64,000 nt of DNA from Balneolaceae bacterium (lineage in GTDB: Bacteria; Bacteroidota; Rhodothermia; Balneolales; Balneolaceae): contig CP051242.1 of assembly GCA_017795005.1 (NCBI GenBank), positions 1,178,001 through 1,242,000 of the forward strand, read 5' to 3'. Below, in pieces: positions 1 to 64,000 of this stretch. The first letter of the stretch is position 1; the number at the start of each line of letters is the position of its first letter. Both the position numbers and the translations under genes were made by a program. Under the pieces are notes generated by a model, which did no database searches, was not told where the DNA came from, and saw only the letters and a program-made list of their open reading frames with translations.

Positions 1-2
1 TC

Positions 3-2942
3 GTGATCCTTTCAGTAATATGTACTGTAAGTGCTTCTGCTCAAATCAGGATTAATGAAATAATGGCCTCTAATTCATCTACTATTGAAGATGAACAAGG
101 CGATTATGATGACTGGATCGAAATCATAAACCTTGGAGATGTCTCAGTTAACTTTGGAGGCTATTATGTATCTGATGATCCGGGAGATTTAACAAAGTGG
201 CAGATTCCTTCCAATCAAAGCGCAGCAACGACGATTGCACCCGGTCAGTTTTTACTTATCTGGTTTGATGATGATGCAGAGGATGGAGCTCTTCATGTAG
301 AACCAAAGCTTAGTGCCGATGGGGAGTATGTTATTCTTAGTGAAAGTGATGGAAGTACCATCGTCCACTCGGTTCAGTTTGGGGAACAGGAATCAGATGT
401 TTCCTGGGCAGCCACAGAAGATGGAGGAGATACTTTTTCATTTCAAAGTCCTACTCCGGGTGCTTCAAACTCAGGAGAGGAAGTTAAAGTACCAGCAGAA
501 GCCCCCACTTTTACATTAGAGACAGGTTTTTATTCCGGAACACAAGTTATAGGGATTTCATCTGTTTCTGAAAACACTGAAATACGATATACAACTGATG
601 CTTCAATTCCAGATGAAACTTCAACATTGTATGAAAATCCAATTTCGTTAGATAGTTCAACAGTAATTCGAGCAATAGCTGTTGGAGATGATTTCTCACC
701 AAGTCCAATATCAACGAATACCTATCTTTTTGAAGAGACACATACCATCCCGGTTATGACTTTTACTATGGATCCTGATAGTTTGTTTGGAAATGATGCT
801 GGGATTTATGCATATGGGGATTCTGCAGAAGCTAATTATCCTTTTCGTGGAGCAAATTTCTGGCAGGAATGGGAGTATTCAGTTCATTTGGAATTCCTGG
901 AAACAGACGGGCAAGTTGAGTTTGAAATAAATGCGGGTGCTTCTATAGGTGGAAATTTTAGTCGCGGATTTAACAAGAAATCCTTCATCGTTAACAATAA
1001 CGAAAAGTATGGGGTAAACCGACTTGATTATGAGCTGTTTGAGGAAAACAGCTACGAAGAATATGATGGTTTTGGTCTGCGTGCTGGTGCAGAAGAACGC
1101 TCACGCTTGTTAAATGAATTGATGTATGCCATCAATCAGAAATGGAACCATAAAAATGATATGCAGGCAAGCCGACCTGTAGTACTTTATATAAATGGTG
1201 AATATTGGGGAGTGTATCTGCTTCAGGAGCGAAAAAACGATGATTTTGTAGAATCCAGGTACGGCTTTGAAGATATCGATATGATTAAAGATTACAATGG
1301 ACTCAAAGACGGCGATTGGGAAGCTTACTGGGATCTAGTTGGTGACATTGATGCGATGGATGCTTCTGATCCGGAGTTTTTTGCTTTTCTTGATGAAAAC
1401 ATCAATCTGGAAAGTTTTACGGATCACTGGATCTATCAGGTATATACTTCTCACGGAGATCCCAACAACCTTCGGTACTGGAGACCTCGCGAAGAAGGTG
1501 GGAAATGGAATTTTATTTCCCACGATTTTGACTGGTGGAGGAGTTTAGGAGACGAACCCGAAGAGTTTTTTCCAACCCTTGAATTTTTTCTCGAAACCGG
1601 AACATATGATTTCTGGATTTTAGGAAAGATGATGGAAAACCCCACCTATAAGGAATATTTTCTAACCCGTCTTGCAGATATGCTGAATACGGCATTTAGA
1701 CCAGAGAATGTATTAGCACTCATCGATTCTATAGATACGACTATAGACCCGGAAATGTCACGTGATATCGCACGGTGGACCGATGGATGGATGGATATAA
1801 GCGGACCAGTAAATTATGATATGGAATACATCCGTGATCTAACCGAAGATTATGCGGTAGATTATCCTCAATTTATTTACAAAGAAGTACTCGACACGCT
1901 TGGTGTGGATACGGTTGGAATTACCTTACAGCAAACCATAAATGGTCGCGCTCAGCTTAATTCAGAAATTATTGATGCACAGGATGGAAACTGGCACGGG
2001 GTCTATTTTCAGGGAACAACATTAACGTTACAATCTAGGCCAAAAGCAGGGTATAAAATTGAAGGCTGGTTTATAAATGGCGAACAAGTTAGCACCAGCA
2101 GAGTATATGAAATAGAATTAGCGGATACTTCATTAACTGTTGAAGCACGTTATCAGGAAGTAGATGATATAGTCGTGATCAATGAAATTAATTACAATTC
2201 ATCGGATGATTCTGATTCCGGGGATTGGATTGAGCTGTACAATCCCGGAGAAACGACGATTAATCTGGAAGGGTGGACATTCAGAGATCAAAGTGAAGAA
2301 AACGTTTTCGAATTTCCTTCTGGTCGCAGTATTGCTTCTGGAGATTATATTATAATTGTAAATGATGCGGATGCATTTACAAGTCGGTATAAAACGGTTG
2401 ATAATGTTATTGGAGAATTTGATTTCGGGCTTGGTGCTGGTTCAGATGAAGTCAGAATTTACAATACCAATGATCGACTAGTTGATTTTGTACGATACGA
2501 GGATGAATCACCCTGGCCAATTGAGCCTGATGGAGAAGGATTCACCTTGGAGCTTCTGAATGTTGAATCAGATAACGAACTAGGAGAAAGCTGGGGGGCT
2601 TCATTATCAAAAGGGGGAACCCCAGGGCTTCAAAATCAACAGATTATTAATTCAAACGAAGACATAGGTTTTCAACCTAAGGAATTCACACTTACTCAAA
2701 ACTATCCAAATCCGTTTAATCCAACTACGAATATTAACTTCTCAATTCCAGAAGCCGGAAAAGTAGAACTGATTGTATTCAATGTGTTAGGGCAAAAGGT
2801 TCAAACTTTGGTTGAAGGAAACCTGAACGCAGGTTCTCATTCGGTAACGTTTGACGCTTCCAGACTTACGAGTGGCGTGTATTTCTATCGTTTAACTTCC
2901 GGAAATAATGTAGCAACTCAGAAGATGTTGTTGATGAAGTAG
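3..2942 (+). CDS. Secreted CotH/lamin-tail protein with T9SS sorting domain (5' end cut by window edge)
   Basis: Large secreted protein of unknown exact role. The first visible residues are the end of a signal peptide (hydrophobic run, then SASAQ), so the true start lies left of the window. Domains in order, counting from the first full codon: lamin tail domain (about 15-155, opening IRINEIMASN), chitobiase-C-like beta-sandwich (165-245), CotH domain (250-640, with the SHDFDWW segment typical of the kinase-like core), second lamin tail domain (722-875), and a type A T9SS sorting domain (about 895-979, with NYPNPFNPTT and a final KMLLMK). CotH proteins are atypical protein kinases in spore coats; in this phylum they occur as exported surface proteins (family knowledge). 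Likely exported by T9SS and anchored or released. Function beyond surface display is not determinable. Confidence 0.9.
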   Translation: MILSVICTVSASAQIRINEIMASNSSTIEDEQGDYDDWIEIINLGDVSVNFGGYYVSDDPGDLTKWQIPSNQSAATTIAPGQFLLIWFDDDAEDGALHVEPKLSADGEYVILSESDGSTIVHSVQFGEQESDVSWAATEDGGDTFSFQSPTPGASNSGEEVKVPAEAPTFTLETGFYSGTQVIGISSVSENTEIRYTTDASIPDETSTLYENPISLDSSTVIRAIAVGDDFSPSPISTNTYLFEETHTIPVMTFTMDPDSLFGNDAGIYAYGDSAEANYPFRGANFWQEWEYSVHLEFLETDGQVEFEINAGASIGGNFSRGFNKKSFIVNNNEKYGVNRLDYELFEENSYEEYDGFGLRAGAEERSRLLNELMYAINQKWNHKNDMQASRPVVLYINGEYWGVYLLQERKNDDFVESRYGFEDIDMIKDYNGLKDGDWEAYWDLVGDIDAMDASDPEFFAFLDENINLESFTDHWIYQVYTSHGDPNNLRYWRPREEGGKWNFISHDFDWWRSLGDEPEEFFPTLEFFLETGTYDFWILGKMMENPTYKEYFLTRLADMLNTAFRPENVLALIDSIDTTIDPEMSRDIARWTDGWMDISGPVNYDMEYIRDLTEDYAVDYPQFIYKEVLDTLGVDTVGITLQQTINGRAQLNSEIIDAQDGNWHGVYFQGTTLTLQSRPKAGYKIEGWFINGEQVSTSRVYEIELADTSLTVEARYQEVDDIVVINEINYNSSDDSDSGDWIELYNPGETTINLEGWTFRDQSEENVFEFPSGRSIASGDYIIIVNDADAFTSRYKTVDNVIGEFDFGLGAGSDEVRIYNTNDRLVDFVRYEDESPWPIEPDGEGFTLELLNVESDNELGESWGASLSKGGTPGLQNQQIINSNEDIGFQPKEFTLTQNYPNPFNPTTNINFSIPEAGKVELIVFNVLGQKVQTLVEGNLNAGSHSVTFDASRLTSGVYFYRLTSGNNVATQKMLLMK

Positions 2943-3013
2943 GAAAGAAGACGAAAGACTAAGGACGAATGACAACAGACAATGGTCTTTAGTAATTCGT
3001 CAATCATCCTATT

Positions 3014-5725
3014 TCAAGCCCAGTGCTTTCCAAGAAAATTCAACAAATCATTTTTTGTTTGTTTCTCATTAAGTACCCAGCTGCTATATGGAATAAAGTA
3101 TACCGGTACTTCCATTCTGTTAAGAATTTCAATATTTCTTGCGGAGAATTGAGCAGTAAACTCCCCAGGGTATCCAATCAGGTCAATACAATAATATTGT
3201 TCGTTATGTACCACGGTTAAATCAATTTGAACTCCTGAAACGGTAAATGAGGAATAAATTTCATTAAAGCCACGCTCATTAAGGTATTGTATAATATCCT
3301 GCTGAAAATTATCATATATATCATTGGAGGGGCTTTCTTCCCGAAATTCATGATTATACTCCAGATATTCTCTTAATAGGGAATTTCTTGGAAGTTGATT
3401 CGATTCAATAGAAGTAAATAAATACTGGGTATTTCTTGCTCTGGTAATAAGCACATTAAAAACATCTTCTTTGTTTAAGTAGTTTATAGATCCGTAATGT
3501 GCATCAGAATCAATTGTAAATGAGATTAACATGATATCTCTTTCTTCACCTTGAAAATGAAAAGGAGTGCCAATTAAAATTTTGTGTTTCTTTACTACGC
3601 TGTATTCAAATTCATCACCTATACGTGACTTCAAATAATTTACTTGCGCGCTGATAGGAGAAGTAATTCCAATTGTTGGAGCTGCTTTATTATCAACATC
3701 TTCATATTTCGAAATAATACTTCTGATTTGATCTAGAACAGATTCTACTTCTTTTTTATTAATACCCTTTTCATCTCTTAATCCCATAACCTTATTTAGA
3801 ATTACAGAACGTTCATCATCTTTAACAGGGTGTGATCTTAAAATGGATAATTGGTCATCATAGAATTTCTCGTTTGAGAACCGGATAATGGCTGGTTTAC
3901 TTCTATAGTGATCATTAAGAAAAGTAATCTGATTCTGATGGTTTAGTAGTTTATTTGTCCAATCAATTGCACTTTCAGTTCTGTAGTTAGGTAACCTTTC
4001 ATCGAGTTGGTATTTCCCTCGAAGATCTCTTTGTTTTGCATCAGAAAGAAAAGATACATGGTTGAGTTGTTGTGGATCGCCTACAACGATAAGCTTCTTA
4101 CCCCTGTAAATAGTTGGTATTAATGAAGCAATATCACATTGAGAGGCTTCATCAATAATTACTAAATCAAAAATTCGATGTTTTAAGGGTAGATGATTGG
4201 ATATTTGTTTTGTAGTTGTTAGCCAAATTGGAAGTGCATTAAGAATCAATTTGAAATTGAACGTATGAATTTTCTCATTTAGCTTTGTAAGGTTTGCTTC
4301 ATCCAAAGCTTCAATTAGTTCAGTAAAATCTTTTCTATGTATTTTTAAGGCATAGTGTAATTTCTTTTCTAGTTCTTTTTGGATGTGCTTTTTTATAGCA
4401 GCATTTTTTTTCCTGTTTTTGGCAATGAGTGAGTTATTTAGTTTCCAGGTTAAATGAGTTCTGGTTTTTTGATATTGAATCCATTTATTTTTGAAGAGAG
4501 AGAAAAAGCCTTTTTTGTTTTGGTGATAGAACTTACCCCATTCTATTTCTTTTTTCTCTACCGCAACAATGTTGTTAACAGCTTCCTTAATTTGCCATTT
4601 CAGCATATCAATTGAGGTGAGATTCTCTCCGTCATCGAGTTCTTTAGATCTTACCCATGTAATCATTTTCGATAAGCGTGAAGACAAACCTCTTTTATAT
4701 CTCTGATTATCTGCTTTAACCAGTTTCCCTTTTATTCCAAACTTGTTTTCTATGATATCCGCTATAACACGTGTTGCCTGAGAATTTTTTGATACTATTA
4801 GTACAGATTTTTCATGGCAGATTGCGTCAAGAGCAAGGCTTGCAATAGTGAATGATTTCCCAGTACCCGGAGGTCCTAATATCATCGAAATAGGGTATAC
4901 ATCAGACTTGAAAATTGCATCCAGCTGAGGCTTACTCAATGAAGCAGGGATATAAGTATCTCTGGACTTAATATCATAAAAGTCGATGTTCGATAAACCA
5001 AAGAACTGGTTCACAAGAGGAACATCAGCAACCTTGTTTTGCAAAGTGTTCAATTCATTTAATACACCGAGTGAACCCTGAGGTTTATTAAATATTCCAA
5101 TAATTAGCGCTGATGATATTTTCTTTGAGTCAGCATCTGACTTTTTAAACGATGTAAAGTGTTTTGAGAAATCAAATTTCGGATCGTGATAGTTCTCAAA
5201 CTCATTGATATCCCAATCAGGGCAATATTCTTTAAAAAAGTGTTCAATTTGCAGTCGGTGTTCAAACTCAAATGGATCACTTGGAAGATTTCGCTCCACT
5301 TCATCAGCGTTTAAATTTAATTCGTGATCTATAGAGTTTATCATTTCTATAAAATCAGGATTTAAATAAGTATCAGAGACTTCCACGAAATAAACCTCTT
5401 TAACTTTTTCCAACTCTAATTCATGGATGTATAAGGGAATATAATTTATAGAGGTTTTGCCAAGTACTGACTTAGTCCCTTTAACGAAAAAAGTGCCGGC
5501 GTAGAGGGCTTTCTCTTTATGATTTAGAAGCAGAGTTTTTTCTGCTTCAACAGCCCAGTTTGATTCTACATGAATTTTATCGATCGGATCGTGAAAGAAC
5601 TCATTATTATGAGGAAAAAGCCTTTTTGAAGAGGACTTAGAAATAAAGTTAGTTACCCGAATCCCCTTTAAATCGTGCTGATAACAATCCCTGTAAAATC
5701 CAATAATATTCTCTAATTGATTCAA
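3014..5725 (-). CDS. Superfamily 1 (Upf1/Dna2-like) helicase with C-terminal Vsr/DUF559-like nuclease fold
   Basis: A 903-residue cytoplasmic nucleic-acid motor. Walker A GPPGTGKS is at 284-291 and Walker B IDEAS at 524-528. Helicase motif III-like GDPQQL follows, then the C-terminal RecA lobe with the NVLITRAR motif typical of the Dna2/Upf1 group. A charged, Lys-rich segment of about 200 residues is inserted between the Walker motifs. The last 90 residues (VSGVQIDLTVV, then CIDLIGYPG) resemble the Vsr/DUF559 endonuclease-like domain often fused to such helicases, but the usual Glu of IExDG is Asp, so catalytic activity is uncertain. The N-terminal 250 residues are unrecognised. Helicase-Vsr fusions are known from anti-phage systems (family knowledge); a defence role here is inference. 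It stands alone, convergent with the CotH gene. Confidence 0.8.
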   Translation of the reverse strand: MNQLENIIGFYRDCYQHDLKGIRVTNFISKSSSKRLFPHNNEFFHDPIDKIHVESNWAVEAEKTLLLNHKEKALYAGTFFVKGTKSVLGKTSINYIPLYIHELELEKVKEVYFVEVSDTYLNPDFIEMINSIDHELNLNADEVERNLPSDPFEFEHRLQIEHFFKEYCPDWDINEFENYHDPKFDFSKHFTSFKKSDADSKKISSALIIGIFNKPQGSLGVLNELNTLQNKVADVPLVNQFFGLSNIDFYDIKSRDTYIPASLSKPQLDAIFKSDVYPISMILGPPGTGKSFTIASLALDAICHEKSVLIVSKNSQATRVIADIIENKFGIKGKLVKADNQRYKRGLSSRLSKMITWVRSKELDDGENLTSIDMLKWQIKEAVNNIVAVEKKEIEWGKFYHQNKKGFFSLFKNKWIQYQKTRTHLTWKLNNSLIAKNRKKNAAIKKHIQKELEKKLHYALKIHRKDFTELIEALDEANLTKLNEKIHTFNFKLILNALPIWLTTTKQISNHLPLKHRIFDLVIIDEASQCDIASLIPTIYRGKKLIVVGDPQQLNHVSFLSDAKQRDLRGKYQLDERLPNYRTESAIDWTNKLLNHQNQITFLNDHYRSKPAIIRFSNEKFYDDQLSILRSHPVKDDERSVILNKVMGLRDEKGINKKEVESVLDQIRSIISKYEDVDNKAAPTIGITSPISAQVNYLKSRIGDEFEYSVVKKHKILIGTPFHFQGEERDIMLISFTIDSDAHYGSINYLNKEDVFNVLITRARNTQYLFTSIESNQLPRNSLLREYLEYNHEFREESPSNDIYDNFQQDIIQYLNERGFNEIYSSFTVSGVQIDLTVVHNEQYYCIDLIGYPGEFTAQFSARNIEILNRMEVPVYFIPYSSWVLNEKQTKNDLLNFLGKHWA

Positions 5726-5801
5726 AAAGCCCTTGAGAGTTTTCTTCTTTTAAACAAAGACCAATAGTAATGAAATAATTAGGAAAAGAAGAAGATAAGT
5801 T

Positions 5802-5842
5802 AGTCTCCCCTTGAGGGGAGCGTGGCGAAGCCGGAGGGGTGT
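5802..5842. repeat. Dispersed palindromic repeat, copy A (partial)
   Basis: A 16-base near-perfect palindrome (CTCCCCTTGAGGGGAG at 5805-5820) is followed by GCGTGGCGAAGCCGGAGGGG. The same arrangement, with the same flanking TTAGT and GGGGTGT, recurs at 30973-31015, and a diverged form occurs at 8736-8780. It lies between the helicase and glyS genes. Reading it as protein gives only a spurious Pro/Ser-rich peptide. Confidence 0.75.
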
Positions 5843-5956
5843 CTCTTGCTAACACACAAGTTGTTCTCCTTCTAAAATCCCGCAAACGTGATTTCTGTCT
5901 CTCCTGTCTGCTGACAGGCAGGCTTTAAAGTGAGACAATTGCGATCAAAAAATTTA

Positions 5957-7405
5957 CTACTTAGCCTTCCATCCCTTTATTCCATCCCGGATTGCATCAG
6001 CAACTTTGTCTACCGAAATGCGTTTCTGACTCATATCATCGCGGTAACGGATGGTTACGGTATTGTCTTCCAGTCCGTCAAAATCCACAGTGATACAGAA
6101 AGGAGTTCCGGCTTCATCGAGTCTGCGATAGCGTTTTCCGATAGAACCGGCTTCATCATATTGAACAGAGAAATCTTCCCGTAAATCAGCATCGACTTTA
6201 TGAGCAAGTTCCTGAAGTTCCGTTTTTTTGATTAGCGGGAATACGCCAACCTGAACCGGGGCAAGTTCCGGATGCATTTTAAGAACCGTTCTCTTGTCGC
6301 CATCTACTTCTTCTTCGCGATAAGAATCACACAGAACCATTAAGGTACAGCGGTCGAGTCCAATGGAAGTTTCAATCACATAAGGTGTGTAGCGTTTGTT
6401 CTGCTTCTGATCGAAGTAATCCAGCTTTTTACCGGAGAACTCCTGATGCTGAGTCAGGTCGAAATCCGAGCGGTTGTGAATACCTTCCACTTCCTGCCAG
6501 CCAATTGGAAATTGATACTGAACATCCACAGCAGCTAAGGCATAGTGCGCTAATTTGTCTGCGGGATGATCAGCAAAGCGTAAATTTTCTTCTCTGATTC
6601 CAATGCTCTTGTGCCATGCAATACGTTTCTCCTTCCATGCATCGTATGCATCTGCATCAGTGCCCGGTTCAACAAAATATTGCATTTCCATTTGCTCGAA
6701 CTCTCGCATACGAAATACAAATTGTCGGGCTACCACTTCATTACGGAAGGCTTTTCCGGTTTGAGCTATACCAAATGGGACAGAAACCCGGCTGGTATCC
6801 ATCACGTTTTTATAGTTCACAAAAATCCCCTGGGCAGTTTCCGGGCGTAAATATACAATATCATCTTCGCCTGCAGTGGCACCGAAAGCTGTTTTAAACA
6901 TTAAGTTAAACTGACGCACTTCTGTCCAGTCAAAGGCTCCCGATTCAGGTGCACGAATTTCATTCTCCATGATGATATCGTACAGGTCTTCGGTAAGACT
7001 TTTACGGGTACCAGATGTGTCTAACAACTCCTGAAGCTCGGCAGCTTTATCTGTTTTCCCATCTTTCTCAAGCTTCAATATGTGCTGCTCGATAATCATA
7101 TCCGCACGATATCGTTTTTTAGACTGCTTATCGTCAATCATCGGGTCGTTGAAACCGGCAACATGGCCGGATGCTTCCCAGACTTTTGGATGCATAAAAA
7201 TAGCCGCATCAACCCCAACGATGTTGTCGTGGCGCTGAGTCATTTCTTTCCACCATGCATTTCGGATGTTGCGTTTAAGTTCTACTCCTAGTGGACCGTA
7301 ATCGTACACCGCACTTAATCCGCCATAAATTTCTGATGATTGAAAGATGAATCCCCGAGCTTTGGCTAGAGAAACAATTTTGTCCAGGCTGTCTAAATTC
7401 GACAT
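5957..7405 (-). CDS. glyS: Glycyl-tRNA synthetase (single-chain, class II)
   Basis: Charges tRNA-Gly with glycine, ATP-dependent, in the cytoplasm. The 482-residue length and the opening (SLAKARGFIFQSSEIYGG, then YDYGPLGVELKRN) are those of the alpha2 single-chain GlyRS rather than the split GlyQ/GlyS enzyme. Class II motif 2 is visible as FRNEV...FRMREFEQMEMQ, and motif 3 as the ETSIGLDRCTLM segment near residue 340-350. The C-terminal anticodon-binding domain begins about residue 370 (LAPVQVGVFPL). The start is well set by the conserved N-terminus. It is divergent from asd, with a long imperfect inverted repeat between the two genes. Confidence 0.96.
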   Translation of the reverse strand: MSNLDSLDKIVSLAKARGFIFQSSEIYGGLSAVYDYGPLGVELKRNIRNAWWKEMTQRHDNIVGVDAAIFMHPKVWEASGHVAGFNDPMIDDKQSKKRYRADMIIEQHILKLEKDGKTDKAAELQELLDTSGTRKSLTEDLYDIIMENEIRAPESGAFDWTEVRQFNLMFKTAFGATAGEDDIVYLRPETAQGIFVNYKNVMDTSRVSVPFGIAQTGKAFRNEVVARQFVFRMREFEQMEMQYFVEPGTDADAYDAWKEKRIAWHKSIGIREENLRFADHPADKLAHYALAAVDVQYQFPIGWQEVEGIHNRSDFDLTQHQEFSGKKLDYFDQKQNKRYTPYVIETSIGLDRCTLMVLCDSYREEEVDGDKRTVLKMHPELAPVQVGVFPLIKKTELQELAHKVDADLREDFSVQYDEAGSIGKRYRRLDEAGTPFCITVDFDGLEDNTVTIRYRDDMSQKRISVDKVADAIRDGIKGWKAK

Positions 7406-7467
7406 GAAAATCTGATTCTTCAGTTTGTGAGTTTAAATGAGCGAAGAAGATACGGATTTAGATGAAC

Positions 7468-7528
7468 AGGCACAGAGGAACTAAGACACAAAGTGAAAAA
7501 AACTGTGTGCCTAAGTGCCTTTGTGCCT
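7468..7528. repeat. Imperfect inverted repeat between divergent glyS and asd
   Basis: About 26-base arms (AGGCACAGAGGAACTAAG on the left; the complement of AGGCACAAAGGCACTTAG on the right) with roughly 85% pairing around an A-rich centre. The bases could form a long cruciform or hairpin. The word composition suggests a dispersed repeat rather than an operator. Confidence 0.55.
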
Positions 7529-7571
7529 ATCTTAAAAGCTCACACTCACTCACATAATTCTCAATTACAAA

Positions 7572-8627
7572 ATGAAAGTCGGAATATTAGGCGCTACCGG
7601 CGCAGTTGGACAAAAATTTATACGTTTACTACAGGGACATCCCTGGTTTGAAATCACAGCACTAGGTGCTTCTGAACGATCAGCCGGAAAGAAATACAAA
7701 GACGCAGCAAACTGGATCGAAGATGTAAATCTCCCGGATTATGTAGGCGAAATGACTGTGTTGGAATGTGTTCCTGAATCTTTCAAAGGCGTTGATTTCG
7801 TATTCTCAGGTCTGGATTCCAGCGTGGCTACAGAAGTGGAGGGGAGCTTAGCGAAGGCGGGTATTCCCGTGATTTCCAATGCTAAAAATTACCGACAGCA
7901 TCCAAACGTTCCACTTTTAGTTCCCGAAGTGAACCCGGATCATATTGAGCTTATTAATACTCAGACATTTACTGAAGATGGTTCCGGTTGGATTGTTACG
8001 AATCCAAATTGCGTGGCTGTTCCTCTATCACTGGCATTAAAACCTATTTATGATGCATTCGGAATTGAAGCACTTCAGGTAACTACTATGCAGGCGATTT
8101 CAGGAGCAGGATATCCCGGTGTTGCCAGTCTGGACATTCTTGGGAACGTAGTTCCTTTTATCGGAGGTGAAGAACCCAAAATTGCTCCTGAAACTCAGAA
8201 ATTATTAGGTAGTTATTCTGATGGAGTGATTACTGAACCCAAATATCCTGTGGATGCAACTTGTACCCGTGTTCCAACGCTAAATGGACACATGGCAGCG
8301 GTAAATGTAAAGCTAGCTAAAAAGCCAACTAGTATTGATGAAGTAAGAGAAGCTATCCTGAATTTTAAAAATCCAATTGCTGATTTGGGGTTACCTTCTG
8401 CACCAAAGCAGGTGATTAAGCTTCATGAACGAATCAATTATCCTCAGCCAAGACTCCATGCAGATCAGGAGGGAGGTATGCAATTACATATGGGCCGGTT
8501 AAGAGCAGCTGAAATTTTTGATATCAGTTTTGTATGTATGGCACATAACACCATTCGAGGAGCTGCAGGTGGAGCAATTTTGAATGCGGAGTTACTCTTC
8601 AAAAAAGGATTTTTGAAGAGTAGTTAA
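7572..8627 (+). CDS. asd: Aspartate-semialdehyde dehydrogenase
   Basis: Reduces aspartyl phosphate to aspartate semialdehyde with NADPH, the branch point to lysine/diaminopimelate, threonine and methionine. N-terminal Rossmann motif GILGATGAVGQKF is at 3-15. The catalytic cysteine is C147 in NPNCVAVPL. The C-terminal segment with LHADQEGGMQLHMGRLR holds the substrate-binding His/Arg cluster. The 351-residue length and sequence style fit the archaeal/fungal-type subfamily, which differs from the E. coli form. Monocistronic by position: divergent from glyS and followed by a hairpin spanning its stop codon. Confidence 0.95.
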   Translation: MKVGILGATGAVGQKFIRLLQGHPWFEITALGASERSAGKKYKDAANWIEDVNLPDYVGEMTVLECVPESFKGVDFVFSGLDSSVATEVEGSLAKAGIPVISNAKNYRQHPNVPLLVPEVNPDHIELINTQTFTEDGSGWIVTNPNCVAVPLSLALKPIYDAFGIEALQVTTMQAISGAGYPGVASLDILGNVVPFIGGEEPKIAPETQKLLGSYSDGVITEPKYPVDATCTRVPTLNGHMAAVNVKLAKKPTSIDEVREAILNFKNPIADLGLPSAPKQVIKLHERINYPQPRLHADQEGGMQLHMGRLRAAEIFDISFVCMAHNTIRGAAGGAILNAELLFKKGFLKSS

Positions 8628-8666
8628 TGGTTACTGGTTAATTGGGGATACCAATAACCATTAACT
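8622..8666 (+). terminator. Hairpin overlapping the asd stop codon
   Basis: Perfect 12-base inverted repeat (AGTTAATGGTTA at 8622-8633 and its complement at 8655-8666), with an inner TTGG/CCAA pair in the loop. No T-tract follows, so it may be a dispersed palindrome that doubles as a 3' stabiliser rather than a true intrinsic terminator. Confidence 0.4.
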
Positions 8667-8689
8667 AACTCACTCCAAATCCCTCAGCT

Positions 8690-8886
8690 TTTTTCCTGGT
8701 TCCGATGGTCCCCGTCGGAACCAATCTGAAAGAGTCTCCCCTCGAGGGGAGATGAATAAATCGGCAGTTCCTGATTTATTCTGAGGGGTGTTGTGAGGTT
8801 TAAAAATCGGTAAACTTCGCAACACCTTCCGTCTTGCAACGCTTTGCTTTTGCAATCCACCTCCCTCAAGGGAGGAGTAGGTTAGT
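8690..8886. repeat. Composite dispersed repeat, copy B (inverted relative to copy C)
   Basis: Three modules are visible: a GGTTCCGA/TCGGAACC hairpin (8698-8722), a perfect 16-base palindrome CTCCCCTCGAGGGGAG (8736-8751), and a CTCCCT/AGGGAG palindrome (8861-8874) preceded by CACCTTCCGTCTTGCAA. The same modules occur in the opposite orientation at 30973-31190. Short open frames here are by-products of the repeat. The stretch between asd and the next gene (8628-8906) holds nothing else that I can see. Confidence 0.7.
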
Positions 8887-8906
8887 TTTCAGAATTCTCT
8901 TCAGCT

Positions 8907-9323
8907 TCAATTTAATCTTTGCCACGCTTGAGAAGCTCCTAATGATATAGAAAGTGGTATTACAGATGTACTAATTAAAAAATAAAATTCTCCTGATTCT
9001 GTAATCAATGAAAAAATAGAAGAAATCAGAAAACCTATGAAACCCAAAAAACCAAAGCACCAAGTAAGGATATTTACAAAATTAATAAGTTTAGGTCTCA
9101 ATAAGTTATTTTTCCTCCAAAATAAAACAGGCCATTTGCCAGTGAAGAAGAATCCAAAAGAAATTAGAACTGGTAGTAATAAATTAAAAATAGAGTCAGG
9201 AAATTCAATGGTAACCAAAGAAACTATTGCATTTATTATCAAACCTAAAACTATTATAGGTTTTACCCACCGATCTGTCAACCGATAAACCAAGGGCTTT
9301 TCTATCTCTTCAAATTTTTCCAA
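8907..9323 (-). CDS. Small hypothetical integral membrane protein
   Basis: Not recognised. The 138 residues carry a short charged N-terminus (KFEEIEKPLVYRLTDRW), then about four hydrophobic segments, near residues 20-40 (PIIVLGLIINAIVSLV), 45-63, 85-107 (WCFGFLGFIGFLISSIF) and 113-130. No signal peptide, lipobox or conserved charged motif in the membrane segments is evident. It lies between the repeat B region and a pair of small paralogous genes on the same strand. AT-rich codon use resembles the neighbours. The start at 9323 precedes the charged helix and is the only reasonable one. Confidence 0.6.
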   Translation of the reverse strand: MEKFEEIEKPLVYRLTDRWVKPIIVLGLIINAIVSLVTIEFPDSIFNLLLPVLISFGFFFTGKWPVLFWRKNNLLRPKLINFVNILTWCFGFLGFIGFLISSIFSLITESGEFYFLISTSVIPLSISLGASQAWQRLN

Positions 9324-9333
9324 AATTCACCTC

Positions 9334-9361
9334 AACGAATAACGAATAACGAATAACGAAT
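9334..9361. repeat. Heptanucleotide tandem repeat (AACGAAT)x4
   Basis: Four perfect, contiguous copies of AACGAAT lie in the gap between two minus-strand genes. The 7-base period is not codon-compatible and lies outside coding sequence. A second heptamer array with a different unit lies at 57101-57128. Confidence 0.9.
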
Positions 9362-9368
9362 AACCAAC

Positions 9369-9749
9369 TCACTCCATATCTTTAAGTCGGCGTTCCGTTA
9401 AAGCCAGATTTAGTTTGCTCGAAAAAGTCAGCGCTTCGTTTCGGTCAGAACGTTTGATGTCGAGAGCAATTCTACCCTGTGAGCTTCCGGGTAAAGGATC
9501 CAGAAATACCATTTTTGTGCTTTGAATGATAAGCTTGGTTTTAAAGAGTCCTTTTTTCACGTGAATATCTTTTAGATACTGAACATCAAAAGAGAATTTA
9601 TTGAGTGTACTTATGGCCGTTCCCATGGCATCATATAATTTAAACTCGAACATAATTTCCTCGCCCTCAATACTAAGTACACCTCGTACTTCTTTCATCA
9701 TAAATTCTTCTTCAGGGCTGTATAATGAGTAGTGGTAGGCGAGGCTCAT
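9369..9749 (-). CDS. Hypothetical protein, paralogue of the adjacent upstream gene
   Basis: Not recognised (126 residues). It shares an evident pattern with its upstream neighbour (9746-10132): G-x-LSIE near residue 24, FEF, KKGLF-x-(S/T)KLIIxS near 66-78, a PG turn, and a C-terminal SSK/NLALxExRL. This looks like a small beta-rich domain closed by one amphipathic helix, as in PH/GRAM-like folds (inference from the strand pattern only). There is no signal peptide or membrane segment, so it is probably cytoplasmic. Its start ATG overlaps the stop of the upstream gene by 4 bases (ATGA), indicating translational coupling. Function unknown. Confidence 0.65.
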   Translation of the reverse strand: MSLAYHYSLYSPEEEFMMKEVRGVLSIEGEEIMFEFKLYDAMGTAISTLNKFSFDVQYLKDIHVKKGLFKTKLIIQSTKMVFLDPLPGSSQGRIALDIKRSDRNEALTFSSKLNLALTERRLKDME

Positions 9750-10132
9750 TCACCATCTCCTTTCAGTTCATTTAATCGTTGTTCGGAAAGGGCCAGATTG
9801 ATATTAGATGAGATGGAAGCGGCTGTATCACGGTGTTTCTTTTTTACCTTAAGAATACGCTCGGTAAGCTGGTTTCCGGGAAAGTCTTTAAAGGTAGATG
9901 CTTTTTTAGAATGAATGATGAGTTTGCTTGCAAATAAACCTTTCTTGTATTCCGTCATCGATATTTCGGAAATATCAATTTCTAATTCCATCAGTCCCGA
10001 TTTGATAGCCTCAAAAAAAACGTCGGTTTTTTGGAATTCGAAATAGAGTTTACCCTTTTCTATGCTCAGAATTCCTTCCAATTTCATAAAGCCGCCGTTT
10101 AAATCGTCCATATAAAAGGGTAAGCTTCGCAT
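9746..10132 (-). CDS. Hypothetical protein, paralogue of the adjacent downstream gene
   Basis: Not recognised (128 residues). It has the same block order as the 126-residue downstream protein: G-x-LSIE (about 19-24), FEF, YKKGLFASKLIIHSK (about 61-75), DFPGN, and a closing SSNINLALSEQRLNEL helix. Two such products made from overlapping genes suggest a heterodimer or a duplicated module. It is the first gene of this two-gene minus-strand unit, and its start at 10132 is divergent from the leader RNA candidate beginning near 10201. No membrane or export signals are seen. Confidence 0.65.
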   Translation of the reverse strand: MRSLPFYMDDLNGGFMKLEGILSIEKGKLYFEFQKTDVFFEAIKSGLMELEIDISEISMTEYKKGLFASKLIIHSKKASTFKDFPGNQLTERILKVKKKHRDTAASISSNINLALSEQRLNELKGDGE

Positions 10133-10200
10133 GCTAAGTCCTGTTTCTTAGTGAGTTATGTTGATTATAAAAATTCACAAAAAAAGTACAAAAAATCTGT

Positions 10201-10325
10201 AAGGACTTCCTCTCTAATCGATCTGACTAGATAAGCATAGAGACGACAATCATTGCCTTGAGAGTGAAAGCTCTCAATGTCCTTCCAGGGGTAAGAGGTG
10301 GATAACCTTTTACCCTATTTTTTTG
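10201..10325 (+). ncRNA. Candidate structured leader or small RNA ending in an intrinsic terminator
   Basis: Complementary segments build a compact fold: P1 AAGGAC (10201-10206) with GTCCTT (10279-10284). Inside it, P2 is TCTCT (10211-10215) with AGAGA (10239-10243), topped by ATCT/AGAT (10221-10232). P3 is TTGAGAG (10258-10264) with CTCTCAA (10271-10277) and loop TGAAAG. Immediately after P1 comes an 11-pair stem (10289-10299 with 10305-10315) followed by TAT7, a textbook terminator. It lies about 70 bases before the lamin-tail gene at 10394. It does not match the riboswitch consensus sequences I know. It could be a cis-regulatory attenuator or a free small RNA. Confidence 0.5.
10289..10324 (+). 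terminator. Intrinsic terminator upstream of the lamin-tail gene
   Basis: Stem GGGTAAGAGGT (10289-10299), loop GGATA, and pairing arm ACCTTTTACCC (10305-10315, one G-U pair), then TA and seven T. It points along the plus strand and precedes the next start codon by about 70 bases, so it must end an RNA that begins between 10133 and 10289. Confidence 0.75.
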
Positions 10326-10393
10326 CGATTAACGGATCATTAAGACTTTGTACGCAAGTTGCTAATCTCATAGCAGTAAACTATTCTAATAAC

Positions 10394-13300
10394 ATGAAGT
10401 TTTACTGTTCCATATTTCTATTACTGTTCTCTTCATCTCTATATGCTCAGAATTTTGAAGATGATTTTTCTGATGGAGATTTCACTAACAATCCTGCCTG
10501 GAGTGGAGCTGATAGTAACTTTGTGATTTTTGACTTGGACGGGAATAATGTACTCAGATTAAACGCAGATCAGGCAGGGAGTTCATATCTGTCTACTTCA
10601 TCTACTGGAATAGAAGGCGAGTGGGAGTTTTTTATCCGGCTGGATTTTTCACCCTCGAATAATAATTTCACCAGAATTTTTCTGATGAGCGATATAGCCG
10701 ATTTATCCGGTTTGGTAAACGGATATGCATTACGGTGGGGAGAAAATTTATCCGGAGACGTATTTCGGTTATTCAAAATAACCAATGGTATAGAAGACGG
10801 AGAGGTATTAACGGGTACTACTAATGTAAGTACCTCAGGTGAATATAGATTAAAAGTAACCCGGGATGCTTCTGGAAACTGGTCATTAGAAGTTGCAGAA
10901 GGATATCTGGGAACCTTAGCAGAAGAAGCAACTGGTACAGATAATACATATAGCAGTTCGTCTTTTTTTGGGGTACAGGCTACATATACCGCCAGTAATA
11001 CCAGTAATTTCTACTTCGACTTTAAAATTGATCCTCCGCCCGTAGTGATCGATCCACTGGTGGTAGATTCATTCACAAGATTTAGTCAAACTGAAATTGA
11101 CTTGAGCTTTTCCAGAGATATCGATTTTGCATCTGTCTCAACTACTGATTTTTTACTAAATGAGTCAGTGAATCCACAATCATTTTCTACTCAGGGAACC
11201 AATGCTTTGAGAATCACTTTTTCCGATGTTTTTCCGGGAGGAGAAAATGAACTGTTCGTATCAGGAATTGAGTCGAGCACCAACGATACTTCTCTGACTG
11301 ATACCACCTTTACTTTCTTCACTTTTGATGCGTTTGAAACCGGAGATGTTATTATAAATGAATTTCTAAAAGATCCACCTACGGGTTCCGGATTATCTGA
11401 GTATATAGAATTGAGAAATACCACTTCTAAGTACATCAATCTTAAAGACTGGGAAATCGGAGATAATAATTCTTTGATCGCTATTTCAAATGAAGATCAA
11501 GTGATTCTTCCCGATAGCTTTTTGGTAGTTACACCGAATCCTTCTGCCCTTACTACCACATTTGGTGAAGGAGTATATATAGATGTATCTCTACCGGCAT
11601 TAAATAATACAACCGATCAAGTCCGAATGTATGATGAAAATGGAGTATTGGTAGATTCTTTAGAGTATACTCCGGAATGGGGAGGTGTGGATGTAGCTAT
11701 TGAAAGAATCACTCCTGATCTGGCGTCTACCCTTCAGGCAAACTGGGGCGATTCTCCGAATGCCGTTGGTACTCCAGGCAGAACTAACCAAATCGAATCG
11801 GATACAACAGCTCCTGATCTTGAAAGTTATGAGTTTTTGAATGACTCAACTCTTTTGCTCGTCTTTTCAGAAGAGATTAAACAGGAACCTGCCGAAAACC
11901 CTGACAATTACGAGATTCAGATTTTAGTAAAGGTGAATCCAGATGCAGAATCAGGAGAGAACGAGTACGTAAGATCCACTTTTTTTGCACCCGATACAGT
12001 TCTGTTGGAATTTGACCGACCCTATTATTCCTACAAATTTGGAAATATACTTGAAATCCGGAATCAGGAAGATATATTCGGAAACGTAGCCGAACTGATA
12101 TCCTTCAATTATGAATTAGTAAGAACATCGGAAGCTGTTCCTGGTGATATTATGATAAATGAGTTCATGTACGACCCTGCATCAGGATATTCTGAATTCA
12201 TAGAAATTAATAGTCATACCGGGAAAACGATAAACTTAAAAGGCTGGACAATAAGCGATAATACCGGAAATCATCAGGTTATTTCAGATCAGAACTTTTA
12301 CGTTCAAAGATATCCTGATCAAGTCTCACCAGTTGTTCTAAAACAATATGTAGTTCTGGTTCCGGATTCAACCATAGCCCTTTCAAATAGTATTCGATTG
12401 GTATTGGGAAGCCGCTTTCCAACTCTCAATAACACCACAGACGCCATTGTTCTTAAAAATGCGGATGGTGTTACCATTGATTCATTAACTTACTCAAATT
12501 CGTGGGGTGGGAGTGAAGTTTCTCTGGAACGTAGAACTGTTGATGTTCAGGGAACCATACAAGCCAACTGGGGAGACAGCCCTTCATCCAATTTTGCTAC
12601 TCCGGGGCAGACCAATGAAATTGAACCAGATACGGAAGCTCCATTTGTTGAAAGTATTCTTATTACAGATCCTGAAACAGTGTTATTGAAATTTAGTGAA
12701 GAGCTTATAGATACATTTGCAGTAGATCCTGACAACTACATTATCAGCCCTACCCAAATAGCCTCAGAAATTGAAGTGAGTTCAGATTCGGTTAAAATCA
12801 CATTATCGCAAGCACTCTCAGATGGAGAACAGCTTTCCATAGAGGTACTTAATCAGCGGGATATTTTTGGTAATGTAAATGAATCGGAGCTGGTTGAAGC
12901 CTTTTATTTTGAGATTACTCCGGCAATCAGAAATGAGGTAGTTATCAACGAAATCCTGTACCGAAGAAAGGACGAACTATCACCTGAGTTTGTCGAATTG
13001 TTTAACCCTACGAGTAAAAACTTCGATTTGTCTGGTTGGGAATTGATCGATGCAGGAAATAATACCGGGGATATCCCGGACGGTACATTTCTTCCTTCAG
13101 GGCAATATTTGATACTCACAGATCGGGAGGATTTTGCAAATACTGCTGGAAATGCCATTTATCTCCCGGATTTCCCTTCTTTAAATGATAGCGATGATGG
13201 AGTAATTATTAAAAATGCAGATGGATTTACCATCGATAGTTTATTCTATCAATCTGCTTGGGGAGGAAACAGCCCGGGTATTTCATTGGAACGGAAAGAT

Positions 13301-14593
13301 CCAGGTCGTGCATCAAATGATGCTTCTAACTGGGCCACAAGTACTGCACAGGGAGGTTTTAGTGCTGGAAGTGAAAGTTCTGTATTCGAGGAAGATGAAA
13401 CTGCTCCTGAAATTATTTTTGCTTCGGAAAGTGAGTTTTCCGTCTTCATAGCATTTTCAGAATTCATCAACATAACTCCAGAGACTCGATTTTTAATTCG
13501 GTCTGTTCCGGCTACGGTACTAGAATTCAATACTGAGAATGCAAATCAGTTGATACTCAATCTCCCGGAAGACGCTATTTCATCAGGAGATGAAGTTATG
13601 ATTGAGTTCGATGTAAGTATCGAAAACCTCGAAGATGTAAAAGGAAATGTAAACTCAGAAAGTAGCTTGTTAATCGCGAGGAGGTTAACACAGAATGCGA
13701 TCGTTATTAATGAAATAATGTACGACCCACTAGCAGATTCAGAAGATAATCTTCCAGATCAAACGGAATACATTGAATTATATAACCGGTCAAACTCTGC
13801 AGTTTCTCTGGAAGGAATTTTTCTTCATGATGAACCCGATGAGGAAAATGAAATTCGCAGTATAACCCCTGTTTCCACTCAATATAAATGGATTCAGCCC
13901 GGAGGTTATTTTCTGATGTATTCTGAAGACGAGGCATCGAATTTTGCTGAAAGTAAAACAGCCAGGTATTTCAGTATGGAAGAAGAATCTGACCAATTTA
14001 CAATGCTGGTAGACAGATCCAGTTTGAGCCTCGCTTCATCCGACGATGCTATTTATCTGGCGGATAGTATGGGGACAACCATTGATTCAGTATTTTTTGA
14101 TGAAAGCTGGCAAAACCCGAATATATTTGATACAGATGGAATTGCTTTGGAACGAATTGATCCCAATGGTCCAGGTAATTCAGCCAGTAACTGGAGTTCG
14201 AGTACACATCCAAGCGGAGGGACGCCAAATGACGAGAACACTATTTTTCAGGAACCGGGTGCAGCACCTGAATCGGTTGGAATTAGTTTTAGTCCCAATC
14301 CATTTTCTCCCGATGATGATGGATTTGAAGACAACCTCTTTATTAATTATACACTGGATGCTCCGGATTACCTGTTAAGAGTTCGCATTTTTGATCGGTA
14401 CGGACGTCAGGTTCGGGAATTGGCAAACAATCAACAAGCAGGATTTGAAGGCTCTTTAATCTGGGACGGACTTACTGATGATCGAAGAAAAAACAGGGTG
14501 GGAATCTACATCGTACTTTTCGAAGCGTATAACAGTGCGAATGGCAGTGATCGCACCTTCAAAGAGACGGTTGTATTGGCAAGGATGTTTTGA
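10394..14593 (+). CDS. Giant surface protein with four lamin tail domains and Big_5-like linkers
   Basis: The start was chosen at 10394 because the signal peptide MKFYCSIFLLLFSSSLYAQ begins there; an in-frame GTG at 10298 lies inside the terminator stem. The protein has 1,399 residues. Order: N-terminal laminin-G-like beta-sandwich (about 20-220), SbsA/Big_5-type Ig modules (about 225-315, 475-580, 745-845, 1000-1100) alternating with lamin tail domains starting near 317 (VIINEFLKDP), 584 (IMINEFMYDP), 847 (VVINEILYRR) and 1100 (IVINEIMYDP). It ends in a FlgD-like module (about 1295-1399: SPNPFSPDDDG, RIFDRYGR, WDGLTDD, GIYIV) of the kind that carries secretion or anchoring signals in this phylum. 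Probably an extracellular structural or adhesive protein. Likely co-transcribed with the lipoprotein gene 25 bases downstream. Confidence 0.88.
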   Translation: MKFYCSIFLLLFSSSLYAQNFEDDFSDGDFTNNPAWSGADSNFVIFDLDGNNVLRLNADQAGSSYLSTSSTGIEGEWEFFIRLDFSPSNNNFTRIFLMSDIADLSGLVNGYALRWGENLSGDVFRLFKITNGIEDGEVLTGTTNVSTSGEYRLKVTRDASGNWSLEVAEGYLGTLAEEATGTDNTYSSSSFFGVQATYTASNTSNFYFDFKIDPPPVVIDPLVVDSFTRFSQTEIDLSFSRDIDFASVSTTDFLLNESVNPQSFSTQGTNALRITFSDVFPGGENELFVSGIESSTNDTSLTDTTFTFFTFDAFETGDVIINEFLKDPPTGSGLSEYIELRNTTSKYINLKDWEIGDNNSLIAISNEDQVILPDSFLVVTPNPSALTTTFGEGVYIDVSLPALNNTTDQVRMYDENGVLVDSLEYTPEWGGVDVAIERITPDLASTLQANWGDSPNAVGTPGRTNQIESDTTAPDLESYEFLNDSTLLLVFSEEIKQEPAENPDNYEIQILVKVNPDAESGENEYVRSTFFAPDTVLLEFDRPYYSYKFGNILEIRNQEDIFGNVAELISFNYELVRTSEAVPGDIMINEFMYDPASGYSEFIEINSHTGKTINLKGWTISDNTGNHQVISDQNFYVQRYPDQVSPVVLKQYVVLVPDSTIALSNSIRLVLGSRFPTLNNTTDAIVLKNADGVTIDSLTYSNSWGGSEVSLERRTVDVQGTIQANWGDSPSSNFATPGQTNEIEPDTEAPFVESILITDPETVLLKFSEELIDTFAVDPDNYIISPTQIASEIEVSSDSVKITLSQALSDGEQLSIEVLNQRDIFGNVNESELVEAFYFEITPAIRNEVVINEILYRRKDELSPEFVELFNPTSKNFDLSGWELIDAGNNTGDIPDGTFLPSGQYLILTDREDFANTAGNAIYLPDFPSLNDSDDGVIIKNADGFTIDSLFYQSAWGGNSPGISLERKDPGRASNDASNWATSTAQGGFSAGSESSVFEEDETAPEIIFASESEFSVFIAFSEFINITPETRFLIRSVPATVLEFNTENANQLILNLPEDAISSGDEVMIEFDVSIENLEDVKGNVNSESSLLIARRLTQNAIVINEIMYDPLADSEDNLPDQTEYIELYNRSNSAVSLEGIFLHDEPDEENEIRSITPVSTQYKWIQPGGYFLMYSEDEASNFAESKTARYFSMEEESDQFTMLVDRSSLSLASSDDAIYLADSMGTTIDSVFFDESWQNPNIFDTDGIALERIDPNGPGNSASNWSSSTHPSGGTPNDENTIFQEPGAAPESVGISFSPNPFSPDDDGFEDNLFINYTLDAPDYLLRVRIFDRYGRQVRELANNQQAGFEGSLIWDGLTDDRRKNRVGIYIVLFEAYNSANGSDRTFKETVVLARMF

Positions 14594-14618
14594 TAGTTTT
14601 TAAAAGTTATTAGCTACT

Positions 14619-16013
14619 ATGAAAAACTTTTTTATCTCTCTTTCAATACTGATTATTTCCTGTACAGAAGCCCCAACCTTTGTAAGAGATAATCCAACGG
14701 ATCCTAAATCTGACTTCTATGAGCCAGATACTAACCTTGTTCTTACAGAAAAAGAACGAACCTTAGAAATTGAGGTTTCTGGTGATTTAAGTATTCAGGA
14801 TCATATATTAAAAGAGGTTACTTTGAATTGGCCAAAATATGATCTTGCAGAAAAATATAACCTTGTAAGATTAGATATGTTTGGGGAGCCTACATTAGTC
14901 GGAATATTCGACGATAATATTCTTTCTGTTAGAGACACGGTAGGGAAAGGAGGGTATACTTATGTTGTTTATCGCGACCTTGAAGGATATTTATTTCCTC
15001 ATTCTTTTGGGGAAATTGATATTTCGCATTTTAAGTTTGGTCCATCAGTATTAACTGATAAGTTTTACGATAGCTACGATTTAGTAAATCTGGGAAATAA
15101 CGAATTATTAATGTATGAATGTTGGCAAAATAGCCCTGGAAGATACAGTACAGAAATCTATTCTTTTGATCTTAACGAATGGAGATTAGCAGCTAATCCT
15201 AAGTTTTGTGGGAATACATTACCCATTAAACTGAATGATAATCAAGTTATGATTTTGGGATCAAGCGGTACTCAATTATATAATATAAATGAAAATACCT
15301 GGTCTCAAAGAGTAGAGTATTCTCAATCAATTACATTTTCAGTACCAATCATAACAGAGGAAGGTGAAGTTTTACTTTTTAGTGTTAATCAGAGTAAGAG
15401 TAAAATTTACCAGCTTTCTGAATCAGGAAACATTACGGAATTAAGTACCCATCCAGATGAAATTAAATGGTATCAAATATTAAAAATAGGAGGAAAAGTC
15501 TATAGTTTTGGAGGGTATGATGAGAGTACAAATTCTTATACAAGAAATATTTATGAATATGATATTACCTCGAATAATTGGTTACTTGTTGGTGAAATGC
15601 TCAGTAATGATAATTTTTTCACCCTTAACTCACTAGCTGATGGAAGAATACTTATATATAGAGGAAGACAATTATCATCAGATCAAAAAACTGATTTTCA
15701 AATTTACAACCCATCTGATAATTCAATAATAGAGTTATCTTCTGGTTCATTCGACAGTGTGGAACTCATCACTGAATTAAAAAATGGACTATTACTCATC
15801 ACATACGGAAGAGATCTTATTAGTAATAGTTTAGCTGAATATTACTATCAATTTTTTGATCCGATAACGGAAAAATTTTCAAGAGTGTTGACACATCAGT
15901 ATCACCCGGAGGGGGAAAGAATTTTTGACTATTTAGGAAAGGGTTTAAACAACGAAAAGAATGAAGCAATTTTGGTATTTCAAGAAGGTTCTTTGTTGTT
16001 TAAACTGAACTAA
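14619..16013 (+). CDS. Kelch-like beta-propeller lipoprotein
   Basis: A 464-residue exported protein. The N-terminus MKNFFISLSILIISC fits a lipoprotein signal with C15 as the acylation site, followed by TEAP and DNPTDP. Residues 60-130 resemble a fibronectin III-like module (VTLNWPKYDLAEKYNLVR). Residues 140-460 show repeated kelch-type units (LVNLGNNELLMYECW, LNDNQVMILGSSGT, KIGGKVYSFGGYDE, LADGRILIYRG), each followed by a YxxxxNxW strand, consistent with a galactose-oxidase-like propeller. No enzyme residues are identifiable, so a binding role is more likely. It follows the lamin-tail gene closely and its last four bases overlap the end of the convergent TonB receptor gene. Confidence 0.7.
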   Translation: MKNFFISLSILIISCTEAPTFVRDNPTDPKSDFYEPDTNLVLTEKERTLEIEVSGDLSIQDHILKEVTLNWPKYDLAEKYNLVRLDMFGEPTLVGIFDDNILSVRDTVGKGGYTYVVYRDLEGYLFPHSFGEIDISHFKFGPSVLTDKFYDSYDLVNLGNNELLMYECWQNSPGRYSTEIYSFDLNEWRLAANPKFCGNTLPIKLNDNQVMILGSSGTQLYNINENTWSQRVEYSQSITFSVPIITEEGEVLLFSVNQSKSKIYQLSESGNITELSTHPDEIKWYQILKIGGKVYSFGGYDESTNSYTRNIYEYDITSNNWLLVGEMLSNDNFFTLNSLADGRILIYRGRQLSSDQKTDFQIYNPSDNSIIELSSGSFDSVELITELKNGLLLITYGRDLISNSLAEYYYQFFDPITEKFSRVLTHQYHPEGERIFDYLGKGLNNEKNEAILVFQEGSLLFKLN

Positions 16014-18100
16014 TCAATAGCATAAGAAACTTTTATCCCAACAAACCAATTCCTTTCCGGTGCAGGTTGGAAATATCTTCCACCGAATGCATTAATATCG
16101 TAACCAAGGCTGTAACGTTCATCCAAAAGATTGTCGATTCCAGCGTAAATATCTGTTTCTACTCTTTGAAAAAAAGTAGCCCGGTATCCTATTTTAGTTT
16201 GTACCAGCTGATAAGAATCTGAATACACAGAATTATCATCTCTTAAAGGGATTTCATCGGTGAAGTTAAAAGAAAGGTTTCCATAAACCCCGGGTTCAGT
16301 TTCAAAATTGATGGATGTAAATAAAGAATGGGGTGGAATACCGGTCATAGCATTTCCTGAGAAATCACCATCAGAAGTATTGTATTCTTCAAACTCGAAA
16401 TTATGGTAAGTGTAGGCAAGATTAAGTTGTACCCTTTCCAGAAATCCCGAATAACCATCAATCAGTAAATAATTAGCGTTCAACTCAAACCCTTTTTGAT
16501 CAGTCTTTCCTGCATTTCTGAATACAAACGTATCTCTGTTTGGATCGGGATTGGCTTGCTGAATGATAGATTCGTTTAGTTGGAACAGAAATATAACTGC
16601 ATCAAAACCCAATTTTCCTTTAAAAGTATTACCCCGAATACCGGTCTCAAAATTGCTGCCTGTTTCGGCTTCAAGATTCAGGTTTATGCTTCCTTCATTG
16701 GTTCGTATTTCTTCAATAGTAGGGGGAGAGAAACCAAGTCCTGCACTTGCATGCGCAGTTATATGAGGAGTAACTCGCTTTGCAATCCCAATTCTTGGAA
16801 TAATCTGAGGGTCGAAATTTTTCTCAACTAAACCTGTTTCGCCAAAACCATCTGAAGCTACAAGACGGTTGATATCATATTCCATATAATTAATGCTTGC
16901 ACCAGCAGTCAGATACCAATCGTTGGGTAAATCAAATTGAGTATTTAGGAAAAAAAGACTGGATTGTACTTTTAGCTCATCATCAAAATTCAAAGTATCA
17001 GGATTACCAAAATTATTCTGAAAATTTCGTGCGGCATAACTGGAAGCCTGCATTTCGGTTCCAAAGTTTATTTTTGCATCAACTTCTCCAATTACGGTAG
17101 AGTAGATGTAATTAGAACGGATCCCACCACTTTTTCTACTGTCTATTTTGTAGTCAAAATTAAATGGGTTTTCAAAGTCACTGAAGGTACCCCATGCGGA
17201 TGCTTCATTTGAAAAATTTTCGGTGATTTGAAATTTATGAGTTAATCCAATTAATAATGATTCATGTTTGATACTGGAATTAGCCTCTACACTTCCTAAA
17301 GCGAAAGGATTACCTGGGCGAGCCTGAGTAGGATCATTTTCAAACTGAGTTTGGTTTAAACCACCCGGAATACCGTAGTTTAATTCGGAGTAAAAAATAT
17401 TTGCTTCAATTCGTCTTCCACTAGCATACTCAGTACCTCCCGAAATTTCATAGGTTTTGCGATTGAGAAAAGACTGATCACGATATCCATCACTACTTAC
17501 TTCCATCTGTTTGAAAGAAAGACTGCCATTCTCAAGTTTATCATCATAACTTAAGTTGTACCAATAGGTGCCAAATGAACCAATACCGGAATGTGCTGTA
17601 ATGTGATCATTCGTAAAAGGTGCAGTACTATTAATTAAAAGTACACCTCCATTTCCCGCACCATAAAGACTTCCTCCAGGTCCTTTTATTACTTCCACAC
17701 TTTGCATATTAAACGTATCAAGTAAATTCAAAAAAGTACTGCCTGTAGGTTCGGTAAATGGAATTGAGTTCCAGTAGACTTTAACATTTCTGACTCCAAA
17801 CGGAGATCTGAGTGAACTACCTCTGATAGAAAGTCGATAACTTCCTGGAGCTCTTTCTTCCATTCGTACACCTGCAACCGTATTTAATCCATATACCAAT
17901 GAAGAATTATCAAAAGCGGAAATGGTTTGTGGATTTACATATGAGATACTTCCGGGAGTTTCAAGTAAACTTCGGTTTCCTTCATATCCAACTACAACAA
18001 TGTCGTCAAGTTGAGCATTTAAGGTATCGATCTGGACTTGAGCTAGAACTAAAACAGGGGAAATTACAAATAGTAATGAGAAAGAATATTTTTTAAGCAT
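16010..18100 (-). CDS. TonB-dependent outer-membrane receptor
   Basis: A 696-residue outer membrane receptor. Signal peptide 1-20 ends VLVLAQ. The plug domain (about 30-150) has DDIVVVGYEGNRSLLETPGS as TonB-box-like and plug start, RLSIRGSS near 90-100, and VEVIKGPGGSLYGAGNGG near 135-152. A beta-barrel with many aromatic-ended strands follows, closing FQPAPERNWFVGIKVSYAI. It lacks the N-terminal carboxypeptidase-regulatory-like domain of SusC proteins, so it resembles FecA/CirA-type siderophore or cobalamin receptors; the ligand cannot be deduced. Divergent from murI. The 3' end overlaps the kelch lipoprotein gene tail-to-tail by 4 bases (CTAA), leaving no room for a terminator. Confidence 0.88.
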   Translation of the reverse strand: MLKKYSFSLLFVISPVLVLAQVQIDTLNAQLDDIVVVGYEGNRSLLETPGSISYVNPQTISAFDNSSLVYGLNTVAGVRMEERAPGSYRLSIRGSSLRSPFGVRNVKVYWNSIPFTEPTGSTFLNLLDTFNMQSVEVIKGPGGSLYGAGNGGVLLINSTAPFTNDHITAHSGIGSFGTYWYNLSYDDKLENGSLSFKQMEVSSDGYRDQSFLNRKTYEISGGTEYASGRRIEANIFYSELNYGIPGGLNQTQFENDPTQARPGNPFALGSVEANSSIKHESLLIGLTHKFQITENFSNEASAWGTFSDFENPFNFDYKIDSRKSGGIRSNYIYSTVIGEVDAKINFGTEMQASSYAARNFQNNFGNPDTLNFDDELKVQSSLFFLNTQFDLPNDWYLTAGASINYMEYDINRLVASDGFGETGLVEKNFDPQIIPRIGIAKRVTPHITAHASAGLGFSPPTIEEIRTNEGSINLNLEAETGSNFETGIRGNTFKGKLGFDAVIFLFQLNESIIQQANPDPNRDTFVFRNAGKTDQKGFELNANYLLIDGYSGFLERVQLNLAYTYHNFEFEEYNTSDGDFSGNAMTGIPPHSLFTSINFETEPGVYGNLSFNFTDEIPLRDDNSVYSDSYQLVQTKIGYRATFFQRVETDIYAGIDNLLDERYSLGYDINAFGGRYFQPAPERNWFVGIKVSYAID

Positions 18101-18180
18101 GGGAACAAACTACGAATGCTTGAATAAAGTTTTAAGAAATGAATACATTCCTTTTTAACCGAACGTTCTAATTTATTTTT

Positions 18181-18990
18181 GTGAATACAAGTCATTCAGC
18201 TCCAATTGGTATTTTTGATTCCGGAATCGGTGGGCTAACTGTTGCAAAAGCGGTGATGAAGGCTCTTCCTGGCGAGGACATTATCTATTTCGGAGATACA
18301 GCAAGAGTACCTTATGGTATTAAATCGGAGGAGACCGTAAGAATGTACGCCCTTCAGATTACCAGATTTCTGTTAGAGAAAGGGGTGAAGATGATTCTCA
18401 TAGCCTGTAATACGGTATCGGCATCTGCAAAGGAGGAAATTATTCAAGCTGCCGGTGATGTGCCTGTTCTTGATGTGATCACAGCCGGAACTCAGGCAGC
18501 AATTGGGTTCGACAACCATTCCAGAATAGGTGTAATAGGAACGTTGGCAACAGTTAATTCTAAAGCGTATGAGCGATCTATTCATGAGATTGAACCTCAG
18601 GCAGATGTGATCCAGCAGGCTTGTCCATTATTGGTTCCGCTTGCAGAAGAAGGTTGGGTAGATAATGAAATTGCTAAACAAACTCTTTCTATTTATCTGA
18701 AGCCTTTTGAAAGCAAAAAGATAGACTCGCTTATTCTAGGTTGTACCCACTACCCGCTTTTTAAAGAAGTAATACCTGAAGTGCTTCAGGATAGCGATAC
18801 GATTATAATTGACTCAGCTGATTCAATTGCACTTACATCAAAACAAAGACTTAGTGAATTAGACTTATTAAATCAGAATGGGGGAAAATTTCAATGTTTT
18901 GTAAGTGATCGCCCTCAACGATTTCAGGAACTTGCGGAACGGTTCCTGGGGAGAGATTTAACTGATGTGTCTGTGATTGGACTGAATTAA
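18181..18990 (+). CDS. murI: Glutamate racemase
   Basis: Interconverts L- and D-glutamate for peptidoglycan. The family signature IGIFDSGIGGLTVAKAV is near the N-terminus (D13 with the following Ser). The catalytic cysteines are C76 in ACNTVSA and C188 in LGCTHYPLF. The 269-residue length is normal. The only possible start is GTG at 18181, because an in-frame TAA lies 12 bases upstream and the next residues are conserved. There is no recognisable Shine-Dalgarno, which is common in this phylum. The 3' end overlaps the convergent amidotransferase gene by 4 bases. Confidence 0.95.
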   Translation: MNTSHSAPIGIFDSGIGGLTVAKAVMKALPGEDIIYFGDTARVPYGIKSEETVRMYALQITRFLLEKGVKMILIACNTVSASAKEEIIQAAGDVPVLDVITAGTQAAIGFDNHSRIGVIGTLATVNSKAYERSIHEIEPQADVIQQACPLLVPLAEEGWVDNEIAKQTLSIYLKPFESKKIDSLILGCTHYPLFKEVIPEVLQDSDTIIIDSADSIALTSKQRLSELDLLNQNGGKFQCFVSDRPQRFQELAERFLGRDLTDVSVIGLN

Positions 18991-19730
18991 TCCTGATGAT
19001 TACTTCTATATAATTTCACAAAATTCTTAAGGATTTTTTGTGGATGTAGAATGGATTCATTTTTTACTGATTCAATTAAAATATCAGCTTCATTGGGGTC
19101 AAAGTATCCATGATGTTTATATGCGTTGATTCGAATGATAATTCCGGGTACATCTAGTTCGGGATGAAATTGGGTAGCATATATATTTTGCTTACACCGG
19201 ATCATTTGTATTGGGCAGGTGGATGAGCTGGCCAACAAAACAGCTCCTTCTGGCAATTTCTGGCAAGACTCTTTATGACCTACAAAAGCGGAAAAAGATT
19301 CAGGTACATCGTTCAGAATAGGATCATGTATTGAGTTATTTAACACGATTTTTACACTTCCAACTGGTTCACTGAACTTTAACTTAGAAACCTCACCACC
19401 TAAATAGTTGGTTATAGAACCCATTCCATAGCACATTCCCAGGTAGGGGATATCATGTTCAAAGATGGTATTATATAGTTCAATAATTTCTGATTCAAAA
19501 CGGATCTGAGAATCAGTTTTGTTGTCTTTTTTATCGCTAAAATTGGAAGGTCCACCTCCGGTAATAACTCCGCTGTAATCAAGAGGATTTATTTTGGCAA
19601 TACTATCCTTTTCCATCCGAACTCTGATCAGTTCTTCTGTTTTCAACTCTCCATATTGAAGAACTGCTTCATGCTCTTTATCGGATGCTTCGTCCAGGTA
19701 ACGATGTTGTAATAACAGAAAAGGTTTCAT
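18987..19730 (-). CDS. Class I glutamine amidotransferase-like protein
   Basis: A 247-residue stand-alone GATase1 domain like those of GMP-synthase-type proteins. The nucleophile is C100 in LGMCYGMG, and the His and Glu are H189 and E191 in TQFHPEL. GVITGGGPSNFSD near residue 55 is the oxyanion strand and turn. It would release ammonia from glutamine or act as a peptidase-like hydrolase; stand-alone members often carry no synthetase partner and their substrates are mostly unknown. No synthetase gene adjoins it. It converges on murI, sharing the bases TTAA at the stop codons. Confidence 0.8.
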   Translation of the reverse strand: MKPFLLLQHRYLDEASDKEHEAVLQYGELKTEELIRVRMEKDSIAKINPLDYSGVITGGGPSNFSDKKDNKTDSQIRFESEIIELYNTIFEHDIPYLGMCYGMGSITNYLGGEVSKLKFSEPVGSVKIVLNNSIHDPILNDVPESFSAFVGHKESCQKLPEGAVLLASSSTCPIQMIRCKQNIYATQFHPELDVPGIIIRINAYKHHGYFDPNEADILIESVKNESILHPQKILKNFVKLYRSNHQD

Positions 19731-19871
19731 TCAATCAATTTAAAAACCAACAGAGGTTAACAACAATAAATTTATTTACACAATCCTCAGTAATTTACTT
19801 CTTTTGATTTCGTCTTTCGGTAAGTCGGTTTATCTTAACGCCGGAAATAAATTTTATTTAAAAACATATTT

Positions 19872-22151
19872 ATGAAAAGAGCAGTTAAAAGCACATTCAT
19901 TCTAATTGTTGCGGTGTTATTTGCCCAGCAAGGTTTTTCTCAATCAGTTGGAATTGATCTGTATGAAAAGATGGGAGAACGGGGTTTCGTAAATTATGAA
20001 GGCATTTATGGACTTTCATGGTTACCCGGTGATATGGGGTATTTTGATACCGAAAGAACTGAAGATGGTATCGCCTTTTATAAAGTAGATCCTAAAACTG
20101 AAAACAGAACACCTCTGTTTGACGAAAGTACTGAACAGGCTTTAATCAGTCAGTATAATGATGCTACCGATAAAACTCTTTCAGGACTTCCTTTTGAGGA
20201 TTTTAGTTTTGTTATAGATGACAAAGCCATCTTTTTTACCGTTGAAGAGACTGATTTTGTATTTCATTTGGAAGACAAAAATCTCCGAAAATTATACAAA
20301 CCGGAAATTGAGCGCTTCAGATACGACGATGAATTAATGCGCCGAATGGAAACAAGTCAGCTTTGGAATGGTACCTATTCCCATGATTATCGTCAATTTG
20401 CCTATGTAAAGGGATATGATATCTATGTAGTTGATACAGAAACCAAAGAAGAAAAACGTCTTACTTATGGAAGTGAAGAGCAGATGAATGGGAAACCAAG
20501 TTGGGTATATCCTGAAGAATTTGGTCAAAGAGATGCATATTGGTTTTCACCGGATGATTCCAAGATTGCATATTTACAATACAATGAAAAAGAGGTGTTT
20601 CAATATCCGGTCATTCATGAAACTGAATTCGAGGCTGGGTTAGAGTTAATGAGATATCCTAAAGCAGGCGAAGTAAACCCAACAGTAAAACTCTTTATTG
20701 TGGATATTGAATCCGGTGAGATTGAGCAGGTTTCTACCAATAGTGGACCTGATACTTATATTGTAAGACCAATCTGGAGAAATGACGGAACCGAATTAAC
20801 TTTCCGGAGACTAAACAGAAAGCAGGATCATCTGGAGCTTTTGGCTTATGATATCGAGGATAAAACGGTTAGAACAATTCTGGAAGAAAAAGAAGATGCC
20901 TATATAAGTTTGCATGATAATTTCATTCAGCTGAATGATAATAAGAGCTTTATCTGGACATCAGAAGTAAGTGGATATAATCATATCTATCATTACAATT
21001 TTAATGGAAAACTTATTAATCAGGTTACCGAAGGAGAGTGGCCGGTTGGAAGTATTGAAAATGTAGATCAGAAGAATAAAAAGATATACTTCACCGCTTT
21101 TCAGAATATGGGTCTTGATCGCTATTTCTATGTGATCAATTTTAACGGAAAAGGCATGAAAAAGCTTAGCGATGAGCCTGGGCGCCATACCATTTCCATG
21201 AACGAAGCTGCTACATACTATACTGACAGCTTCTCTTCATTCGATCATCCTTATGAAGTAAACTTATATGCTTCTAACGGCAAACTAGTTAGAAAGCTCC
21301 TGGAAGCGGATATTTCAAATGTTGAAGAAAATAATCTGGCTAAACCAGAACTGGTTACCATTAAATCAGCGGATGGTTCAGAAGATCTACCGGTGTTGGT
21401 GTATAAGCCAGTCGATTTCGATCCAAATAAGAAATATCCTGTAGTACTTCCACTTTATGGTGGACCTGAATATCAGGATGTTACAAATACCTATAAAAAT
21501 GCGGATGGATATCAGCGTTTGGCTCAACTTGGATTTATCGTAGTCAGAGCAAATTATCGGGGATCAGGAAACCGGGGTAAAGAATTTGCAACTCTTCACT
21601 ATGGTGGCTTAGGAGGAATTGAGATAGACGATTACGCACATGTAGTTAAAGAAATCACAAAACGTGATTATGCGGATGGTACAAGGGTAGGAGTATATGG
21701 TCATTCCTATGGGGGATATGCCACATCTCTACTAATGCTCCGCTATCCGGATGTATTTCATGTTGGTATTGCTGGTGCCCCTGTAACCGATTGGAGAAGT
21801 TATGATACTATTTATACCGAGCGCTATATGAATACCCCACAAGCGAATCTGGAAGGGTATGAATATGGTTCCGCAATGAATTATGCTGCAAACCTGAAAG
21901 GTAAGCTTCTGCTTGTGCATGGTACTATTGATAATAATGTGCACCCGGGAAATACGGTCCAGTTGCAGAATGCGCTTATTTTGGCAGATAAGAAATTCGA
22001 TTTAATGACTTATCCGGCTAATCGCCATGGAATCCGTGGAGCTCATGGACAGCATTATAATAAACTCAGATTAAATTATCTGATTGAGAACTTACAACCA
22101 GATATTACCGGAGCTGATGAAATTCCTGCTACGTTTAGCTGGTCGAATTAG
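19872..22151 (+). CDS. Dipeptidyl peptidase IV-type serine peptidase (S9B)
   Basis: Exported prolyl oligopeptidase-family enzyme that removes X-Pro dipeptides from peptide N-termini (family knowledge). Signal peptide 1-24 ends QGFSQ. The N-terminal eight-bladed propeller (about 30-480) contains the DPP-IV type Glu pair segment YPEEFGQRDAYWFSPD. In the C-terminal alpha/beta hydrolase (about 490-759), the nucleophile is S612 in GHSYGGYA, the acid D687 in HGTIDNNVH, and the base H719 in NRHGIRG. The complete triad implies an active enzyme. Likely periplasmic peptide catabolism. Ends at a hairpin shared with the convergent GH9 gene. Confidence 0.93.
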   Translation: MKRAVKSTFILIVAVLFAQQGFSQSVGIDLYEKMGERGFVNYEGIYGLSWLPGDMGYFDTERTEDGIAFYKVDPKTENRTPLFDESTEQALISQYNDATDKTLSGLPFEDFSFVIDDKAIFFTVEETDFVFHLEDKNLRKLYKPEIERFRYDDELMRRMETSQLWNGTYSHDYRQFAYVKGYDIYVVDTETKEEKRLTYGSEEQMNGKPSWVYPEEFGQRDAYWFSPDDSKIAYLQYNEKEVFQYPVIHETEFEAGLELMRYPKAGEVNPTVKLFIVDIESGEIEQVSTNSGPDTYIVRPIWRNDGTELTFRRLNRKQDHLELLAYDIEDKTVRTILEEKEDAYISLHDNFIQLNDNKSFIWTSEVSGYNHIYHYNFNGKLINQVTEGEWPVGSIENVDQKNKKIYFTAFQNMGLDRYFYVINFNGKGMKKLSDEPGRHTISMNEAATYYTDSFSSFDHPYEVNLYASNGKLVRKLLEADISNVEENNLAKPELVTIKSADGSEDLPVLVYKPVDFDPNKKYPVVLPLYGGPEYQDVTNTYKNADGYQRLAQLGFIVVRANYRGSGNRGKEFATLHYGGLGGIEIDDYAHVVKEITKRDYADGTRVGVYGHSYGGYATSLLMLRYPDVFHVGIAGAPVTDWRSYDTIYTERYMNTPQANLEGYEYGSAMNYAANLKGKLLLVHGTIDNNVHPGNTVQLQNALILADKKFDLMTYPANRHGIRGAHGQHYNKLRLNYLIENLQPDITGADEIPATFSWSN

Positions 22152-22160
22152 AGAATAGAG

Positions 22161-22203
22161 CAAAAAAATAGATGGTCATTCCAGACAAAGTTTGGAATGA
22201 CCA
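22161..22203 (-). terminator. Intrinsic terminator between convergent peptidase and GH9 genes
   Basis: Perfect 11-base arms TGGTCATTCCA (22173-22183) and complement (22193-22203) with a 9-base loop. On the minus strand the stem is followed by a T-rich run (opposite A7 at 22162-22168), so it ends the GH9 transcript. It may also slow the opposite one. Confidence 0.7.
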
Positions 22204-22224
22204 ACTAATAATTAGTATATAAGG

Positions 22225-23967
22225 CTATTTTTCTCTCAAATATTCCAATCCACTTAACAAATACACTACCGGGGCATTCCAGTTTATGGTGATTTCGTTG
22301 GTAGAGTAACTGCACCAGTCATCCAAAAAAGCCAGTGCAGGTAGTTTCGATGGATAGAGGTCTTCTCCACAATCCTGATTCAGGTTATTTGGATTAGGAC
22401 CTCCAGCAACCATACCTGGTACCGGAGCTTCAATACCATCTGCTTCAGAAGGTCGGTGATGGATGTTCATAACTTGTTTGTCTCCAAATCCCGTTATATA
22501 GCTGTACCCTGTTGGATTTACTCCAAGTAGATAATCAGCCACATGAAGTGCAGCATTGAAGTATTTATAATCGCCGGTTAATTGGTAAGACTGGAGAATA
22601 GCCATCCCAACATTTCCTGCATGTCCATTTGACCCCCAGAAGAAATGACCATTTTCATATCCAAAAGGAGAGCGATAAGGAGCAGTAGCCGATTGGGTAA
22701 CCATTTCATCTGTAATTGCGATTAGTTTACCTTCCATTTCAGATTTTTCTTTATCAGGAATACTATTCAGGCTTTCCTGATGATGAACTAAAGAATATAG
22801 ACCAAGCGCACGTACATTATTCCATCCCGGAACAGTTACGTCTTCTTCTTTCCATCCTTGTTCGTTGTAGTACTGTTTATCTCCGGTTGTAACAAAAAGC
22901 TCGGAACCTGCCCAGAAAAATTCATCACTTGCATTGAAATCTCCATATGCGCCAGTGACCACATCAGGATCGTACTGGTTATTCATCTGAAATTGACGAT
23001 ATAGAATTTGTGGATTTGCCTGAGCCCAATCCCAGGCCTTTTTTGATGCAGTTAAAGCTGAGTCTGCAAATGCTGGAAGAAATGGTTTATAAACTCTTGC
23101 AGCCTGAGCCATCATTGCAGCAAAATCGAGGGTTGCCGGAGTATTTTTCATCACTACATAGCGTTGGTTTACAGCATCATGAGGCATCAAAGCATCTTCG
23201 AAGTTTGCTGTTGTTGCTTTATGGTATACTCCTCCATCCTTCGGGTCTTGCATGGTAAGAAGCCATCGGAGGTTCCATAGAACTTCATCCAGAATGTCAG
23301 GCATACTATTTCCGCTTTCAGGAATGTTAAGATTTTGTTTGCGGAAGAAGGTGGGGAACTGTTCATAGGCAAATAACAAGGTATAAGTACTAATTCCTGA
23401 ATTAACCACGTACTTATTGTAATCCCCTGCATCGTACCAGCCTTTTGGTGAAGAAATTAAAATACCTTCCGGTCTGCTTTCGGATGCTGCTGAAGGATGA
23501 ATCATCACAGAAGTATCAGGATGTCCCATTGGTCGTGCCCACTCACCTGCATGTTCTTCTTCCAGAGGAATGGAAGCGCGCATATAATAATAAGCCTTTA
23601 AAACCGAATTGGTTGCATCATCAAAAACAGTATTGCTAATTGAGAACTCATGAGAGCTTGTACTATTATCCACTTGGAGAACGTATGTTCCGGGAGTATC
23701 AAACTCAGAAAAATCAGCAACCATAACTTCTTCCCCTGAAGGTTCATTTAATCCCCCTTTTCCAAGTTCTCCAGAATAAACCACTTCCTTTGATTTGGAG
23801 TCTAGTATTGTAAACGATGAAGTACCAGAGTTAGGAATAATAGCAATTTTTGGTTGATCAGGAAGATAACCTAGCTGGTTAATTTTGGGAGAAGTATCCT
23901 GAGCGAATGTACTTGAGCTGATTAAAACAATAGTAAAAAAAGAGAGCCAAATTTTTTGAGTGTTCAT
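22225..23967 (-). CDS. Glycoside hydrolase family 9 endoglucanase (no sorting domain)
   Basis: A 580-residue exported beta-1,4-glucanase. Signal peptide 1-23 ends STFAQ. The N-terminal CelD-type Ig-like domain (about 28-115) is followed by the (alpha/alpha)6 barrel of GH9. The catalytic base pair is D179/D182 in WYDAGDYNKY, and the proton donor is E558 in YSTNEITINWN; the substrate His segment is HHRPSEAD. The inverting hydrolysis of cellulose or mixed beta-glucan is family knowledge. Unlike its upstream neighbour it ends right after the catalytic domain (LSGLEYLREK), so it is presumably periplasmic or secreted another way. Its start overlaps the upstream GH9 stop by 4 bases (ATGA), implying coupled translation. 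Confidence 0.9.
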   Translation of the reverse strand: MNTQKIWLSFFTIVLISSSTFAQDTSPKINQLGYLPDQPKIAIIPNSGTSSFTILDSKSKEVVYSGELGKGGLNEPSGEEVMVADFSEFDTPGTYVLQVDNSTSSHEFSISNTVFDDATNSVLKAYYYMRASIPLEEEHAGEWARPMGHPDTSVMIHPSAASESRPEGILISSPKGWYDAGDYNKYVVNSGISTYTLLFAYEQFPTFFRKQNLNIPESGNSMPDILDEVLWNLRWLLTMQDPKDGGVYHKATTANFEDALMPHDAVNQRYVVMKNTPATLDFAAMMAQAARVYKPFLPAFADSALTASKKAWDWAQANPQILYRQFQMNNQYDPDVVTGAYGDFNASDEFFWAGSELFVTTGDKQYYNEQGWKEEDVTVPGWNNVRALGLYSLVHHQESLNSIPDKEKSEMEGKLIAITDEMVTQSATAPYRSPFGYENGHFFWGSNGHAGNVGMAILQSYQLTGDYKYFNAALHVADYLLGVNPTGYSYITGFGDKQVMNIHHRPSEADGIEAPVPGMVAGGPNPNNLNQDCGEDLYPSKLPALAFLDDWCSYSTNEITINWNAPVVYLLSGLEYLREK

Positions 23968-26588
23968 TTTATTAGGGTCATTTTTCGGGTTAAAACATGA
24001 TTATCAACTTTGATTTGGAGATAATATACTCCACTGGCAAAACTGGAAGCATCCCAGGTCACAGAGTTTAAACCGGAAGGTTTTAGTCCGTTAACAAGCG
24101 TTACCACTTGTTGTCCCATAGCATTAAATATGCCTAATTGTGTAAAAGAAGCTTTGGGAAGACTAAATGTGATAGTAGTTGTTGGGTTAAATGGATTTGG
24201 ATAATTCTGATTTAATCGGAATTCATGAACTAAAGTTGGGTCTTCCGTGCTGGTAGAAACTGGAATTTGCTTAGGTTCAGAGTCACTGTAAACGGAGTCA
24301 ATTCCATGTGCTTGTACTCTTACAATGAGAGAATCTCCCGGAGCTTCAGGAATTACGATATCACCATAACTACCATCTGAAGCAGGAACCCTCTCTTGCA
24401 CCAATGTAAACTCATTTTCTGAACTTAATCTAGTAAGTATATCTAAGGTATCTACTGCAACGGTATTCCAGGTTACAATTGCTTTTCTTCCTGGACGAAA
24501 AAGAAACCGGGCTTCGAAGCTGTTAATCGTAATACTTTTTGGAGGACTTACCGTAATGATAGACGATTGAAACCAAAGATCAGCATTTACTGCACTTTCA
24601 ATTCTGAATACAATTTGTTCACCAGGCAGATTTGGGATTTCAAAATCCTGAAATAAGGTATCAGAAACAGGAATATTCTCTCCCAATAACACAGTATTCG
24701 AATTTTTTAAAGTCCGGTAATACAGGTTGATATTTGTAAATCCTTCATCTAAAACAGTCCACTGAATATCGATAAGTTCACCCGGATCGAAGTATGGTTT
24801 ATTTTCAAAAGACTTGAAAAAACCGGTACTTGTACTGGTTGAGTCGGCTTCGGGGGTTAAGTTCTCTAGTCCTGTTAGTGCATATATGAAAGGAGAATTC
24901 CAGTATGTGGTAATTTCATTTGTAGAATAACTACAATAATCATCAAGAAAGGAGAGCGCCGGAAGCATAGAATTATAGGCTCCAGCACCACAATCCTGAC
25001 TTTGGTTTCCCGGATTTGCACCTCCGGCTACCCAACCGGGAACCGGTGCAACCACGTTATCTGCCTCAGATTGTCGGTGATGAATATGCATAGGAGGATT
25101 AGAACCAAATCCGGTTACATAACTTTGATCCAATGGATTTCGCCCCATAATGAAATCAATTACATCAAGCGTAGCAGTATAATATTTTTGATCCCCGCTT
25201 ACGCGATAAGCCAACATAGTAGCTAATGCAATATTTCCGGCAAAGCCATTCGATCCCCAGAAAAAATGTCCGTTAGAATATCCAAATGCGGATCGGTATG
25301 CTGAGTTTAATCCTCCATTTACATAGGAATCCGCAATACTCATTACTCGTTGTTTCATCGAAGTTGTATCGGCCAAGCCATTAGCAGTGAGTTCAGTTCT
25401 GTTGGTAACCATTGAAAACAAGCCTAAACCACGAACGCTGTTCCAACCTACAACTCCTGCACTGCTCCAACCATTGTCCATATAGTAGGTGTCGTCTCCG
25501 GTTGTAATATAGAGTTCTGACGAAGCCCAGAATTTTTCATCGCTGAAATTAGAATCTCCATAACCTCCGGTATTAATGGCAGGATCACTTAAAGCGCCTT
25601 GATTGTATGAGATATTGGGATTGGCTTCCGCCCAATCGAAAGCTTTTTTTGCTGCATCTAATGCTGAATCAGCAAAATCGGGAAGAAATTCTTCATACAC
25701 TCTTGAAGCTTGGGCCATTACTGCGGCAAAATCATACGTAGCTCCCGTTCCTTTTTGAACTACGTATCGGGTAGCGGTTGGAACATGAGGCATAACAGTT
25801 GCCTGAAAATTGGAGGTGGTTAATTTATGATAGACCCCGCCATCATCCGGGTCCTGCATAGTAAATAACCAACGCAACGCCCAAAGTGATTCATCCAGAA
25901 TATCCGGTATATTGTCTCCACTTTCGGGAATATTAATTTCCAGTGATTGGAAATACTCGGGAAACTCTTCATAAGCAAATAGTAATTGACTTATGCTTGA
26001 TGAGATAGGAACAACATACTTGTTATAATCTCCTGCATCGTACCATCCTTTCGGAGATGAAATGGAGGAATTTGCTGGTCGGTTTGTACTGGCAGCTGAA
26101 TTATGCACCAATACGTTACTGTCAGGATGTCCAAGTGGTCGGTTCCAAACCCCTGCATATTCTTCCGGTAGGGCCGTAGAAGCCCGGTTGAAATAAAAGG
26201 CTTTTAAAATTCCTTCATTTAATTCTGAAAAAACATTGTTACCAATTTTGAAGGAGTATGACTCTTCACCACCATGTATTCCTAGTTTAAAAGTACCAAA
26301 AGCTTGAAAACCGGTGAAGTCCGCAACTTTAACATTTTCCGAACCAGGACCATAAAATTTTGAAGAGCTCAGATTTCCCTCAAACACGATCGCACCAGTA
26401 GAAACATCTTTCAGATAAAATGTAGTTGCTCCGGTTTCAGGTGTAATGCCCAGCTTAGAAGATTCAGGATAATAGCCAACCTGATTTACTTTAGGCTTTG
26501 AATTTGTTGTTTGAGCTACAGTATCAAAAGAACTGAAAAGAAGAAAAAAAGCAAAGACCGAAGTGAATAAGTAATTTAAAGACATCAT
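23964..26588 (-). CDS. Glycoside hydrolase family 9 endoglucanase with T9SS sorting domain
   Basis: An 874-residue secreted glucanase, clearly paralogous to the downstream gene. Signal peptide about 1-26 (FDTVAQ). CelD-like Ig domain about 30-120. GH9 barrel to about 575 with catalytic D184/D187 in WYDAGDYNKY and proton donor E558 in YSTNEITTYWN. Two beta-sandwich modules follow (about 595-785), then a type A T9SS sorting domain (about 795-874, NYPNPFNPTTTITF, ending RKMTLIK). Export through T9SS to the cell surface or medium follows from the sorting domain. The pair suggests extracellular plus periplasmic steps in beta-glucan use; no transporter or sugar regulator is adjacent. Confidence 0.92.
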   Translation of the reverse strand: MMSLNYLFTSVFAFFLLFSSFDTVAQTTNSKPKVNQVGYYPESSKLGITPETGATTFYLKDVSTGAIVFEGNLSSSKFYGPGSENVKVADFTGFQAFGTFKLGIHGGEESYSFKIGNNVFSELNEGILKAFYFNRASTALPEEYAGVWNRPLGHPDSNVLVHNSAASTNRPANSSISSPKGWYDAGDYNKYVVPISSSISQLLFAYEEFPEYFQSLEINIPESGDNIPDILDESLWALRWLFTMQDPDDGGVYHKLTTSNFQATVMPHVPTATRYVVQKGTGATYDFAAVMAQASRVYEEFLPDFADSALDAAKKAFDWAEANPNISYNQGALSDPAINTGGYGDSNFSDEKFWASSELYITTGDDTYYMDNGWSSAGVVGWNSVRGLGLFSMVTNRTELTANGLADTTSMKQRVMSIADSYVNGGLNSAYRSAFGYSNGHFFWGSNGFAGNIALATMLAYRVSGDQKYYTATLDVIDFIMGRNPLDQSYVTGFGSNPPMHIHHRQSEADNVVAPVPGWVAGGANPGNQSQDCGAGAYNSMLPALSFLDDYCSYSTNEITTYWNSPFIYALTGLENLTPEADSTSTSTGFFKSFENKPYFDPGELIDIQWTVLDEGFTNINLYYRTLKNSNTVLLGENIPVSDTLFQDFEIPNLPGEQIVFRIESAVNADLWFQSSIITVSPPKSITINSFEARFLFRPGRKAIVTWNTVAVDTLDILTRLSSENEFTLVQERVPASDGSYGDIVIPEAPGDSLIVRVQAHGIDSVYSDSEPKQIPVSTSTEDPTLVHEFRLNQNYPNPFNPTTTITFSLPKASFTQLGIFNAMGQQVVTLVNGLKPSGLNSVTWDASSFASGVYYLQIKVDNHVLTRKMTLIK

Positions 26589-26662
26589 GATATTGGTTGG
26601 TTCTCAACTAATATCAAATGAATTGATTAAAATAAAAAAGATAATTTTTCTCACTCAAATGA

Positions 26663-28000
26663 TCAGAGCAATTTACTGGCGATGTTTGCTAATTCTGAAC
26701 GTTCCCCTTTCTCAAGATTCACATGAGCATAAATTGGATTATTATGCATACGATCTACCAGATACGAAAGTCCGTTACTTTGTGAATCAAGATAAGGAGT
26801 ATCTATCTGGAAAATATCTCCGGTAAATATGATCTTCGTATTTTCACCAGCCCTTGTGATGATTGTTTTTATTTCATGAGGAGTGAGATTTTGAGCTTCA
26901 TCCACAATAAAAATCACATTGGATAAACTCCGCCCCCGAATATAAGCTAGTGGAACAATGCGGAGTTTATCAGTTTGAACCATCTCATCAATTTTCTTGT
27001 ATTGCTTACTTGTTTCCTTAAACTGATTTTTGATAAAACTCAGATTATCCCAAAGAGGCTGCATATAAGGATCAATTTTCTGATTGGCATCTCCGGGAAG
27101 GTATCCAATGTCTTTATTACTCAGTGGTACAATTGGACGTGCTAAATAAATCTGTTTGAATTCACTTCTTTGTTCTAATGCAGAAGCTAAGGCTAACAAT
27201 GTTTTTCCTGTTCCCGCAGAACCAGTTACACTTGCCAACATGATTTTGGGATTCATAAGAGCATGCATTGCGAAGGTTTGCTCAGCATTTTTTGGAGTAA
27301 TCCCATAGGCATTCATTGTTTCAATATTTTCAATGAAGCCGGAGTTTTTATTATAGCAGCCTAAAGCGGAAGAACCATGACTTTTAATTATATAAAAGTG
27401 ATTACTAGTTGGAGCCGCCTCCATAAGCTCTTTTGGTTTGATTTTCCCTTTCTCATAAAACTTGGCGATAAGGGAAGGATCTTCCAGTTCTAATTCTGTT
27501 TTCCCTTTATAAAGCTGGTCGATGTTTTTAACCTGAACAGTTTCATAATCCTCGGCCTCCAGGTTAAGGGCCCGGGCTTTTAATCGAAGGTTGATATCCT
27601 TTGAAACCAGAATGACTTTCTCATCAGGATTCTCTGATTTTAACCGAAGGGCAGCATTGATGATATCATGATCATTTTTTTTAGACCCGAACATGGTATT
27701 GGCGTCCACATGATCGCCACCATTAGTAATTACTTTTAGATTTCCGTGAGAACGGCCATTTAACGGAATCCAATCAAGAAGCATATTGTCATCAGAAATC
27801 CCGTCGAGGTATCGGATGAATTCTCTGGCGTGTAAGTTGGTTACTGAGTTCCCCTTTTTAAACGTGTCCAGTTCTTCGAGAACTGTTATCGGAATTGCAA
27901 CGTCATTTTTTTCAAAGTTTTTAATAGCTTCATAGTCATATAAAAGAACGGAAGTATCGAGCACGAAAATCTTCTTCGTTTTCTTCTTCGGCATGGGCAA
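26663..28000 (-). CDS. PIN-PhoH fusion ATPase (YlaK-like)
   Basis: A 445-residue cytoplasmic protein joining an N-terminal PIN nuclease-like domain (about 8-150: VLDTSVLLYD with D15, then VISKD/DINLRLKA-type acidic motifs) to a C-terminal PhoH ATPase (about 235-445). Walker A is GSAGTGKTLL with K266, and Walker B is VIFIVDEAQNLTP. PIN-PhoH proteins are RNA helicase/RNase-like enzymes in other bacteria (family knowledge). A second in-frame Met (residue 3) could also be the start. It lies directly upstream of the GH9 pair on the same strand, with a 74-base gap, but functional linkage is doubtful. Confidence 0.9.
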   Translation of the reverse strand: MPMPKKKTKKIFVLDTSVLLYDYEAIKNFEKNDVAIPITVLEELDTFKKGNSVTNLHAREFIRYLDGISDDNMLLDWIPLNGRSHGNLKVITNGGDHVDANTMFGSKKNDHDIINAALRLKSENPDEKVILVSKDINLRLKARALNLEAEDYETVQVKNIDQLYKGKTELELEDPSLIAKFYEKGKIKPKELMEAAPTSNHFYIIKSHGSSALGCYNKNSGFIENIETMNAYGITPKNAEQTFAMHALMNPKIMLASVTGSAGTGKTLLALASALEQRSEFKQIYLARPIVPLSNKDIGYLPGDANQKIDPYMQPLWDNLSFIKNQFKETSKQYKKIDEMVQTDKLRIVPLAYIRGRSLSNVIFIVDEAQNLTPHEIKTIITRAGENTKIIFTGDIFQIDTPYLDSQSNGLSYLVDRMHNNPIYAHVNLEKGERSELANIASKLL

Positions 28001-28150
28001 ATGTGGTTTAAATTCAAGCTTAACCTTAGGCCTTCTGTAGATGATGTAAAAGAACGGCTGTCTGAATTAATGAATTGGGAAACCCAGATGCAATGGATGT
28101 GGAAAACTATTTCAAAAAAAATTTCTAGTGAAGAAATGCACTTTTTTTAG
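28001..28150 (+). CDS. Candidate 49-residue small protein
   Basis: An open frame too short for most gene finders. It starts ATG-TGG at 28001, back-to-back with the PhoH start, and ends TAG at 28150, shortly before the convergent methyltransferase. The peptide is rich in Trp, Met and Lys/Glu (SVDDVKERLSELMNWETQMQ forms an amphipathic helix, then WMWKTISKKISS). Codons look like those of real genes nearby rather than antisense noise. Against it: no room for a ribosome site outside the PhoH coding start, no homology I recognise, and the terminator of the opposite gene lies within its 3' part. Confidence 0.3.
   Translation: MWFKFKLNLRPSVDDVKERLSELMNWETQMQWMWKTISKKISSEEMHFF
28114..28137 (-). terminator. 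Weak intrinsic terminator of the methyltransferase gene
   Basis: On the minus strand, ATTTCT / AGAAAT (28132-28137 with 28121-28126) forms a short stem with a 5-base loop, followed by eight T. The stem is only 6 AT-rich pairs, but the T-run and the position 27 bases after the stop fit a terminator. Confidence 0.45.
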
Positions 28151-28163
28151 TTGAGTTATCAAC

Positions 28164-28928
28164 TTAGTTATTCACACTCCATAATGCGATACTTGTTGCA
28201 ACTGCTGCATTTAAACTTTCAACAGTTTTGATGCCTTCGTTAGAAGGAATTAAAACTCTTTTTCTTTTTGGATTGATTAGTGAGGTATCAATTCCATTTG
28301 CTTCGTTTCCAACTACCAAGACGGTTTTTTTAGATTTCGGTATTTTATTGATAGGTTGAGATCCTGGGTTTCCGTCAAGCAGTAATACATCCCAGTCATT
28401 TCCTTCCAATTGTTCAAGTATTTCATTTAAGTCTCCCCCAAGGTAAGGAAGTACTCCTGTGGCTCCGGCTGTACTTCGAACTACCTTTGGATTGAATGCA
28501 TCAACAGTTCCTTTACCAAATAGCATAGCATTACATCCAAACCAGCTGGCTGTCCTAATTATCGTTCCTAGGTTACCAGGATCCTGAATAGCATTGGTTG
28601 CTACGATCACTCCGGATTCCACATTACAAAGACCTTCAATAGAAATAGGTTTCGGCATCTTACAAATCGCGAGGATTCCCTGTGGAGATTCTGTATCGCT
28701 AAGTTCGTTCAGCATGTCTTTTAAAAGAGAAAAGCTATTAGCTAACAGCGGATAGCTAATAGCTTTTCCTTCTTCCACAAAAACAGATTCAACCTCAATA
28801 ATTCCATTCTCCAAAACCTGCTCAACAGCACGCTCACCCTCTATCATAAAAAGCTGCTCCTTTTCCCGGTACTTACGTTGACCAAGTTTTCTAAGTAATT
28901 TTAAATGCGAGTTTAAAGCAGGTTTCAA
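28164..28928 (-). CDS. SPOUT (TrmH/SpoU) family RNA 2'-O-methyltransferase
   Basis: A 254-residue enzyme that methylates rRNA or tRNA ribose using S-adenosylmethionine (family knowledge). The N-terminal substrate-binding domain opens with LRKLGQRKYREKEQLFMIEGER. SPOUT motif 1 is NAIQDPGNLGTIIRTASWFG, motif 2 LVVGNEANGI, and motif 3 IPSNEGIKTVESLNAAVATS. The trefoil-knot residues look intact. Oddity: the variable linker (about residues 53-67, KAISYPLLANSF) is encoded by a 15-base perfect inverted repeat that resembles intergenic repeats elsewhere in the window. The RNA target cannot be told. Transcribed convergently with the small open frame at 28001. Confidence 0.9.
   Translation of the reverse strand: MKPALNSHLKLLRKLGQRKYREKEQLFMIEGERAVEQVLENGIIEVESVFVEEGKAISYPLLANSFSLLKDMLNELSDTESPQGILAICKMPKPISIEGLCNVESGVIVATNAIQDPGNLGTIIRTASWFGCNAMLFGKGTVDAFNPKVVRSTAGATGVLPYLGGDLNEILEQLEGNDWDVLLLDGNPGSQPINKIPKSKKTVLVVGNEANGIDTSLINPKRKRVLIPSNEGIKTVESLNAAVATSIALWSVNN
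28729..28768. repeat. Palindromic repeat inside the methyltransferase coding sequence
   Basis: Perfect 15-base arms GAAAAGCTATTAGCT (28729-28743) and complement (28754-28768) around a 10-base spacer AACAGCGGAT. The words AGCTATTAGCTAACAGC recur in the intergenic block at 57040-57128. The insertion keeps the reading frame. Confidence 0.8.
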
Positions 28929-29017
28929 AGGTTTTTGATTAGATCAATCTTTCAAAAAACGTTAAGCATTTAAAAATTACCATTCAAAATTCATTAACTA
29001 ATTGGTGAGTGATTTTC

Positions 29018-29025
29018 TATCTTTG
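29018..29025 (+). promoter_or_regulatory. TAnnTTTG-type -7 box upstream of the aldehyde dehydrogenase gene
   Basis: TATCTTTG matches the Bacteroidota -7 consensus TAnnTTTG exactly and is followed by GGAG, as in the tRNA-Gln promoter at 41019. No good -33 TTTG lies at the usual spacing. The start codon is 28 bases downstream. Confidence 0.45.
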
Positions 29026-29052
29026 GAGCCTAAATATTAAAAAGAAGACGGA

Positions 29053-30561
29053 ATGGATTTTTTAAAGAAACTAGGCATCGAAGGTGTTAACGCAGGTACA
29101 AGTACGGGACAAAAGTATTTCGAAAGCAAAGAAGTAATTAGTAGCCATACTCCGGTTGACGGGAAAAAAATTGCAAACATTTCTGTGACGACGAAAGAAC
29201 AATATGAGGAAGTTGTTGCAACAGCGCAGGAAGCATTTAAAGTCTGGAGAGAAGTTCCTGCACCACAACGTGGTGAAATTGTTCGTCAAATAGGTCAAAA
29301 ACTCAGAGAATTTAAAGAGCCATTAGGAAAACTGGTTACTTATGAAATGGGAAAAATCAATCAGGAAGGACTTGGAGAAGTTCAGGAAATGATTGATATC
29401 TGCGATTTCGCCGTGGGTTTAAGTCGCCAGCTCTATGGTCTGACTATGCATAGCGAACGACCACAGCACAGAATGTATGAGCAGTGGCATCCGCTCGGGA
29501 TTGTGGGAATTATATCGGCTTTTAATTTTCCGGTTGCTGTATGGAGCTGGAATGCCATGATTGCTGCCGTTTGTGGTGACGTGATGATCTGGAAAGGTTC
29601 AGAGAAAACTCCTTTATGCGGAGTAGCTATTCAGAAGATCATTGCAAAAGTGCTGAAAGAGAATAATCTGCCGGAAGGGATTTTCAATCTGGTTACCGGA
29701 GACAGAGAAGTAGGGGAGTGGATGACTGAAGATGAACGTATTCCTCTTATTTCAGCTACCGGATCAATCCGGATGGGAAAGGAAGTTGCTAAAACAGTAG
29801 GTGGTCGGCTTGGAAAAACTATCCTGGAGCTTGGTGGAAACAATGCTATTATTATCTCCGAAAATGCGGATATAGAAATGGCGATCCGTGCGACAGTATT
29901 TGGAGCTGTTGGTACTTGTGGACAACGTTGTACCTCAACCCGGCGTCTGATTATACACGAATCGGTGTATGATCAGGTTAAAGAGCGATTAATTAGTATT
30001 TATGAAAATGTAACAATCGGAGATCCGCTTGAACCGGGAACATTAGTTGGTCCGCTTATCGATGATCTGGCTGTTGATGCTATGCAAAAAGCACTTAAGC
30101 AAATCAAAAAAGAAGGCGGAAAAGTAATCTATGGTGGAGAGGTTCTCGATAGGGAAGGACATTTTGTTAGACCTGCTTTGGCTGAAGTTCAAAATGAGTA
30201 TACCATTGTGCAGGAAGAGACTTTTGCTCCAATACTCTATCTAATCAAATACAAAACCATTGAGGAAGCGATGAGTTATCACAATGGTGTGAAACAAGGT
30301 TTGAGTTCCGCGATGTTTACGCTGAACATGCGTGAAGCTGAAAACTTTGTAAGTGCTCACGGATCAGATTGTGGTATCGCGAATGTGAATATTGGTACAA
30401 GTGGAGCGGAAATTGGCGGAGCTTTTGGTGGAGAGAAAGAAACAGGAGGCGGCCGTGAGTCCGGTTCTGATGCATGGAAAGCCTATATGCGGCGTCAGAC
30501 CAACACCATTAACTGGGGAGATGAGCTGCCACTGGCACAGGGAATTTCTTTTGATGTTTAA
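29053..30561 (+). CDS. ALDH7-type aldehyde dehydrogenase (probable alpha-aminoadipic semialdehyde dehydrogenase)
   Basis: A 502-residue NAD-dependent dehydrogenase. The catalytic cysteine is C293 in GQRCTSTRRL and the general base is E259 in LELGGNN. Cofactor and tunnel motifs include SAFNFPVAVWSWN and ATGSIRMGKEV. The segment EGLGEVQEMIDICDFAVGLSRQ and the C-terminal GGGRESGSDAWKAYMRR are characteristic of the ALDH7/antiquitin subfamily, which oxidises L-2-aminoadipate 6-semialdehyde (piperideine-6-carboxylate) in lysine breakdown or betaine aldehyde-like substrates (family knowledge). No lysine catabolism partner adjoins it. Has its own upstream -7 box. Confidence 0.92.
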   Translation: MDFLKKLGIEGVNAGTSTGQKYFESKEVISSHTPVDGKKIANISVTTKEQYEEVVATAQEAFKVWREVPAPQRGEIVRQIGQKLREFKEPLGKLVTYEMGKINQEGLGEVQEMIDICDFAVGLSRQLYGLTMHSERPQHRMYEQWHPLGIVGIISAFNFPVAVWSWNAMIAAVCGDVMIWKGSEKTPLCGVAIQKIIAKVLKENNLPEGIFNLVTGDREVGEWMTEDERIPLISATGSIRMGKEVAKTVGGRLGKTILELGGNNAIIISENADIEMAIRATVFGAVGTCGQRCTSTRRLIIHESVYDQVKERLISIYENVTIGDPLEPGTLVGPLIDDLAVDAMQKALKQIKKEGGKVIYGGEVLDREGHFVRPALAEVQNEYTIVQEETFAPILYLIKYKTIEEAMSYHNGVKQGLSSAMFTLNMREAENFVSAHGSDCGIANVNIGTSGAEIGGAFGGEKETGGGRESGSDAWKAYMRRQTNTINWGDELPLAQGISFDV

Positions 30562-30606
30562 TTCAATTGAGAATAGTTCAATTACGAATTAAAAATTAGG
30601 AATAGT

Positions 30607-30971
30607 ATGAAGAGGGATTTTGAGCTAATAAAAAAATTATGGTTGAGGTTGAGAAGCAACCCAATACAGAAGGGATTTATGATTTACAAGTTGAAGGATA
30701 TTCTATTGATGAGATTAGTTTTAACACCTATTTAATGGAAGAAGCTGGTTTAATCGAAGCTTCTTTTGCTAAGTTTGGGAATGGTGAATATGAATTGACT
30801 TATTTAAATAGGCTTACCTGGAAAGGTCATGAATTTTTAGACAATGCCAGAAATGAAACTGTCTGGAAGAAAACTTTAGCACTTGTTAAGGAAAAAGGTG
30901 GTTCTATCTCATTTAACATCTTTCAAAATCTTCTTCAAAGTCAGGCCACTAAGTTATTTGAAGGCATGTAA
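30607..30971 (+). CDS. DUF2513 protein with a -1 frameshift at an A7 run
   Basis: The family N-terminus MKRDFELIKK is encoded from ATG at 30607, but the rest (I-M-VEVEKQPNTEG onward, with LTWKGHEFLDNARNETVWKK) is in the -1 frame starting at 30639. The junction is seven A (30630-30636), reading ATA-AAA-AAA-TTA in the first frame, so it is an A-AAA-AAA slippery heptamer. A slip back by one base, or one missing A, joins the two parts into a normal DUF2513 protein of about 120 residues. Without a shift, an internal ATG at 30639 would give 110 residues lacking the conserved start. DUF2513 proteins are short winged-helix-like proteins of unknown function, common on mobile DNA. Could be a sequencing error. 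Confidence 0.7.
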
Positions 30972-31190
30972 TTAGTCTCCTCTTGAGGGGAGTACGCCGA
31001 AGGCGGGAGGGGTGTCCGAAAGGGCTTGGAAGTAAAGTCGAACATTCTCCGTCTCGTTCTCCCGAGTTCTTGGGATCAACGATCCACCTTCCTCAAAGGA
31101 AGACTCTAACTTTTCCTCGCTCCAATGCTTTGCGTTGGAGAGAAACTATTGATGAGTAAATAGTTCCAGACGGAGATCATCGGAACCAGT
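30972..31190. repeat. Composite dispersed repeat, copy C
   Basis: Occupies most of the 325-base gap before the TonB receptor gene. Modules: CTCCTCTTGAGGGGAG palindrome (30977-30992) followed by a GCCGAAGGC stem, a CTTCCT/AGGAAG palindrome (31088-31102), a CTCCAATG/CGTTGGAG hairpin (about 31119-31140), AACTATT/AATAGTT (about 31145-31166), and a GTTCC...GGAAC module (31163-31187) nearly identical to the inverted GGTTCC hairpin of copy B at 8698-8722. The remaining 31191-31296 is AT-rich leader sequence with no clear box. Confidence 0.7.
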
Positions 31191-31296
31191 GAAATCATAA
31201 AATAAGACAACAAAAGTCTTTCTTTAAGTTTTTGATTTTTTTTTGTTATCGTGTCCTATTAATAAACCCAAATAAAAGAAAAAGAGTAGAGTTTTT

Positions 31297-34125
31297 TTGA
31301 GATTATATATTGTAGGTCTTTTGCTACTTTTTAGTAATAAAGCATTATCTCAAACCGCTAATATTGGGGTATCTGGTCAGATTTTTAATTCAGTCAGTAG
31401 AGAGCCGATCTCATTTCCAAGTGTTTTAGTACTTCCAGCAGATACTCTGGAAGAGATGTCAAAAAATATTGGCTTTGTAGCAGATGAAAACGGAGAATTT
31501 AATGAGTTCTTTAACTATAAATTCCCTTTGAGACTTCGGGTAAATCACATTTCATACCGCCAAAAGGACATTATTGTCCGGAACTATACAGAAAGTAAAA
31601 ACTTGAGGATTTACCTTGACCCTGAAGTTTACAATACAGATGAGCTTGTTGTAACAGCAGCTATTATTTCAAACGAAGAGCTAGAAAGCACAGAAAGTAT
31701 TTTGAAAATCAGTGTCGTGGATGTTCAACAATTAGCTTCTTTTGATGTATTTGATTTGGTTTCTACCGTGAGAGAGGTGGATATCGCAACCCAAAGTATG
31801 ACCATGCAATCTGTAAATACAAGGGGTTTTAATTCAAGTGCAAATAAACGTTTTCTCCAGTTAACGGATGGTATAGATAACAGAGCTCCCGGGTTGAATT
31901 TCCCTATTGGTAACCTCATGGGGTTGATAGATTTGGATATTTCTTCAGTTGAAATCTTTCCGGGCCCACTTTCTGCTAAGTATGGCTCCAGTGCATTAAA
32001 CGGTGTGATGATTATGAAAAGCAGAGATCTTTTTGTAGATCAGGGCTTTTCCATGCAAATAAAAACAGGTGCAAATAGATTGGATGTAGGAACGAGCTCT
32101 ATTTTTGCTACAGAAGGAGTAGGCCTTTTCGATGTTCAGGCCCGATACGCTACATCATTTAACGATAAATTTGGTTTTAAAATTACAGGGTCTTTAATGG
32201 CTGCTGAAGACTGGTATGCTAATAATTTTGATAATATTGGCTATGGAAACCGTAATGATTCACATCCCGAACAACCCGGATATAATGGAATTAATGTTTA
32301 TGGAGACGACACATATTCATTTGAAGCTTTATATACCGGAGAAGACGGATTTTTGTACCCCGGACCTCCGGTTTCAAGAACGGGATATAAAGAGCAAGAT
32401 TTGGTTGATTACAGTATTTCATCGGGAAAATTAGCTGGTGAATTAAAGCATAAATTTTCTGATGATTACTGGATCTCACTAAAAGGGAGATATGGATTAA
32501 CGGATGCTCTGTTTACCGGAGATAGTAGAGTAAGACTTGAAAATTTTACGATGTATCAGACAAGTTTAGATATACAATTAAGTAAGTTGAAATTTCTTGG
32601 ATATGTGACCTGGCAAGAGTCAAACGATTCATATAATGTCAACAGGTTGGCCGAACAACTTGTACAAACTTCAAAACCTGATGCTGATTGGTACAGAGAC
32701 TATAAAATAGCGTTCACACAAGGTATACCATTTCTTGGAGTTCCACCCAATAATCACAGGTTCGCAAGAAATTTTGCAGACAGCAGAAATACATTGCTTG
32801 TAGGCAAAGATTTTCCAGGGAGATTAATCCCAGGGTCTGATCTTTTTAAATCTTATTCGAATGAAATTATATACAATCGGAATCCTAATGTTGGTGCCGC
32901 TTTCCTTGATAATTCGAAGTCATATAGTGCAAATATTGAATATGAACTCCCCGCCAGTACAGAAATTTTTGGATTTAAACTAGGATCCAGTTTTCGGTTT
33001 TACGACGTTGAATCAGAAGGCACAATCTTTCCCGATACAGCAGGAAACGATATTACGAATTATGAATATGGAGTGTACTTTACAAACTCTTCAAAGCTGC
33101 TCGATGAAAACCTGAATCTTGATATTGGTATCCGGTTAGATAAAAATGAAAATTTTGATGTAAAACTAAGTCCAAGTATTGCGGTTAACTATAATTTAAA
33201 TGATTCACATTACTTTAAATTATCATACCAATATGGATTCAGATATCCGGATGTACGAGAACAATTTGTAGATAATAATCTTGGGAATAGAAAAGTGCTT
33301 GGTGGTTTATCTCAAAATGTTGATAGATATAACTTCCAGAATAATTCATTTTATCAGTCAGCTGTAGACGAATATCTTGAAAACCTTGAGGGTAATAATA
33401 CGATTCAAAACAGATATGAAAATCTTCAGATATTAAGAGAGGGAATTGTTGGAAATGATAAACTAAGAGGAATCCAGCCGGAACAGGTTAACACTTTTGA
33501 AATTGGATACAGGAGGCTATTTACTCCAACTTTATTTCTGGAATTAAATTCATATGTAAGTTTTTATAAAAATTTTATAGGAATAACACGTGTTATTAAA
33601 CCAGCTACAAGTCCCTCAGTCGATTTATTAAATGCGGCTGCTCAAGTAGCGTTTGGTCCTGAACATGAACAGTTTTATGTGTTTAGTAATTCTGAAGGGC
33701 AGCTAATAGTAGTAGGAAGTTCTTTTAATCTGGAATATAACTCAGGTAATTTTAATTCAAGCCTGAATGGTACTTACGCTAATTTATTGAAAAGCTCCGA
33801 CGATCCAATAACTCCTGGCTTTAATACCCCTCCTCTTAAAATCAATTTTGAATGGGGAAATCGGGAACTCATTAGAAACTTAGGTTTTAAATTTGTGTTC
33901 AGATTCAGGACAACGTATAACTGGGAGAGCCCGTTTTTGGATGGTCCCATTGAAACGTATGGTCATCTGGATGCCCAGTTTAATTCCCGGCTTCCTAAAA
34001 TAAATAGTATGCTCAAGTTTGGAGTTACTAATTTTGGAGTTAACGAGTACTACAATGTTTTTGGTGGTCCATCCATTGGCTCTATTTTATTTGCAACTTT
34101 ATCTTATAACCCAAAATTATATTGA
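31297..34125 (+). CDS. TonB-dependent receptor with carboxypeptidase-regulatory-like N-terminal domain
   Basis: A 942-residue outer-membrane importer. The start is TTG at 31297, forced because the signal peptide MRLYIVGLLLLFSNKALSQ begins there and the only upstream in-frame sequence down to a TAA has no start codon. Domains: beta-sandwich of the CarboxypepD_reg-like type (about 22-110), plug (about 115-230; VNTRGFNSSANKRFLQL, VEIFPGPLSAKYGSSALNG), then the barrel. The N-terminal domain gives it SusC-like layout. Its stop overlaps the start of the next gene by 4 bases (ATGA), so receptor and lipoprotein are made together. The substrate is unknown. Confidence 0.88.
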   Translation: MRLYIVGLLLLFSNKALSQTANIGVSGQIFNSVSREPISFPSVLVLPADTLEEMSKNIGFVADENGEFNEFFNYKFPLRLRVNHISYRQKDIIVRNYTESKNLRIYLDPEVYNTDELVVTAAIISNEELESTESILKISVVDVQQLASFDVFDLVSTVREVDIATQSMTMQSVNTRGFNSSANKRFLQLTDGIDNRAPGLNFPIGNLMGLIDLDISSVEIFPGPLSAKYGSSALNGVMIMKSRDLFVDQGFSMQIKTGANRLDVGTSSIFATEGVGLFDVQARYATSFNDKFGFKITGSLMAAEDWYANNFDNIGYGNRNDSHPEQPGYNGINVYGDDTYSFEALYTGEDGFLYPGPPVSRTGYKEQDLVDYSISSGKLAGELKHKFSDDYWISLKGRYGLTDALFTGDSRVRLENFTMYQTSLDIQLSKLKFLGYVTWQESNDSYNVNRLAEQLVQTSKPDADWYRDYKIAFTQGIPFLGVPPNNHRFARNFADSRNTLLVGKDFPGRLIPGSDLFKSYSNEIIYNRNPNVGAAFLDNSKSYSANIEYELPASTEIFGFKLGSSFRFYDVESEGTIFPDTAGNDITNYEYGVYFTNSSKLLDENLNLDIGIRLDKNENFDVKLSPSIAVNYNLNDSHYFKLSYQYGFRYPDVREQFVDNNLGNRKVLGGLSQNVDRYNFQNNSFYQSAVDEYLENLEGNNTIQNRYENLQILREGIVGNDKLRGIQPEQVNTFEIGYRRLFTPTLFLELNSYVSFYKNFIGITRVIKPATSPSVDLLNAAAQVAFGPEHEQFYVFSNSEGQLIVVGSSFNLEYNSGNFNSSLNGTYANLLKSSDDPITPGFNTPPLKINFEWGNRELIRNLGFKFVFRFRTTYNWESPFLDGPIETYGHLDAQFNSRLPKINSMLKFGVTNFGVNEYYNVFGGPSIGSILFATLSYNPKLY

Positions 34126-35642
34126 TGAATAGATCGTACATGAAAATATTGGGTCATTTGATAATACTTTTGCTTTTCATAGGAAATGGTTGCCAATATA
34201 ATTTTCCCACAACTCCTGAGATAGAGATAAAATCAGAAGAAGCCGACTTTTCAAATACTGTAGTAATAGGGGGAAGATACACGAGTGGGTTTATGGACGG
34301 TGCACTTTATAATGATGCTCAACAAAAAAATTATATCCACCTTTTTGTTGAGCATTTTTATGGAGATTCTACAAATTCATTTAATGAGTTATCAATTTCC
34401 AGTGAAAATGGATTTAATACTCAGGAAGTTGAAAATACAACTCAAATTCAGGGCAAATATGAAATAGCTTACAGAGCAGAAGTCACAGACTGGGAGATAA
34501 GGCAACCCATAAATGGAGAAGAAATACAAGACTATGAAGGTTCATTAAGGAATATAAATAATTTTAGTTTTCCTGGGATTAGGAGCTATCAGGTAGATGG
34601 GGAACCTCCAATGCAGAACAGGTTTGTTAGTAGAGTCGCTGATAGGTTGCAGGGTAATTCTATTCTAGATCAAGCTATTGAAAAAAATCCAAGCTTAGTT
34701 ATTCTTGATATTGCTACGGATGACATTTTTGATTTTACGCTGAATGGAGCTTCAGGCGATGAAAATCCAGAAATATCATCTGTTGTCCATACAGATTTAA
34801 CACCGGTTTCTGTTTTTGAACAGTCTATTCAGGAGGCTATACAAAGACTACTCAATGAGACTGATGCAGATATAATAATCCCTACAATTCCCAATCCGCT
34901 TGAGCTTCCATACTTTCAAAACCTGCCTTGGTATTTTACAAGTTCTCAATTTCGATTACCTAATGTTTTTTTTAATTTCAATTTCTGTAAAGAACCGGGT
35001 TATTGCGAGATGTATTACTTCAATGAGTTCAATGTTTCGGTAAACGAGTTCAACAGAGGGCGCTCGGGCGATGAAAGAAGACCAATTGTTGATTTTGATG
35101 CAGGAGGGGGAGAACGCTTTAGAGGGAAGCTGATTATTGATGAGGCGTTACCTACAGCTATAGATTCGGAAGGGGACACAATTCCTAAATTAAGACAACT
35201 TACTCAGGAAGATTTATTTCTCTATAATGGAGAAATACCACAATATGAGTCGCTTTTATCAGATGGAGAAATGGGAGCGATTGTTCCTCTTGCTGATAAA
35301 TTTGCATTAACTAGTAGTGAACAAGAAACGATAACTGCAAGAAGACAGGCTTTCAATACAATTATCACTCAACTTACTCAATCCAGTTCCAGAGTTTATC
35401 TGCTTGATATTGCAAAGTTAATAGACGATGTAGAGTTAGGGCTTGTAAACAGTAATGGAACCGCATTTGAACTAACTTATGGGCATCGAAGTATTATTTC
35501 AGCAGATGGCTATACAATGAATCAGAAAGGGCAGGCTCTGTTTGCAAATAAATTGATCGAGCTTCTTAATGAAGAATTTTCTTCCAATATCCCTTACTTA
35601 GATCCAAATACTTTCAAAGGAATTGATTACAGTTTTGAATAG
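34122..35642 (+). CDS. SGNH-hydrolase-fold lipoprotein lacking the catalytic residues
   Basis: A 506-residue exported protein coupled to the TonB receptor. A hydrophobic leader ends LLLFIGNGC with C24 as the probable lipidated residue (the -3 to -1 positions are not canonical). The fold is recognised by colinear blocks of the SGNH/GDSL proteins that commonly follow such receptors: VVIGGRYTSGFMDGALY where GDSLTAGxxDGALY is expected (Ser replaced by R52), DIATDDIFDF where GxND is expected (near 196-201), and ADGYTMNQKGQALFAN where DGxHPNxxGxxxxAN is expected (His replaced by T465). All four SGNH residues appear lost. It probably acts as a surface binding partner of the receptor, not as an esterase (inference). 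Confidence 0.7.
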   Translation: MMNRSYMKILGHLIILLLFIGNGCQYNFPTTPEIEIKSEEADFSNTVVIGGRYTSGFMDGALYNDAQQKNYIHLFVEHFYGDSTNSFNELSISSENGFNTQEVENTTQIQGKYEIAYRAEVTDWEIRQPINGEEIQDYEGSLRNINNFSFPGIRSYQVDGEPPMQNRFVSRVADRLQGNSILDQAIEKNPSLVILDIATDDIFDFTLNGASGDENPEISSVVHTDLTPVSVFEQSIQEAIQRLLNETDADIIIPTIPNPLELPYFQNLPWYFTSSQFRLPNVFFNFNFCKEPGYCEMYYFNEFNVSVNEFNRGRSGDERRPIVDFDAGGGERFRGKLIIDEALPTAIDSEGDTIPKLRQLTQEDLFLYNGEIPQYESLLSDGEMGAIVPLADKFALTSSEQETITARRQAFNTIITQLTQSSSRVYLLDIAKLIDDVELGLVNSNGTAFELTYGHRSIISADGYTMNQKGQALFANKLIELLNEEFSSNIPYLDPNTFKGIDYSFE

Positions 35643-35657
35643 GGTCAATCCAGTTAA

Positions 35658-37004
35658 CTAAAAACTAGCTTCAATTCGGTTAATTAACTCTTCCATAAAA
35701 TCGGCTTGTTCAGGTTTCATAAGCACACTTCGGAGAATGGAAACCTGATCTTCATTAGCATCAAATTGTGGGTGCAACTTGGTAAAGGAAGAAGAAGGTA
35801 CTTTGAAAAGGGAGAGATAGAAAGATTGATCCCGCATCCCCGCTTCGAATACTTGTTTGGAAAGCTTTGAAATATCCGAAACATTATTCGTTGATTCGTT
35901 AACCGGGAAGTAGGTAAGAATATCCAGCTCTGGTTTTTTGTATGGGACGAGCTTCTCCGAATCAACCATTAACGAATAACCAGTTAAAGCAGCTTTCCTG
36001 CATTTAGCTAAAATGGGACCAAATCCTTCTTTTTCCTTTAACGGAAAGCATTGCAGCGTAGTCCAAAAGGCAACTGCAGCCGCTCCTGCACGGGAACATT
36101 CCAGACTAATTTCACCAAGGTGAAGATCATCGGAAGTAAAATAAGTATAAGGTGAATCATGTTTGTAAAACATCCCAACTTCCGGATTTTTAAACAATAC
36201 AGCACCACACCCATAAGGTTGCAGACCGTGTTTGTGTGGATCAACAACAATGCTGTCAGCTTCCTGCATCTGATTCCAATTTGTTCCATCAATTAAAACG
36301 GAATCTTTTAACGTCCTGAAAAACCCACCATAGGCAGCATCGATATGTATTCGTATTCCATGCTTTTTTGCCCAGGGAATAATCTGGTCTAATGGCTCTA
36401 CTTCTCCAAGTCCTGTTGTCCCTAAAGTGACTACCATAGTACCTATTTCATCGGGAGTAATCGTTTCCAGGTCGAATTTTCCGTTTTCAAGAATTGGAAC
36501 GGTTACAGCTCCTAGTCTCAGTACTTCACACATTCTTCCATGCGTGTAATGAGCATTTTCGGAAAAGGCTATTTTTTTTGTGGGATGAGATTGTCTGGCA
36601 ACCCAAAGCGCCTCAAGATTGGCAATGGTTCCACTTGAGGTTAAATGACCAAGGAATTCATCTCCATATCCAAAAAAATCAGCCAGTATACTCATCACTT
36701 CCTTTTCCATTTCTGAAGAAGGAGGACCACCATCCAAAGCGTGATTGTTTGGGTTTATAGTCATTGCCATTGCATATGCTGCCTGTGCAATCTGATGTGG
36801 TGGCTTAAGCATTTGACCGGCGTAAACCGGATGGTGAAAAGGGTAGTTTCCTTTTAACTTGTCTGATAAACTCTCAAAAACGGATTCAATTTTTTTGTCT
36901 GAGATAAATAGAGTTTGATCGGGTGTCGAGGCTCCGAAAGAGTTTCTCCATTCTTCAATACTTTTTAATTCCCTGTTTAAAACCTTGGAGATTTTTTTAC
37001 TCAT
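35658..37004 (-). CDS. Pyridoxal phosphate-dependent group II decarboxylase
   Basis: A 448-residue cytoplasmic enzyme of the aromatic/glutamate decarboxylase superfamily. The PLP-binding lysine is K258 in VDPHKHGLQPYG, with the supporting Asp in IHIDAAYGG about 40 residues earlier and the phosphate-binding TSSGTIANLEAL segment near 125. NPNNHALDGGPPSSEMEKEV matches the N-terminal substrate loop. It removes the alpha-carboxyl of an amino acid; the choice among tyrosine, aspartate, glutamate or diaminobutyrate cannot be made by eye. It is followed on the minus strand by no other gene within reach; the DUF3078 gene lies 3 bases upstream of its start, so the two are likely co-transcribed. Confidence 0.87.
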   Translation of the reverse strand: MSKKISKVLNRELKSIEEWRNSFGASTPDQTLFISDKKIESVFESLSDKLKGNYPFHHPVYAGQMLKPPHQIAQAAYAMAMTINPNNHALDGGPPSSEMEKEVMSILADFFGYGDEFLGHLTSSGTIANLEALWVARQSHPTKKIAFSENAHYTHGRMCEVLRLGAVTVPILENGKFDLETITPDEIGTMVVTLGTTGLGEVEPLDQIIPWAKKHGIRIHIDAAYGGFFRTLKDSVLIDGTNWNQMQEADSIVVDPHKHGLQPYGCGAVLFKNPEVGMFYKHDSPYTYFTSDDLHLGEISLECSRAGAAAVAFWTTLQCFPLKEKEGFGPILAKCRKAALTGYSLMVDSEKLVPYKKPELDILTYFPVNESTNNVSDISKLSKQVFEAGMRDQSFYLSLFKVPSSSFTKLHPQFDANEDQVSILRSVLMKPEQADFMEELINRIEASF

Positions 37005-37007
37005 GAT

Positions 37008-37883
37008 TTAATAAAAATTGAATGTTATCCCCGCTGCAAAAACTTGTTTGAGCTGGATATCTCTAGAGTAGTCATGATCGTATCGAAGTTCAAATTGAAA
37101 AACGGCACTCAGGTATTTATTAATCCCTCCATTTACTGCATTAGCCCAATAGACATCAGTTTGATTTAAAGGCACTAACAGATTTGTAAAGGTTTCAATA
37201 CTGGTAACAAATTCTGTGTTTTCCATGATCATTTTTTGATACTGGGCTCCAAAAGTAATACCTCCTTCAGAACGGACTTTTTTTCCATTATCAACCTGAT
37301 ACTGAGCATTCAGCCGGTTGTCTGAAACAATAGTTTGTTTTAACGCAAGACCAAGTTCAGCACTAAAATTTTCATTCGGTTTAACTTCAATTCCAAAACT
37401 TTCGATAAAATAAGCGGGAGCAAACCATCTGGAAATCAAAGAATCTCCCCCGGCTTCTGCTTTTCCATAATCAAAACCATCAGCAAACTGTGTACGGAAT
37501 TGAATTGCGCCGAAAGCAGAATAAATGCTTTCTTTAGTAAGCTCGTATGTAACACGGTTTCTTATTGAAATAAGATCATCTGTTTTTCTAACTCCGGTAC
37601 CATTAATTTTTGACTGCCCAAATCTTAAATGTATTCTGAAACCATAAGTAGATCTCCCTTCCCGATAGTATTTTGTAAATACTGTTGAGGCTGTTCCGCT
37701 GATAGTGTTTATGCCACCTTCACTCCAGTTATTAAAAGTAGATTGAGCACCGTTAAAATTAGCAATCCAGGTTTGATCCCAGCCATTCAAGGTATCAGCT
37801 ACTACAATAATTTGCGCTTTGGTTTGATTTGTAAGGAAAAAGCTTAAGCTGATAAAAAAGAGCAGTAAAGAAAGATTTTTCAT
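37008..37883 (-). CDS. DUF3078 outer-membrane-associated protein
   Basis: A 291-residue exported protein. Signal peptide 1-23 (FFLTNQTKAQ). The DUF3078 hallmark is WDQTWIANFNGAQSTFNNWS followed by EGGINTISGTAS (about 34-65). The rest alternates polar and aromatic residues in amphipathic strands and ends AAGITFNFY, as expected of a beta-barrel. Function unknown in the family. A paralogue precedes it (38042-38908). Only three bases separate its stop from the decarboxylase start, suggesting one transcript. Confidence 0.82.
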   Translation of the reverse strand: MKNLSLLLFFISLSFFLTNQTKAQIIVVADTLNGWDQTWIANFNGAQSTFNNWSEGGINTISGTASTVFTKYYREGRSTYGFRIHLRFGQSKINGTGVRKTDDLISIRNRVTYELTKESIYSAFGAIQFRTQFADGFDYGKAEAGGDSLISRWFAPAYFIESFGIEVKPNENFSAELGLALKQTIVSDNRLNAQYQVDNGKKVRSEGGITFGAQYQKMIMENTEFVTSIETFTNLLVPLNQTDVYWANAVNGGINKYLSAVFQFELRYDHDYSRDIQLKQVFAAGITFNFY

Positions 37884-37983
37884 TTCTCTAAGGAAACGTA
37901 GTTATAAAAGATTAAATAAATGATCTGAAGTAAGAGAATACTATCTCAAAAAAGCAGAGAAATAATTGAAATGAAAATATCGA

Positions 37984-38028
37984 AAAATAAAAAACTATGC
38001 ATCCACCCGATCAGGCAATGCATAGTTT
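37984..38028 (-). terminator. Intrinsic terminator between the two DUF3078 genes
   Basis: Perfect 11-base arms AAACTATGCAT (37992-38002) and complement (38018-38028), 15-base loop. On the minus strand the stem runs into a T-rich tract (opposite the A-rich 37982-37994). It ends the upstream DUF3078 transcript, implying a separate promoter for the downstream gene. Confidence 0.8.
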
Positions 38029-38041
38029 GAAAAGGAAGGGA

Positions 38042-38908
38042 TTAATAAAGATTTACAGAGATTCCGGCTGAAAGAACTTGCTTAAGTTGTACTTCACTTG
38101 AGAAATCATTGTCGTATCTCAATTCGAATTGAAAGGACGCACTTACTACAGAATTAATTTGCCCGATAATTTCATTAGACCAGTTTACATCTGTTTCATT
38201 AACCGGTATTAGAAAATTTGTGAATGTTTCTAAACTACTGGAGTACTGAATATTCTCCGCTATAGTATTCTGGTAGGTGAAACTTGTTGATAAACCACCT
38301 TCAGAACGAAGATTATCATCCATATTGTACACTGGAAGTAAATCATCGTCATTAACAAAGGTTTGCTTTAGAGCTAAACCGGCAGCCATTTGAAGATGTT
38401 CGCTGGCATTATACTCGATACCTGCACCTTCGATAAAATATCCAGGTGCCATAAAGTTTGAAATTAGAATATCTTCTCCCAAAGGACCGGCACCATAATT
38501 ATATCCTTCAGCAAACTGTGTTTTAAACTGGACTGCTCCATAAGCAGCTACAGGGCTCCCGTCAGAAAGATCATAAGTAACCCGGCTTCTGATCGAAATA
38601 AGATCATCGGATTTTCTGGTGTCTCCATCAATTCGGGATTGACCATATCTCAAGTTCACCCTAAATCCGAATGAGGTTCTGTCCTGACGGTATAATTTTG
38701 TGTAGACAGTTGAGAAAGTTCCGCTGATGGTGTTTACACCACCTTCACTCCAGTTATCGTAAGAAGCCTGGGATCCATTAAGGTTTAACACCCAAGTTTG
38801 ACCCCAGTCTACCTGATCTTCAGGAACTACAATAGGCTGAGCAATAGTTGGTGTTGCAAAAGCAATGAATAAGACTCCTGCTAGTATTAATTTAAGATTG
38901 TTATTCAT
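38042..38908 (-). CDS. DUF3078 outer-membrane-associated protein, paralogue
   Basis: 288 residues with signal peptide 1-23 (FATPTIAQ) and the same hallmark as its neighbour (WGQTWVLNLNGSQASYDNWS, EGGVNTISG). The strand pattern and C-terminus (LSAGISVNLY) also match, so the pair is a tandem duplication. It ends at a strong intrinsic terminator and starts 27 bases after the phosphoribosyltransferase stop. Role unknown; probably a barrel-like outer membrane protein. Confidence 0.82.
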   Translation of the reverse strand: MNNNLKLILAGVLFIAFATPTIAQPIVVPEDQVDWGQTWVLNLNGSQASYDNWSEGGVNTISGTFSTVYTKLYRQDRTSFGFRVNLRYGQSRIDGDTRKSDDLISIRSRVTYDLSDGSPVAAYGAVQFKTQFAEGYNYGAGPLGEDILISNFMAPGYFIEGAGIEYNASEHLQMAAGLALKQTFVNDDDLLPVYNMDDNLRSEGGLSTSFTYQNTIAENIQYSSSLETFTNFLIPVNETDVNWSNEIIGQINSVVSASFQFELRYDNDFSSEVQLKQVLSAGISVNLY

Positions 38909-38935
38909 GTCTTAAAGATTAGGGGGTTGTTTGAT

Positions 38936-39433
38936 TTATAAATTTTTAAAAAGTACAACTTGTTCAAGTTCTCCTGAATTCAAAATTACTTCAATATGTT
39001 CTCCAAACTTTGTAGGTACTTCAATACCTTTTAACTCAGAAAGTACCGGATACGTTCGGTGGCCTCTGTCAACCAAAGTTAGAACGTCAATTTTTTTTGG
39101 TTCATTTGAATAACAAAGGGTAGAAATTGCACTAAACATTGTTTTCCCTGAAAAAATGACATCATCTATCATAAGTACATACTTTTCGGTTGTACTTGGA
39201 ACGGTATTTTTAGGGCCACTACTTTGCACGTCAAACTGAAAAAGTTCAATACTTTTATTTGAGAATTTTGTTAAATGAGTATGTAATAGCTTAGCTGTTG
39301 CAAAACCCCTCTCATTTAATCCAATGATTACCAATTCTTCATCTTCCTCAAGGCGTTCCCAAACCTGAATTGAAAGTCTTTTTAATGTTCTGTTGATCCG
39401 GTCTTTATTCATTAAGGTAATTTGCTCTGGCAT
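38936..39433 (-). CDS. PyrR-like phosphoribosyltransferase
   Basis: 165 residues from the chosen Met at 39433; an upstream in-frame Met at 39481 would add 16 residues (MWNKILPLFF...) not expected in the family. The PRPP-binding loop is VLMIDDVIFSGKTM, preceded by ELVIIGLNERGFATAKLL and followed by LVDRGHRTYPV, the order seen in PyrR uracil phosphoribosyltransferase/pyrimidine regulators. It could convert uracil to UMP or serve as an RNA-binding regulator; no pyr operon adjoins it, so enzyme activity is more likely. Divergent from the YtxH gene. Confidence 0.82.
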   Translation of the reverse strand: MPEQITLMNKDRINRTLKRLSIQVWERLEEDEELVIIGLNERGFATAKLLHTHLTKFSNKSIELFQFDVQSSGPKNTVPSTTEKYVLMIDDVIFSGKTMFSAISTLCYSNEPKKIDVLTLVDRGHRTYPVLSELKGIEVPTKFGEHIEVILNSGELEQVVLFKNL

Positions 39434-39555
39434 AGCAGTAGAAACTTGGTTAAAAAATAAAGGTAATATTTTATTCCACATTTTGATTACGAAAGATTAA
39501 ATTAGTTATTAAAGCTGTACATTAACAGTGTTAACCTAATTCACAAACAAGAGAT

Positions 39556-39843
39556 ATGAGCAGACCAATAGAAACTTTACTTGCTACTATTGCCGGGTTT
39601 TCGGCAGGAGTGGTTTTAGCGATGTTGATTTCACCAAAAAGTGGAAAGGAAAACAGGGAATGGATTTCAAAACATACCGGCGATGCAAAAAACTGGGTGG
39701 AAGACCATGGAAACAAAATTGTAAAAGAAGGAGAAGAACGTCTTCAGAAAATAAGTACGAACGTGAAAGAAATTATACCAGATTTATACGAAGCTACGGA
39801 AGCTATCCTGTTTGATGAGGATGAGTTGGAAGAAGATGCATGA
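39556..39843 (+). CDS. YtxH domain protein
   Basis: A 95-residue protein: one N-terminal membrane-like segment (LLATIAGFSAGVVLAMLISP, about 8-27) followed by the SGKENRxW motif of YtxH proteins and a long amphipathic helix with an acidic end (FDEDELEEDA). Single-span or membrane-associated. YtxH proteins are stress-related in firmicutes, but function is not established. Its stop overlaps the start region of the DUF2851 gene by 8 bases, so both are probably one operon. Confidence 0.75.
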   Translation: MSRPIETLLATIAGFSAGVVLAMLISPKSGKENREWISKHTGDAKNWVEDHGNKIVKEGEERLQKISTNVKEIIPDLYEATEAILFDEDELEEDA

Positions 39844-40999
39844 TAACGGCTTTTTATATTCTGAAGAAATTCTTCAATGGATTTGGCAAGAGCAGTTATT
39901 CGAAAATTGCACTCTTAAAACTACTGAGGGGAAAAGTTTAAGAATTATAAATCAGGGTGTTATTAATCATACGAATGGGCCCGATTTTAGCAACGCACAA
40001 ATTCTTATTGATGGAATCAGGTGGATAGGTTCGATAGAACTTCATCTTGAATCGAGGGGTTGGAACCAGCATGGTCATCAAGATGATGAAGCTTACAATC
40101 AGGTGGTTTTGCATATTGTAGCTGATCATGATCCAATTGAAGTATTTAGAAAAGATGGAAGCAGGATTCCAACTCTTAATATTCTTCCGTATCTCCCACA
40201 AAAACTGAATAGTTTTGTTTCAGAAATAAACAAGCCTTCAACACTACCTTGTACTTCAGGGGTAACATTTATTTCTGATGAAGTTTACTTCCAACAAATT
40301 GAAAAAGCACATATTGAATATCTCGAAAAAAAGGGGAATGATTTTCTTAGTTTTTATAATCCAGATTTGATTCCCTCGAGGGCTTGGAAAGAAGCGTTCA
40401 TACTCTCCATATTTGATGGTTTTGGGATTGCTAATAACAGGGAACCCATGGTAGAAGTTGGAAAATGGTTTCTAAACGAATCTGAAAGCTTAGTTAAAGA
40501 TCTTGTGGAAGGAGCGTTAGATTTTGCTGGGTTTAGTACCTCAAGCTCAAAGTTGGTATGGAATTACAAAGGGGTTTACCCTGCTAATCATCCAAAAAAA
40601 AGAATACCCCAAGCGGTTCGCTTAGCGATTCTGATTCTTGATACACCATTTGAGAAGTTTCTGGAAGGAGAAAGTTTTAACCTTTGGGAAATGTGGGGAG
40701 AAAAAGCAGGTATTTCAAATTCAAAGCTCAATATGTTATTTGGAATAATACATATACCGGCCATTTTCATGCTCGGCAATTTATTTGGAGTTAAAAGAAT
40801 CACTGAAAAAGCTTTAAAACATTGGCTTAAGTTTGATGCAAAACTCCCAAAATATTTCAGCAAACAATTTTCTTTTCTGGATGCAAATTCTTCAAAAAAT
40901 TTTAAAAATAAACTTGGTGTGGTTCATCAGTTACGCTCCTATTGCAAGCCCCGAAGATGTCATGAATGCTTTGTACTAAAAAAAGCAATTTTATCTTGA
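39836..40999 (+). CDS. DUF2851 family protein
   Basis: 387 residues from ATG at 39836 (MHDNGFLYSEEILQWIWQ), which overlaps the YtxH stop by 8 bases. An earlier in-frame ATG at 39812 gives a non-conserved extension. Conserved features: GPDFSNAQILIDGIRWIGSIELH near residue 45-65 and a Cys-rich C-terminus CKPRRCHECFVLKKA. The first part resembles a nuclease-like core (ExH after a D) but catalytic function is unproven; family function unknown. Cytoplasmic. Its stop codon overlaps the -33 region of the following tRNA promoter. Confidence 0.8.
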   Translation: MHDNGFLYSEEILQWIWQEQLFENCTLKTTEGKSLRIINQGVINHTNGPDFSNAQILIDGIRWIGSIELHLESRGWNQHGHQDDEAYNQVVLHIVADHDPIEVFRKDGSRIPTLNILPYLPQKLNSFVSEINKPSTLPCTSGVTFISDEVYFQQIEKAHIEYLEKKGNDFLSFYNPDLIPSRAWKEAFILSIFDGFGIANNREPMVEVGKWFLNESESLVKDLVEGALDFAGFSTSSSKLVWNYKGVYPANHPKKRIPQAVRLAILILDTPFEKFLEGESFNLWEMWGEKAGISNSKLNMLFGIIHIPAIFMLGNLFGVKRITEKALKHWLKFDAKLPKYFSKQFSFLDANSSKNFKNKLGVVHQLRSYCKPRRCHECFVLKKAILS

Positions 41000-41026
41000 T
41001 CAACTTCGAATATGTCCCTATCTTTG
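40996..41026 (+). promoter_or_regulatory. Promoter of tRNA-Gln
   Basis: -33 element TTG at 40996-40998, 20-base spacer, and -7 element TATCTTTG at 41019-41026. This is the Bacteroidota sigma factor pattern (TTTG-N19/20-TAnnTTTG). The tRNA begins 22 bases downstream. Confidence 0.6.
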
Positions 41027-41047
41027 GAGTCTGTCGATGACACGAAT

Positions 41048-41118
41048 TGCCCGGTCGTCTAATGGCAGGACACCTGGTTTTGGTCCAGTATGTGGGGGTT
41101 CGAGTCCTCCCCGGGCAA
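41048..41118 (+). tRNA. tRNA-Gln (anticodon TTG)
   Basis: Acceptor stem TGCCCGG (41048-41054) pairs with CCGGGCA (41111-41117), followed by discriminator A; CCA is not encoded. The D-arm is GTC-TAATGGCAG-GAC, the anticodon loop TTTTGGT with TTG at 34-36, and the T-arm GGGGG-TTCGAGT-CCTCC. The last pair of the anticodon stem is a C-T mismatch (27-43). The initial T-A pair is typical of tRNA-Gln. Confidence 0.93.
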
Positions 41119-41128
41119 CAATACTCAG

Positions 41129-41159
41129 AAGGATGATTAAGGATGCATCCTTTTGTTTT
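41129..41159 (+). terminator. Intrinsic terminator after tRNA-Gln
   Basis: AAGGATG (41129-41135) can pair with CATCCTT (41146-41152), or the inner palindrome AAGGATGCATCCTT can close alone; TTGTTTTA follows. Confidence 0.6.
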
Positions 41160-41195
41160 ATGTAATCCTGAAATTTTCAGTGCTAGCAAACAAAA

Positions 41196-42128
41196 TTGGA
41201 CAGTCCTCTCGCAATATTTTCCGGAACCAGTAATCCGGCTTTGGCTCGTGCCATAGCTAAGGAATACGGTACCACTTTAGGTAAAGTAACCGTCAAACAA
41301 TTCTCGGATGGTGAACTTTATGTAAAATTCCAGCAAAGCATTCGCGGAGAAGATATTTTTATAGTCCAACCAACTCCTCCTCCGGGCGATAATATCATTG
41401 AATTGTTATTGATGTTAGACGCAGCAAAGCGGGCTTCTGTTAAAAGAGTGACTGCTGTTATCCCTTATTTCGGATATGCGCGACAAGACCGGAAAGATCA
41501 ACCCAGAGTTTCTATCGGATCAAAATTAATGGCTAACCTTTTGGTTGAAGCCGGAGCAGATCGGGTACTAACAATGGATTTACATGCTGCGCAGATTCAG
41601 GGTTTCTTCGATATTCCGCTCGATCATTTATATGCGAGTCGGGTTTTTATCGACCACTTTACCGAAAATCCTATCGACAATTTGGTGGTGGTAGCACCTG
41701 ATGTAGGCAGCTTAAAAATGGCTCGCTCTTATTCAAAAAAACTTAATGCTACCTTAGCTTTTATCGACAAGCGCCGTCCAAAGCCAAATGAGTCGGAAAT
41801 AATGAATATAATTGGTGAAGTGGAAGGAAAGAATGTGTTGATTGTAGACGACTTGATTGACACCGCCGGAACCCTAACCAATGCCGCTACTGCTATGAAA
41901 GAGCGTGGGGCTTTAAATATTTCTGCGATTTGTTCGCATCCAATATTATCGGGACCGGCTTTTCAGCGAATCGAAGATTCGCCTATTGATGAATTATTAG
42001 TTACGGATACTATTCCGCTTCGCCAACCTTCTGAAAAAATAAAAGTGTTGAGCGTTGCGAATATTTTTGCTGAAGCAATACAGCGTATTCACACTAATGA
42101 TACCATCAGTGCATTGTTTGATAATTAA
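41196..42128 (+). CDS. prs: Ribose-phosphate pyrophosphokinase (PRPP synthetase)
   Basis: Makes PRPP from ribose 5-phosphate and ATP for nucleotide, His and Trp synthesis. The 310 residues show the class I enzyme: N-terminal LAIFSGTSNPALA, KQFSDGEL, FGYARQDRKDQPR, the MDLHAAQIQGFFDIPLDH metal and PRPP site, and the PRPP loop VLIVDDLIDTAGTL. The start must be TTG at 41196, because a TAG lies 12 bases upstream in frame and no ATG or GTG precedes the conserved IFSG. First gene of a tight unit prs-rplY-pth-hppA. Confidence 0.95.
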   Translation: MDSPLAIFSGTSNPALARAIAKEYGTTLGKVTVKQFSDGELYVKFQQSIRGEDIFIVQPTPPPGDNIIELLLMLDAAKRASVKRVTAVIPYFGYARQDRKDQPRVSIGSKLMANLLVEAGADRVLTMDLHAAQIQGFFDIPLDHLYASRVFIDHFTENPIDNLVVVAPDVGSLKMARSYSKKLNATLAFIDKRRPKPNESEIMNIIGEVEGKNVLIVDDLIDTAGTLTNAATAMKERGALNISAICSHPILSGPAFQRIEDSPIDELLVTDTIPLRQPSEKIKVLSVANIFAEAIQRIHTNDTISALFDN

Positions 42129-42149
42129 TGTTTATAAGGTAAACGAAAA

Positions 42150-42845
42150 ATGGCATACCCAGAATTAGTAAAATTAGAAGGAACTCCACGTGAGATCTCT
42201 AAGCAGGCTAACCGTGCTTTGAGAGCAGAAAAAAGAGTTCCAGCTGTATTATATGGCCCGGAAGTTGAAGAGAATCTTCATTTTTCTATCGATGAGCTTG
42301 AGTTGGAGAAGATTCTTCGCAGAGCTCAAACCAAACTTCAGGAGCTTACCATTGATGGTAAAACATATAAGACTCTTTTAAAAAGAACAGAATTTGATCC
42401 GGTTACAGACCGACCAATTCACGCAGATTTTTATGTTCTTTCTGACAATCACAAAGTAACTCTTCGTGTTCCTGTTAGAATCAAAGGAACTCCACGCGGT
42501 GTTGTTGAAGGTGGTGGGCGTTTATTCCAACCAATGAAATTCATCCGAATCAGAGTACTTCCTGAGTTTATTGTATCTGAATTTGAAGTGGATGTAAGTC
42601 CTCTTAAAATTGGAAACTCATTCCATGTTGGAGATCTTGATCTGGAAGGAATTATTCCATTAGATTCTCTAAGCAGAACTATTGTAACTATTCGTCCTCC
42701 AAAAGGCGCACTAGTTAGTGACGTTCTTGATGATGATGAGGACGAAGAAACAACAGAAGAAGATTCAGGAGAAGCAACAGCAGAAGGTGCTGATGCCGAA
42801 GGTTCAGAAGAAAGCAGTAGCGAAGAATCTGAATCTGAAGAATAA
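42150..42845 (+). CDS. rplY: 50S ribosomal protein L25 (Ctc-type, with acidic tail)
   Basis: A 231-residue long form of L25. The 5S rRNA-binding N-terminal domain (about 1-95) has RALRAEKRVPAVLYGP and FYVLSDNHKVTLRVPVR. The C-terminal TL5/Ctc beta-domain (about 96-190) has PLKIGNSFHVGDLDL. An Asp/Glu/Ser-rich tail of about 40 residues follows, a common extension in this phylum. It is 21 bases after prs and 29 before pth, the usual gene order prs-rplY-pth. Confidence 0.95.
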   Translation: MAYPELVKLEGTPREISKQANRALRAEKRVPAVLYGPEVEENLHFSIDELELEKILRRAQTKLQELTIDGKTYKTLLKRTEFDPVTDRPIHADFYVLSDNHKVTLRVPVRIKGTPRGVVEGGGRLFQPMKFIRIRVLPEFIVSEFEVDVSPLKIGNSFHVGDLDLEGIIPLDSLSRTIVTIRPPKGALVSDVLDDDEDEETTEEDSGEATAEGADAEGSEESSSEESESEE

Positions 42846-42874
42846 GAAGTTGATGTTAGCGGGAGCCTGAAATC

Positions 42875-43432
42875 ATGTCCATAATTGTAGGATTAGGAAA
42901 TGTTGGACAGGAATATGATGGAACCCGCCATAACATCGGATTCGATGTTGTTGATTTATTGGCAAAAACACTTTCGGCAGACTTCAAAACAGGAAATGGT
43001 CCTTTTTTGGTAGCTGAAGGAAGGCATAAAGGGCGTAAAATTACTCTTATTAAACCCACAACCTATATGAATAGGAGTGGGACAGCAGTAAAAAAAGCTC
43101 TGGCTAAATACAATGCCGATAAAAATGACTGTCTTATTATTTATGATGATCTGAATCTTCCAGTAGGAATCACAAGAATGAAACCGGGCGGAAGCGACGG
43201 AGGTCATAATGGAATTGCAGATATCAATGAAAAGCTGGGAAGTAGAGATTACCCTCGGTTAAGAGTTGGTATCGGAAATGATTTTAAAAGGGGAAAACAA
43301 ATAGACTTTGTACTTTCCCCTTTTGATAAATCGGAAATGGAAGAGGTGGAAGCCTCAATACAGAAAGCCCACGATGCTGCTCTTGCATTTGTGAATATTG
43401 GCATTGAAAGAGCAATGAATTTTTTTAATTAA
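42875..43432 (+). CDS. pth: Peptidyl-tRNA hydrolase
   Basis: Releases peptides from prematurely dropped peptidyl-tRNA. The 185 residues contain the catalytic H19 in GTRHNIGFDV, N9 in GLGNVG, PTTYMNRSG, the YDDLNLPVG acid segment, and GGHNGI. All catalytic positions are present. Third gene of the prs operon; 48 bases separate it from hppA, with a short CCCG/CGGG hairpin just after its stop. Confidence 0.95.
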   Translation: MSIIVGLGNVGQEYDGTRHNIGFDVVDLLAKTLSADFKTGNGPFLVAEGRHKGRKITLIKPTTYMNRSGTAVKKALAKYNADKNDCLIIYDDLNLPVGITRMKPGGSDGGHNGIADINEKLGSRDYPRLRVGIGNDFKRGKQIDFVLSPFDKSEMEEVEASIQKAHDAALAFVNIGIERAMNFFN

Positions 43433-43480
43433 ATTAGCCCGATAAAGCGGGATAAAACGTAAACTAACACAAACGGAATT

Positions 43481-45691
43481 ATGCAAAACATAATCTTTTT
43501 CTCATTAGCGGCTGGAGTTATCGCTCTTCTTTTTACCGCACTTAAGTCTTCCTGGGTAACAAAGCAGGAAGTTGGTACTGAAAGAATGGGTCGTATCGCA
43601 GACAGTATTGCTGCTGGAGCCATGGCTTTCCTTAAAGCTGAATATCGGGTACTTGCCATTTTTGTAATTGTAGTAGCGGTTATTCTGGCAGTAAGTGCAG
43701 ATGCTGTTACTTCCAGCTGGATGGTAGCTATTTCATTTATTGTTGGCGCTATCTGTTCAGGTTTAGCAGGATTCATCGGGATGAAAGTTGCTACAAAAGC
43801 TAACGTAAGAACTACTAACGCTGCTCGTGAAAGCCTTGGAAAAGGACTTGAAGTTGCATTTGCAGGTGGTTCAGTTATGGGATTAGGAGTGGTTGGACTT
43901 GGAGTTCTTGGACTTTCAGGTTTGTTTCTTCTCTTCTCTACTTTATTCGGAATTGAAGGTGCTGATGCTGTAAACAGAGTGTTAGCTGTAGTTACAGGAT
44001 TTTCTTTTGGTGCATCCTCTATAGCACTTTTTGCCCGTGTAGGTGGTGGTATTTATACCAAAGCTGCCGATGTAGGAGCTGATCTTGTAGGTAAAGTTGA
44101 AGCTGGTATTCCCGAAGACCACCCGCTAAACCCGGCCACTATTGCTGATAACGTAGGTGATAACGTTGGTGATGTTGCAGGTATGGGAGCGGACCTTTTT
44201 GAGTCTTATGTAGGCTCTATTATTGGTACAATGGTACTTGGTGCTGCTTTCATGACAGCCACTGGATGGAGTGATGACTTCGGTGGACTTTCAGCAGTTC
44301 TTCTTCCTCTTGTTTTAGCAGGTACAGGAATTGTTACTTCTATTTTAGGAACCTTTCTTGTACGAGTTAAAGAAGGTGGTGACCCGCAAAAAGCATTGAA
44401 TATGGGTGAGTTTGCTTCAGCAACTGTAATGCTTGTTGCGTCTTTCTTCATTATCCAATGGATGCTTCCTGAAACATGGACATTTGGTGGAGCTGAATTT
44501 TCAAGCATGGGTGTATTCTGGGCTACTATTTTTGGGTTAGCTTCCGGATTGCTAATTGGTTTAGTAACCGAGCATTACACTGGTACAGGAACAAAACCAG
44601 TTATCTCTATTGTAAAACAGTCTGTTACTGGTTCTGCAACGAACATTATTGCTGGTCTTGGAGTAGGAATGATTTCGACTGCAATTCCAATCATTATTAT
44701 TGCAATAGCAATTATTGGGGCATATAGCTTTGCTGGTCTTTATGGGATTGCCATTGCAGCGGTAGGAATGCTTGCTAATACTGGAATTCAGTTAGCTGTA
44801 GATGCTTACGGACCTGTTTCTGATAACGCTGGTGGGATCGCTGAGATGTCTGAACTTGAACCAGAAGTACGTGAAAGAACAGATAAGCTTGATGCGGTAG
44901 GGAATACAACCGCAGCAATTGGAAAAGGTTTTGCTATCGGATCAGCAGCGTTAACTGCTTTGGCTCTTTTTGCTGCATTCATTACTGCATATGAAGCGGC
45001 TAACCCAGGTTTAGAAGTAATAATCAACATTACAAACCCATATGTAATGGCTGCATTATTTGTAGGAGCTATGCTTCCATTCTTATTCTCTGCTCTGTCT
45101 ATGAATGCAGTAGGTCGTGCAGCAATGAGTATGATCGAAGAAGTAAGACGTCAGTTTAAGGATATTCCGGAACTAAGAGCTGCTCTTGATGTAATGAATA
45201 AGAATGGCGAAAAAGACTTCAGCGAATGGTCAAAAGAAGACCAGGATACATTTGAAGCTGCTGACGGAAAAGCTGAATATGAGAAGTGTGTTGAGATTTC
45301 AACTACAGCTTCCATCAGAGAGATGGTGGTTCCAGGCTTATTGGCAGTAATTGTTCCTGTGCTATTTGGTTTTGTTCCGGGATTCATCAGCGATGATCCA
45401 ACGCTTGGAGCAAAAATGCTTGGCGGTCTTCTTGCAGGCGTTACATCTGCAGGTGTGTTAATGGCGCTTTTCCAATCAAATGCAGGTGGTGCTTGGGATA
45501 ATGCTAAGAAAATGATTGAAGAAGGCGTTGAAATTGATGGCGTTAAATATGGAAAAGGATCAGAGCCACATAAAGCTGGTGTTGTTGGTGATACAGTTGG
45601 TGATCCATTTAAGGATACTTCAGGACCATCATTAAACATTCTTCTTAAATTGATGTCTGTTGTAGCACTTGTAATTGCTACCATGATTTAA
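43481..45691 (+). CDS. hppA: Membrane-bound ion-pumping pyrophosphatase (K+-dependent type)
   Basis: A 736-residue, about 16-span membrane protein that couples pyrophosphate hydrolysis to H+ or Na+ export. The substrate site is visible as [19 protein letters not shown] and [20 protein letters not shown] near residues 195-245, with the C-terminal [14 protein letters not shown]. The K+-dependence determinant reads GNTTAA (A478) rather than GNTTKA, so it belongs to the K+-stimulated group, many of which pump Na+ (family knowledge; the pumped ion is inferred only). It follows pth and ends at a strong terminator. Confidence 0.95.
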
Positions 45692-45710
45692 TCAAACAGA
45701 ACTGATTGTT

Positions 45711-45750
45711 AATCCCGGCTACAGCTAAGTAGTCGGGATTTTTTTGTTTT
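45711..45750 (+). terminator. Intrinsic terminator of the prs-rplY-pth-hppA operon
   Basis: AATCCCGGCT (45711-45720) pairs with AGTCGGGATT (45731-45740) over ten pairs including one G-T, then T5GT4. Confidence 0.88.
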
Positions 45751-45786
45751 AAATTACATAAAACTAAAAAGTCATCTTTAGGTTAC

Positions 45787-45864
45787 TGCTGAAGGATCTG
45801 TACATATACATATCCAGCTAAGTCTGAACTTTGCAGATTCTTCGCTTTCGCTCAGAATGACAAG
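45787..45864. repeat. Fragment of a dispersed intergenic repeat
   Basis: Contains GAAGGATCTG and GATTCTTCGCTTTCGCTCAGAATGAC, words typical of a dispersed repeat in Bacteroidota genomes (recalled, not searched). A matching half (GTCATCCTGAACTCG...) is at 46534, so the two fragments flank the 45875 gene. Confidence 0.45.
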
Positions 45865-45874
45865 TAAAATAAAT

Positions 45875-46504
45875 ATGCCCCAAACAGACATTCTCAAGCT
45901 CATCTTTCATCATGATCAACGGCTGGATGATTTAGCCCCGTCAAGCGGAGAGGTTGATGATAATCCGTTGGCAGTTTTTACAAAACCAGATCCGACTTAT
46001 TCAACATTATATTTTTCAGCTACTAATCTGGAAGAGGAGAAATTTGGAATTAATGTTCTCACAGAATTTGATTCATTTCTTGTTGCACTTTCAAAAGGGT
46101 TGGGCAGTTTTCAATTTACGTCAAAAGAAGGGATTCAGGATTCTTTGAAAAAGGGGATTGAAAGCATGGAAATGAATGAAGTAATGGTAGCTTCAAAAGA
46201 AAAAGTGGAACCGGATATCGTCCATTCATTCACCAGAAAAATGCTCAGGGATGTTCTGGAAAAAGACTGGATCATCATCTATAAGCGGGAAGCAAAACAC
46301 GGTTTTGATCTTCACTTGTTCAGCAGAAAAAATATCTACACTTCCTTTTTCTATCCTCTTCAAAACTTATTACCTGATACATTCCGATTTTTCTCCATCA
46401 ATGGAAAGCGTTTATCAAACGAGAAACAGTTTTATTTCGAGACTTGGACTTTACACAAACCTCCTCACGGATTTGAAGAAGTTTTTCCTGAATCAGTGTT
46501 ATGA
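45875..46504 (+). CDS. Hypothetical cytoplasmic protein
   Basis: Not recognised. 209 residues from ATG at 45875; an in-frame ATG at 45857 lies inside a dispersed repeat (AGAATGACAAG), so the later one is preferred. No signal peptide or membrane span. Visible features are FHHDQRLDDLAP near the N-terminus, a mixed alpha/beta middle, KMLRDVLEKDWIIIYKREAKHGFDLHLFS near 125-150, and a Tyr/Phe-rich C-terminal strand segment ending HKPPHGFEEVFPESVL. A CTTCTTT/AAAGAAG hairpin follows the stop. Flanked on both sides by repeat fragments and far from operons, so it may be an accessory gene. No function proposed. Confidence 0.55.
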   Translation: MPQTDILKLIFHHDQRLDDLAPSSGEVDDNPLAVFTKPDPTYSTLYFSATNLEEEKFGINVLTEFDSFLVALSKGLGSFQFTSKEGIQDSLKKGIESMEMNEVMVASKEKVEPDIVHSFTRKMLRDVLEKDWIIIYKREAKHGFDLHLFSRKNIYTSFFYPLQNLLPDTFRFFSINGKRLSNEKQFYFETWTLHKPPHGFEEVFPESVL

Positions 46505-46533
46505 CTTCTTTTTGAAAGAAGCTTCCTCCTATA

Positions 46534-46561
46534 TGTCATCCTGAACTCGTTTCAGGATCTT
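46534..46561. repeat. Dispersed repeat fragment with ATCCTGAA/TTCAGGAT hairpin
   Basis: Perfect 8-base arms (46538-46545 and 46551-46558) around CTCGT. The words TGTCATCCTGAACTCG and TTCAGGATCT recur in intergenic repeats of this phylum (recalled, not searched). Confidence 0.5.
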
Positions 46562-46571
46562 ATGAATTCAC

Positions 46572-47041
46572 TTACTTTTGCCTTGATGCAAAAGTAACAA
46601 AAGATCAAGGCTAAGAATTATTAGTGCGATTCAATTACGTTCACTTAATAAATTCGATGGTCCATGATCCATCGAAATAGTTTATGTGTTTTGAGCCGGT
46701 GCGAATTTATTCCACCTTTGGTGACGTTCACTACATCTCATCTTTTTTCACCAATAATTCTGATGCCATTTTTCTGGATTCCTTTATAACATTGGTTTTT
46801 TATATGTCTTACAATGTGGAACTTCTTTAAAGTCAATAAAACCTACCCGGCCTTAAACTGGTGAGCGGAAAAGCGAATCAAAAGATTCAACGACCCGATA
46901 GGGGAAAAAATCCGCACCGGATGGAAAGCAAATGTGGCTTTCAGGAATATGGTCCATCGGATTTATTCAGTTTAATCTTTGATGAACCCGCGAAGCAGTT
47001 GTAGTCGGTGGTTTTTGATACTTTTGTCCACACAAAAGTAT
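46572..47041. repeat. Non-coding element bounded by two similar hairpins (holds most of the 46505-47118 gap)
   Basis: Left boundary TTACTTTTGC/GCAAAAGTAA (10-base arms, 46572-46597), right boundary ATACTTTTGT/ACAAAAGTAT (10-base arms, 47018-47041). Inside: TTCGATGG/CCATCGAA hairpin (46653-46676), a second GGTCCATCGG word at about 46950, and no open frame of note. No transposase or target duplication is visible. It could be a MITE-like element or relic; nothing else is seen in the 614-base gap besides the feo upstream region. Confidence 0.45.
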
Positions 47042-47088
47042 AGAGAAAAAGAAAAAAGGGTTCATTTAAAGCAGATTAATCTTTACCT

Positions 47089-47111
47089 TTATTTAGATCA
47101 TTTTTAAATAA
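47089..47111 (+). promoter_or_regulatory. Palindrome upstream of the feo operon
   Basis: Perfect 7-base arms TTATTTA (47089-47095) and TAAATAA (47105-47111) with a 9-base spacer, ending 7 bases before the first feoA start. Position and symmetry suit an iron-responsive repressor site (Fur or DtxR class), but the spacing is longer than known boxes. A TACCTTTA box at 47084-47091 could be the -7 element. Low certainty because AT-rich palindromes arise by chance. Confidence 0.3.
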
Positions 47112-47118
47112 GAGTATT

Positions 47119-47340
47119 ATGATGCATCCGCTTAGTAATGGTAAAGAAGGAGAAGAGATTGTTGTCCGATGCCTGGATTGCCATTGCGATGATGTTTGCC
47201 GACTAAACGAACTCGGTTGCGTGGAAGGAGCACAGGGACGCATCATCTCTAATCAAAAAAATGTAATTCTTCAGTTAGGTGAAGCTCGTCTCGCCATTGC
47301 ATCAACTTTGGCAAAAACTATTCTGGTAAGTTCGAAATAA
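47119..47340 (+). CDS. feoA: FeoA-like SH3 protein with N-terminal Cys cluster
   Basis: 73 residues, cytoplasmic. FeoA-type ending NELGCVEGAQGRIIS and GEARLAIASTLAKTILV. Unusual cysteine group C18-x2-C21-H-C23-x3-C27, plus C34, ahead of the conserved ELG. FeoA proteins bind the FeoB G-domain to support Fe(II) uptake (family knowledge). It is the first of two feoA genes, three bases before the next. A second ATG immediately follows the first; either could start. The Cys cluster might bind iron or another metal (inference). Confidence 0.82.
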   Translation: MMHPLSNGKEGEEIVVRCLDCHCDDVCRLNELGCVEGAQGRIISNQKNVILQLGEARLAIASTLAKTILVSSK

Positions 47341-47343
47341 CTA

Positions 47344-47565
47344 ATGGCTGTTTTTCTTTCGGAAATAAAATCACCGGGGCTTTTTTTGGTTAAAAATATT
47401 CAGGGTTCTGACACAACACGCCTACTTGAGATGGGAATTACGCCCGGAATAAAGCTTGAGGTTATCAGAAGGGCACCGTTAGGTTTTCCGGTTGAAATTA
47501 AAATCCGGGGCTATTTATTATCACTAAGAGAATCAGAAGCGAAGTGCATTGAAGTAGAAGAATAG
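47344..47565 (+). CDS. feoA: FeoA ferrous iron transport accessory protein
   Basis: 73 residues with the classic FeoA pattern: LSEIKSPGLFLVKNI, then LLEMGITPGIKLEVIRRAPLGFPVEIKIRGYLLSLRE. An SH3-like fold that supports FeoB. Three bases after the Cys-rich FeoA and one base before feoB, so clearly a single operon. This is the canonical copy, whereas the preceding gene carries the extra Cys cluster. Confidence 0.93.
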   Translation: MAVFLSEIKSPGLFLVKNIQGSDTTRLLEMGITPGIKLEVIRRAPLGFPVEIKIRGYLLSLRESEAKCIEVEE

Positions 47566-47566
47566 G

Positions 47567-49711
47567 ATGAGTAAAGAACCATTGACCATAGCACTTGTAG
47601 GTAATCCTAATACCGGGAAATCGACGATTTTTAATGCATTAACGGGGCTCAGACAAAAGATTGCAAATTACCCGGGCATAACGGTAGAGCAAAAAGTTGG
47701 GACTTCAATAATTGGGGGTGTGCTACATAAAATTATTGATTTACCAGGTGCTTATAGTCTTAATTATAAAAAACTGGATGAAAGAATTGCCTACGAAACT
47801 TTGATTGGCAGCTATGAGCATGAAGAAATTCCGGATTTAGCATTAGTTGTTGTTGATTCAAGTAATTTGGATCGAAATTTATATTTAGCTACTCAGGTAA
47901 TGGATCTGGGAATTCCTGTAATGCTTATCCTTAATATGTCGGATGTAGCAAAGGGGAAAGGAATCAGTATTAATCCCGATTTAATATCGAATTCTCTGGG
48001 TGTACCCGTTGTTGCGATTTCTGCAAAAAATAAATCCGATATAGATCAACTCAAGCAAAAAATAAGTGAATCAGATCTTGAAGTTCCTGAGCCTTTGAAA
48101 TGGGGACCGGATGATTCTTTAAAAGAGGCTATGAATTTACTTATTAACGAGTGGATCAAGCCTTACACAAATATTCCCGAAAGCGCCCGGTCTATTGAAG
48201 CTTTACGGTTGATCAGTGAAGGAGAATTCAACAATGCTTTTTATCAGTTCGAAAAGGAAGAAAAAGGTAAATCTACCATCAAAAAAGCCAGAGAGCTTGT
48301 TGAAAAGGGCGGTGGAAATCCAATGGCCACAGAGGTATTAAGCAGATATAATTTTATTGGAGAGTGTACCTCTAATGCGTCTTCAATTACTTCTCAGACA
48401 AAGGCATCTCTAACTGATAGAATTGATGCAGTGGTTACTCATAAGGTTGCGGGGCCGGTGATTTTCACTTTGGTACTTTTATTTATGTTCCAGGCGATTT
48501 TCTCCTGGGCAACTCCTTTTATGGATATGATCGATCTTCTTTTCGTAGAAGGAGGTAATTGGGTTGCTAATACCTTACCTGAAGGTATGCTAAACGATTT
48601 ATTAGTTGATGGAGTAATAGCAGGTCTAGGAGGAGTCGTGATATTTCTTCCTCAGATCTTGTTCCTTTTCTTTTTTATTTATGTGCTTGAAGGAACAGGA
48701 TATATGGCCAGAGCTGCTTTTGTGATGGATGGGTTTATGACAAAAGTTGGACTCCATGGTCGTTCAGTTGTGCCTTTAATGTCTGGATTTGCTTGTGCAA
48801 TTCCGGGAATTATGGCAACCAGAACCATTGAGAACTGGCGCGACAGAATTATCACTATTATGGTTCTTCCATTTATGGCTTGTTCGGCACGGTTACCTGT
48901 TTATGCATTAATGATAGCTGCTTTTATTCCTTCCACAACCATTTTAGGAATTTTCACCCTTCAGGGTATCACCTTTTTTGGTCTTTATATATTTGGCATT
49001 GTAATGGCTGTTCTTGCTGCTTTCGTAATGAAACGTATTTTCCCAACCGGACAACAAACTCCTTTTATTATGGAGCTTCCTGCATATAAAATGCCGAAAT
49101 GGTCGGTTGTTTTTCAGAATACAGCTGAGCGGGGAAAGGTGTTTATTACAGAAGCTGGAAAGATTATTGTAGCAATTTCCATAGTTCTATGGTTTCTGGC
49201 TTCGTTTCCTAAAACTGAAATGCCCGTTCTCACACAGACGGATAACACAGAGTATAATTCTTCTTTTGATGTTACTGAAAACCCAGAGTCTTATCAGTTA
49301 AGACATAGTTTTGCAGGACAATTCGGTAAGATTATTGAACCTGTAATAGAACCATTGGGCTTTGATTGGAAAATCGGAATTGGACTGATTACTTCTTTTG
49401 CAGCCCGGGAAGTAATGGTGGGTACATTGAATACCATTTACAGTATTGAAGAGGAAGATGGCGAAAGCTCTACGCTAAAAGAAAAGTTAATTAATGATGT
49501 TAATCCCGAAACAGGACAACCGGTATATTCGATTGCAACCGCAATTTCTTTAATGATTTTCTTTGCTTTGGCAATGCAGTGTATGAGCACCATAGCGATA
49601 GTAAAACGGGAAACTAATTCCTGGAAGTGGCCTACTGCAATGTTTGTGTATATGACAGCACTTGCTTATTTAAGTTCATTTATTGCCTTTCAAATAGGGA
49701 GCAATCTGTAA
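47567..49711 (+). CDS. feoB: Fe(II) transporter FeoB
   Basis: A 714-residue inner-membrane ferrous iron permease. The N-terminal GTPase domain has G1 GNPNTGKS (12-19), G3 DLPGAYSL (about 64-71) and G4 NMSD (about 126). A helical insertion domain follows, then about eight membrane spans (roughly from 290) with the Gate motif segments ARAAFVMDGFMTKVGLHGRS and PLMSGFACAIPG, and MACSARLPVYALM. The Cys in the two Gate motifs are as in typical FeoB. Its stop overlaps the next start by one base (TAATG). Confidence 0.96.
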   Translation: MSKEPLTIALVGNPNTGKSTIFNALTGLRQKIANYPGITVEQKVGTSIIGGVLHKIIDLPGAYSLNYKKLDERIAYETLIGSYEHEEIPDLALVVVDSSNLDRNLYLATQVMDLGIPVMLILNMSDVAKGKGISINPDLISNSLGVPVVAISAKNKSDIDQLKQKISESDLEVPEPLKWGPDDSLKEAMNLLINEWIKPYTNIPESARSIEALRLISEGEFNNAFYQFEKEEKGKSTIKKARELVEKGGGNPMATEVLSRYNFIGECTSNASSITSQTKASLTDRIDAVVTHKVAGPVIFTLVLLFMFQAIFSWATPFMDMIDLLFVEGGNWVANTLPEGMLNDLLVDGVIAGLGGVVIFLPQILFLFFFIYVLEGTGYMARAAFVMDGFMTKVGLHGRSVVPLMSGFACAIPGIMATRTIENWRDRIITIMVLPFMACSARLPVYALMIAAFIPSTTILGIFTLQGITFFGLYIFGIVMAVLAAFVMKRIFPTGQQTPFIMELPAYKMPKWSVVFQNTAERGKVFITEAGKIIVAISIVLWFLASFPKTEMPVLTQTDNTEYNSSFDVTENPESYQLRHSFAGQFGKIIEPVIEPLGFDWKIGIGLITSFAAREVMVGTLNTIYSIEEEDGESSTLKEKLINDVNPETGQPVYSIATAISLMIFFALAMQCMSTIAIVKRETNSWKWPTAMFVYMTALAYLSSFIAFQIGSNL

Positions 49712-49860
49712 TGGAATTTGATTTTCAAACCGGCGTTGCTTTCGGGATGCTTGCTATAGTGCTAGTATACCTTACAAATAGATTTGTACTAACACCTATC
49801 AGAAGATCTAAAACTTCACCCGATCATAATTGCGGTCCGGATTGTAAATGTGAACATTGA
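49711..49860 (+). CDS. FeoB-associated Cys-rich membrane protein
   Basis: 49 residues starting at the ATG overlapping the feoB stop. One hydrophobic span (FGMLAIVLVYLTNRFVLTP, about 10-28) and a C-terminal CGPDCKCEH. Small Cys-rich membrane peptides directly after feoB are a known group (FeoC-replacing or FeoB-associated; family knowledge). The Cys tail may handle iron. Completes the four-gene feo unit. Confidence 0.85.
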   Translation: MEFDFQTGVAFGMLAIVLVYLTNRFVLTPIRRSKTSPDHNCGPDCKCEH

Positions 49861-49927
49861 TTAGGATTAAATGATAGGTGAAAAGTGAAGTTTGTACAAA
49901 ATCACCTTTCTCCTTTTACTTAATCAA
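49857..49927 (+). terminator. Imperfect inverted repeat after the feo operon
   Basis: TTGATTA (49857-49863) can pair with TAATCAA (about 49921-49927), with an inner AGGTGA/TCACCT pair. No clean T-tract directly follows the outer stem. It may end the feo transcript before pyrF. Confidence 0.3.
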
Positions 49928-49988
49928 AAGGAGTCGCATTACAGTATGAGTATTAATATTTTAGTCGAGCTAAATTTCAAAACAAAAA

Positions 49989-50837
49989 ATGACCTACTTA
50001 GAAAAGCTTCAACAAGCGTTAAATGATTCTCAATCTACTTTATGTGTAGGATTAGATCCAAATCTGGACCTATTACCTAATGCAGTTAAGAATAAATTTG
50101 ATACTCCCGAAGAGCAGGTGGTTTTTTTCTGTAAAATGATAGTTGACTACACAAGGGATTCAGCGGCAGCATATAAGCCAAACCTTGCTTTTTTTGAAGC
50201 TCTTGGTGTTCATGGACTGTCCGTTTTTCAGGAAGTAATAAATCATATTCCCGAAAACAGGATAATTATTGCTGATGCTAAACGAGGAGATATAAGTTCA
50301 ACAGCTGAACACTATAAAAAAGCTTTTTTTGATGGATTCAATGTAGATGCAATTACATTAAATCCATTGATGGGATTTGAAACTCTTGATGCTTTTTCAA
50401 ATGATGAGAAGAAGGCAATTTATGCACTTACATTAACATCTAATCCCGGTGCCTCTGACTTTCTGAAAAAACCTTTTGAAGGGTTTGACTCTATGGCTGA
50501 GTATATCGCTCATGAATTATTCGAACAATCTGTTAAAGTTGAAACTCATTTAGGTATGGTTATCGGTGCCACTCAAGCTGAAGAATCAAGAGTAGTAATT
50601 CAACATCATTCAAATGGAAGTTTGTTGATTCCAGGAATTGGTGCACAGGGAGGATCCATAGATGAACTGGCAAATGCACTTCTTGATCATGATGGTATTC
50701 CATTAATAAACTCCAGCAGAGGAATTATCTATTCAGGCTCAGATCAGGAAAACTGGATCGAACATGTTGCAGAAAGCGCAAAAAAAATGAAGGATAGAAT
50801 TTCTAAGATTACGGAGAAGTATGTCAGCACTTCCTGA
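49989..50837 (+). CDS. pyrF: Orotidine 5'-phosphate decarboxylase
   Basis: Converts OMP to UMP, last step of pyrimidine synthesis. The 282-residue type 2 enzyme, longer than the E. coli form. Motifs: [13 protein letters not shown] near 18-30, the catalytic [15 protein letters not shown] with K98 and D101, NPLMGFE, and the phosphate-binding IPGIGAQGG near 217-225. It overlaps the rnhA start by 17 bases. No other pyr gene is near except the PyrR-like gene 10 kb away. Confidence 0.95.
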
Positions 50838-51264
50838 AGTAATAGTGTACACTGATGGAGCCTGTTCAGGAAATCCAGGACCGGGAGGATGGGGAGCTAT
50901 CCTTATTTATAAAGGAAAAGAAAAAGAACTTTCTGGGGGAGATCCTCAAACCACCAACAATCGAATGGAAATGAAGGCGGTAATTGAGGCTCTGAAAGCA
51001 ATGAAAAAATCATGTCATGTTAAAATTCACAGCGATAGTGCTTTGATTATAAATGCTATGACAAAAGGATGGATTGAAAACTGGCAAAAAAAAGGCTGGA
51101 GAAAAGCAGATAAAAAACCTGTTGAGAACAAAGAACTTTGGGAAGAAATGCTCAAAGCTATGAAAGGCCATTACGTTGAATGGATTAAAGTAAAAGGGCA
51201 CTCAGGGCTTGAACTCAATGAACGGGTAGATCAGCTGGCGGTAGCTGAGAGTAAGAAGTTTTAG
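50821..51264 (+). CDS. rnhA: Ribonuclease HI
   Basis: Cleaves RNA in RNA-DNA hybrids during replication and repair. 147 residues with the DEDD active site: D12 in [18 protein letters not shown]50 in [10 protein letters not shown]72 in IHSDSALI and D137 in ERVDQLA. The handle segment [19 protein letters not shown] is present. The start at 50821 overlaps pyrF by 17 bases; MSALPEV immediately precedes the first strand, so a later start is unlikely. Confidence 0.95.
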
Positions 51265-51270
51265 AACATT

Positions 51271-51319
51271 GAACACAGAACGTTGAACTTTCAACTTCGA
51301 AGTGCAACGTTCCTTGTTC
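51271..51319. terminator. Long inverted repeat between convergent rnhA and the ABC ATPase gene
   Basis: 20-base arms (51271-51290 and 51300-51319) pairing at 17 positions, loop TCAACTTCG. It can serve both strands as a transcript end, although no T-tract follows. The GAACxxxGAAC words suggest it belongs to a dispersed repeat class. Confidence 0.45.
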
Positions 51320-51332
51320 AAAGTTCATTTGT

Positions 51333-52019
51333 TCAATCCGCCATATGTGGGAAGTTCTCTAACAACATCCCGTCTTTCATCTTGATAATTCTGTTACCGT
51401 ATGAAGCCATTTTCTCTGAATGGGTAACCTGTACGATAGTAACTCCTTCTTCTTTATTCAGTTTCTGGAATAGTTCCATTATCTCAGTAGCCTGATCGGA
51501 ATGTAGGTTTCCCGTTGGTTCATCAGCAAGTATGAGTTTAGGACTTCCGATTAAAGCCCTTGCAACACCTACTAATTGCTGTTGTCCACCAGAAAGCTGA
51601 TGAGGGAAAAGGTCTTTCTTTGCTACTATATTAAAACGGTCCAGGATTTCAGCTACCATTCCTTTACGTTCGCTTCCTTTCACTTTTCTGTAGAGGAGTG
51701 GCATTTCAATATTTTCGTATACGGTTAATTCATCAATCAAATGATAGGCCTGAAATACAAAACCGATATGTGATTTATGATATTGAGATTTCTGCTTCTC
51801 GCTTAAATTATGTACGGGTTCATCAAAGAAATGATATTCGCCACTATTGGCATCGTCCAGAAACCCTAAAATGTTAAGTAAGGTAGATTTACCGGCGCCA
51901 CTAGGTCCCATAATGGATGCAAATTCCCCTTGCTCAAGTTCAAGGTTTATATCTTTAAGGATATAAGTTCTCTGGAATTTTTTATCCAGATATTTATCGA
52001 TGTTGGTTAATTTAATCAT
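51333..52019 (-). CDS. ABC transporter ATP-binding protein (LolD/MacB type)
   Basis: A 228-residue ATPase that drives the adjacent FtsX-type permeases. Walker A GPSGAGKST with K44, Q-loop Q90, signature LSGGQ (142-146), Walker B LILADE (162-167), and switch H200. Two residues past the signature the usual QQQRV is QQQLV, losing the common Arg. It belongs to the MacB/LolD/FtsE family, which powers mechanotransmission across the periplasm rather than classical transport (family knowledge). It is the last gene of the array, 18 bases after a permease stop, and the only ATPase visible for five permeases. Confidence 0.92.
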   Translation of the reverse strand: MIKLTNIDKYLDKKFQRTYILKDINLELEQGEFASIMGPSGAGKSTLLNILGFLDDANSGEYHFFDEPVHNLSEKQKSQYHKSHIGFVFQAYHLIDELTVYENIEMPLLYRKVKGSERKGMVAEILDRFNIVAKKDLFPHQLSGGQQQLVGVARALIGSPKLILADEPTGNLHSDQATEIMELFQKLNKEEGVTIVQVTHSEKMASYGNRIIKMKDGMLLENFPHMAD

Positions 52020-52037
52020 ATGATGAATATAAAATTT

Positions 52038-54428
52038 TTATTCGCTTTTTAAACTTTCAACCGGATTAATAAGAGCAGCTTTTAATGCTTGGTATAGTAC
52101 GGCCAGAACGGCGATTAAAATCGTTATACCGAGTGTAAACAGATATACCTCTATACCAACTGTTGTTTGATATGCAAATTGATTGAGCCAGCTTGAGATC
52201 CAGTAATACGACAATGGAAGCCCTACAAAAAAACCAATCAATACTAACAGCAGATACTCTTTTGATAACAACGCTACTATACCTTGAACACTGGAACCCA
52301 GAACTTTTCTGATACCTATTTCTTTTGTTCGTTGTTGTGCGGAAAAAGCGACCAGTCCAAATAACCCCAAACAAGCAATAATAATTGCGACAATAGTAAG
52401 GTAACTAATCAATTGTCCTGCATTTTCTTCTACCTGATGTAGTCTTCCATACTGTTCATCAAAAAAGGAAACAGTAATGGGATGAACCGGATCAAATTCT
52501 GCCCAAGCATTTTCTAAACCATCCAATACTTCATCAGTTCTACCAGATTCAATTTTTACTGAAATATTGGCGAACCAATTGGGGGGTGGAATAAAAAAGT
52601 AGACAGGTGCGATAGTTTCTTTCATAGAGCGAAAGTGAAAATCTTCCACAACTCCGACTACAGGCTTATCCTGCATTGGAAGTACGTTAGGATCGATATC
52701 TATCGACATTAACTTACCTATAGCTTCTCCTTCCCATCCTAACTGTCTGGCAGCTTCCTGATTAATAAGAAAAGAACCCTGGGTATCAGTACTGTATTCT
52801 GTTGAAAAACCACGACCTTCGGCAATATTCATTCCATACACATCAAGGAAGTCATGATCTACTGCAAGTACACGGAAAGAGGGCTCGTCTTCTTCATCAA
52901 TACCTTCTGCGGAATAGGGGATTCCCCAGTCACTTCCGCCGGGCATATTTCCGGAAAAAGAGACATCTCGTACACCGGGAATACTAGTGAATCGATCTTT
53001 GATAGCTTCATATCTTGGATTAATAGAAAAATCACGAATTGGAATAGTTAGAATTTGTTCTTTATCAAAACCCAGTTTTTTGTTCTGCATGTAATCAAAT
53101 TGCTTTTGCATAACCAGCGTGGAACAGATTAAAGCAACGGAAGCTGTGAACTGAAAAACAACTAGTCCTTTTCGGAGCGATACATTTCCTTGTATTTTTT
53201 GAACCCCTTTTAGAATTGCGGAAGGTTTGGGAGAAGAGAGAACAAAAGCAGGGTAAACACCAGACATCAAACTAATAAAGAAAGCGATACCTAAAATAAC
53301 CCCAATATTTAAGGGTTGCAGCATTAAACTGATATCGAATGAAGAATTTGCCAAAGCAACAAAACCTGGTAAAATTAAATCCACAATTAACAATGCAAAG
53401 GCAAGAGAGATGAAAACTGTTAAAACGGATTCACCTAAAAATTGACGAATTAATGCTCCGCGTTGAGCTCCGATAGTCTTTCTGATTCCAACTTCTTTTA
53501 ACCTGGTAGTGGCTCTTGCTGTCATCAGGTTTATAAAATTGATACAAGCCAGTAGTAAAACGAAGAGTCCGACAACCCCATATACTAAAAGAGTGCTTTT
53601 ATCGGAATTGAGGGTTATCTCTCTCCAAAGGTTTGATGTTAAGTGAATGGACGTTAATGGTTGAAGGGTGGCTTCATAATTTCGCGTATAATCTTCTGGT
53701 AAGTTCGTATCCAGAATTTGCTCCATTTTGATTTCTACTTCCTTAGAATTAGCACCATCTCGAAGCTTCAGATACGTGTAAAACTGATTCCAAACAATCC
53801 AGTCATCGATATCAGGGTGAGAGTAACTTGTTAGAGATACCAGAAAATCGAACGTGAAATGACTGTTATCAGGTATATTTGCCAGAATTCCGGTAACGGT
53901 GTATTCAGTTTCTTCACTTACCGTAATTGTTTTTCCCATTGGATTTTCATCCCCAAAGAAACGAGCTGCGAAATCTTCATCTATAACAATTGAATTTGGT
54001 GAATCTAAAGCAGTTTTGGGGTCGCCTTCCAGCAAAGGAAATGTGAACATTTCCAATACGGATGAATCAGCGAAGAATCCATTTCCTTCAAAAAACCGAT
54101 TATTTTCATATCGCATTAAGGAAGTTCCATGAAATACGAAGCGAGTGACAGCTTCAACTTCAGGAATATTTAATAATGCAGATTCTCCCCAGGGAGCAGT
54201 TACTTTGGCAACACCATCATAATTATCGTCACGATCAGAAGTAGCTACAACTCTGTAAATGCTATCAGAATTTTCATGATAGTTATCGAAACTGAATTCG
54301 AAGCTGATGTATAATCCAATGAGAATAAAACAAGCTATTCCGGCTGCCAGTCCAAGAATATTAATGGAGGAATAGACTTTGTTTTTGATGAGGTTTCTAA
54401 AGGCAATTTTCAAATAATTTTTAAACAT
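52038..54428 (-). CDS. MacB/FtsX-type ABC permease 1
   Basis: A 796-residue inner-membrane protein. Double-length permease: TM1 (about 22-46), MacB-like periplasmic domain (50-240), three spans (about 285-402) opened by ARATTRLKEVGIRKTIGAQR, then TM5 (420-442), a second periplasmic domain (450-650) and three last spans (676-785) with QRTKEIGIRKVLGSSVQ. The two EVGIRK/EIGIRK coupling segments would contact the ATPase. It ends NPVESLKSE. Located 2 bases after the next permease stop and 18 bases before the ATPase, so this is the best candidate to share it. Substrate unknown. Confidence 0.88.
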   Translation of the reverse strand: MFKNYLKIAFRNLIKNKVYSSINILGLAAGIACFILIGLYISFEFSFDNYHENSDSIYRVVATSDRDDNYDGVAKVTAPWGESALLNIPEVEAVTRFVFHGTSLMRYENNRFFEGNGFFADSSVLEMFTFPLLEGDPKTALDSPNSIVIDEDFAARFFGDENPMGKTITVSEETEYTVTGILANIPDNSHFTFDFLVSLTSYSHPDIDDWIVWNQFYTYLKLRDGANSKEVEIKMEQILDTNLPEDYTRNYEATLQPLTSIHLTSNLWREITLNSDKSTLLVYGVVGLFVLLLACINFINLMTARATTRLKEVGIRKTIGAQRGALIRQFLGESVLTVFISLAFALLIVDLILPGFVALANSSFDISLMLQPLNIGVILGIAFFISLMSGVYPAFVLSSPKPSAILKGVQKIQGNVSLRKGLVVFQFTASVALICSTLVMQKQFDYMQNKKLGFDKEQILTIPIRDFSINPRYEAIKDRFTSIPGVRDVSFSGNMPGGSDWGIPYSAEGIDEEDEPSFRVLAVDHDFLDVYGMNIAEGRGFSTEYSTDTQGSFLINQEAARQLGWEGEAIGKLMSIDIDPNVLPMQDKPVVGVVEDFHFRSMKETIAPVYFFIPPPNWFANISVKIESGRTDEVLDGLENAWAEFDPVHPITVSFFDEQYGRLHQVEENAGQLISYLTIVAIIIACLGLFGLVAFSAQQRTKEIGIRKVLGSSVQGIVALLSKEYLLLVLIGFFVGLPLSYYWISSWLNQFAYQTTVGIEVYLFTLGITILIAVLAVLYQALKAALINPVESLKSE

Positions 54429-54430
54429 GA

Positions 54431-56890
54431 TTATTCCCCTTTCAAACTGTCTACCGGATTAATTGTAGTTGCCTTAAAGGATTGGTATCCCACAGAAAAC
54501 CATGCAATTAGCAGACTGGCTAAACCGGCGATTAAAAATGTCCAAACACTTATTTCAGTTTTGAAAGCAAATCCTTCTAACCAGGTGTTCATTGTATACC
54601 AGGTTATAGGAATTGCAATTAAAAAAGCGGCAAGAACCAGTTTTGTGAATTCTTTATTTACCAGTAAAACTATTCCTTTCGAAGAAGCTCCTAATACTTT
54701 TCTAACTCCAATTTCTTTAGTTTTGCGAACTACTAATAATGAAGCGAGACCAAATAATCCAAGACAAGCAATGATAATTGCAAAACTGGATCCAAAAGTT
54801 ACGATTTGACTTAGCCGTTCTTCCTGACGATACTGACTATCAACGGCTTCATCTAAAAAGGTAAGGTTAAATGGCTCTCCCGGACTAATTTCATCCCAGG
54901 ATTTTTCCAAAGAAGCCAATGTAGCAGGGATATTAGTTGGACCGATTTTAACTGAGATGCTTGGTGATGATGAACTGAGGTCCAGATTAGCGACTCCTGA
55001 AAAAATAATCCGTGGATCAATAACCATTGCCAGTGGTTCAACATTAGTTCTCAGAGACGCGAAATTAAAGTCTTCAACTACACCAATGATTTGATGTTCA
55101 AAAAAGTCAGGATTTGGTAGTTTAGAATTTAATGGATCGGTCCATCCATGATCTTCAGCAAAAGCCTGATTAATAATAATTCCGGTTCTGGAATCAGATG
55201 AAATATCCTCTGAAAACCCTCTTCCTTCTACAAAATTCAACTCCATCAAATTTGTATAATAGTGGTCCACAAGATTCATGCGGAAAGGGTGAATCTTGTC
55301 TTCTATGTCTCTGTAATCTGCCGAAATCCAGTAATTGTCGGCTGGTGTATACAGCGAGGTAGAAACACTTTTTACTTCCGGTATTGAGGCTAACTGAGAC
55401 TTAAACAGCTCTGTTCTATTAGTTGCCCGCTCCATCAACCCCAAAAAACCGGTTTCCTGATCGGGGTTATCATCAATTTCAATAATAACAATGTGGTCTT
55501 TTTGGTATCCTAAATCAGCTGATCTTAAGAATTCCAATTGATCAGACATTACAAGCGTACTTCCTATTAAAAAGATAGAGAGCGTAAACTGAAAAACGAC
55601 CATACCGGTTCTGAACAAACTTCGATCTCCTTTTACCTGAATTTTTCCTTTTAGTACTTCAACAGGTTTAAAACCGGAAAGGATTAAAGCAGGATAAATT
55701 CCGGCAATCAAACTGATGAATACAGTAAGACCAAGAAAAAGTGAAACCATTTGAAGAGAAAAAGACAGAGAAAGTGAGGTTCCGGCAAGTTGATTGAAAT
55801 AAGGCATCAAAACTTCTGACAGCAATAAGCCGGCGCTTAAAGCGAGAATTGTCATTAACAATGCTTCTCCCCAGAATTGAAACATTAGGTGAGTTCGTTC
55901 AGCTCCGATGGTTTTGCGAATTCCAACTTCTTTGGCTCTACTTACAGACTTGCTTATAGATAAAGTCATAAAGTTAACGCAAGCAATAAGCAGTACCAAT
56001 GCAGCTATTCCCAAAAGAATATATAAATAGGTAGGATCGGTGACAGCAGCTATTCCCACAGGAACTTCAGGATTTAACCGGATATCAGTTAACGGTTGCA
56101 GGTCCACGGTATATTGACTTCGATTCCATTCTTCCTCACCTAAAATTTCCTTCATCATGGAAACTAGTTTAGGTCTGGTATCAGAAATCTCGGCTTTTTC
56201 GTCAAAAAGTATATAGGTTTCAGGAATAACTGAGAACCATCCATTGTAAGCTCTTTCGCTAAAAAGCTTTCTGCCATTCTCCATAGGGATGAGGAGTTCA
56301 TAAGTAATACTGGAATTAGTTGGGTAGTCCTGAATCAGCCCGGATACCGTGAAAGGTTCAAACTGATCATTCATTTTTACTAACAATGTTTTACCGAGTA
56401 CATCTTCAGTACCGAAAAAACGCAGAGCGGAAGTAGGTGTGAGTACAACATTGGATGTTTGAGCAAATACCGTTTCCGGGTTTCCATGTAACAACTCAAA
56501 ATCGAACATGGAGAAAAACTCAGTATCAACCAGCTGAATGGGTTCTGAGAATCCTTCACTTTGATCGTCAGATTTAACTAAATCGTTATAGATATATCTC
56601 CGAGCTATTTGGTTAGCTTCAGGAATATTTTCCGAAATGGTTTCTTTTAACCGGAGTGGGGTTGTGGTGTTCCAATAGATACTACCATCACCATAATCTT
56701 CATGAACCCATGCACGATAAATTTGATCAGATTTTGAATGAAATTTATCATAGCTGAACTCATTTGTGAGGTAGAGCAGAATTAATAAACAACAAGCTAC
56801 ACCAACAGAGAGGCCAAAAATATTAATACTCGAGTAAGTCTTATTCTTGTATAAATTTCGAAGGGCAATTTTGATATAATTTTTGAACAT
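54431..56890 (-). CDS. MacB/FtsX-type ABC permease 2
   Basis: 819 residues, same two-half layout as its neighbours. TM1 near 22-44 (INIFGLSVGVACCLLILLYL). The first coupling helix is SVSRAKEVGIRKTIGAERTH and the second KTKEIGVRKVLGASSKG. The C-terminus is NPVDSLKGE. The periplasmic domains differ substantially from the other copies, whereas the membrane segments are alike. It begins after the 240-base gap holding a heptamer array, and a weak -7-like TACTTTGG box lies about 50 bases upstream of its start, so it may start its own transcript with permease 1 and the ATPase. Confidence 0.88.
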   Translation of the reverse strand: MFKNYIKIALRNLYKNKTYSSINIFGLSVGVACCLLILLYLTNEFSYDKFHSKSDQIYRAWVHEDYGDGSIYWNTTTPLRLKETISENIPEANQIARRYIYNDLVKSDDQSEGFSEPIQLVDTEFFSMFDFELLHGNPETVFAQTSNVVLTPTSALRFFGTEDVLGKTLLVKMNDQFEPFTVSGLIQDYPTNSSITYELLIPMENGRKLFSERAYNGWFSVIPETYILFDEKAEISDTRPKLVSMMKEILGEEEWNRSQYTVDLQPLTDIRLNPEVPVGIAAVTDPTYLYILLGIAALVLLIACVNFMTLSISKSVSRAKEVGIRKTIGAERTHLMFQFWGEALLMTILALSAGLLLSEVLMPYFNQLAGTSLSLSFSLQMVSLFLGLTVFISLIAGIYPALILSGFKPVEVLKGKIQVKGDRSLFRTGMVVFQFTLSIFLIGSTLVMSDQLEFLRSADLGYQKDHIVIIEIDDNPDQETGFLGLMERATNRTELFKSQLASIPEVKSVSTSLYTPADNYWISADYRDIEDKIHPFRMNLVDHYYTNLMELNFVEGRGFSEDISSDSRTGIIINQAFAEDHGWTDPLNSKLPNPDFFEHQIIGVVEDFNFASLRTNVEPLAMVIDPRIIFSGVANLDLSSSSPSISVKIGPTNIPATLASLEKSWDEISPGEPFNLTFLDEAVDSQYRQEERLSQIVTFGSSFAIIIACLGLFGLASLLVVRKTKEIGVRKVLGASSKGIVLLVNKEFTKLVLAAFLIAIPITWYTMNTWLEGFAFKTEISVWTFLIAGLASLLIAWFSVGYQSFKATTINPVDSLKGE

Positions 56891-56936
56891 AAAATCAGCT
56901 GGTTAATTAACTGATATCAATAATGCCAACAATCGT

Positions 56937-56950
56937 ACCAAAGTATTTAA
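56937..56950 (-). promoter_or_regulatory. Possible -7 box upstream of permease 2
   Basis: On the minus strand TACTTTGG reads close to TAnnTTTG (one mismatch), about 50 bases before the ATG at 56890. A T-rich stretch about 20 bases further upstream could stand for the -33 element. Weak evidence. Confidence 0.25.
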
Positions 56951-57039
56951 ATCATCGAAATAAGCTAAAAAACGCTGATTAGGTGCAAAAAAATGTACGC
57001 TTTTATACAGAAGGTGTACGGTTACGAACAATTGGGTTT

Positions 57040-57128
57040 AGCTGTTAGCATTTAACTATTAGTTGTAGAAACTCAACTAATAGCTAAAAGCTTGAAACTA
57101 ACAGCTAACAGCTAACAGCTAACAGCTA
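57040..57128. repeat. Inverted repeat plus heptanucleotide array (ACAGCTA)x4 between permease genes
   Basis: CTATTAGTTG/CAACTAATAG (10-base arms, about 57054-57082) precedes AGCTAAAAGC and then four perfect copies of ACAGCTA (57101-57128) with partial copies on both sides. The AGCTATTAG/CTAATAGCT and TAACAGC words match the palindrome inside the methyltransferase gene at 28729. Confidence 0.8.
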
Positions 57129-57131
57129 ACA

Positions 57132-59498
57132 CTACTCACTCTTCAAGCTTTTAACCGGGTTCATCAAAGCTGCCTTAATGGATTGCCAACTCACTGTTAG
57201 CCAGGCAATAATAAGAGCACAAACTCCTGAGGCAATAAATACCCACCATTCGATTCCTGAACTGTAAGCAAAGTCATCAATCCAGATATCCATGAGATAC
57301 CATGAAACCGGAATGGATATGAATATTGAGATTAATACAAGTTTGGTGAAATCTTTCGACATTAGTATAACAAGACTCTGAACAGAGGCCCCCAATACTT
57401 TACGAATGCCAATTTCTTTGGATCGTTGCTCTGCTGTAAAAGCAGATAAACCAAACAACCCTAAGCAGGAAATAAGGATTGCAAAAATAGAAAAGTACTT
57501 AGCAAGTTCACCAATCCTTATTTCACTACGATAGAGTGATGCGTACTGGTCATCCATAAAATTATATTCAAATGGATAGTTTGCATTAAATGATTTGTAT
57601 GTATCCTCAAGAGCTGCCAGTGTAGAAGTGATATTATTACTTTCGATTCGAACAAATCCCCTCCAGCCTGTATCTGGTCTATACCTGAAGAAAAGAGGTT
57701 CAACTTCACTTCTCAGGCTTTGGAAGTTAAAGTCTTTTACAACACCAATGATCTCCATTTCATAATCATCCCAGAGCGTAATCACTTTTCCTACAGGGTC
57801 TTCCAGCCCCATTACTTCAATTCCACGTTCATTGAATATGATTTTAGAAGTGTCAGTAATTCCAAATTCTTCAGAAAAGAAACGTCCTTCAACAAGTTCG
57901 AATCCCATGGTTTCTTTTAAGTCATGGTCTGCAATAACATTCTCAAAAAGTATTCTGGAATCGGGATCTTTATTTTCCCAATCCAGTCCGGAAGTATTTG
58001 AATTTCTTCCTAAAAAAGTGGAGCTGCTTCTGGATACATATTGCACTCCCGGGATAGCCTCGACTTGTTCTTTGAAGGTATCCCAGCGATCATAAATTTC
58101 ATCCTCAACCGTAAAAAAGACAAGGTTTTCTTTTTTATAGCCCAGATTTTTTTGTTGGGTGAATTGAATTTGACGATAAATTATTATGGTCGATATAATG
58201 AGAATAACAGATAAACTGAACTGAAATACGACAAGTCCTTTTCTGGCAAAAACTTCTTTAAACGAGGATTTTAAAGATCCTTTAAGAGATTTCACAGCTT
58301 CAATAGAGGAAAGATAAAATGCGGGATAGCTACCCGACACCAAGCCAGTGATAAATACCGTGCCTATAAAAATGGAAAGAAGTACTGGATTAGAGTAATC
58401 AACAGATATTGTCTTTCCTGTAATGTTATTAAATACCGGTAAACTTAATTCTACAAAAAGAATGGAGATAAAAAGGGAAAAGAAACTAATGATCATCGAT
58501 TCACCAATAAACTGTCCGATTAAAGAACCCTGACTTGCTCCAATCGATTTCCTGATCCCAACTTCTTTAGCACGTTTTGTTGCTTTAGCAGTACTCAAGT
58601 TCATAAAGTTGATACAAGCTATCAAGAGAACGAAAATTGCTACGATAATAAATAAACGTACGTATTCTATTCTGCCGCCAGACTGCACTTTATTTTCAAA
58701 TTGCCCATATAAATATCGTTCAGCAAAAGGGTAGACAAAAACTTCTACATTAGAATCATCCTCCACATCTTTCTCTTTTACATAATTAAGAATCTTGTCA
58801 TTAAGTGCATTTTGATCGGTACCGGGAATGAGTTTAGCAATGGCTCTCGGTCCATTATTCCCCCAGTCACTTGCCCATTCATTTGTTTGGAGCCAATCAT
58901 CATAGTTTAATAGTACATCAAACTGAAAAGTGGAATTATCCGGCATTTCCCTAAATACTCCGGTTACTATAAGTTCTGTAGTATTATTATAGGTTATCGC
59001 TTCTCCAACAGGATTAGTTGTTTCCCCAAAATATTTTTTGGCTGTTTCTTCAGAAAGCACCACGGTATTGGGTTCTGTAAGTAACTCATCCCGATTTCCA
59101 TACACTAGATCTATACTCAGAATTTTAAAGAAGTCATTTTCAACATCCAGCCCATTTTCATAATAGTTCAAATTGTCTTTAGAGAATAAGCGGTCTGAGT
59201 TCCAGGTATAGTTAGAAGCATATTCGAAATCAGGATATTCTTCTTTTAAATTGCGAGCTATAATTCCCGGTGTTGATAACGTAGCAAATGTCTCTTCAGA
59301 GTATTCCTGAAACTCCATGATTTGGACGATTCTATCTGTGTCAGCGTGATACTTGTTAACGTTCATTTCATCAAGTACCCATAGAAAAATGAGAAAGCTA
59401 CAGGTAAGTCCGATTGATAAACCTGATAGGTTAATAAGGAAGGAACTCTTTTGACGTCTGAATCCCCGGAACGCCGTCTTCAAATAATTTTTAAGCAT
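57132..59498 (-). CDS. MacB/FtsX-type ABC permease 3
   Basis: 788 residues, eight predicted spans in two halves. Coupling segments KRAKEVGIRKSIGASQGS and QRSKEIGIRKVLGASVQS; ends NPVKSLKSE. The start ATG at 59498 follows directly on a T7 run that ends a 16-pair hairpin, and the GGAG of that hairpin's last arm sits 7 bases before the ATG as a Shine-Dalgarno sequence. Expression by read-through would depend on opening this stem. Otherwise like its neighbours, with a distinct pair of periplasmic domains. Confidence 0.88.
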   Translation of the reverse strand: MLKNYLKTAFRGFRRQKSSFLINLSGLSIGLTCSFLIFLWVLDEMNVNKYHADTDRIVQIMEFQEYSEETFATLSTPGIIARNLKEEYPDFEYASNYTWNSDRLFSKDNLNYYENGLDVENDFFKILSIDLVYGNRDELLTEPNTVVLSEETAKKYFGETTNPVGEAITYNNTTELIVTGVFREMPDNSTFQFDVLLNYDDWLQTNEWASDWGNNGPRAIAKLIPGTDQNALNDKILNYVKEKDVEDDSNVEVFVYPFAERYLYGQFENKVQSGGRIEYVRLFIIVAIFVLLIACINFMNLSTAKATKRAKEVGIRKSIGASQGSLIGQFIGESMIISFFSLFISILFVELSLPVFNNITGKTISVDYSNPVLLSIFIGTVFITGLVSGSYPAFYLSSIEAVKSLKGSLKSSFKEVFARKGLVVFQFSLSVILIISTIIIYRQIQFTQQKNLGYKKENLVFFTVEDEIYDRWDTFKEQVEAIPGVQYVSRSSSTFLGRNSNTSGLDWENKDPDSRILFENVIADHDLKETMGFELVEGRFFSEEFGITDTSKIIFNERGIEVMGLEDPVGKVITLWDDYEMEIIGVVKDFNFQSLRSEVEPLFFRYRPDTGWRGFVRIESNNITSTLAALEDTYKSFNANYPFEYNFMDDQYASLYRSEIRIGELAKYFSIFAILISCLGLFGLSAFTAEQRSKEIGIRKVLGASVQSLVILMSKDFTKLVLISIFISIPVSWYLMDIWIDDFAYSSGIEWWVFIASGVCALIIAWLTVSWQSIKAALMNPVKSLKSE

Positions 59499-59540
59499 AA
59501 AAAAACTCCGTGTTAAGGTCTGAACTTAACACGGAGTTTT
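59499..59540 (-). terminator. Terminator hairpin whose 3' arm holds the next gene's ribosome site
   Basis: Perfect 16-base inverted repeat (59525-59540 with 59502-59517, loop GACCTGA-like 7 bases), then T7 on the minus strand. It lies 48 bases after the permease 4 stop. The arm includes GGAG (59506-59509), spaced 7 bases from the ATG at 59498. Confidence 0.8.
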
Positions 59541-59588
59541 ATACGTATGGTTACATTAAAACCAGAATTTGTTCACTTTCAGATAGAT

Positions 59589-62015
59589 TTATTCACTTTT
59601 TAAACTATTAACCGGGTTTGTAAGGGCTGCTTTTACAGATTGCCAGCTTACAGTAAGTAAGGCTACTCCAAGTGCCAGAATTCCTGATAACAGGAAGGTC
59701 CAAACAGAGAGTTCTGTTTGATATGCAAAATTATCCAACCAGTTATTCATCAAATACCAGGAAACGGGAACAGCTACTATAAAGGAAACCCCAACTAACT
59801 TAGTAAATTCTTTTGAGAGCAGAATAATTATGCCTGCTACTGAAGCTCCTAATACTTTTCGGACCCCAATTTCTTTGGTTCGTTGAAATGCCATGTATGC
59901 AGCTAATCCAAATAGTCCTACACAAGCAATGATAATTGCCAGAATTGAGAAAAAGGCTAAAAGAGTTCCGGAAACTGCTTCAGATTTATACATTCGATCC
60001 AGATCGCTATCCAGAAAAGAATAAAGGAATGGCTCTCCCGGGGCATATAATTCCCAGGTTTCTTCAATATTTGCAACGGTTTGTTGAATGTTTGAGGATT
60101 CAAATCTAATTGGCATAAATGTGGCGAAACCAACCTGACTCTCATTACTGTAAATTGCTAAAGGTGTAACATTGGTTCTCAGTGATTCAAAATTGAAATC
60201 GTCTACAACACCAATTACAGTGTAGTCTATGGATAGGATATTTCCATTTTGGTCTGGATTAGTGGTAGTCAAAGTAGCACCAATAGGATTTTCGAGTCCG
60301 AAAGTTTTAACAGCAGTTTCATTAAGAATAACATTTAACGAATCATTGAAATCTTCAGAGAAAGCCCGCCCTTCGGTAATTTTTGTATCCATGGTTTCAA
60401 AGTAGTAATCATCTACCGACAAACTCTTGGTAGTGAGTACATCCGACTCACCCGGCTTCTGAAATTGAGAACCAAAGAAGTAACCACCCGGCATGGTAGA
60501 AGAAGTAGAGACCGATGTAACCTGCGTTATATTCATCAGAGCATTACGGAATGAATCTAATTCGTTAACTACATTCAGGCGTTCAAGAACAAGTACGTTT
60601 TCTTTATTGAATCCCAACTTTTTGTTTTGGATAAACTCCATTTGATTATAAACAACCAGCGTGCCGGAAATTAAAATCATTGAAATCGAAAACTGAAAAA
60701 CTACGAGTCCATTTCTTAGCCACTTTCCTTTGCTGTTGGATTTGAATTTTCCCTTTACAACTTCGATGGGTTGTAAGGATGAGATATAAAAAGCCGGATA
60801 TAAACCTGCGAGAACACCTACAAAAAGAACAATGAAGATTAAAGCCGGAATGGTTAAGGTATTTGATAAAAGACCTAGTTCGAGTGATTTGCCAGCCAAA
60901 TTATTAAAGAAAGGGAGTGCAAGTTGAATTACAGCAATTCCAAGAATCAGACTAACGAAAGTGATAAAGGTGGATTCGGTCAGGAACTGAAGAATAAGAT
61001 GCTTTCTTTCTGATCCCATTACTTTTCTCAACCCGACTTCCTGAGCTCTTTCAGCTGACTTTGCCGTTGCAAGATTAACAAAGTTTATTCCTGCTAAAAG
61101 TAGAATAAAAGCCCCGATTGATATAAAAATGTATACATACATAATATTTCCATTCGGCTTAATTTCACTTTCCAGGTTCGAAATTAAGTGGATATCAGAA
61201 ATAGGTTGAAGGGTATAAACATATCCATTCCCAGCTGCCTGATATTCTGAGTATGAAATACCCAGATTCTGTTCAATCTGGCTGGAAGCATATTTCTCAA
61301 CAACAGCAGGAATTTTGGCTTCTACTTCATCTTTGTTCGTGCCCGGTTCTAATTCTAAATAGGTGTAAGAAGAAAAAGAGATATAATTCGGGTTATTTAA
61401 AAATCCGAGATTAGTAGACGAACTTAGGAAATCGAATTTAATATGAGAGTTTTCGGGGATGTCTTCCATCACACCTACAACTTCAATTGGATTTCCATTT
61501 ACCTCAATATTTTTCCCAACAGGATTCTCATTTCCAAAATATTTAGTTGCGGTTGATTGAGTGAGAATTACCGTATTTGGGTTCTTAAGGGCAGAAGAAG
61601 GATCACCCTGAACAAAATCGAAATCAAGAACACTGAAGAAATTCGAATCAGCAGAAAAGGTATAGTATTCCTCAAATACTTTGTCTTCATACTTGACAAT
61701 GGCAGAGAAGTTTGAGAAACCAATTAGGCGGGTCGATTGCTTCACCTCAGAAATTTCTTCAGCAAGTACTTCAGAAAAACCTCCAGGTATAATAGCATAG
61801 TAGCTCACATGGTTGGGGTATTTTCTCTCCAGAACCATTCGGTAAATATTATCCCCGTTTTCATAGAATGTATCATAGGATGTTTCTTCCTGTACATATA
61901 AGGTTATCATTATACAACAGGCGAGCCCAAATGAAAGCCCTAATACATTAATTATGGTATAAGCCTTATTCTTTCGAAGACTTCTGAATGCGATTTTGAG
62001 GTAATTTTTTAGCAT
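59589..62015 (-). CDS. MacB/FtsX-type ABC permease 4
   Basis: 808 residues with the same architecture: TM1 about 22-44, coupling segments ERAQEVGLRKVMGSERKH and QRTKEIGVRKVLGASVAG, and C-terminus NPVNSLKSE. The first carries GLRK instead of GIRK. It starts 6 bases after the stop of permease 5, so these two are translated from one transcript, which the hairpin at 59499-59540 would largely end. The periplasmic loops (DTFYENGDNIYRMVLERKYP) follow the family pattern seen in all five. Confidence 0.88.
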   Translation of the reverse strand: MLKNYLKIAFRSLRKNKAYTIINVLGLSFGLACCIMITLYVQEETSYDTFYENGDNIYRMVLERKYPNHVSYYAIIPGGFSEVLAEEISEVKQSTRLIGFSNFSAIVKYEDKVFEEYYTFSADSNFFSVLDFDFVQGDPSSALKNPNTVILTQSTATKYFGNENPVGKNIEVNGNPIEVVGVMEDIPENSHIKFDFLSSSTNLGFLNNPNYISFSSYTYLELEPGTNKDEVEAKIPAVVEKYASSQIEQNLGISYSEYQAAGNGYVYTLQPISDIHLISNLESEIKPNGNIMYVYIFISIGAFILLLAGINFVNLATAKSAERAQEVGLRKVMGSERKHLILQFLTESTFITFVSLILGIAVIQLALPFFNNLAGKSLELGLLSNTLTIPALIFIVLFVGVLAGLYPAFYISSLQPIEVVKGKFKSNSKGKWLRNGLVVFQFSISMILISGTLVVYNQMEFIQNKKLGFNKENVLVLERLNVVNELDSFRNALMNITQVTSVSTSSTMPGGYFFGSQFQKPGESDVLTTKSLSVDDYYFETMDTKITEGRAFSEDFNDSLNVILNETAVKTFGLENPIGATLTTTNPDQNGNILSIDYTVIGVVDDFNFESLRTNVTPLAIYSNESQVGFATFMPIRFESSNIQQTVANIEETWELYAPGEPFLYSFLDSDLDRMYKSEAVSGTLLAFFSILAIIIACVGLFGLAAYMAFQRTKEIGVRKVLGASVAGIIILLSKEFTKLVGVSFIVAVPVSWYLMNNWLDNFAYQTELSVWTFLLSGILALGVALLTVSWQSVKAALTNPVNSLKSE

Positions 62016-62021
62016 GTTTTT

Positions 62022-64000
62022 TTACTCGCTTTTTAGGCTTTCTACTGGGTTCATTAATGCAGCTCGTACAGATTGGTAGCTCACTGCTATAATTGCAACG
62101 GAAATTGAAACTATGGCAACGAAGAAAAATAAAGCGAAGTTAATTTCAATTCTGTCTGCAAAGTTTTGAAGCCATTTATTCATAAAGAAAATGGCAAATG
62201 GTACTGATACCAAAAAGCCGATCAATACCAGTTTGAGGAAATCTTTGGATAGGAGAGTAAGAATATCTGACGCAGAAGCTCCCAGAACTTTACGGATTCC
62301 AAGCTCTTTCAATCTCCGTTCTGTACTGTACGAGGCGAGTCCAAATAATCCAAGACAAGCAATGGAAATTGCAATTACTGCAAACATATTGAAGATCATA
62401 CTTAACTGTTGCTCTGCCCGGTACATCGTATCAAAAGTATCATCAAGAAAGGTGTACTCAAAAGGCCTGTTTGGATTAAAGACACTCCATTTTTCTTCCA
62501 CAGCACTTAAAGAGCTTTGTACATTATCTGAAGTAAAACGAATAGCTAGATAATCGTGGTAGTAAGTAGCTGAAAAGACCTGGATTAATATCGGATCGAT
62601 TTCAGAATGAAGGGAATGATACTGGAAGTCTTCGACCATACCTATTACAACTCCTTCTTTTTCAACCAAGTCATTTACATAAAAACGTAAGGTTAGTTCT
62701 TCTCCAATAGGATTATCCCAACCGAACTTTTCTGCTGCGGTTTGATTGATGATGAAGGCTTGTGCTTCGTCGGTACTGAAGGCCTCTGAGAAATCCCTGC
62801 CTTCAAGTACATTAAGCTTTAACGTTTCAACAAAAGAATGATCACTGGTGATTGTCATTACCCCAAGAGTGTCTTTTCTATTGTCTTTTGGAACGGCTCC
62901 AAAGGAATGAATTCCACTGCTAATTCCGGGAACACCTGAAACAGCAGAAGCAGACTCAATACCCGGGATTCTAAGAATCTCTTCTTTTAACGATTTGATA
63001 TTAAATTGATCCGTTGTTTCTCTTACCGGGATAACAGCAACCTGCTCTTTGTTAAATCCAAGTCGTTCGTTTTGGAGAAAATCGAGTTGTTGTGTAACAA
63101 CGAAAGTTCCAAAGATGAGACCGGTTGAAATAAAAAACTGAAAAACAACTAACCCTTTTCTGAACAAAGTAGAAGATTTGTTACCCGTATCTGTACTTCC
63201 TTTTAAGACGGAGATAGGTCTAAATGAAGAAAGGTAAAATGCAGGATAACTCCCGGCCATTAATCCTACAATTACAACAATAGCAATTCCACTCAGAACA
63301 AATCCCAGAATATCTATTGAACCAAGAGAAAGTACTTTCCCGGATATTTCATTAAAGTAAGGAAGAGTTAACTCAGCTATCAAAACTGCCAGTAAAAGAC
63401 TGATAAGAGTAATAATGAAAGCTTCGCCCAGAAATTGCCAGATTAATTGTGGTCTTCGGGCACCAAGCGTTTTTCTCATTCCAACTTCCCTCGATCGTTT
63501 CATAGATTTTGCAGTAGCAAGATTCATGAAATTGATGCATGCTATAAGAAGAATGAAAATACCTATCGCAGAAAAAAGGTAAATGTAAGAGATATCAGAA
63601 GTGGCAGATAACTCATTTTGATAATCGGAAAATAATCTGATCTCTGAAATCGGTTGTACATTCAGATTTCTGAGGTGAGCTTCTGCACCAACATATTTCT
63701 GCTGAAAAGCTGGGAAAGCAGCCTTAAGATCAGAAAGTGACTCATTCGAAGTGAGTTCGATGTACGTATACATCGGAGGGTAATACCATTTATTGTATTC
63801 CCAGGGACGTATACTTCTCAAACTTTCATAAGAAAATATATAATCAAACTGAATATGCGAGTTCGATGGTGGGGTTTCGGCTACACCTGTAATTTCAAAT
63901 TCAAAAGACCCCCTTTGACCCGCAAAAGAAATAGATTTTCCAACCGGATTTTCCTCCCCAAAAAACTTAGCAGCAATTTGTGGAGTAATTACAACCGTCA
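62022..64000 (-). CDS. MacB/FtsX-type ABC permease 5 (5' end cut by window edge)
   Basis: Only the C-terminal about 659 residues are in the window; the frame stays open to the edge, reading ...ENPVGKSISF...SNSHIQFDYIF..., a MacB-like periplasmic domain. Then come coupling segment KRSREVGMRKTLGARRPQ, TM region, second periplasmic domain, the second segment RRLKELGIRKVLGASASD, and C-terminus NPVESLKSE. An internal TTG at 63821 is not the start. Upstream of the array in transcription order. The true start, and whether another ATPase or a membrane fusion protein precedes it, lies outside. Confidence 0.88.
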   Translation of the reverse strand, partial: TVVITPQIAAKFFGEENPVGKSISFAGQRGSFEFEITGVAETPPSNSHIQFDYIFSYESLRSIRPWEYNKWYYPPMYTYIELTSNESLSDLKAAFPAFQQKYVGAEAHLRNLNVQPISEIRLFSDYQNELSATSDISYIYLFSAIGIFILLIACINFMNLATAKSMKRSREVGMRKTLGARRPQLIWQFLGEAFIITLISLLLAVLIAELTLPYFNEISGKVLSLGSIDILGFVLSGIAIVVIVGLMAGSYPAFYLSSFRPISVLKGSTDTGNKSSTLFRKGLVVFQFFISTGLIFGTFVVTQQLDFLQNERLGFNKEQVAVIPVRETTDQFNIKSLKEEILRIPGIESASAVSGVPGISSGIHSFGAVPKDNRKDTLGVMTITSDHSFVETLKLNVLEGRDFSEAFSTDEAQAFIINQTAAEKFGWDNPIGEELTLRFYVNDLVEKEGVVIGMVEDFQYHSLHSEIDPILIQVFSATYYHDYLAIRFTSDNVQSSLSAVEEKWSVFNPNRPFEYTFLDDTFDTMYRAEQQLSMIFNMFAVIAISIACLGLFGLASYSTERRLKELGIRKVLGASASDILTLLSKDFLKLVLIGFLVSVPFAIFFMNKWLQNFADRIEINFALFFFVAIVSISVAIIAVSYQSVRAALMNPVESLKSE

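Follow-up and report, generated by a model that had tools for sequence, protein, structure and literature searches.

What is the structured element that stands, with its terminator, just ahead of a giant surface-protein gene in this Balneolaceae genome: a leader that governs that gene, or an RNA in its own right? At positions 10201-10325 of the window, by which we mean the whole analysed stretch of 64,000 nucleotides, a sequence-only reading had drawn three nested helices (P1, P2 and P3) closed by AAGGAC/GTCCTT and followed at once by a terminator. It had left the choice between an attenuator or riboswitch and an independent small RNA. We conclude that the element is probably an ECF-type promoter followed by an independent sRNA of about 93 nt, belonging to a regulon for DNA uptake and recombination.

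The hairpins and their conservation

The sequence features from which the element had been drawn are present. AAGGAC and GTCCTT were found within 10201-10325, and a UCUCUA/UAGAGA repeat was also seen there. Directly after the structure stands, as had been claimed, a terminator of about 11–12 pairs (10288-10316) with a run of seven T at 10318-10324, and the start codon said to lie some 70 bases further on is the large gene's ATG at 10394, 69 nt past the element. For the region 10180-10340 the predicted folding energy is -48.7 kcal/mol, compared with -31.3 ± 3.9 for shuffled sequences (z -4.44). The predicted transcript alone, 10233-10325, reaches z -4.42 against its shuffles; it folds into P3 and the terminator, with a 5' tail before P3 and UGUCCUUCCAG left open between the two.

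Compensatory changes among relatives had been proposed as the check on the helices, and they were found for part of the structure. In an alignment of 50 homologs (A4), hairpin P3 (UUGAGAGU-GAAA-GCUCUCAA, 10258-10277, plus strand) showed two-sided changes at 7/7 modelled pairs, and the intrinsic terminator (GGGGUAAGAGGU-GGAUA-ACCUUUUACCCU with its T7, 10288-10324, plus strand) at 10/10. P1 showed a two-sided change at only one of its eight pairs, even though A4 had been fitted to a structure with P1, P3 and the terminator, a bias in favor of P1; P1 pairs are broken in homologs where the 5' side alone has changed. P2 is not retained in the aligned sister species L003 and L004. The claim of a structured RNA with a terminator therefore stands for its inverted repeats and terminator but not for three nested helices, since covariation is confined to P3 and the terminator. 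A promoter-like motif, described below, contains the 5' arms of P1 and P2, which are probably not transcribed. In reverse complement, GUCCUU of the RNA nearly matches that motif's −35 block, a likeness for which we can offer no explanation beyond chance; the case shows that a −35 block and a downstream complement can mimic a riboswitch helix.

By DNA search, 14 genomes of this family carry related copies, the named relatives being Balneolaceae. A covariance model detected the RNA locus in about 67 of the 92 genomes of the family, usually as one strong copy per genome; the locus was missing from some near-complete relatives, and, across the phylum, the model found no convincing member outside Balneolaceae. 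The RNA had been called undescribed, and Rfam 15 bears this out: at gathering and permissive thresholds (to E 10) it returned only unrelated chance matches for the window stretch, and it gave no match in 16 homologous loci. A search of a phage collection gave no relevant match. A new, Balneolaceae-specific small RNA, behind a putative promoter shared with DNA-uptake genes, is supported by these sequence comparisons. A short ORF within the RNA (ATG-TCC-TTC-CAG-GGG-TAA) was considered and rejected; its ATG is absent in L005, L012 and L013.

The shared motif, its genes and its candidate sigma factor

Two blocks on the plus strand precede the predicted transcript, the −35-like TGTAAGG (10198-10204), which overlaps the 5' arm of P1, and the −10-like TCTGAC (10222-10227), so labelled from motif counts and a spacing test. 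TGTAAGG and TCTnAC keep a constant 17-base distance in nearly all homologs (alignments A2 and A4); the spacer (10205-10221), which contains the 5' arm of P2, is variable in sequence and fixed in length. Upstream lies an A-tract/GTAC/A-tract (10179-10195, plus strand), kept in most homologs, that may act like an UP element.

Exact copies of TGTAAGG-N17-TCTnAC number 21 in the window genome. When the spacer was left free at 9–25 bases, 21 of 23 matches had 17 (reversed control, 2). The motif occurs in 75 of the 92 family genomes, in up to 31 copies (controls, 0–3), and outside Balneolaceae at 0–3 copies, the control level. Its number tracks the presence of the RNA, with a median of 13 in 65 genomes with the RNA and of 0 in 27 without, a comparison that ignores phylogeny. 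A scan for sigma-70-type promoters gave a single match, on the minus strand and no better than chance. Several regulon genes have their start codon 4–5 nt past the motif, which fits leaderless genes; transcription would then begin at about +6, with no space for a transcribed leader. Two blocks at a fixed spacing, repeated ahead of a whole set of genes, make up the pattern of an ECF-sigma-dependent promoter. From the spacing, the gene set and the leaderless starts together, we infer that TGTAAGG is an ECF-type −35 and TCTGAC its −10, with the RNA starting near 10233; 10198-10227 is best read as an ECF-type promoter. With this start, and an end set by the terminator, the predicted small RNA would span 10233-10324 on the plus strand, some 92–93 nt. 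In another genus, a regulon motif with no ORF behind it (L150 150-320; G064:C2:1146882) is followed about 61 nt downstream by a strong terminator, a candidate for a second motif-driven small RNA.

Pfam families found downstream of the motif were RadC, Competence/ComEC, ComM (Mg_chelatase), SSB, 23S_rRNA_IVP, Y1_Tnp, GIY-YIG, DUF559 and PDDEXK_3. The 23S_rRNA_IVP members are four-helix small ORFs, one of them followed by a gene reading as recA (G000), and the Y1 transposases are of the RAYT type. In a second genus (G059), Pfam placed RecA, ComEC, ComM, RadC, SSB and an integrase behind the motif; in a third (G064) it placed RecA, RecN-like and HU-like proteins there, and ComM, RadC and SSB were assigned by sequence reading. 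A RecQ-like second gene is also in the set. With comEC, comM, radC, ssb and recA all behind one motif, which suggests their common control, the set has the composition of a competence regulon; judged by these assignments, such genes are what a DNA-uptake and recombination programme usually comprises.

Solitary RAYT, GIY-YIG and DUF559 genes carry the same motif at G000 sites L095, L097, L099, L101, L103, L106, L107, L108 and L117, some of these assignments being by sequence reading only, and at such sites the motif often ends 4–5 nt before the start codon. A CBASS cyclase gene (PADLOC E 3.5e-141) also lies behind a regulon motif (L111/L087; G000:C1:3512693).

The regulon might instead be a DNA-damage (SOS-like) or mobile-element response, with the RNA as its sRNA. 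The set does hold recA, recN, ssb, radC and the RecQ-like second gene, as well as integrase, RAYT and GIY-YIG genes. However, ComEC and ComM work in taking up DNA and integrating the incoming strands, and competence induces ssb, radC and recA in other bacteria, so that we consider a damage or mobile-element response unlikely. The place of radC and recA in competence is discussed in PMC4630621.

A divergent ECF sigma factor is the likely reader of the motif. This 181-aa protein (G000:C1:279418-279960; L094:955-1497) has a copy of the motif directly behind its stop codon, ahead of a gene for a TPR protein, and the arrangement recurs in other genera; the motif stands directly behind the sigma gene in G000, G028 and G058-G064 among others. 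Sigma regions 2 and 4 were both recognized in the protein: Sigma70_r2 matched 9 of 12 orthologs (best 7e-6), with a weak region 4. Its structure model is two-domain and all-helical, at modest confidence (pLDDT 73, pTM 0.49), and ECF sigma factors made up nearly all of the top Foldseek matches to the model in the PDB (best E 0.004). The TPR protein may be the anti-sigma partner of this sigma. A second ECF sigma gene, of canonical type, lies near another motif site, and its product may also be the reader. Just behind the sigma gene, in most of the genomes compared (L154-L173), a CAGAATGTATTT...AATACATTCTG type of hairpin separates the motif from the presumed anti-sigma/TPR gene.

The giant gene and other readings of the element

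The gene behind the RNA (10394-14593, plus strand) encodes a 1399-aa surface protein with four lamin-tail (LTD) domains and a CHU_C type IX secretion domain. On the other side, divergent from the RNA, are three small adjacent minus-strand genes of no Pfam family (8907-10132), among them a conserved gene for 128 aa at 9746-10132. Most homologous loci keep one or two of the three beside the RNA, and asd mostly lies beyond them.

Were the element an attenuator or riboswitch acting in cis, its leader structure and terminator would set read-through into the giant gene, and the order of RNA, terminator and giant gene is indeed conserved in most genomes. The giant ATG lies 5–31 nt past the terminator in some genomes; in L047 and L057, where it follows the RNA at 5 and 16 nt, there is no space for a separate promoter, and read-through could occur across so short a gap. 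Most close relatives, however, have TTG-N20-TATTCT between terminator and giant ATG, which we take to be a Bacteroidota-type promoter; in the window (10359-10387, plus strand) its TTG is at 10359-10361 and, after 20 nt, its TATTCT at 10382-10387, 6 nt before the ATG, so placed as to be the gene's own promoter. The RNA is also kept where no giant gene lies behind it (L051, L052, L086 and L090), and in L086 the next gene points the opposite way. The would-be aptamer half is the very motif found at about 20 unrelated genes, and with P1 and P2 unsupported no aptamer-like fold emerged. Association with the giant gene is not constant, and shared transcription with it is unlikely, a few short-gap genomes aside. 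We therefore regard an attenuator as improbable. Of the two options first left standing, the independent RNA is favored, and cis-regulation falls away in most genomes, given the gene's own putative promoter and the RNAs without a giant gene. The earlier link to the surface-protein gene likewise fails for most genomes, the RNA persisting without it; the giant gene is probably a neighbor, outside the system.

One could also take TGTAAGG-N17-TCTnAC for a transcribed leader element, with P1 as a real helix. TGTAAGGA and TCCTTCCA could pair, and both hardly vary, but start codons 4–5 nt past the motif allow no leader, the 17-nt spacing is constant across unrelated sequence, and P1, besides its want of covariation, has its partner TCCTT near no more than 5 of the 53 other motif sites, making a leader element very improbable. 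A 6S-like or other housekeeping RNA of divergent sequence is scarcely credible: the RNA usually has one strong copy per genome, and the family's 6S RNA is unaccounted for (nothing above cut-off in 19 relatives), yet RF00013 and RF01685 had no match at the locus, the RNA without its promoter part forms no long rod with a central bubble, and it is lost from some near-complete relatives and has a putative regulon promoter.

The exposed linker and comparison with known systems

The preferred reading remains that of an ECF-type promoter with its own sRNA in a DNA-uptake and recombination regulon. It builds on what was computed, namely conservation, the covariation of P3 and terminator, the motif, its spacing and the motif-bearing genes. 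From these we infer a functional promoter at 10198-10227 that would drive expression of a non-coding RNA ending at the terminator. The same promoter would control comEC, comM, radC, ssb, recA, recN and others; the divergent ECF sigma would most likely read it, and the presumed anti-sigma/TPR gene would carry it too. With competence as the presumed trigger, the RNA would be produced while the uptake programme is active, and it would most likely act in trans by base pairing, for which it would use the nearly invariant UGUCCUUCCAG that lies exposed between the hairpins.

This linker (10278-10288, plus strand), which overlaps the 3' arm of the earlier-proposed P1, is conserved and predicted to be open in most homologs, and is the candidate base-pairing seed. 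Within it, GUCCUUCC is nearly invariant among the aligned homologs, and CCUUCC is mostly unpaired in folds of homologous transcripts, L041 being an exception. Short, ended by a terminator and, in predicted folds, presenting a conserved unpaired seed, the RNA is built like a base-pairing sRNA. Elsewhere in this genus (G000:C1:2445890; G001:C3:421792), AAUGUCCUUCCAGG recurs at a second locus, flanked by a different pair of hairpins; this locus lacks the TGTAAGG promoter and precedes another small gene. The sharing of AAUGUCCUUCCAGG between different hairpins favors the linker as the working part of the RNA. At this locus (G000:C1:2445850-2445945, L189 ~1460-1545; G001:C3:421792, L188), AATGTCCTTCCAGG lies between hairpin and terminator. 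In 16 stretches around other exact ATGTCCTTCCnGG sites, no further unit of hairpin, seed and terminator was recognized.

A target search found no conserved target among the start regions examined, and GGAAGGACAT was rarer than its reversed control. Complementarity between the RNA and the start region of the sigma gene (AAGGACAUG) is seen in two genera, this one included, and in a third if a G-U pair is allowed; other genera lack it, and the region ranks only 8th of 104 start regions.

We would tentatively go further, at slightly below even confidence: Balneolaceae competence may be under a dedicated ECF sigma, the regulon's own sRNA may time or shut off the programme, and lone mobile genes (those for RAYT, GIY-YIG and DUF559 nucleases) as well as a CBASS defence operon may have joined by gaining the promoter. 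To our knowledge, no dedicated competence ECF sigma has been described in Balneolaceae, and an open-literature search for natural transformation in this group found nothing. The motif, the candidate sigma, about 20 candidate genes and the conserved small RNA offer a handle on the subject, and the make-up of the motif set suggests the use of a DNA-uptake promoter by mobile and defence genes.

Among competence-linked RNAs there is a likeness, one of features rather than of sequence homology, to the RocR sRNA of Legionella pneumophila, which acts with RocC; in two reports (PMC7973641, PMC9674577), RocR is likewise a small RNA tied to natural competence and ended by an intrinsic terminator. As described there, RocR targets the mRNAs of DNA uptake through a FinO-domain chaperone, whereas the RNA here shares the promoter of the uptake genes. 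The csRNAs of Streptococcus pneumoniae (PMC4507080) are CiaR-controlled, competence-linked small RNAs that act on an mRNA. Competence linkage is what the RNA here would have in common with them, and action on an mRNA is a csRNA feature; the csRNAs depend on CiaRH, in that account, whereas the RNA here has a predicted sigma-type promoter common to uptake genes.

RybB and MicA, sigma-E-dependent sRNAs of Escherichia coli (PMC12249550), are also short RNAs that end in a terminator and depend on an ECF sigma factor. They differ in sequence and serve in envelope stress, whereas the RNA here would serve in DNA uptake.

In ComX/sigma-X systems, an alternative sigma and a short motif turn on genes for DNA uptake and recombination. 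The late-competence regulon of streptococci is of this kind (PMC6560143, PMC7665891), and the Balneolaceae would resemble it in using an alternative sigma with a short motif for uptake and recombination genes. Unlike ComX/sigma-X, the Balneolaceae system would pair an ECF-type sigma with its motif in a Gram-negative group, and its set includes RAYT, GIY-YIG and DUF559 genes and a CBASS cyclase.
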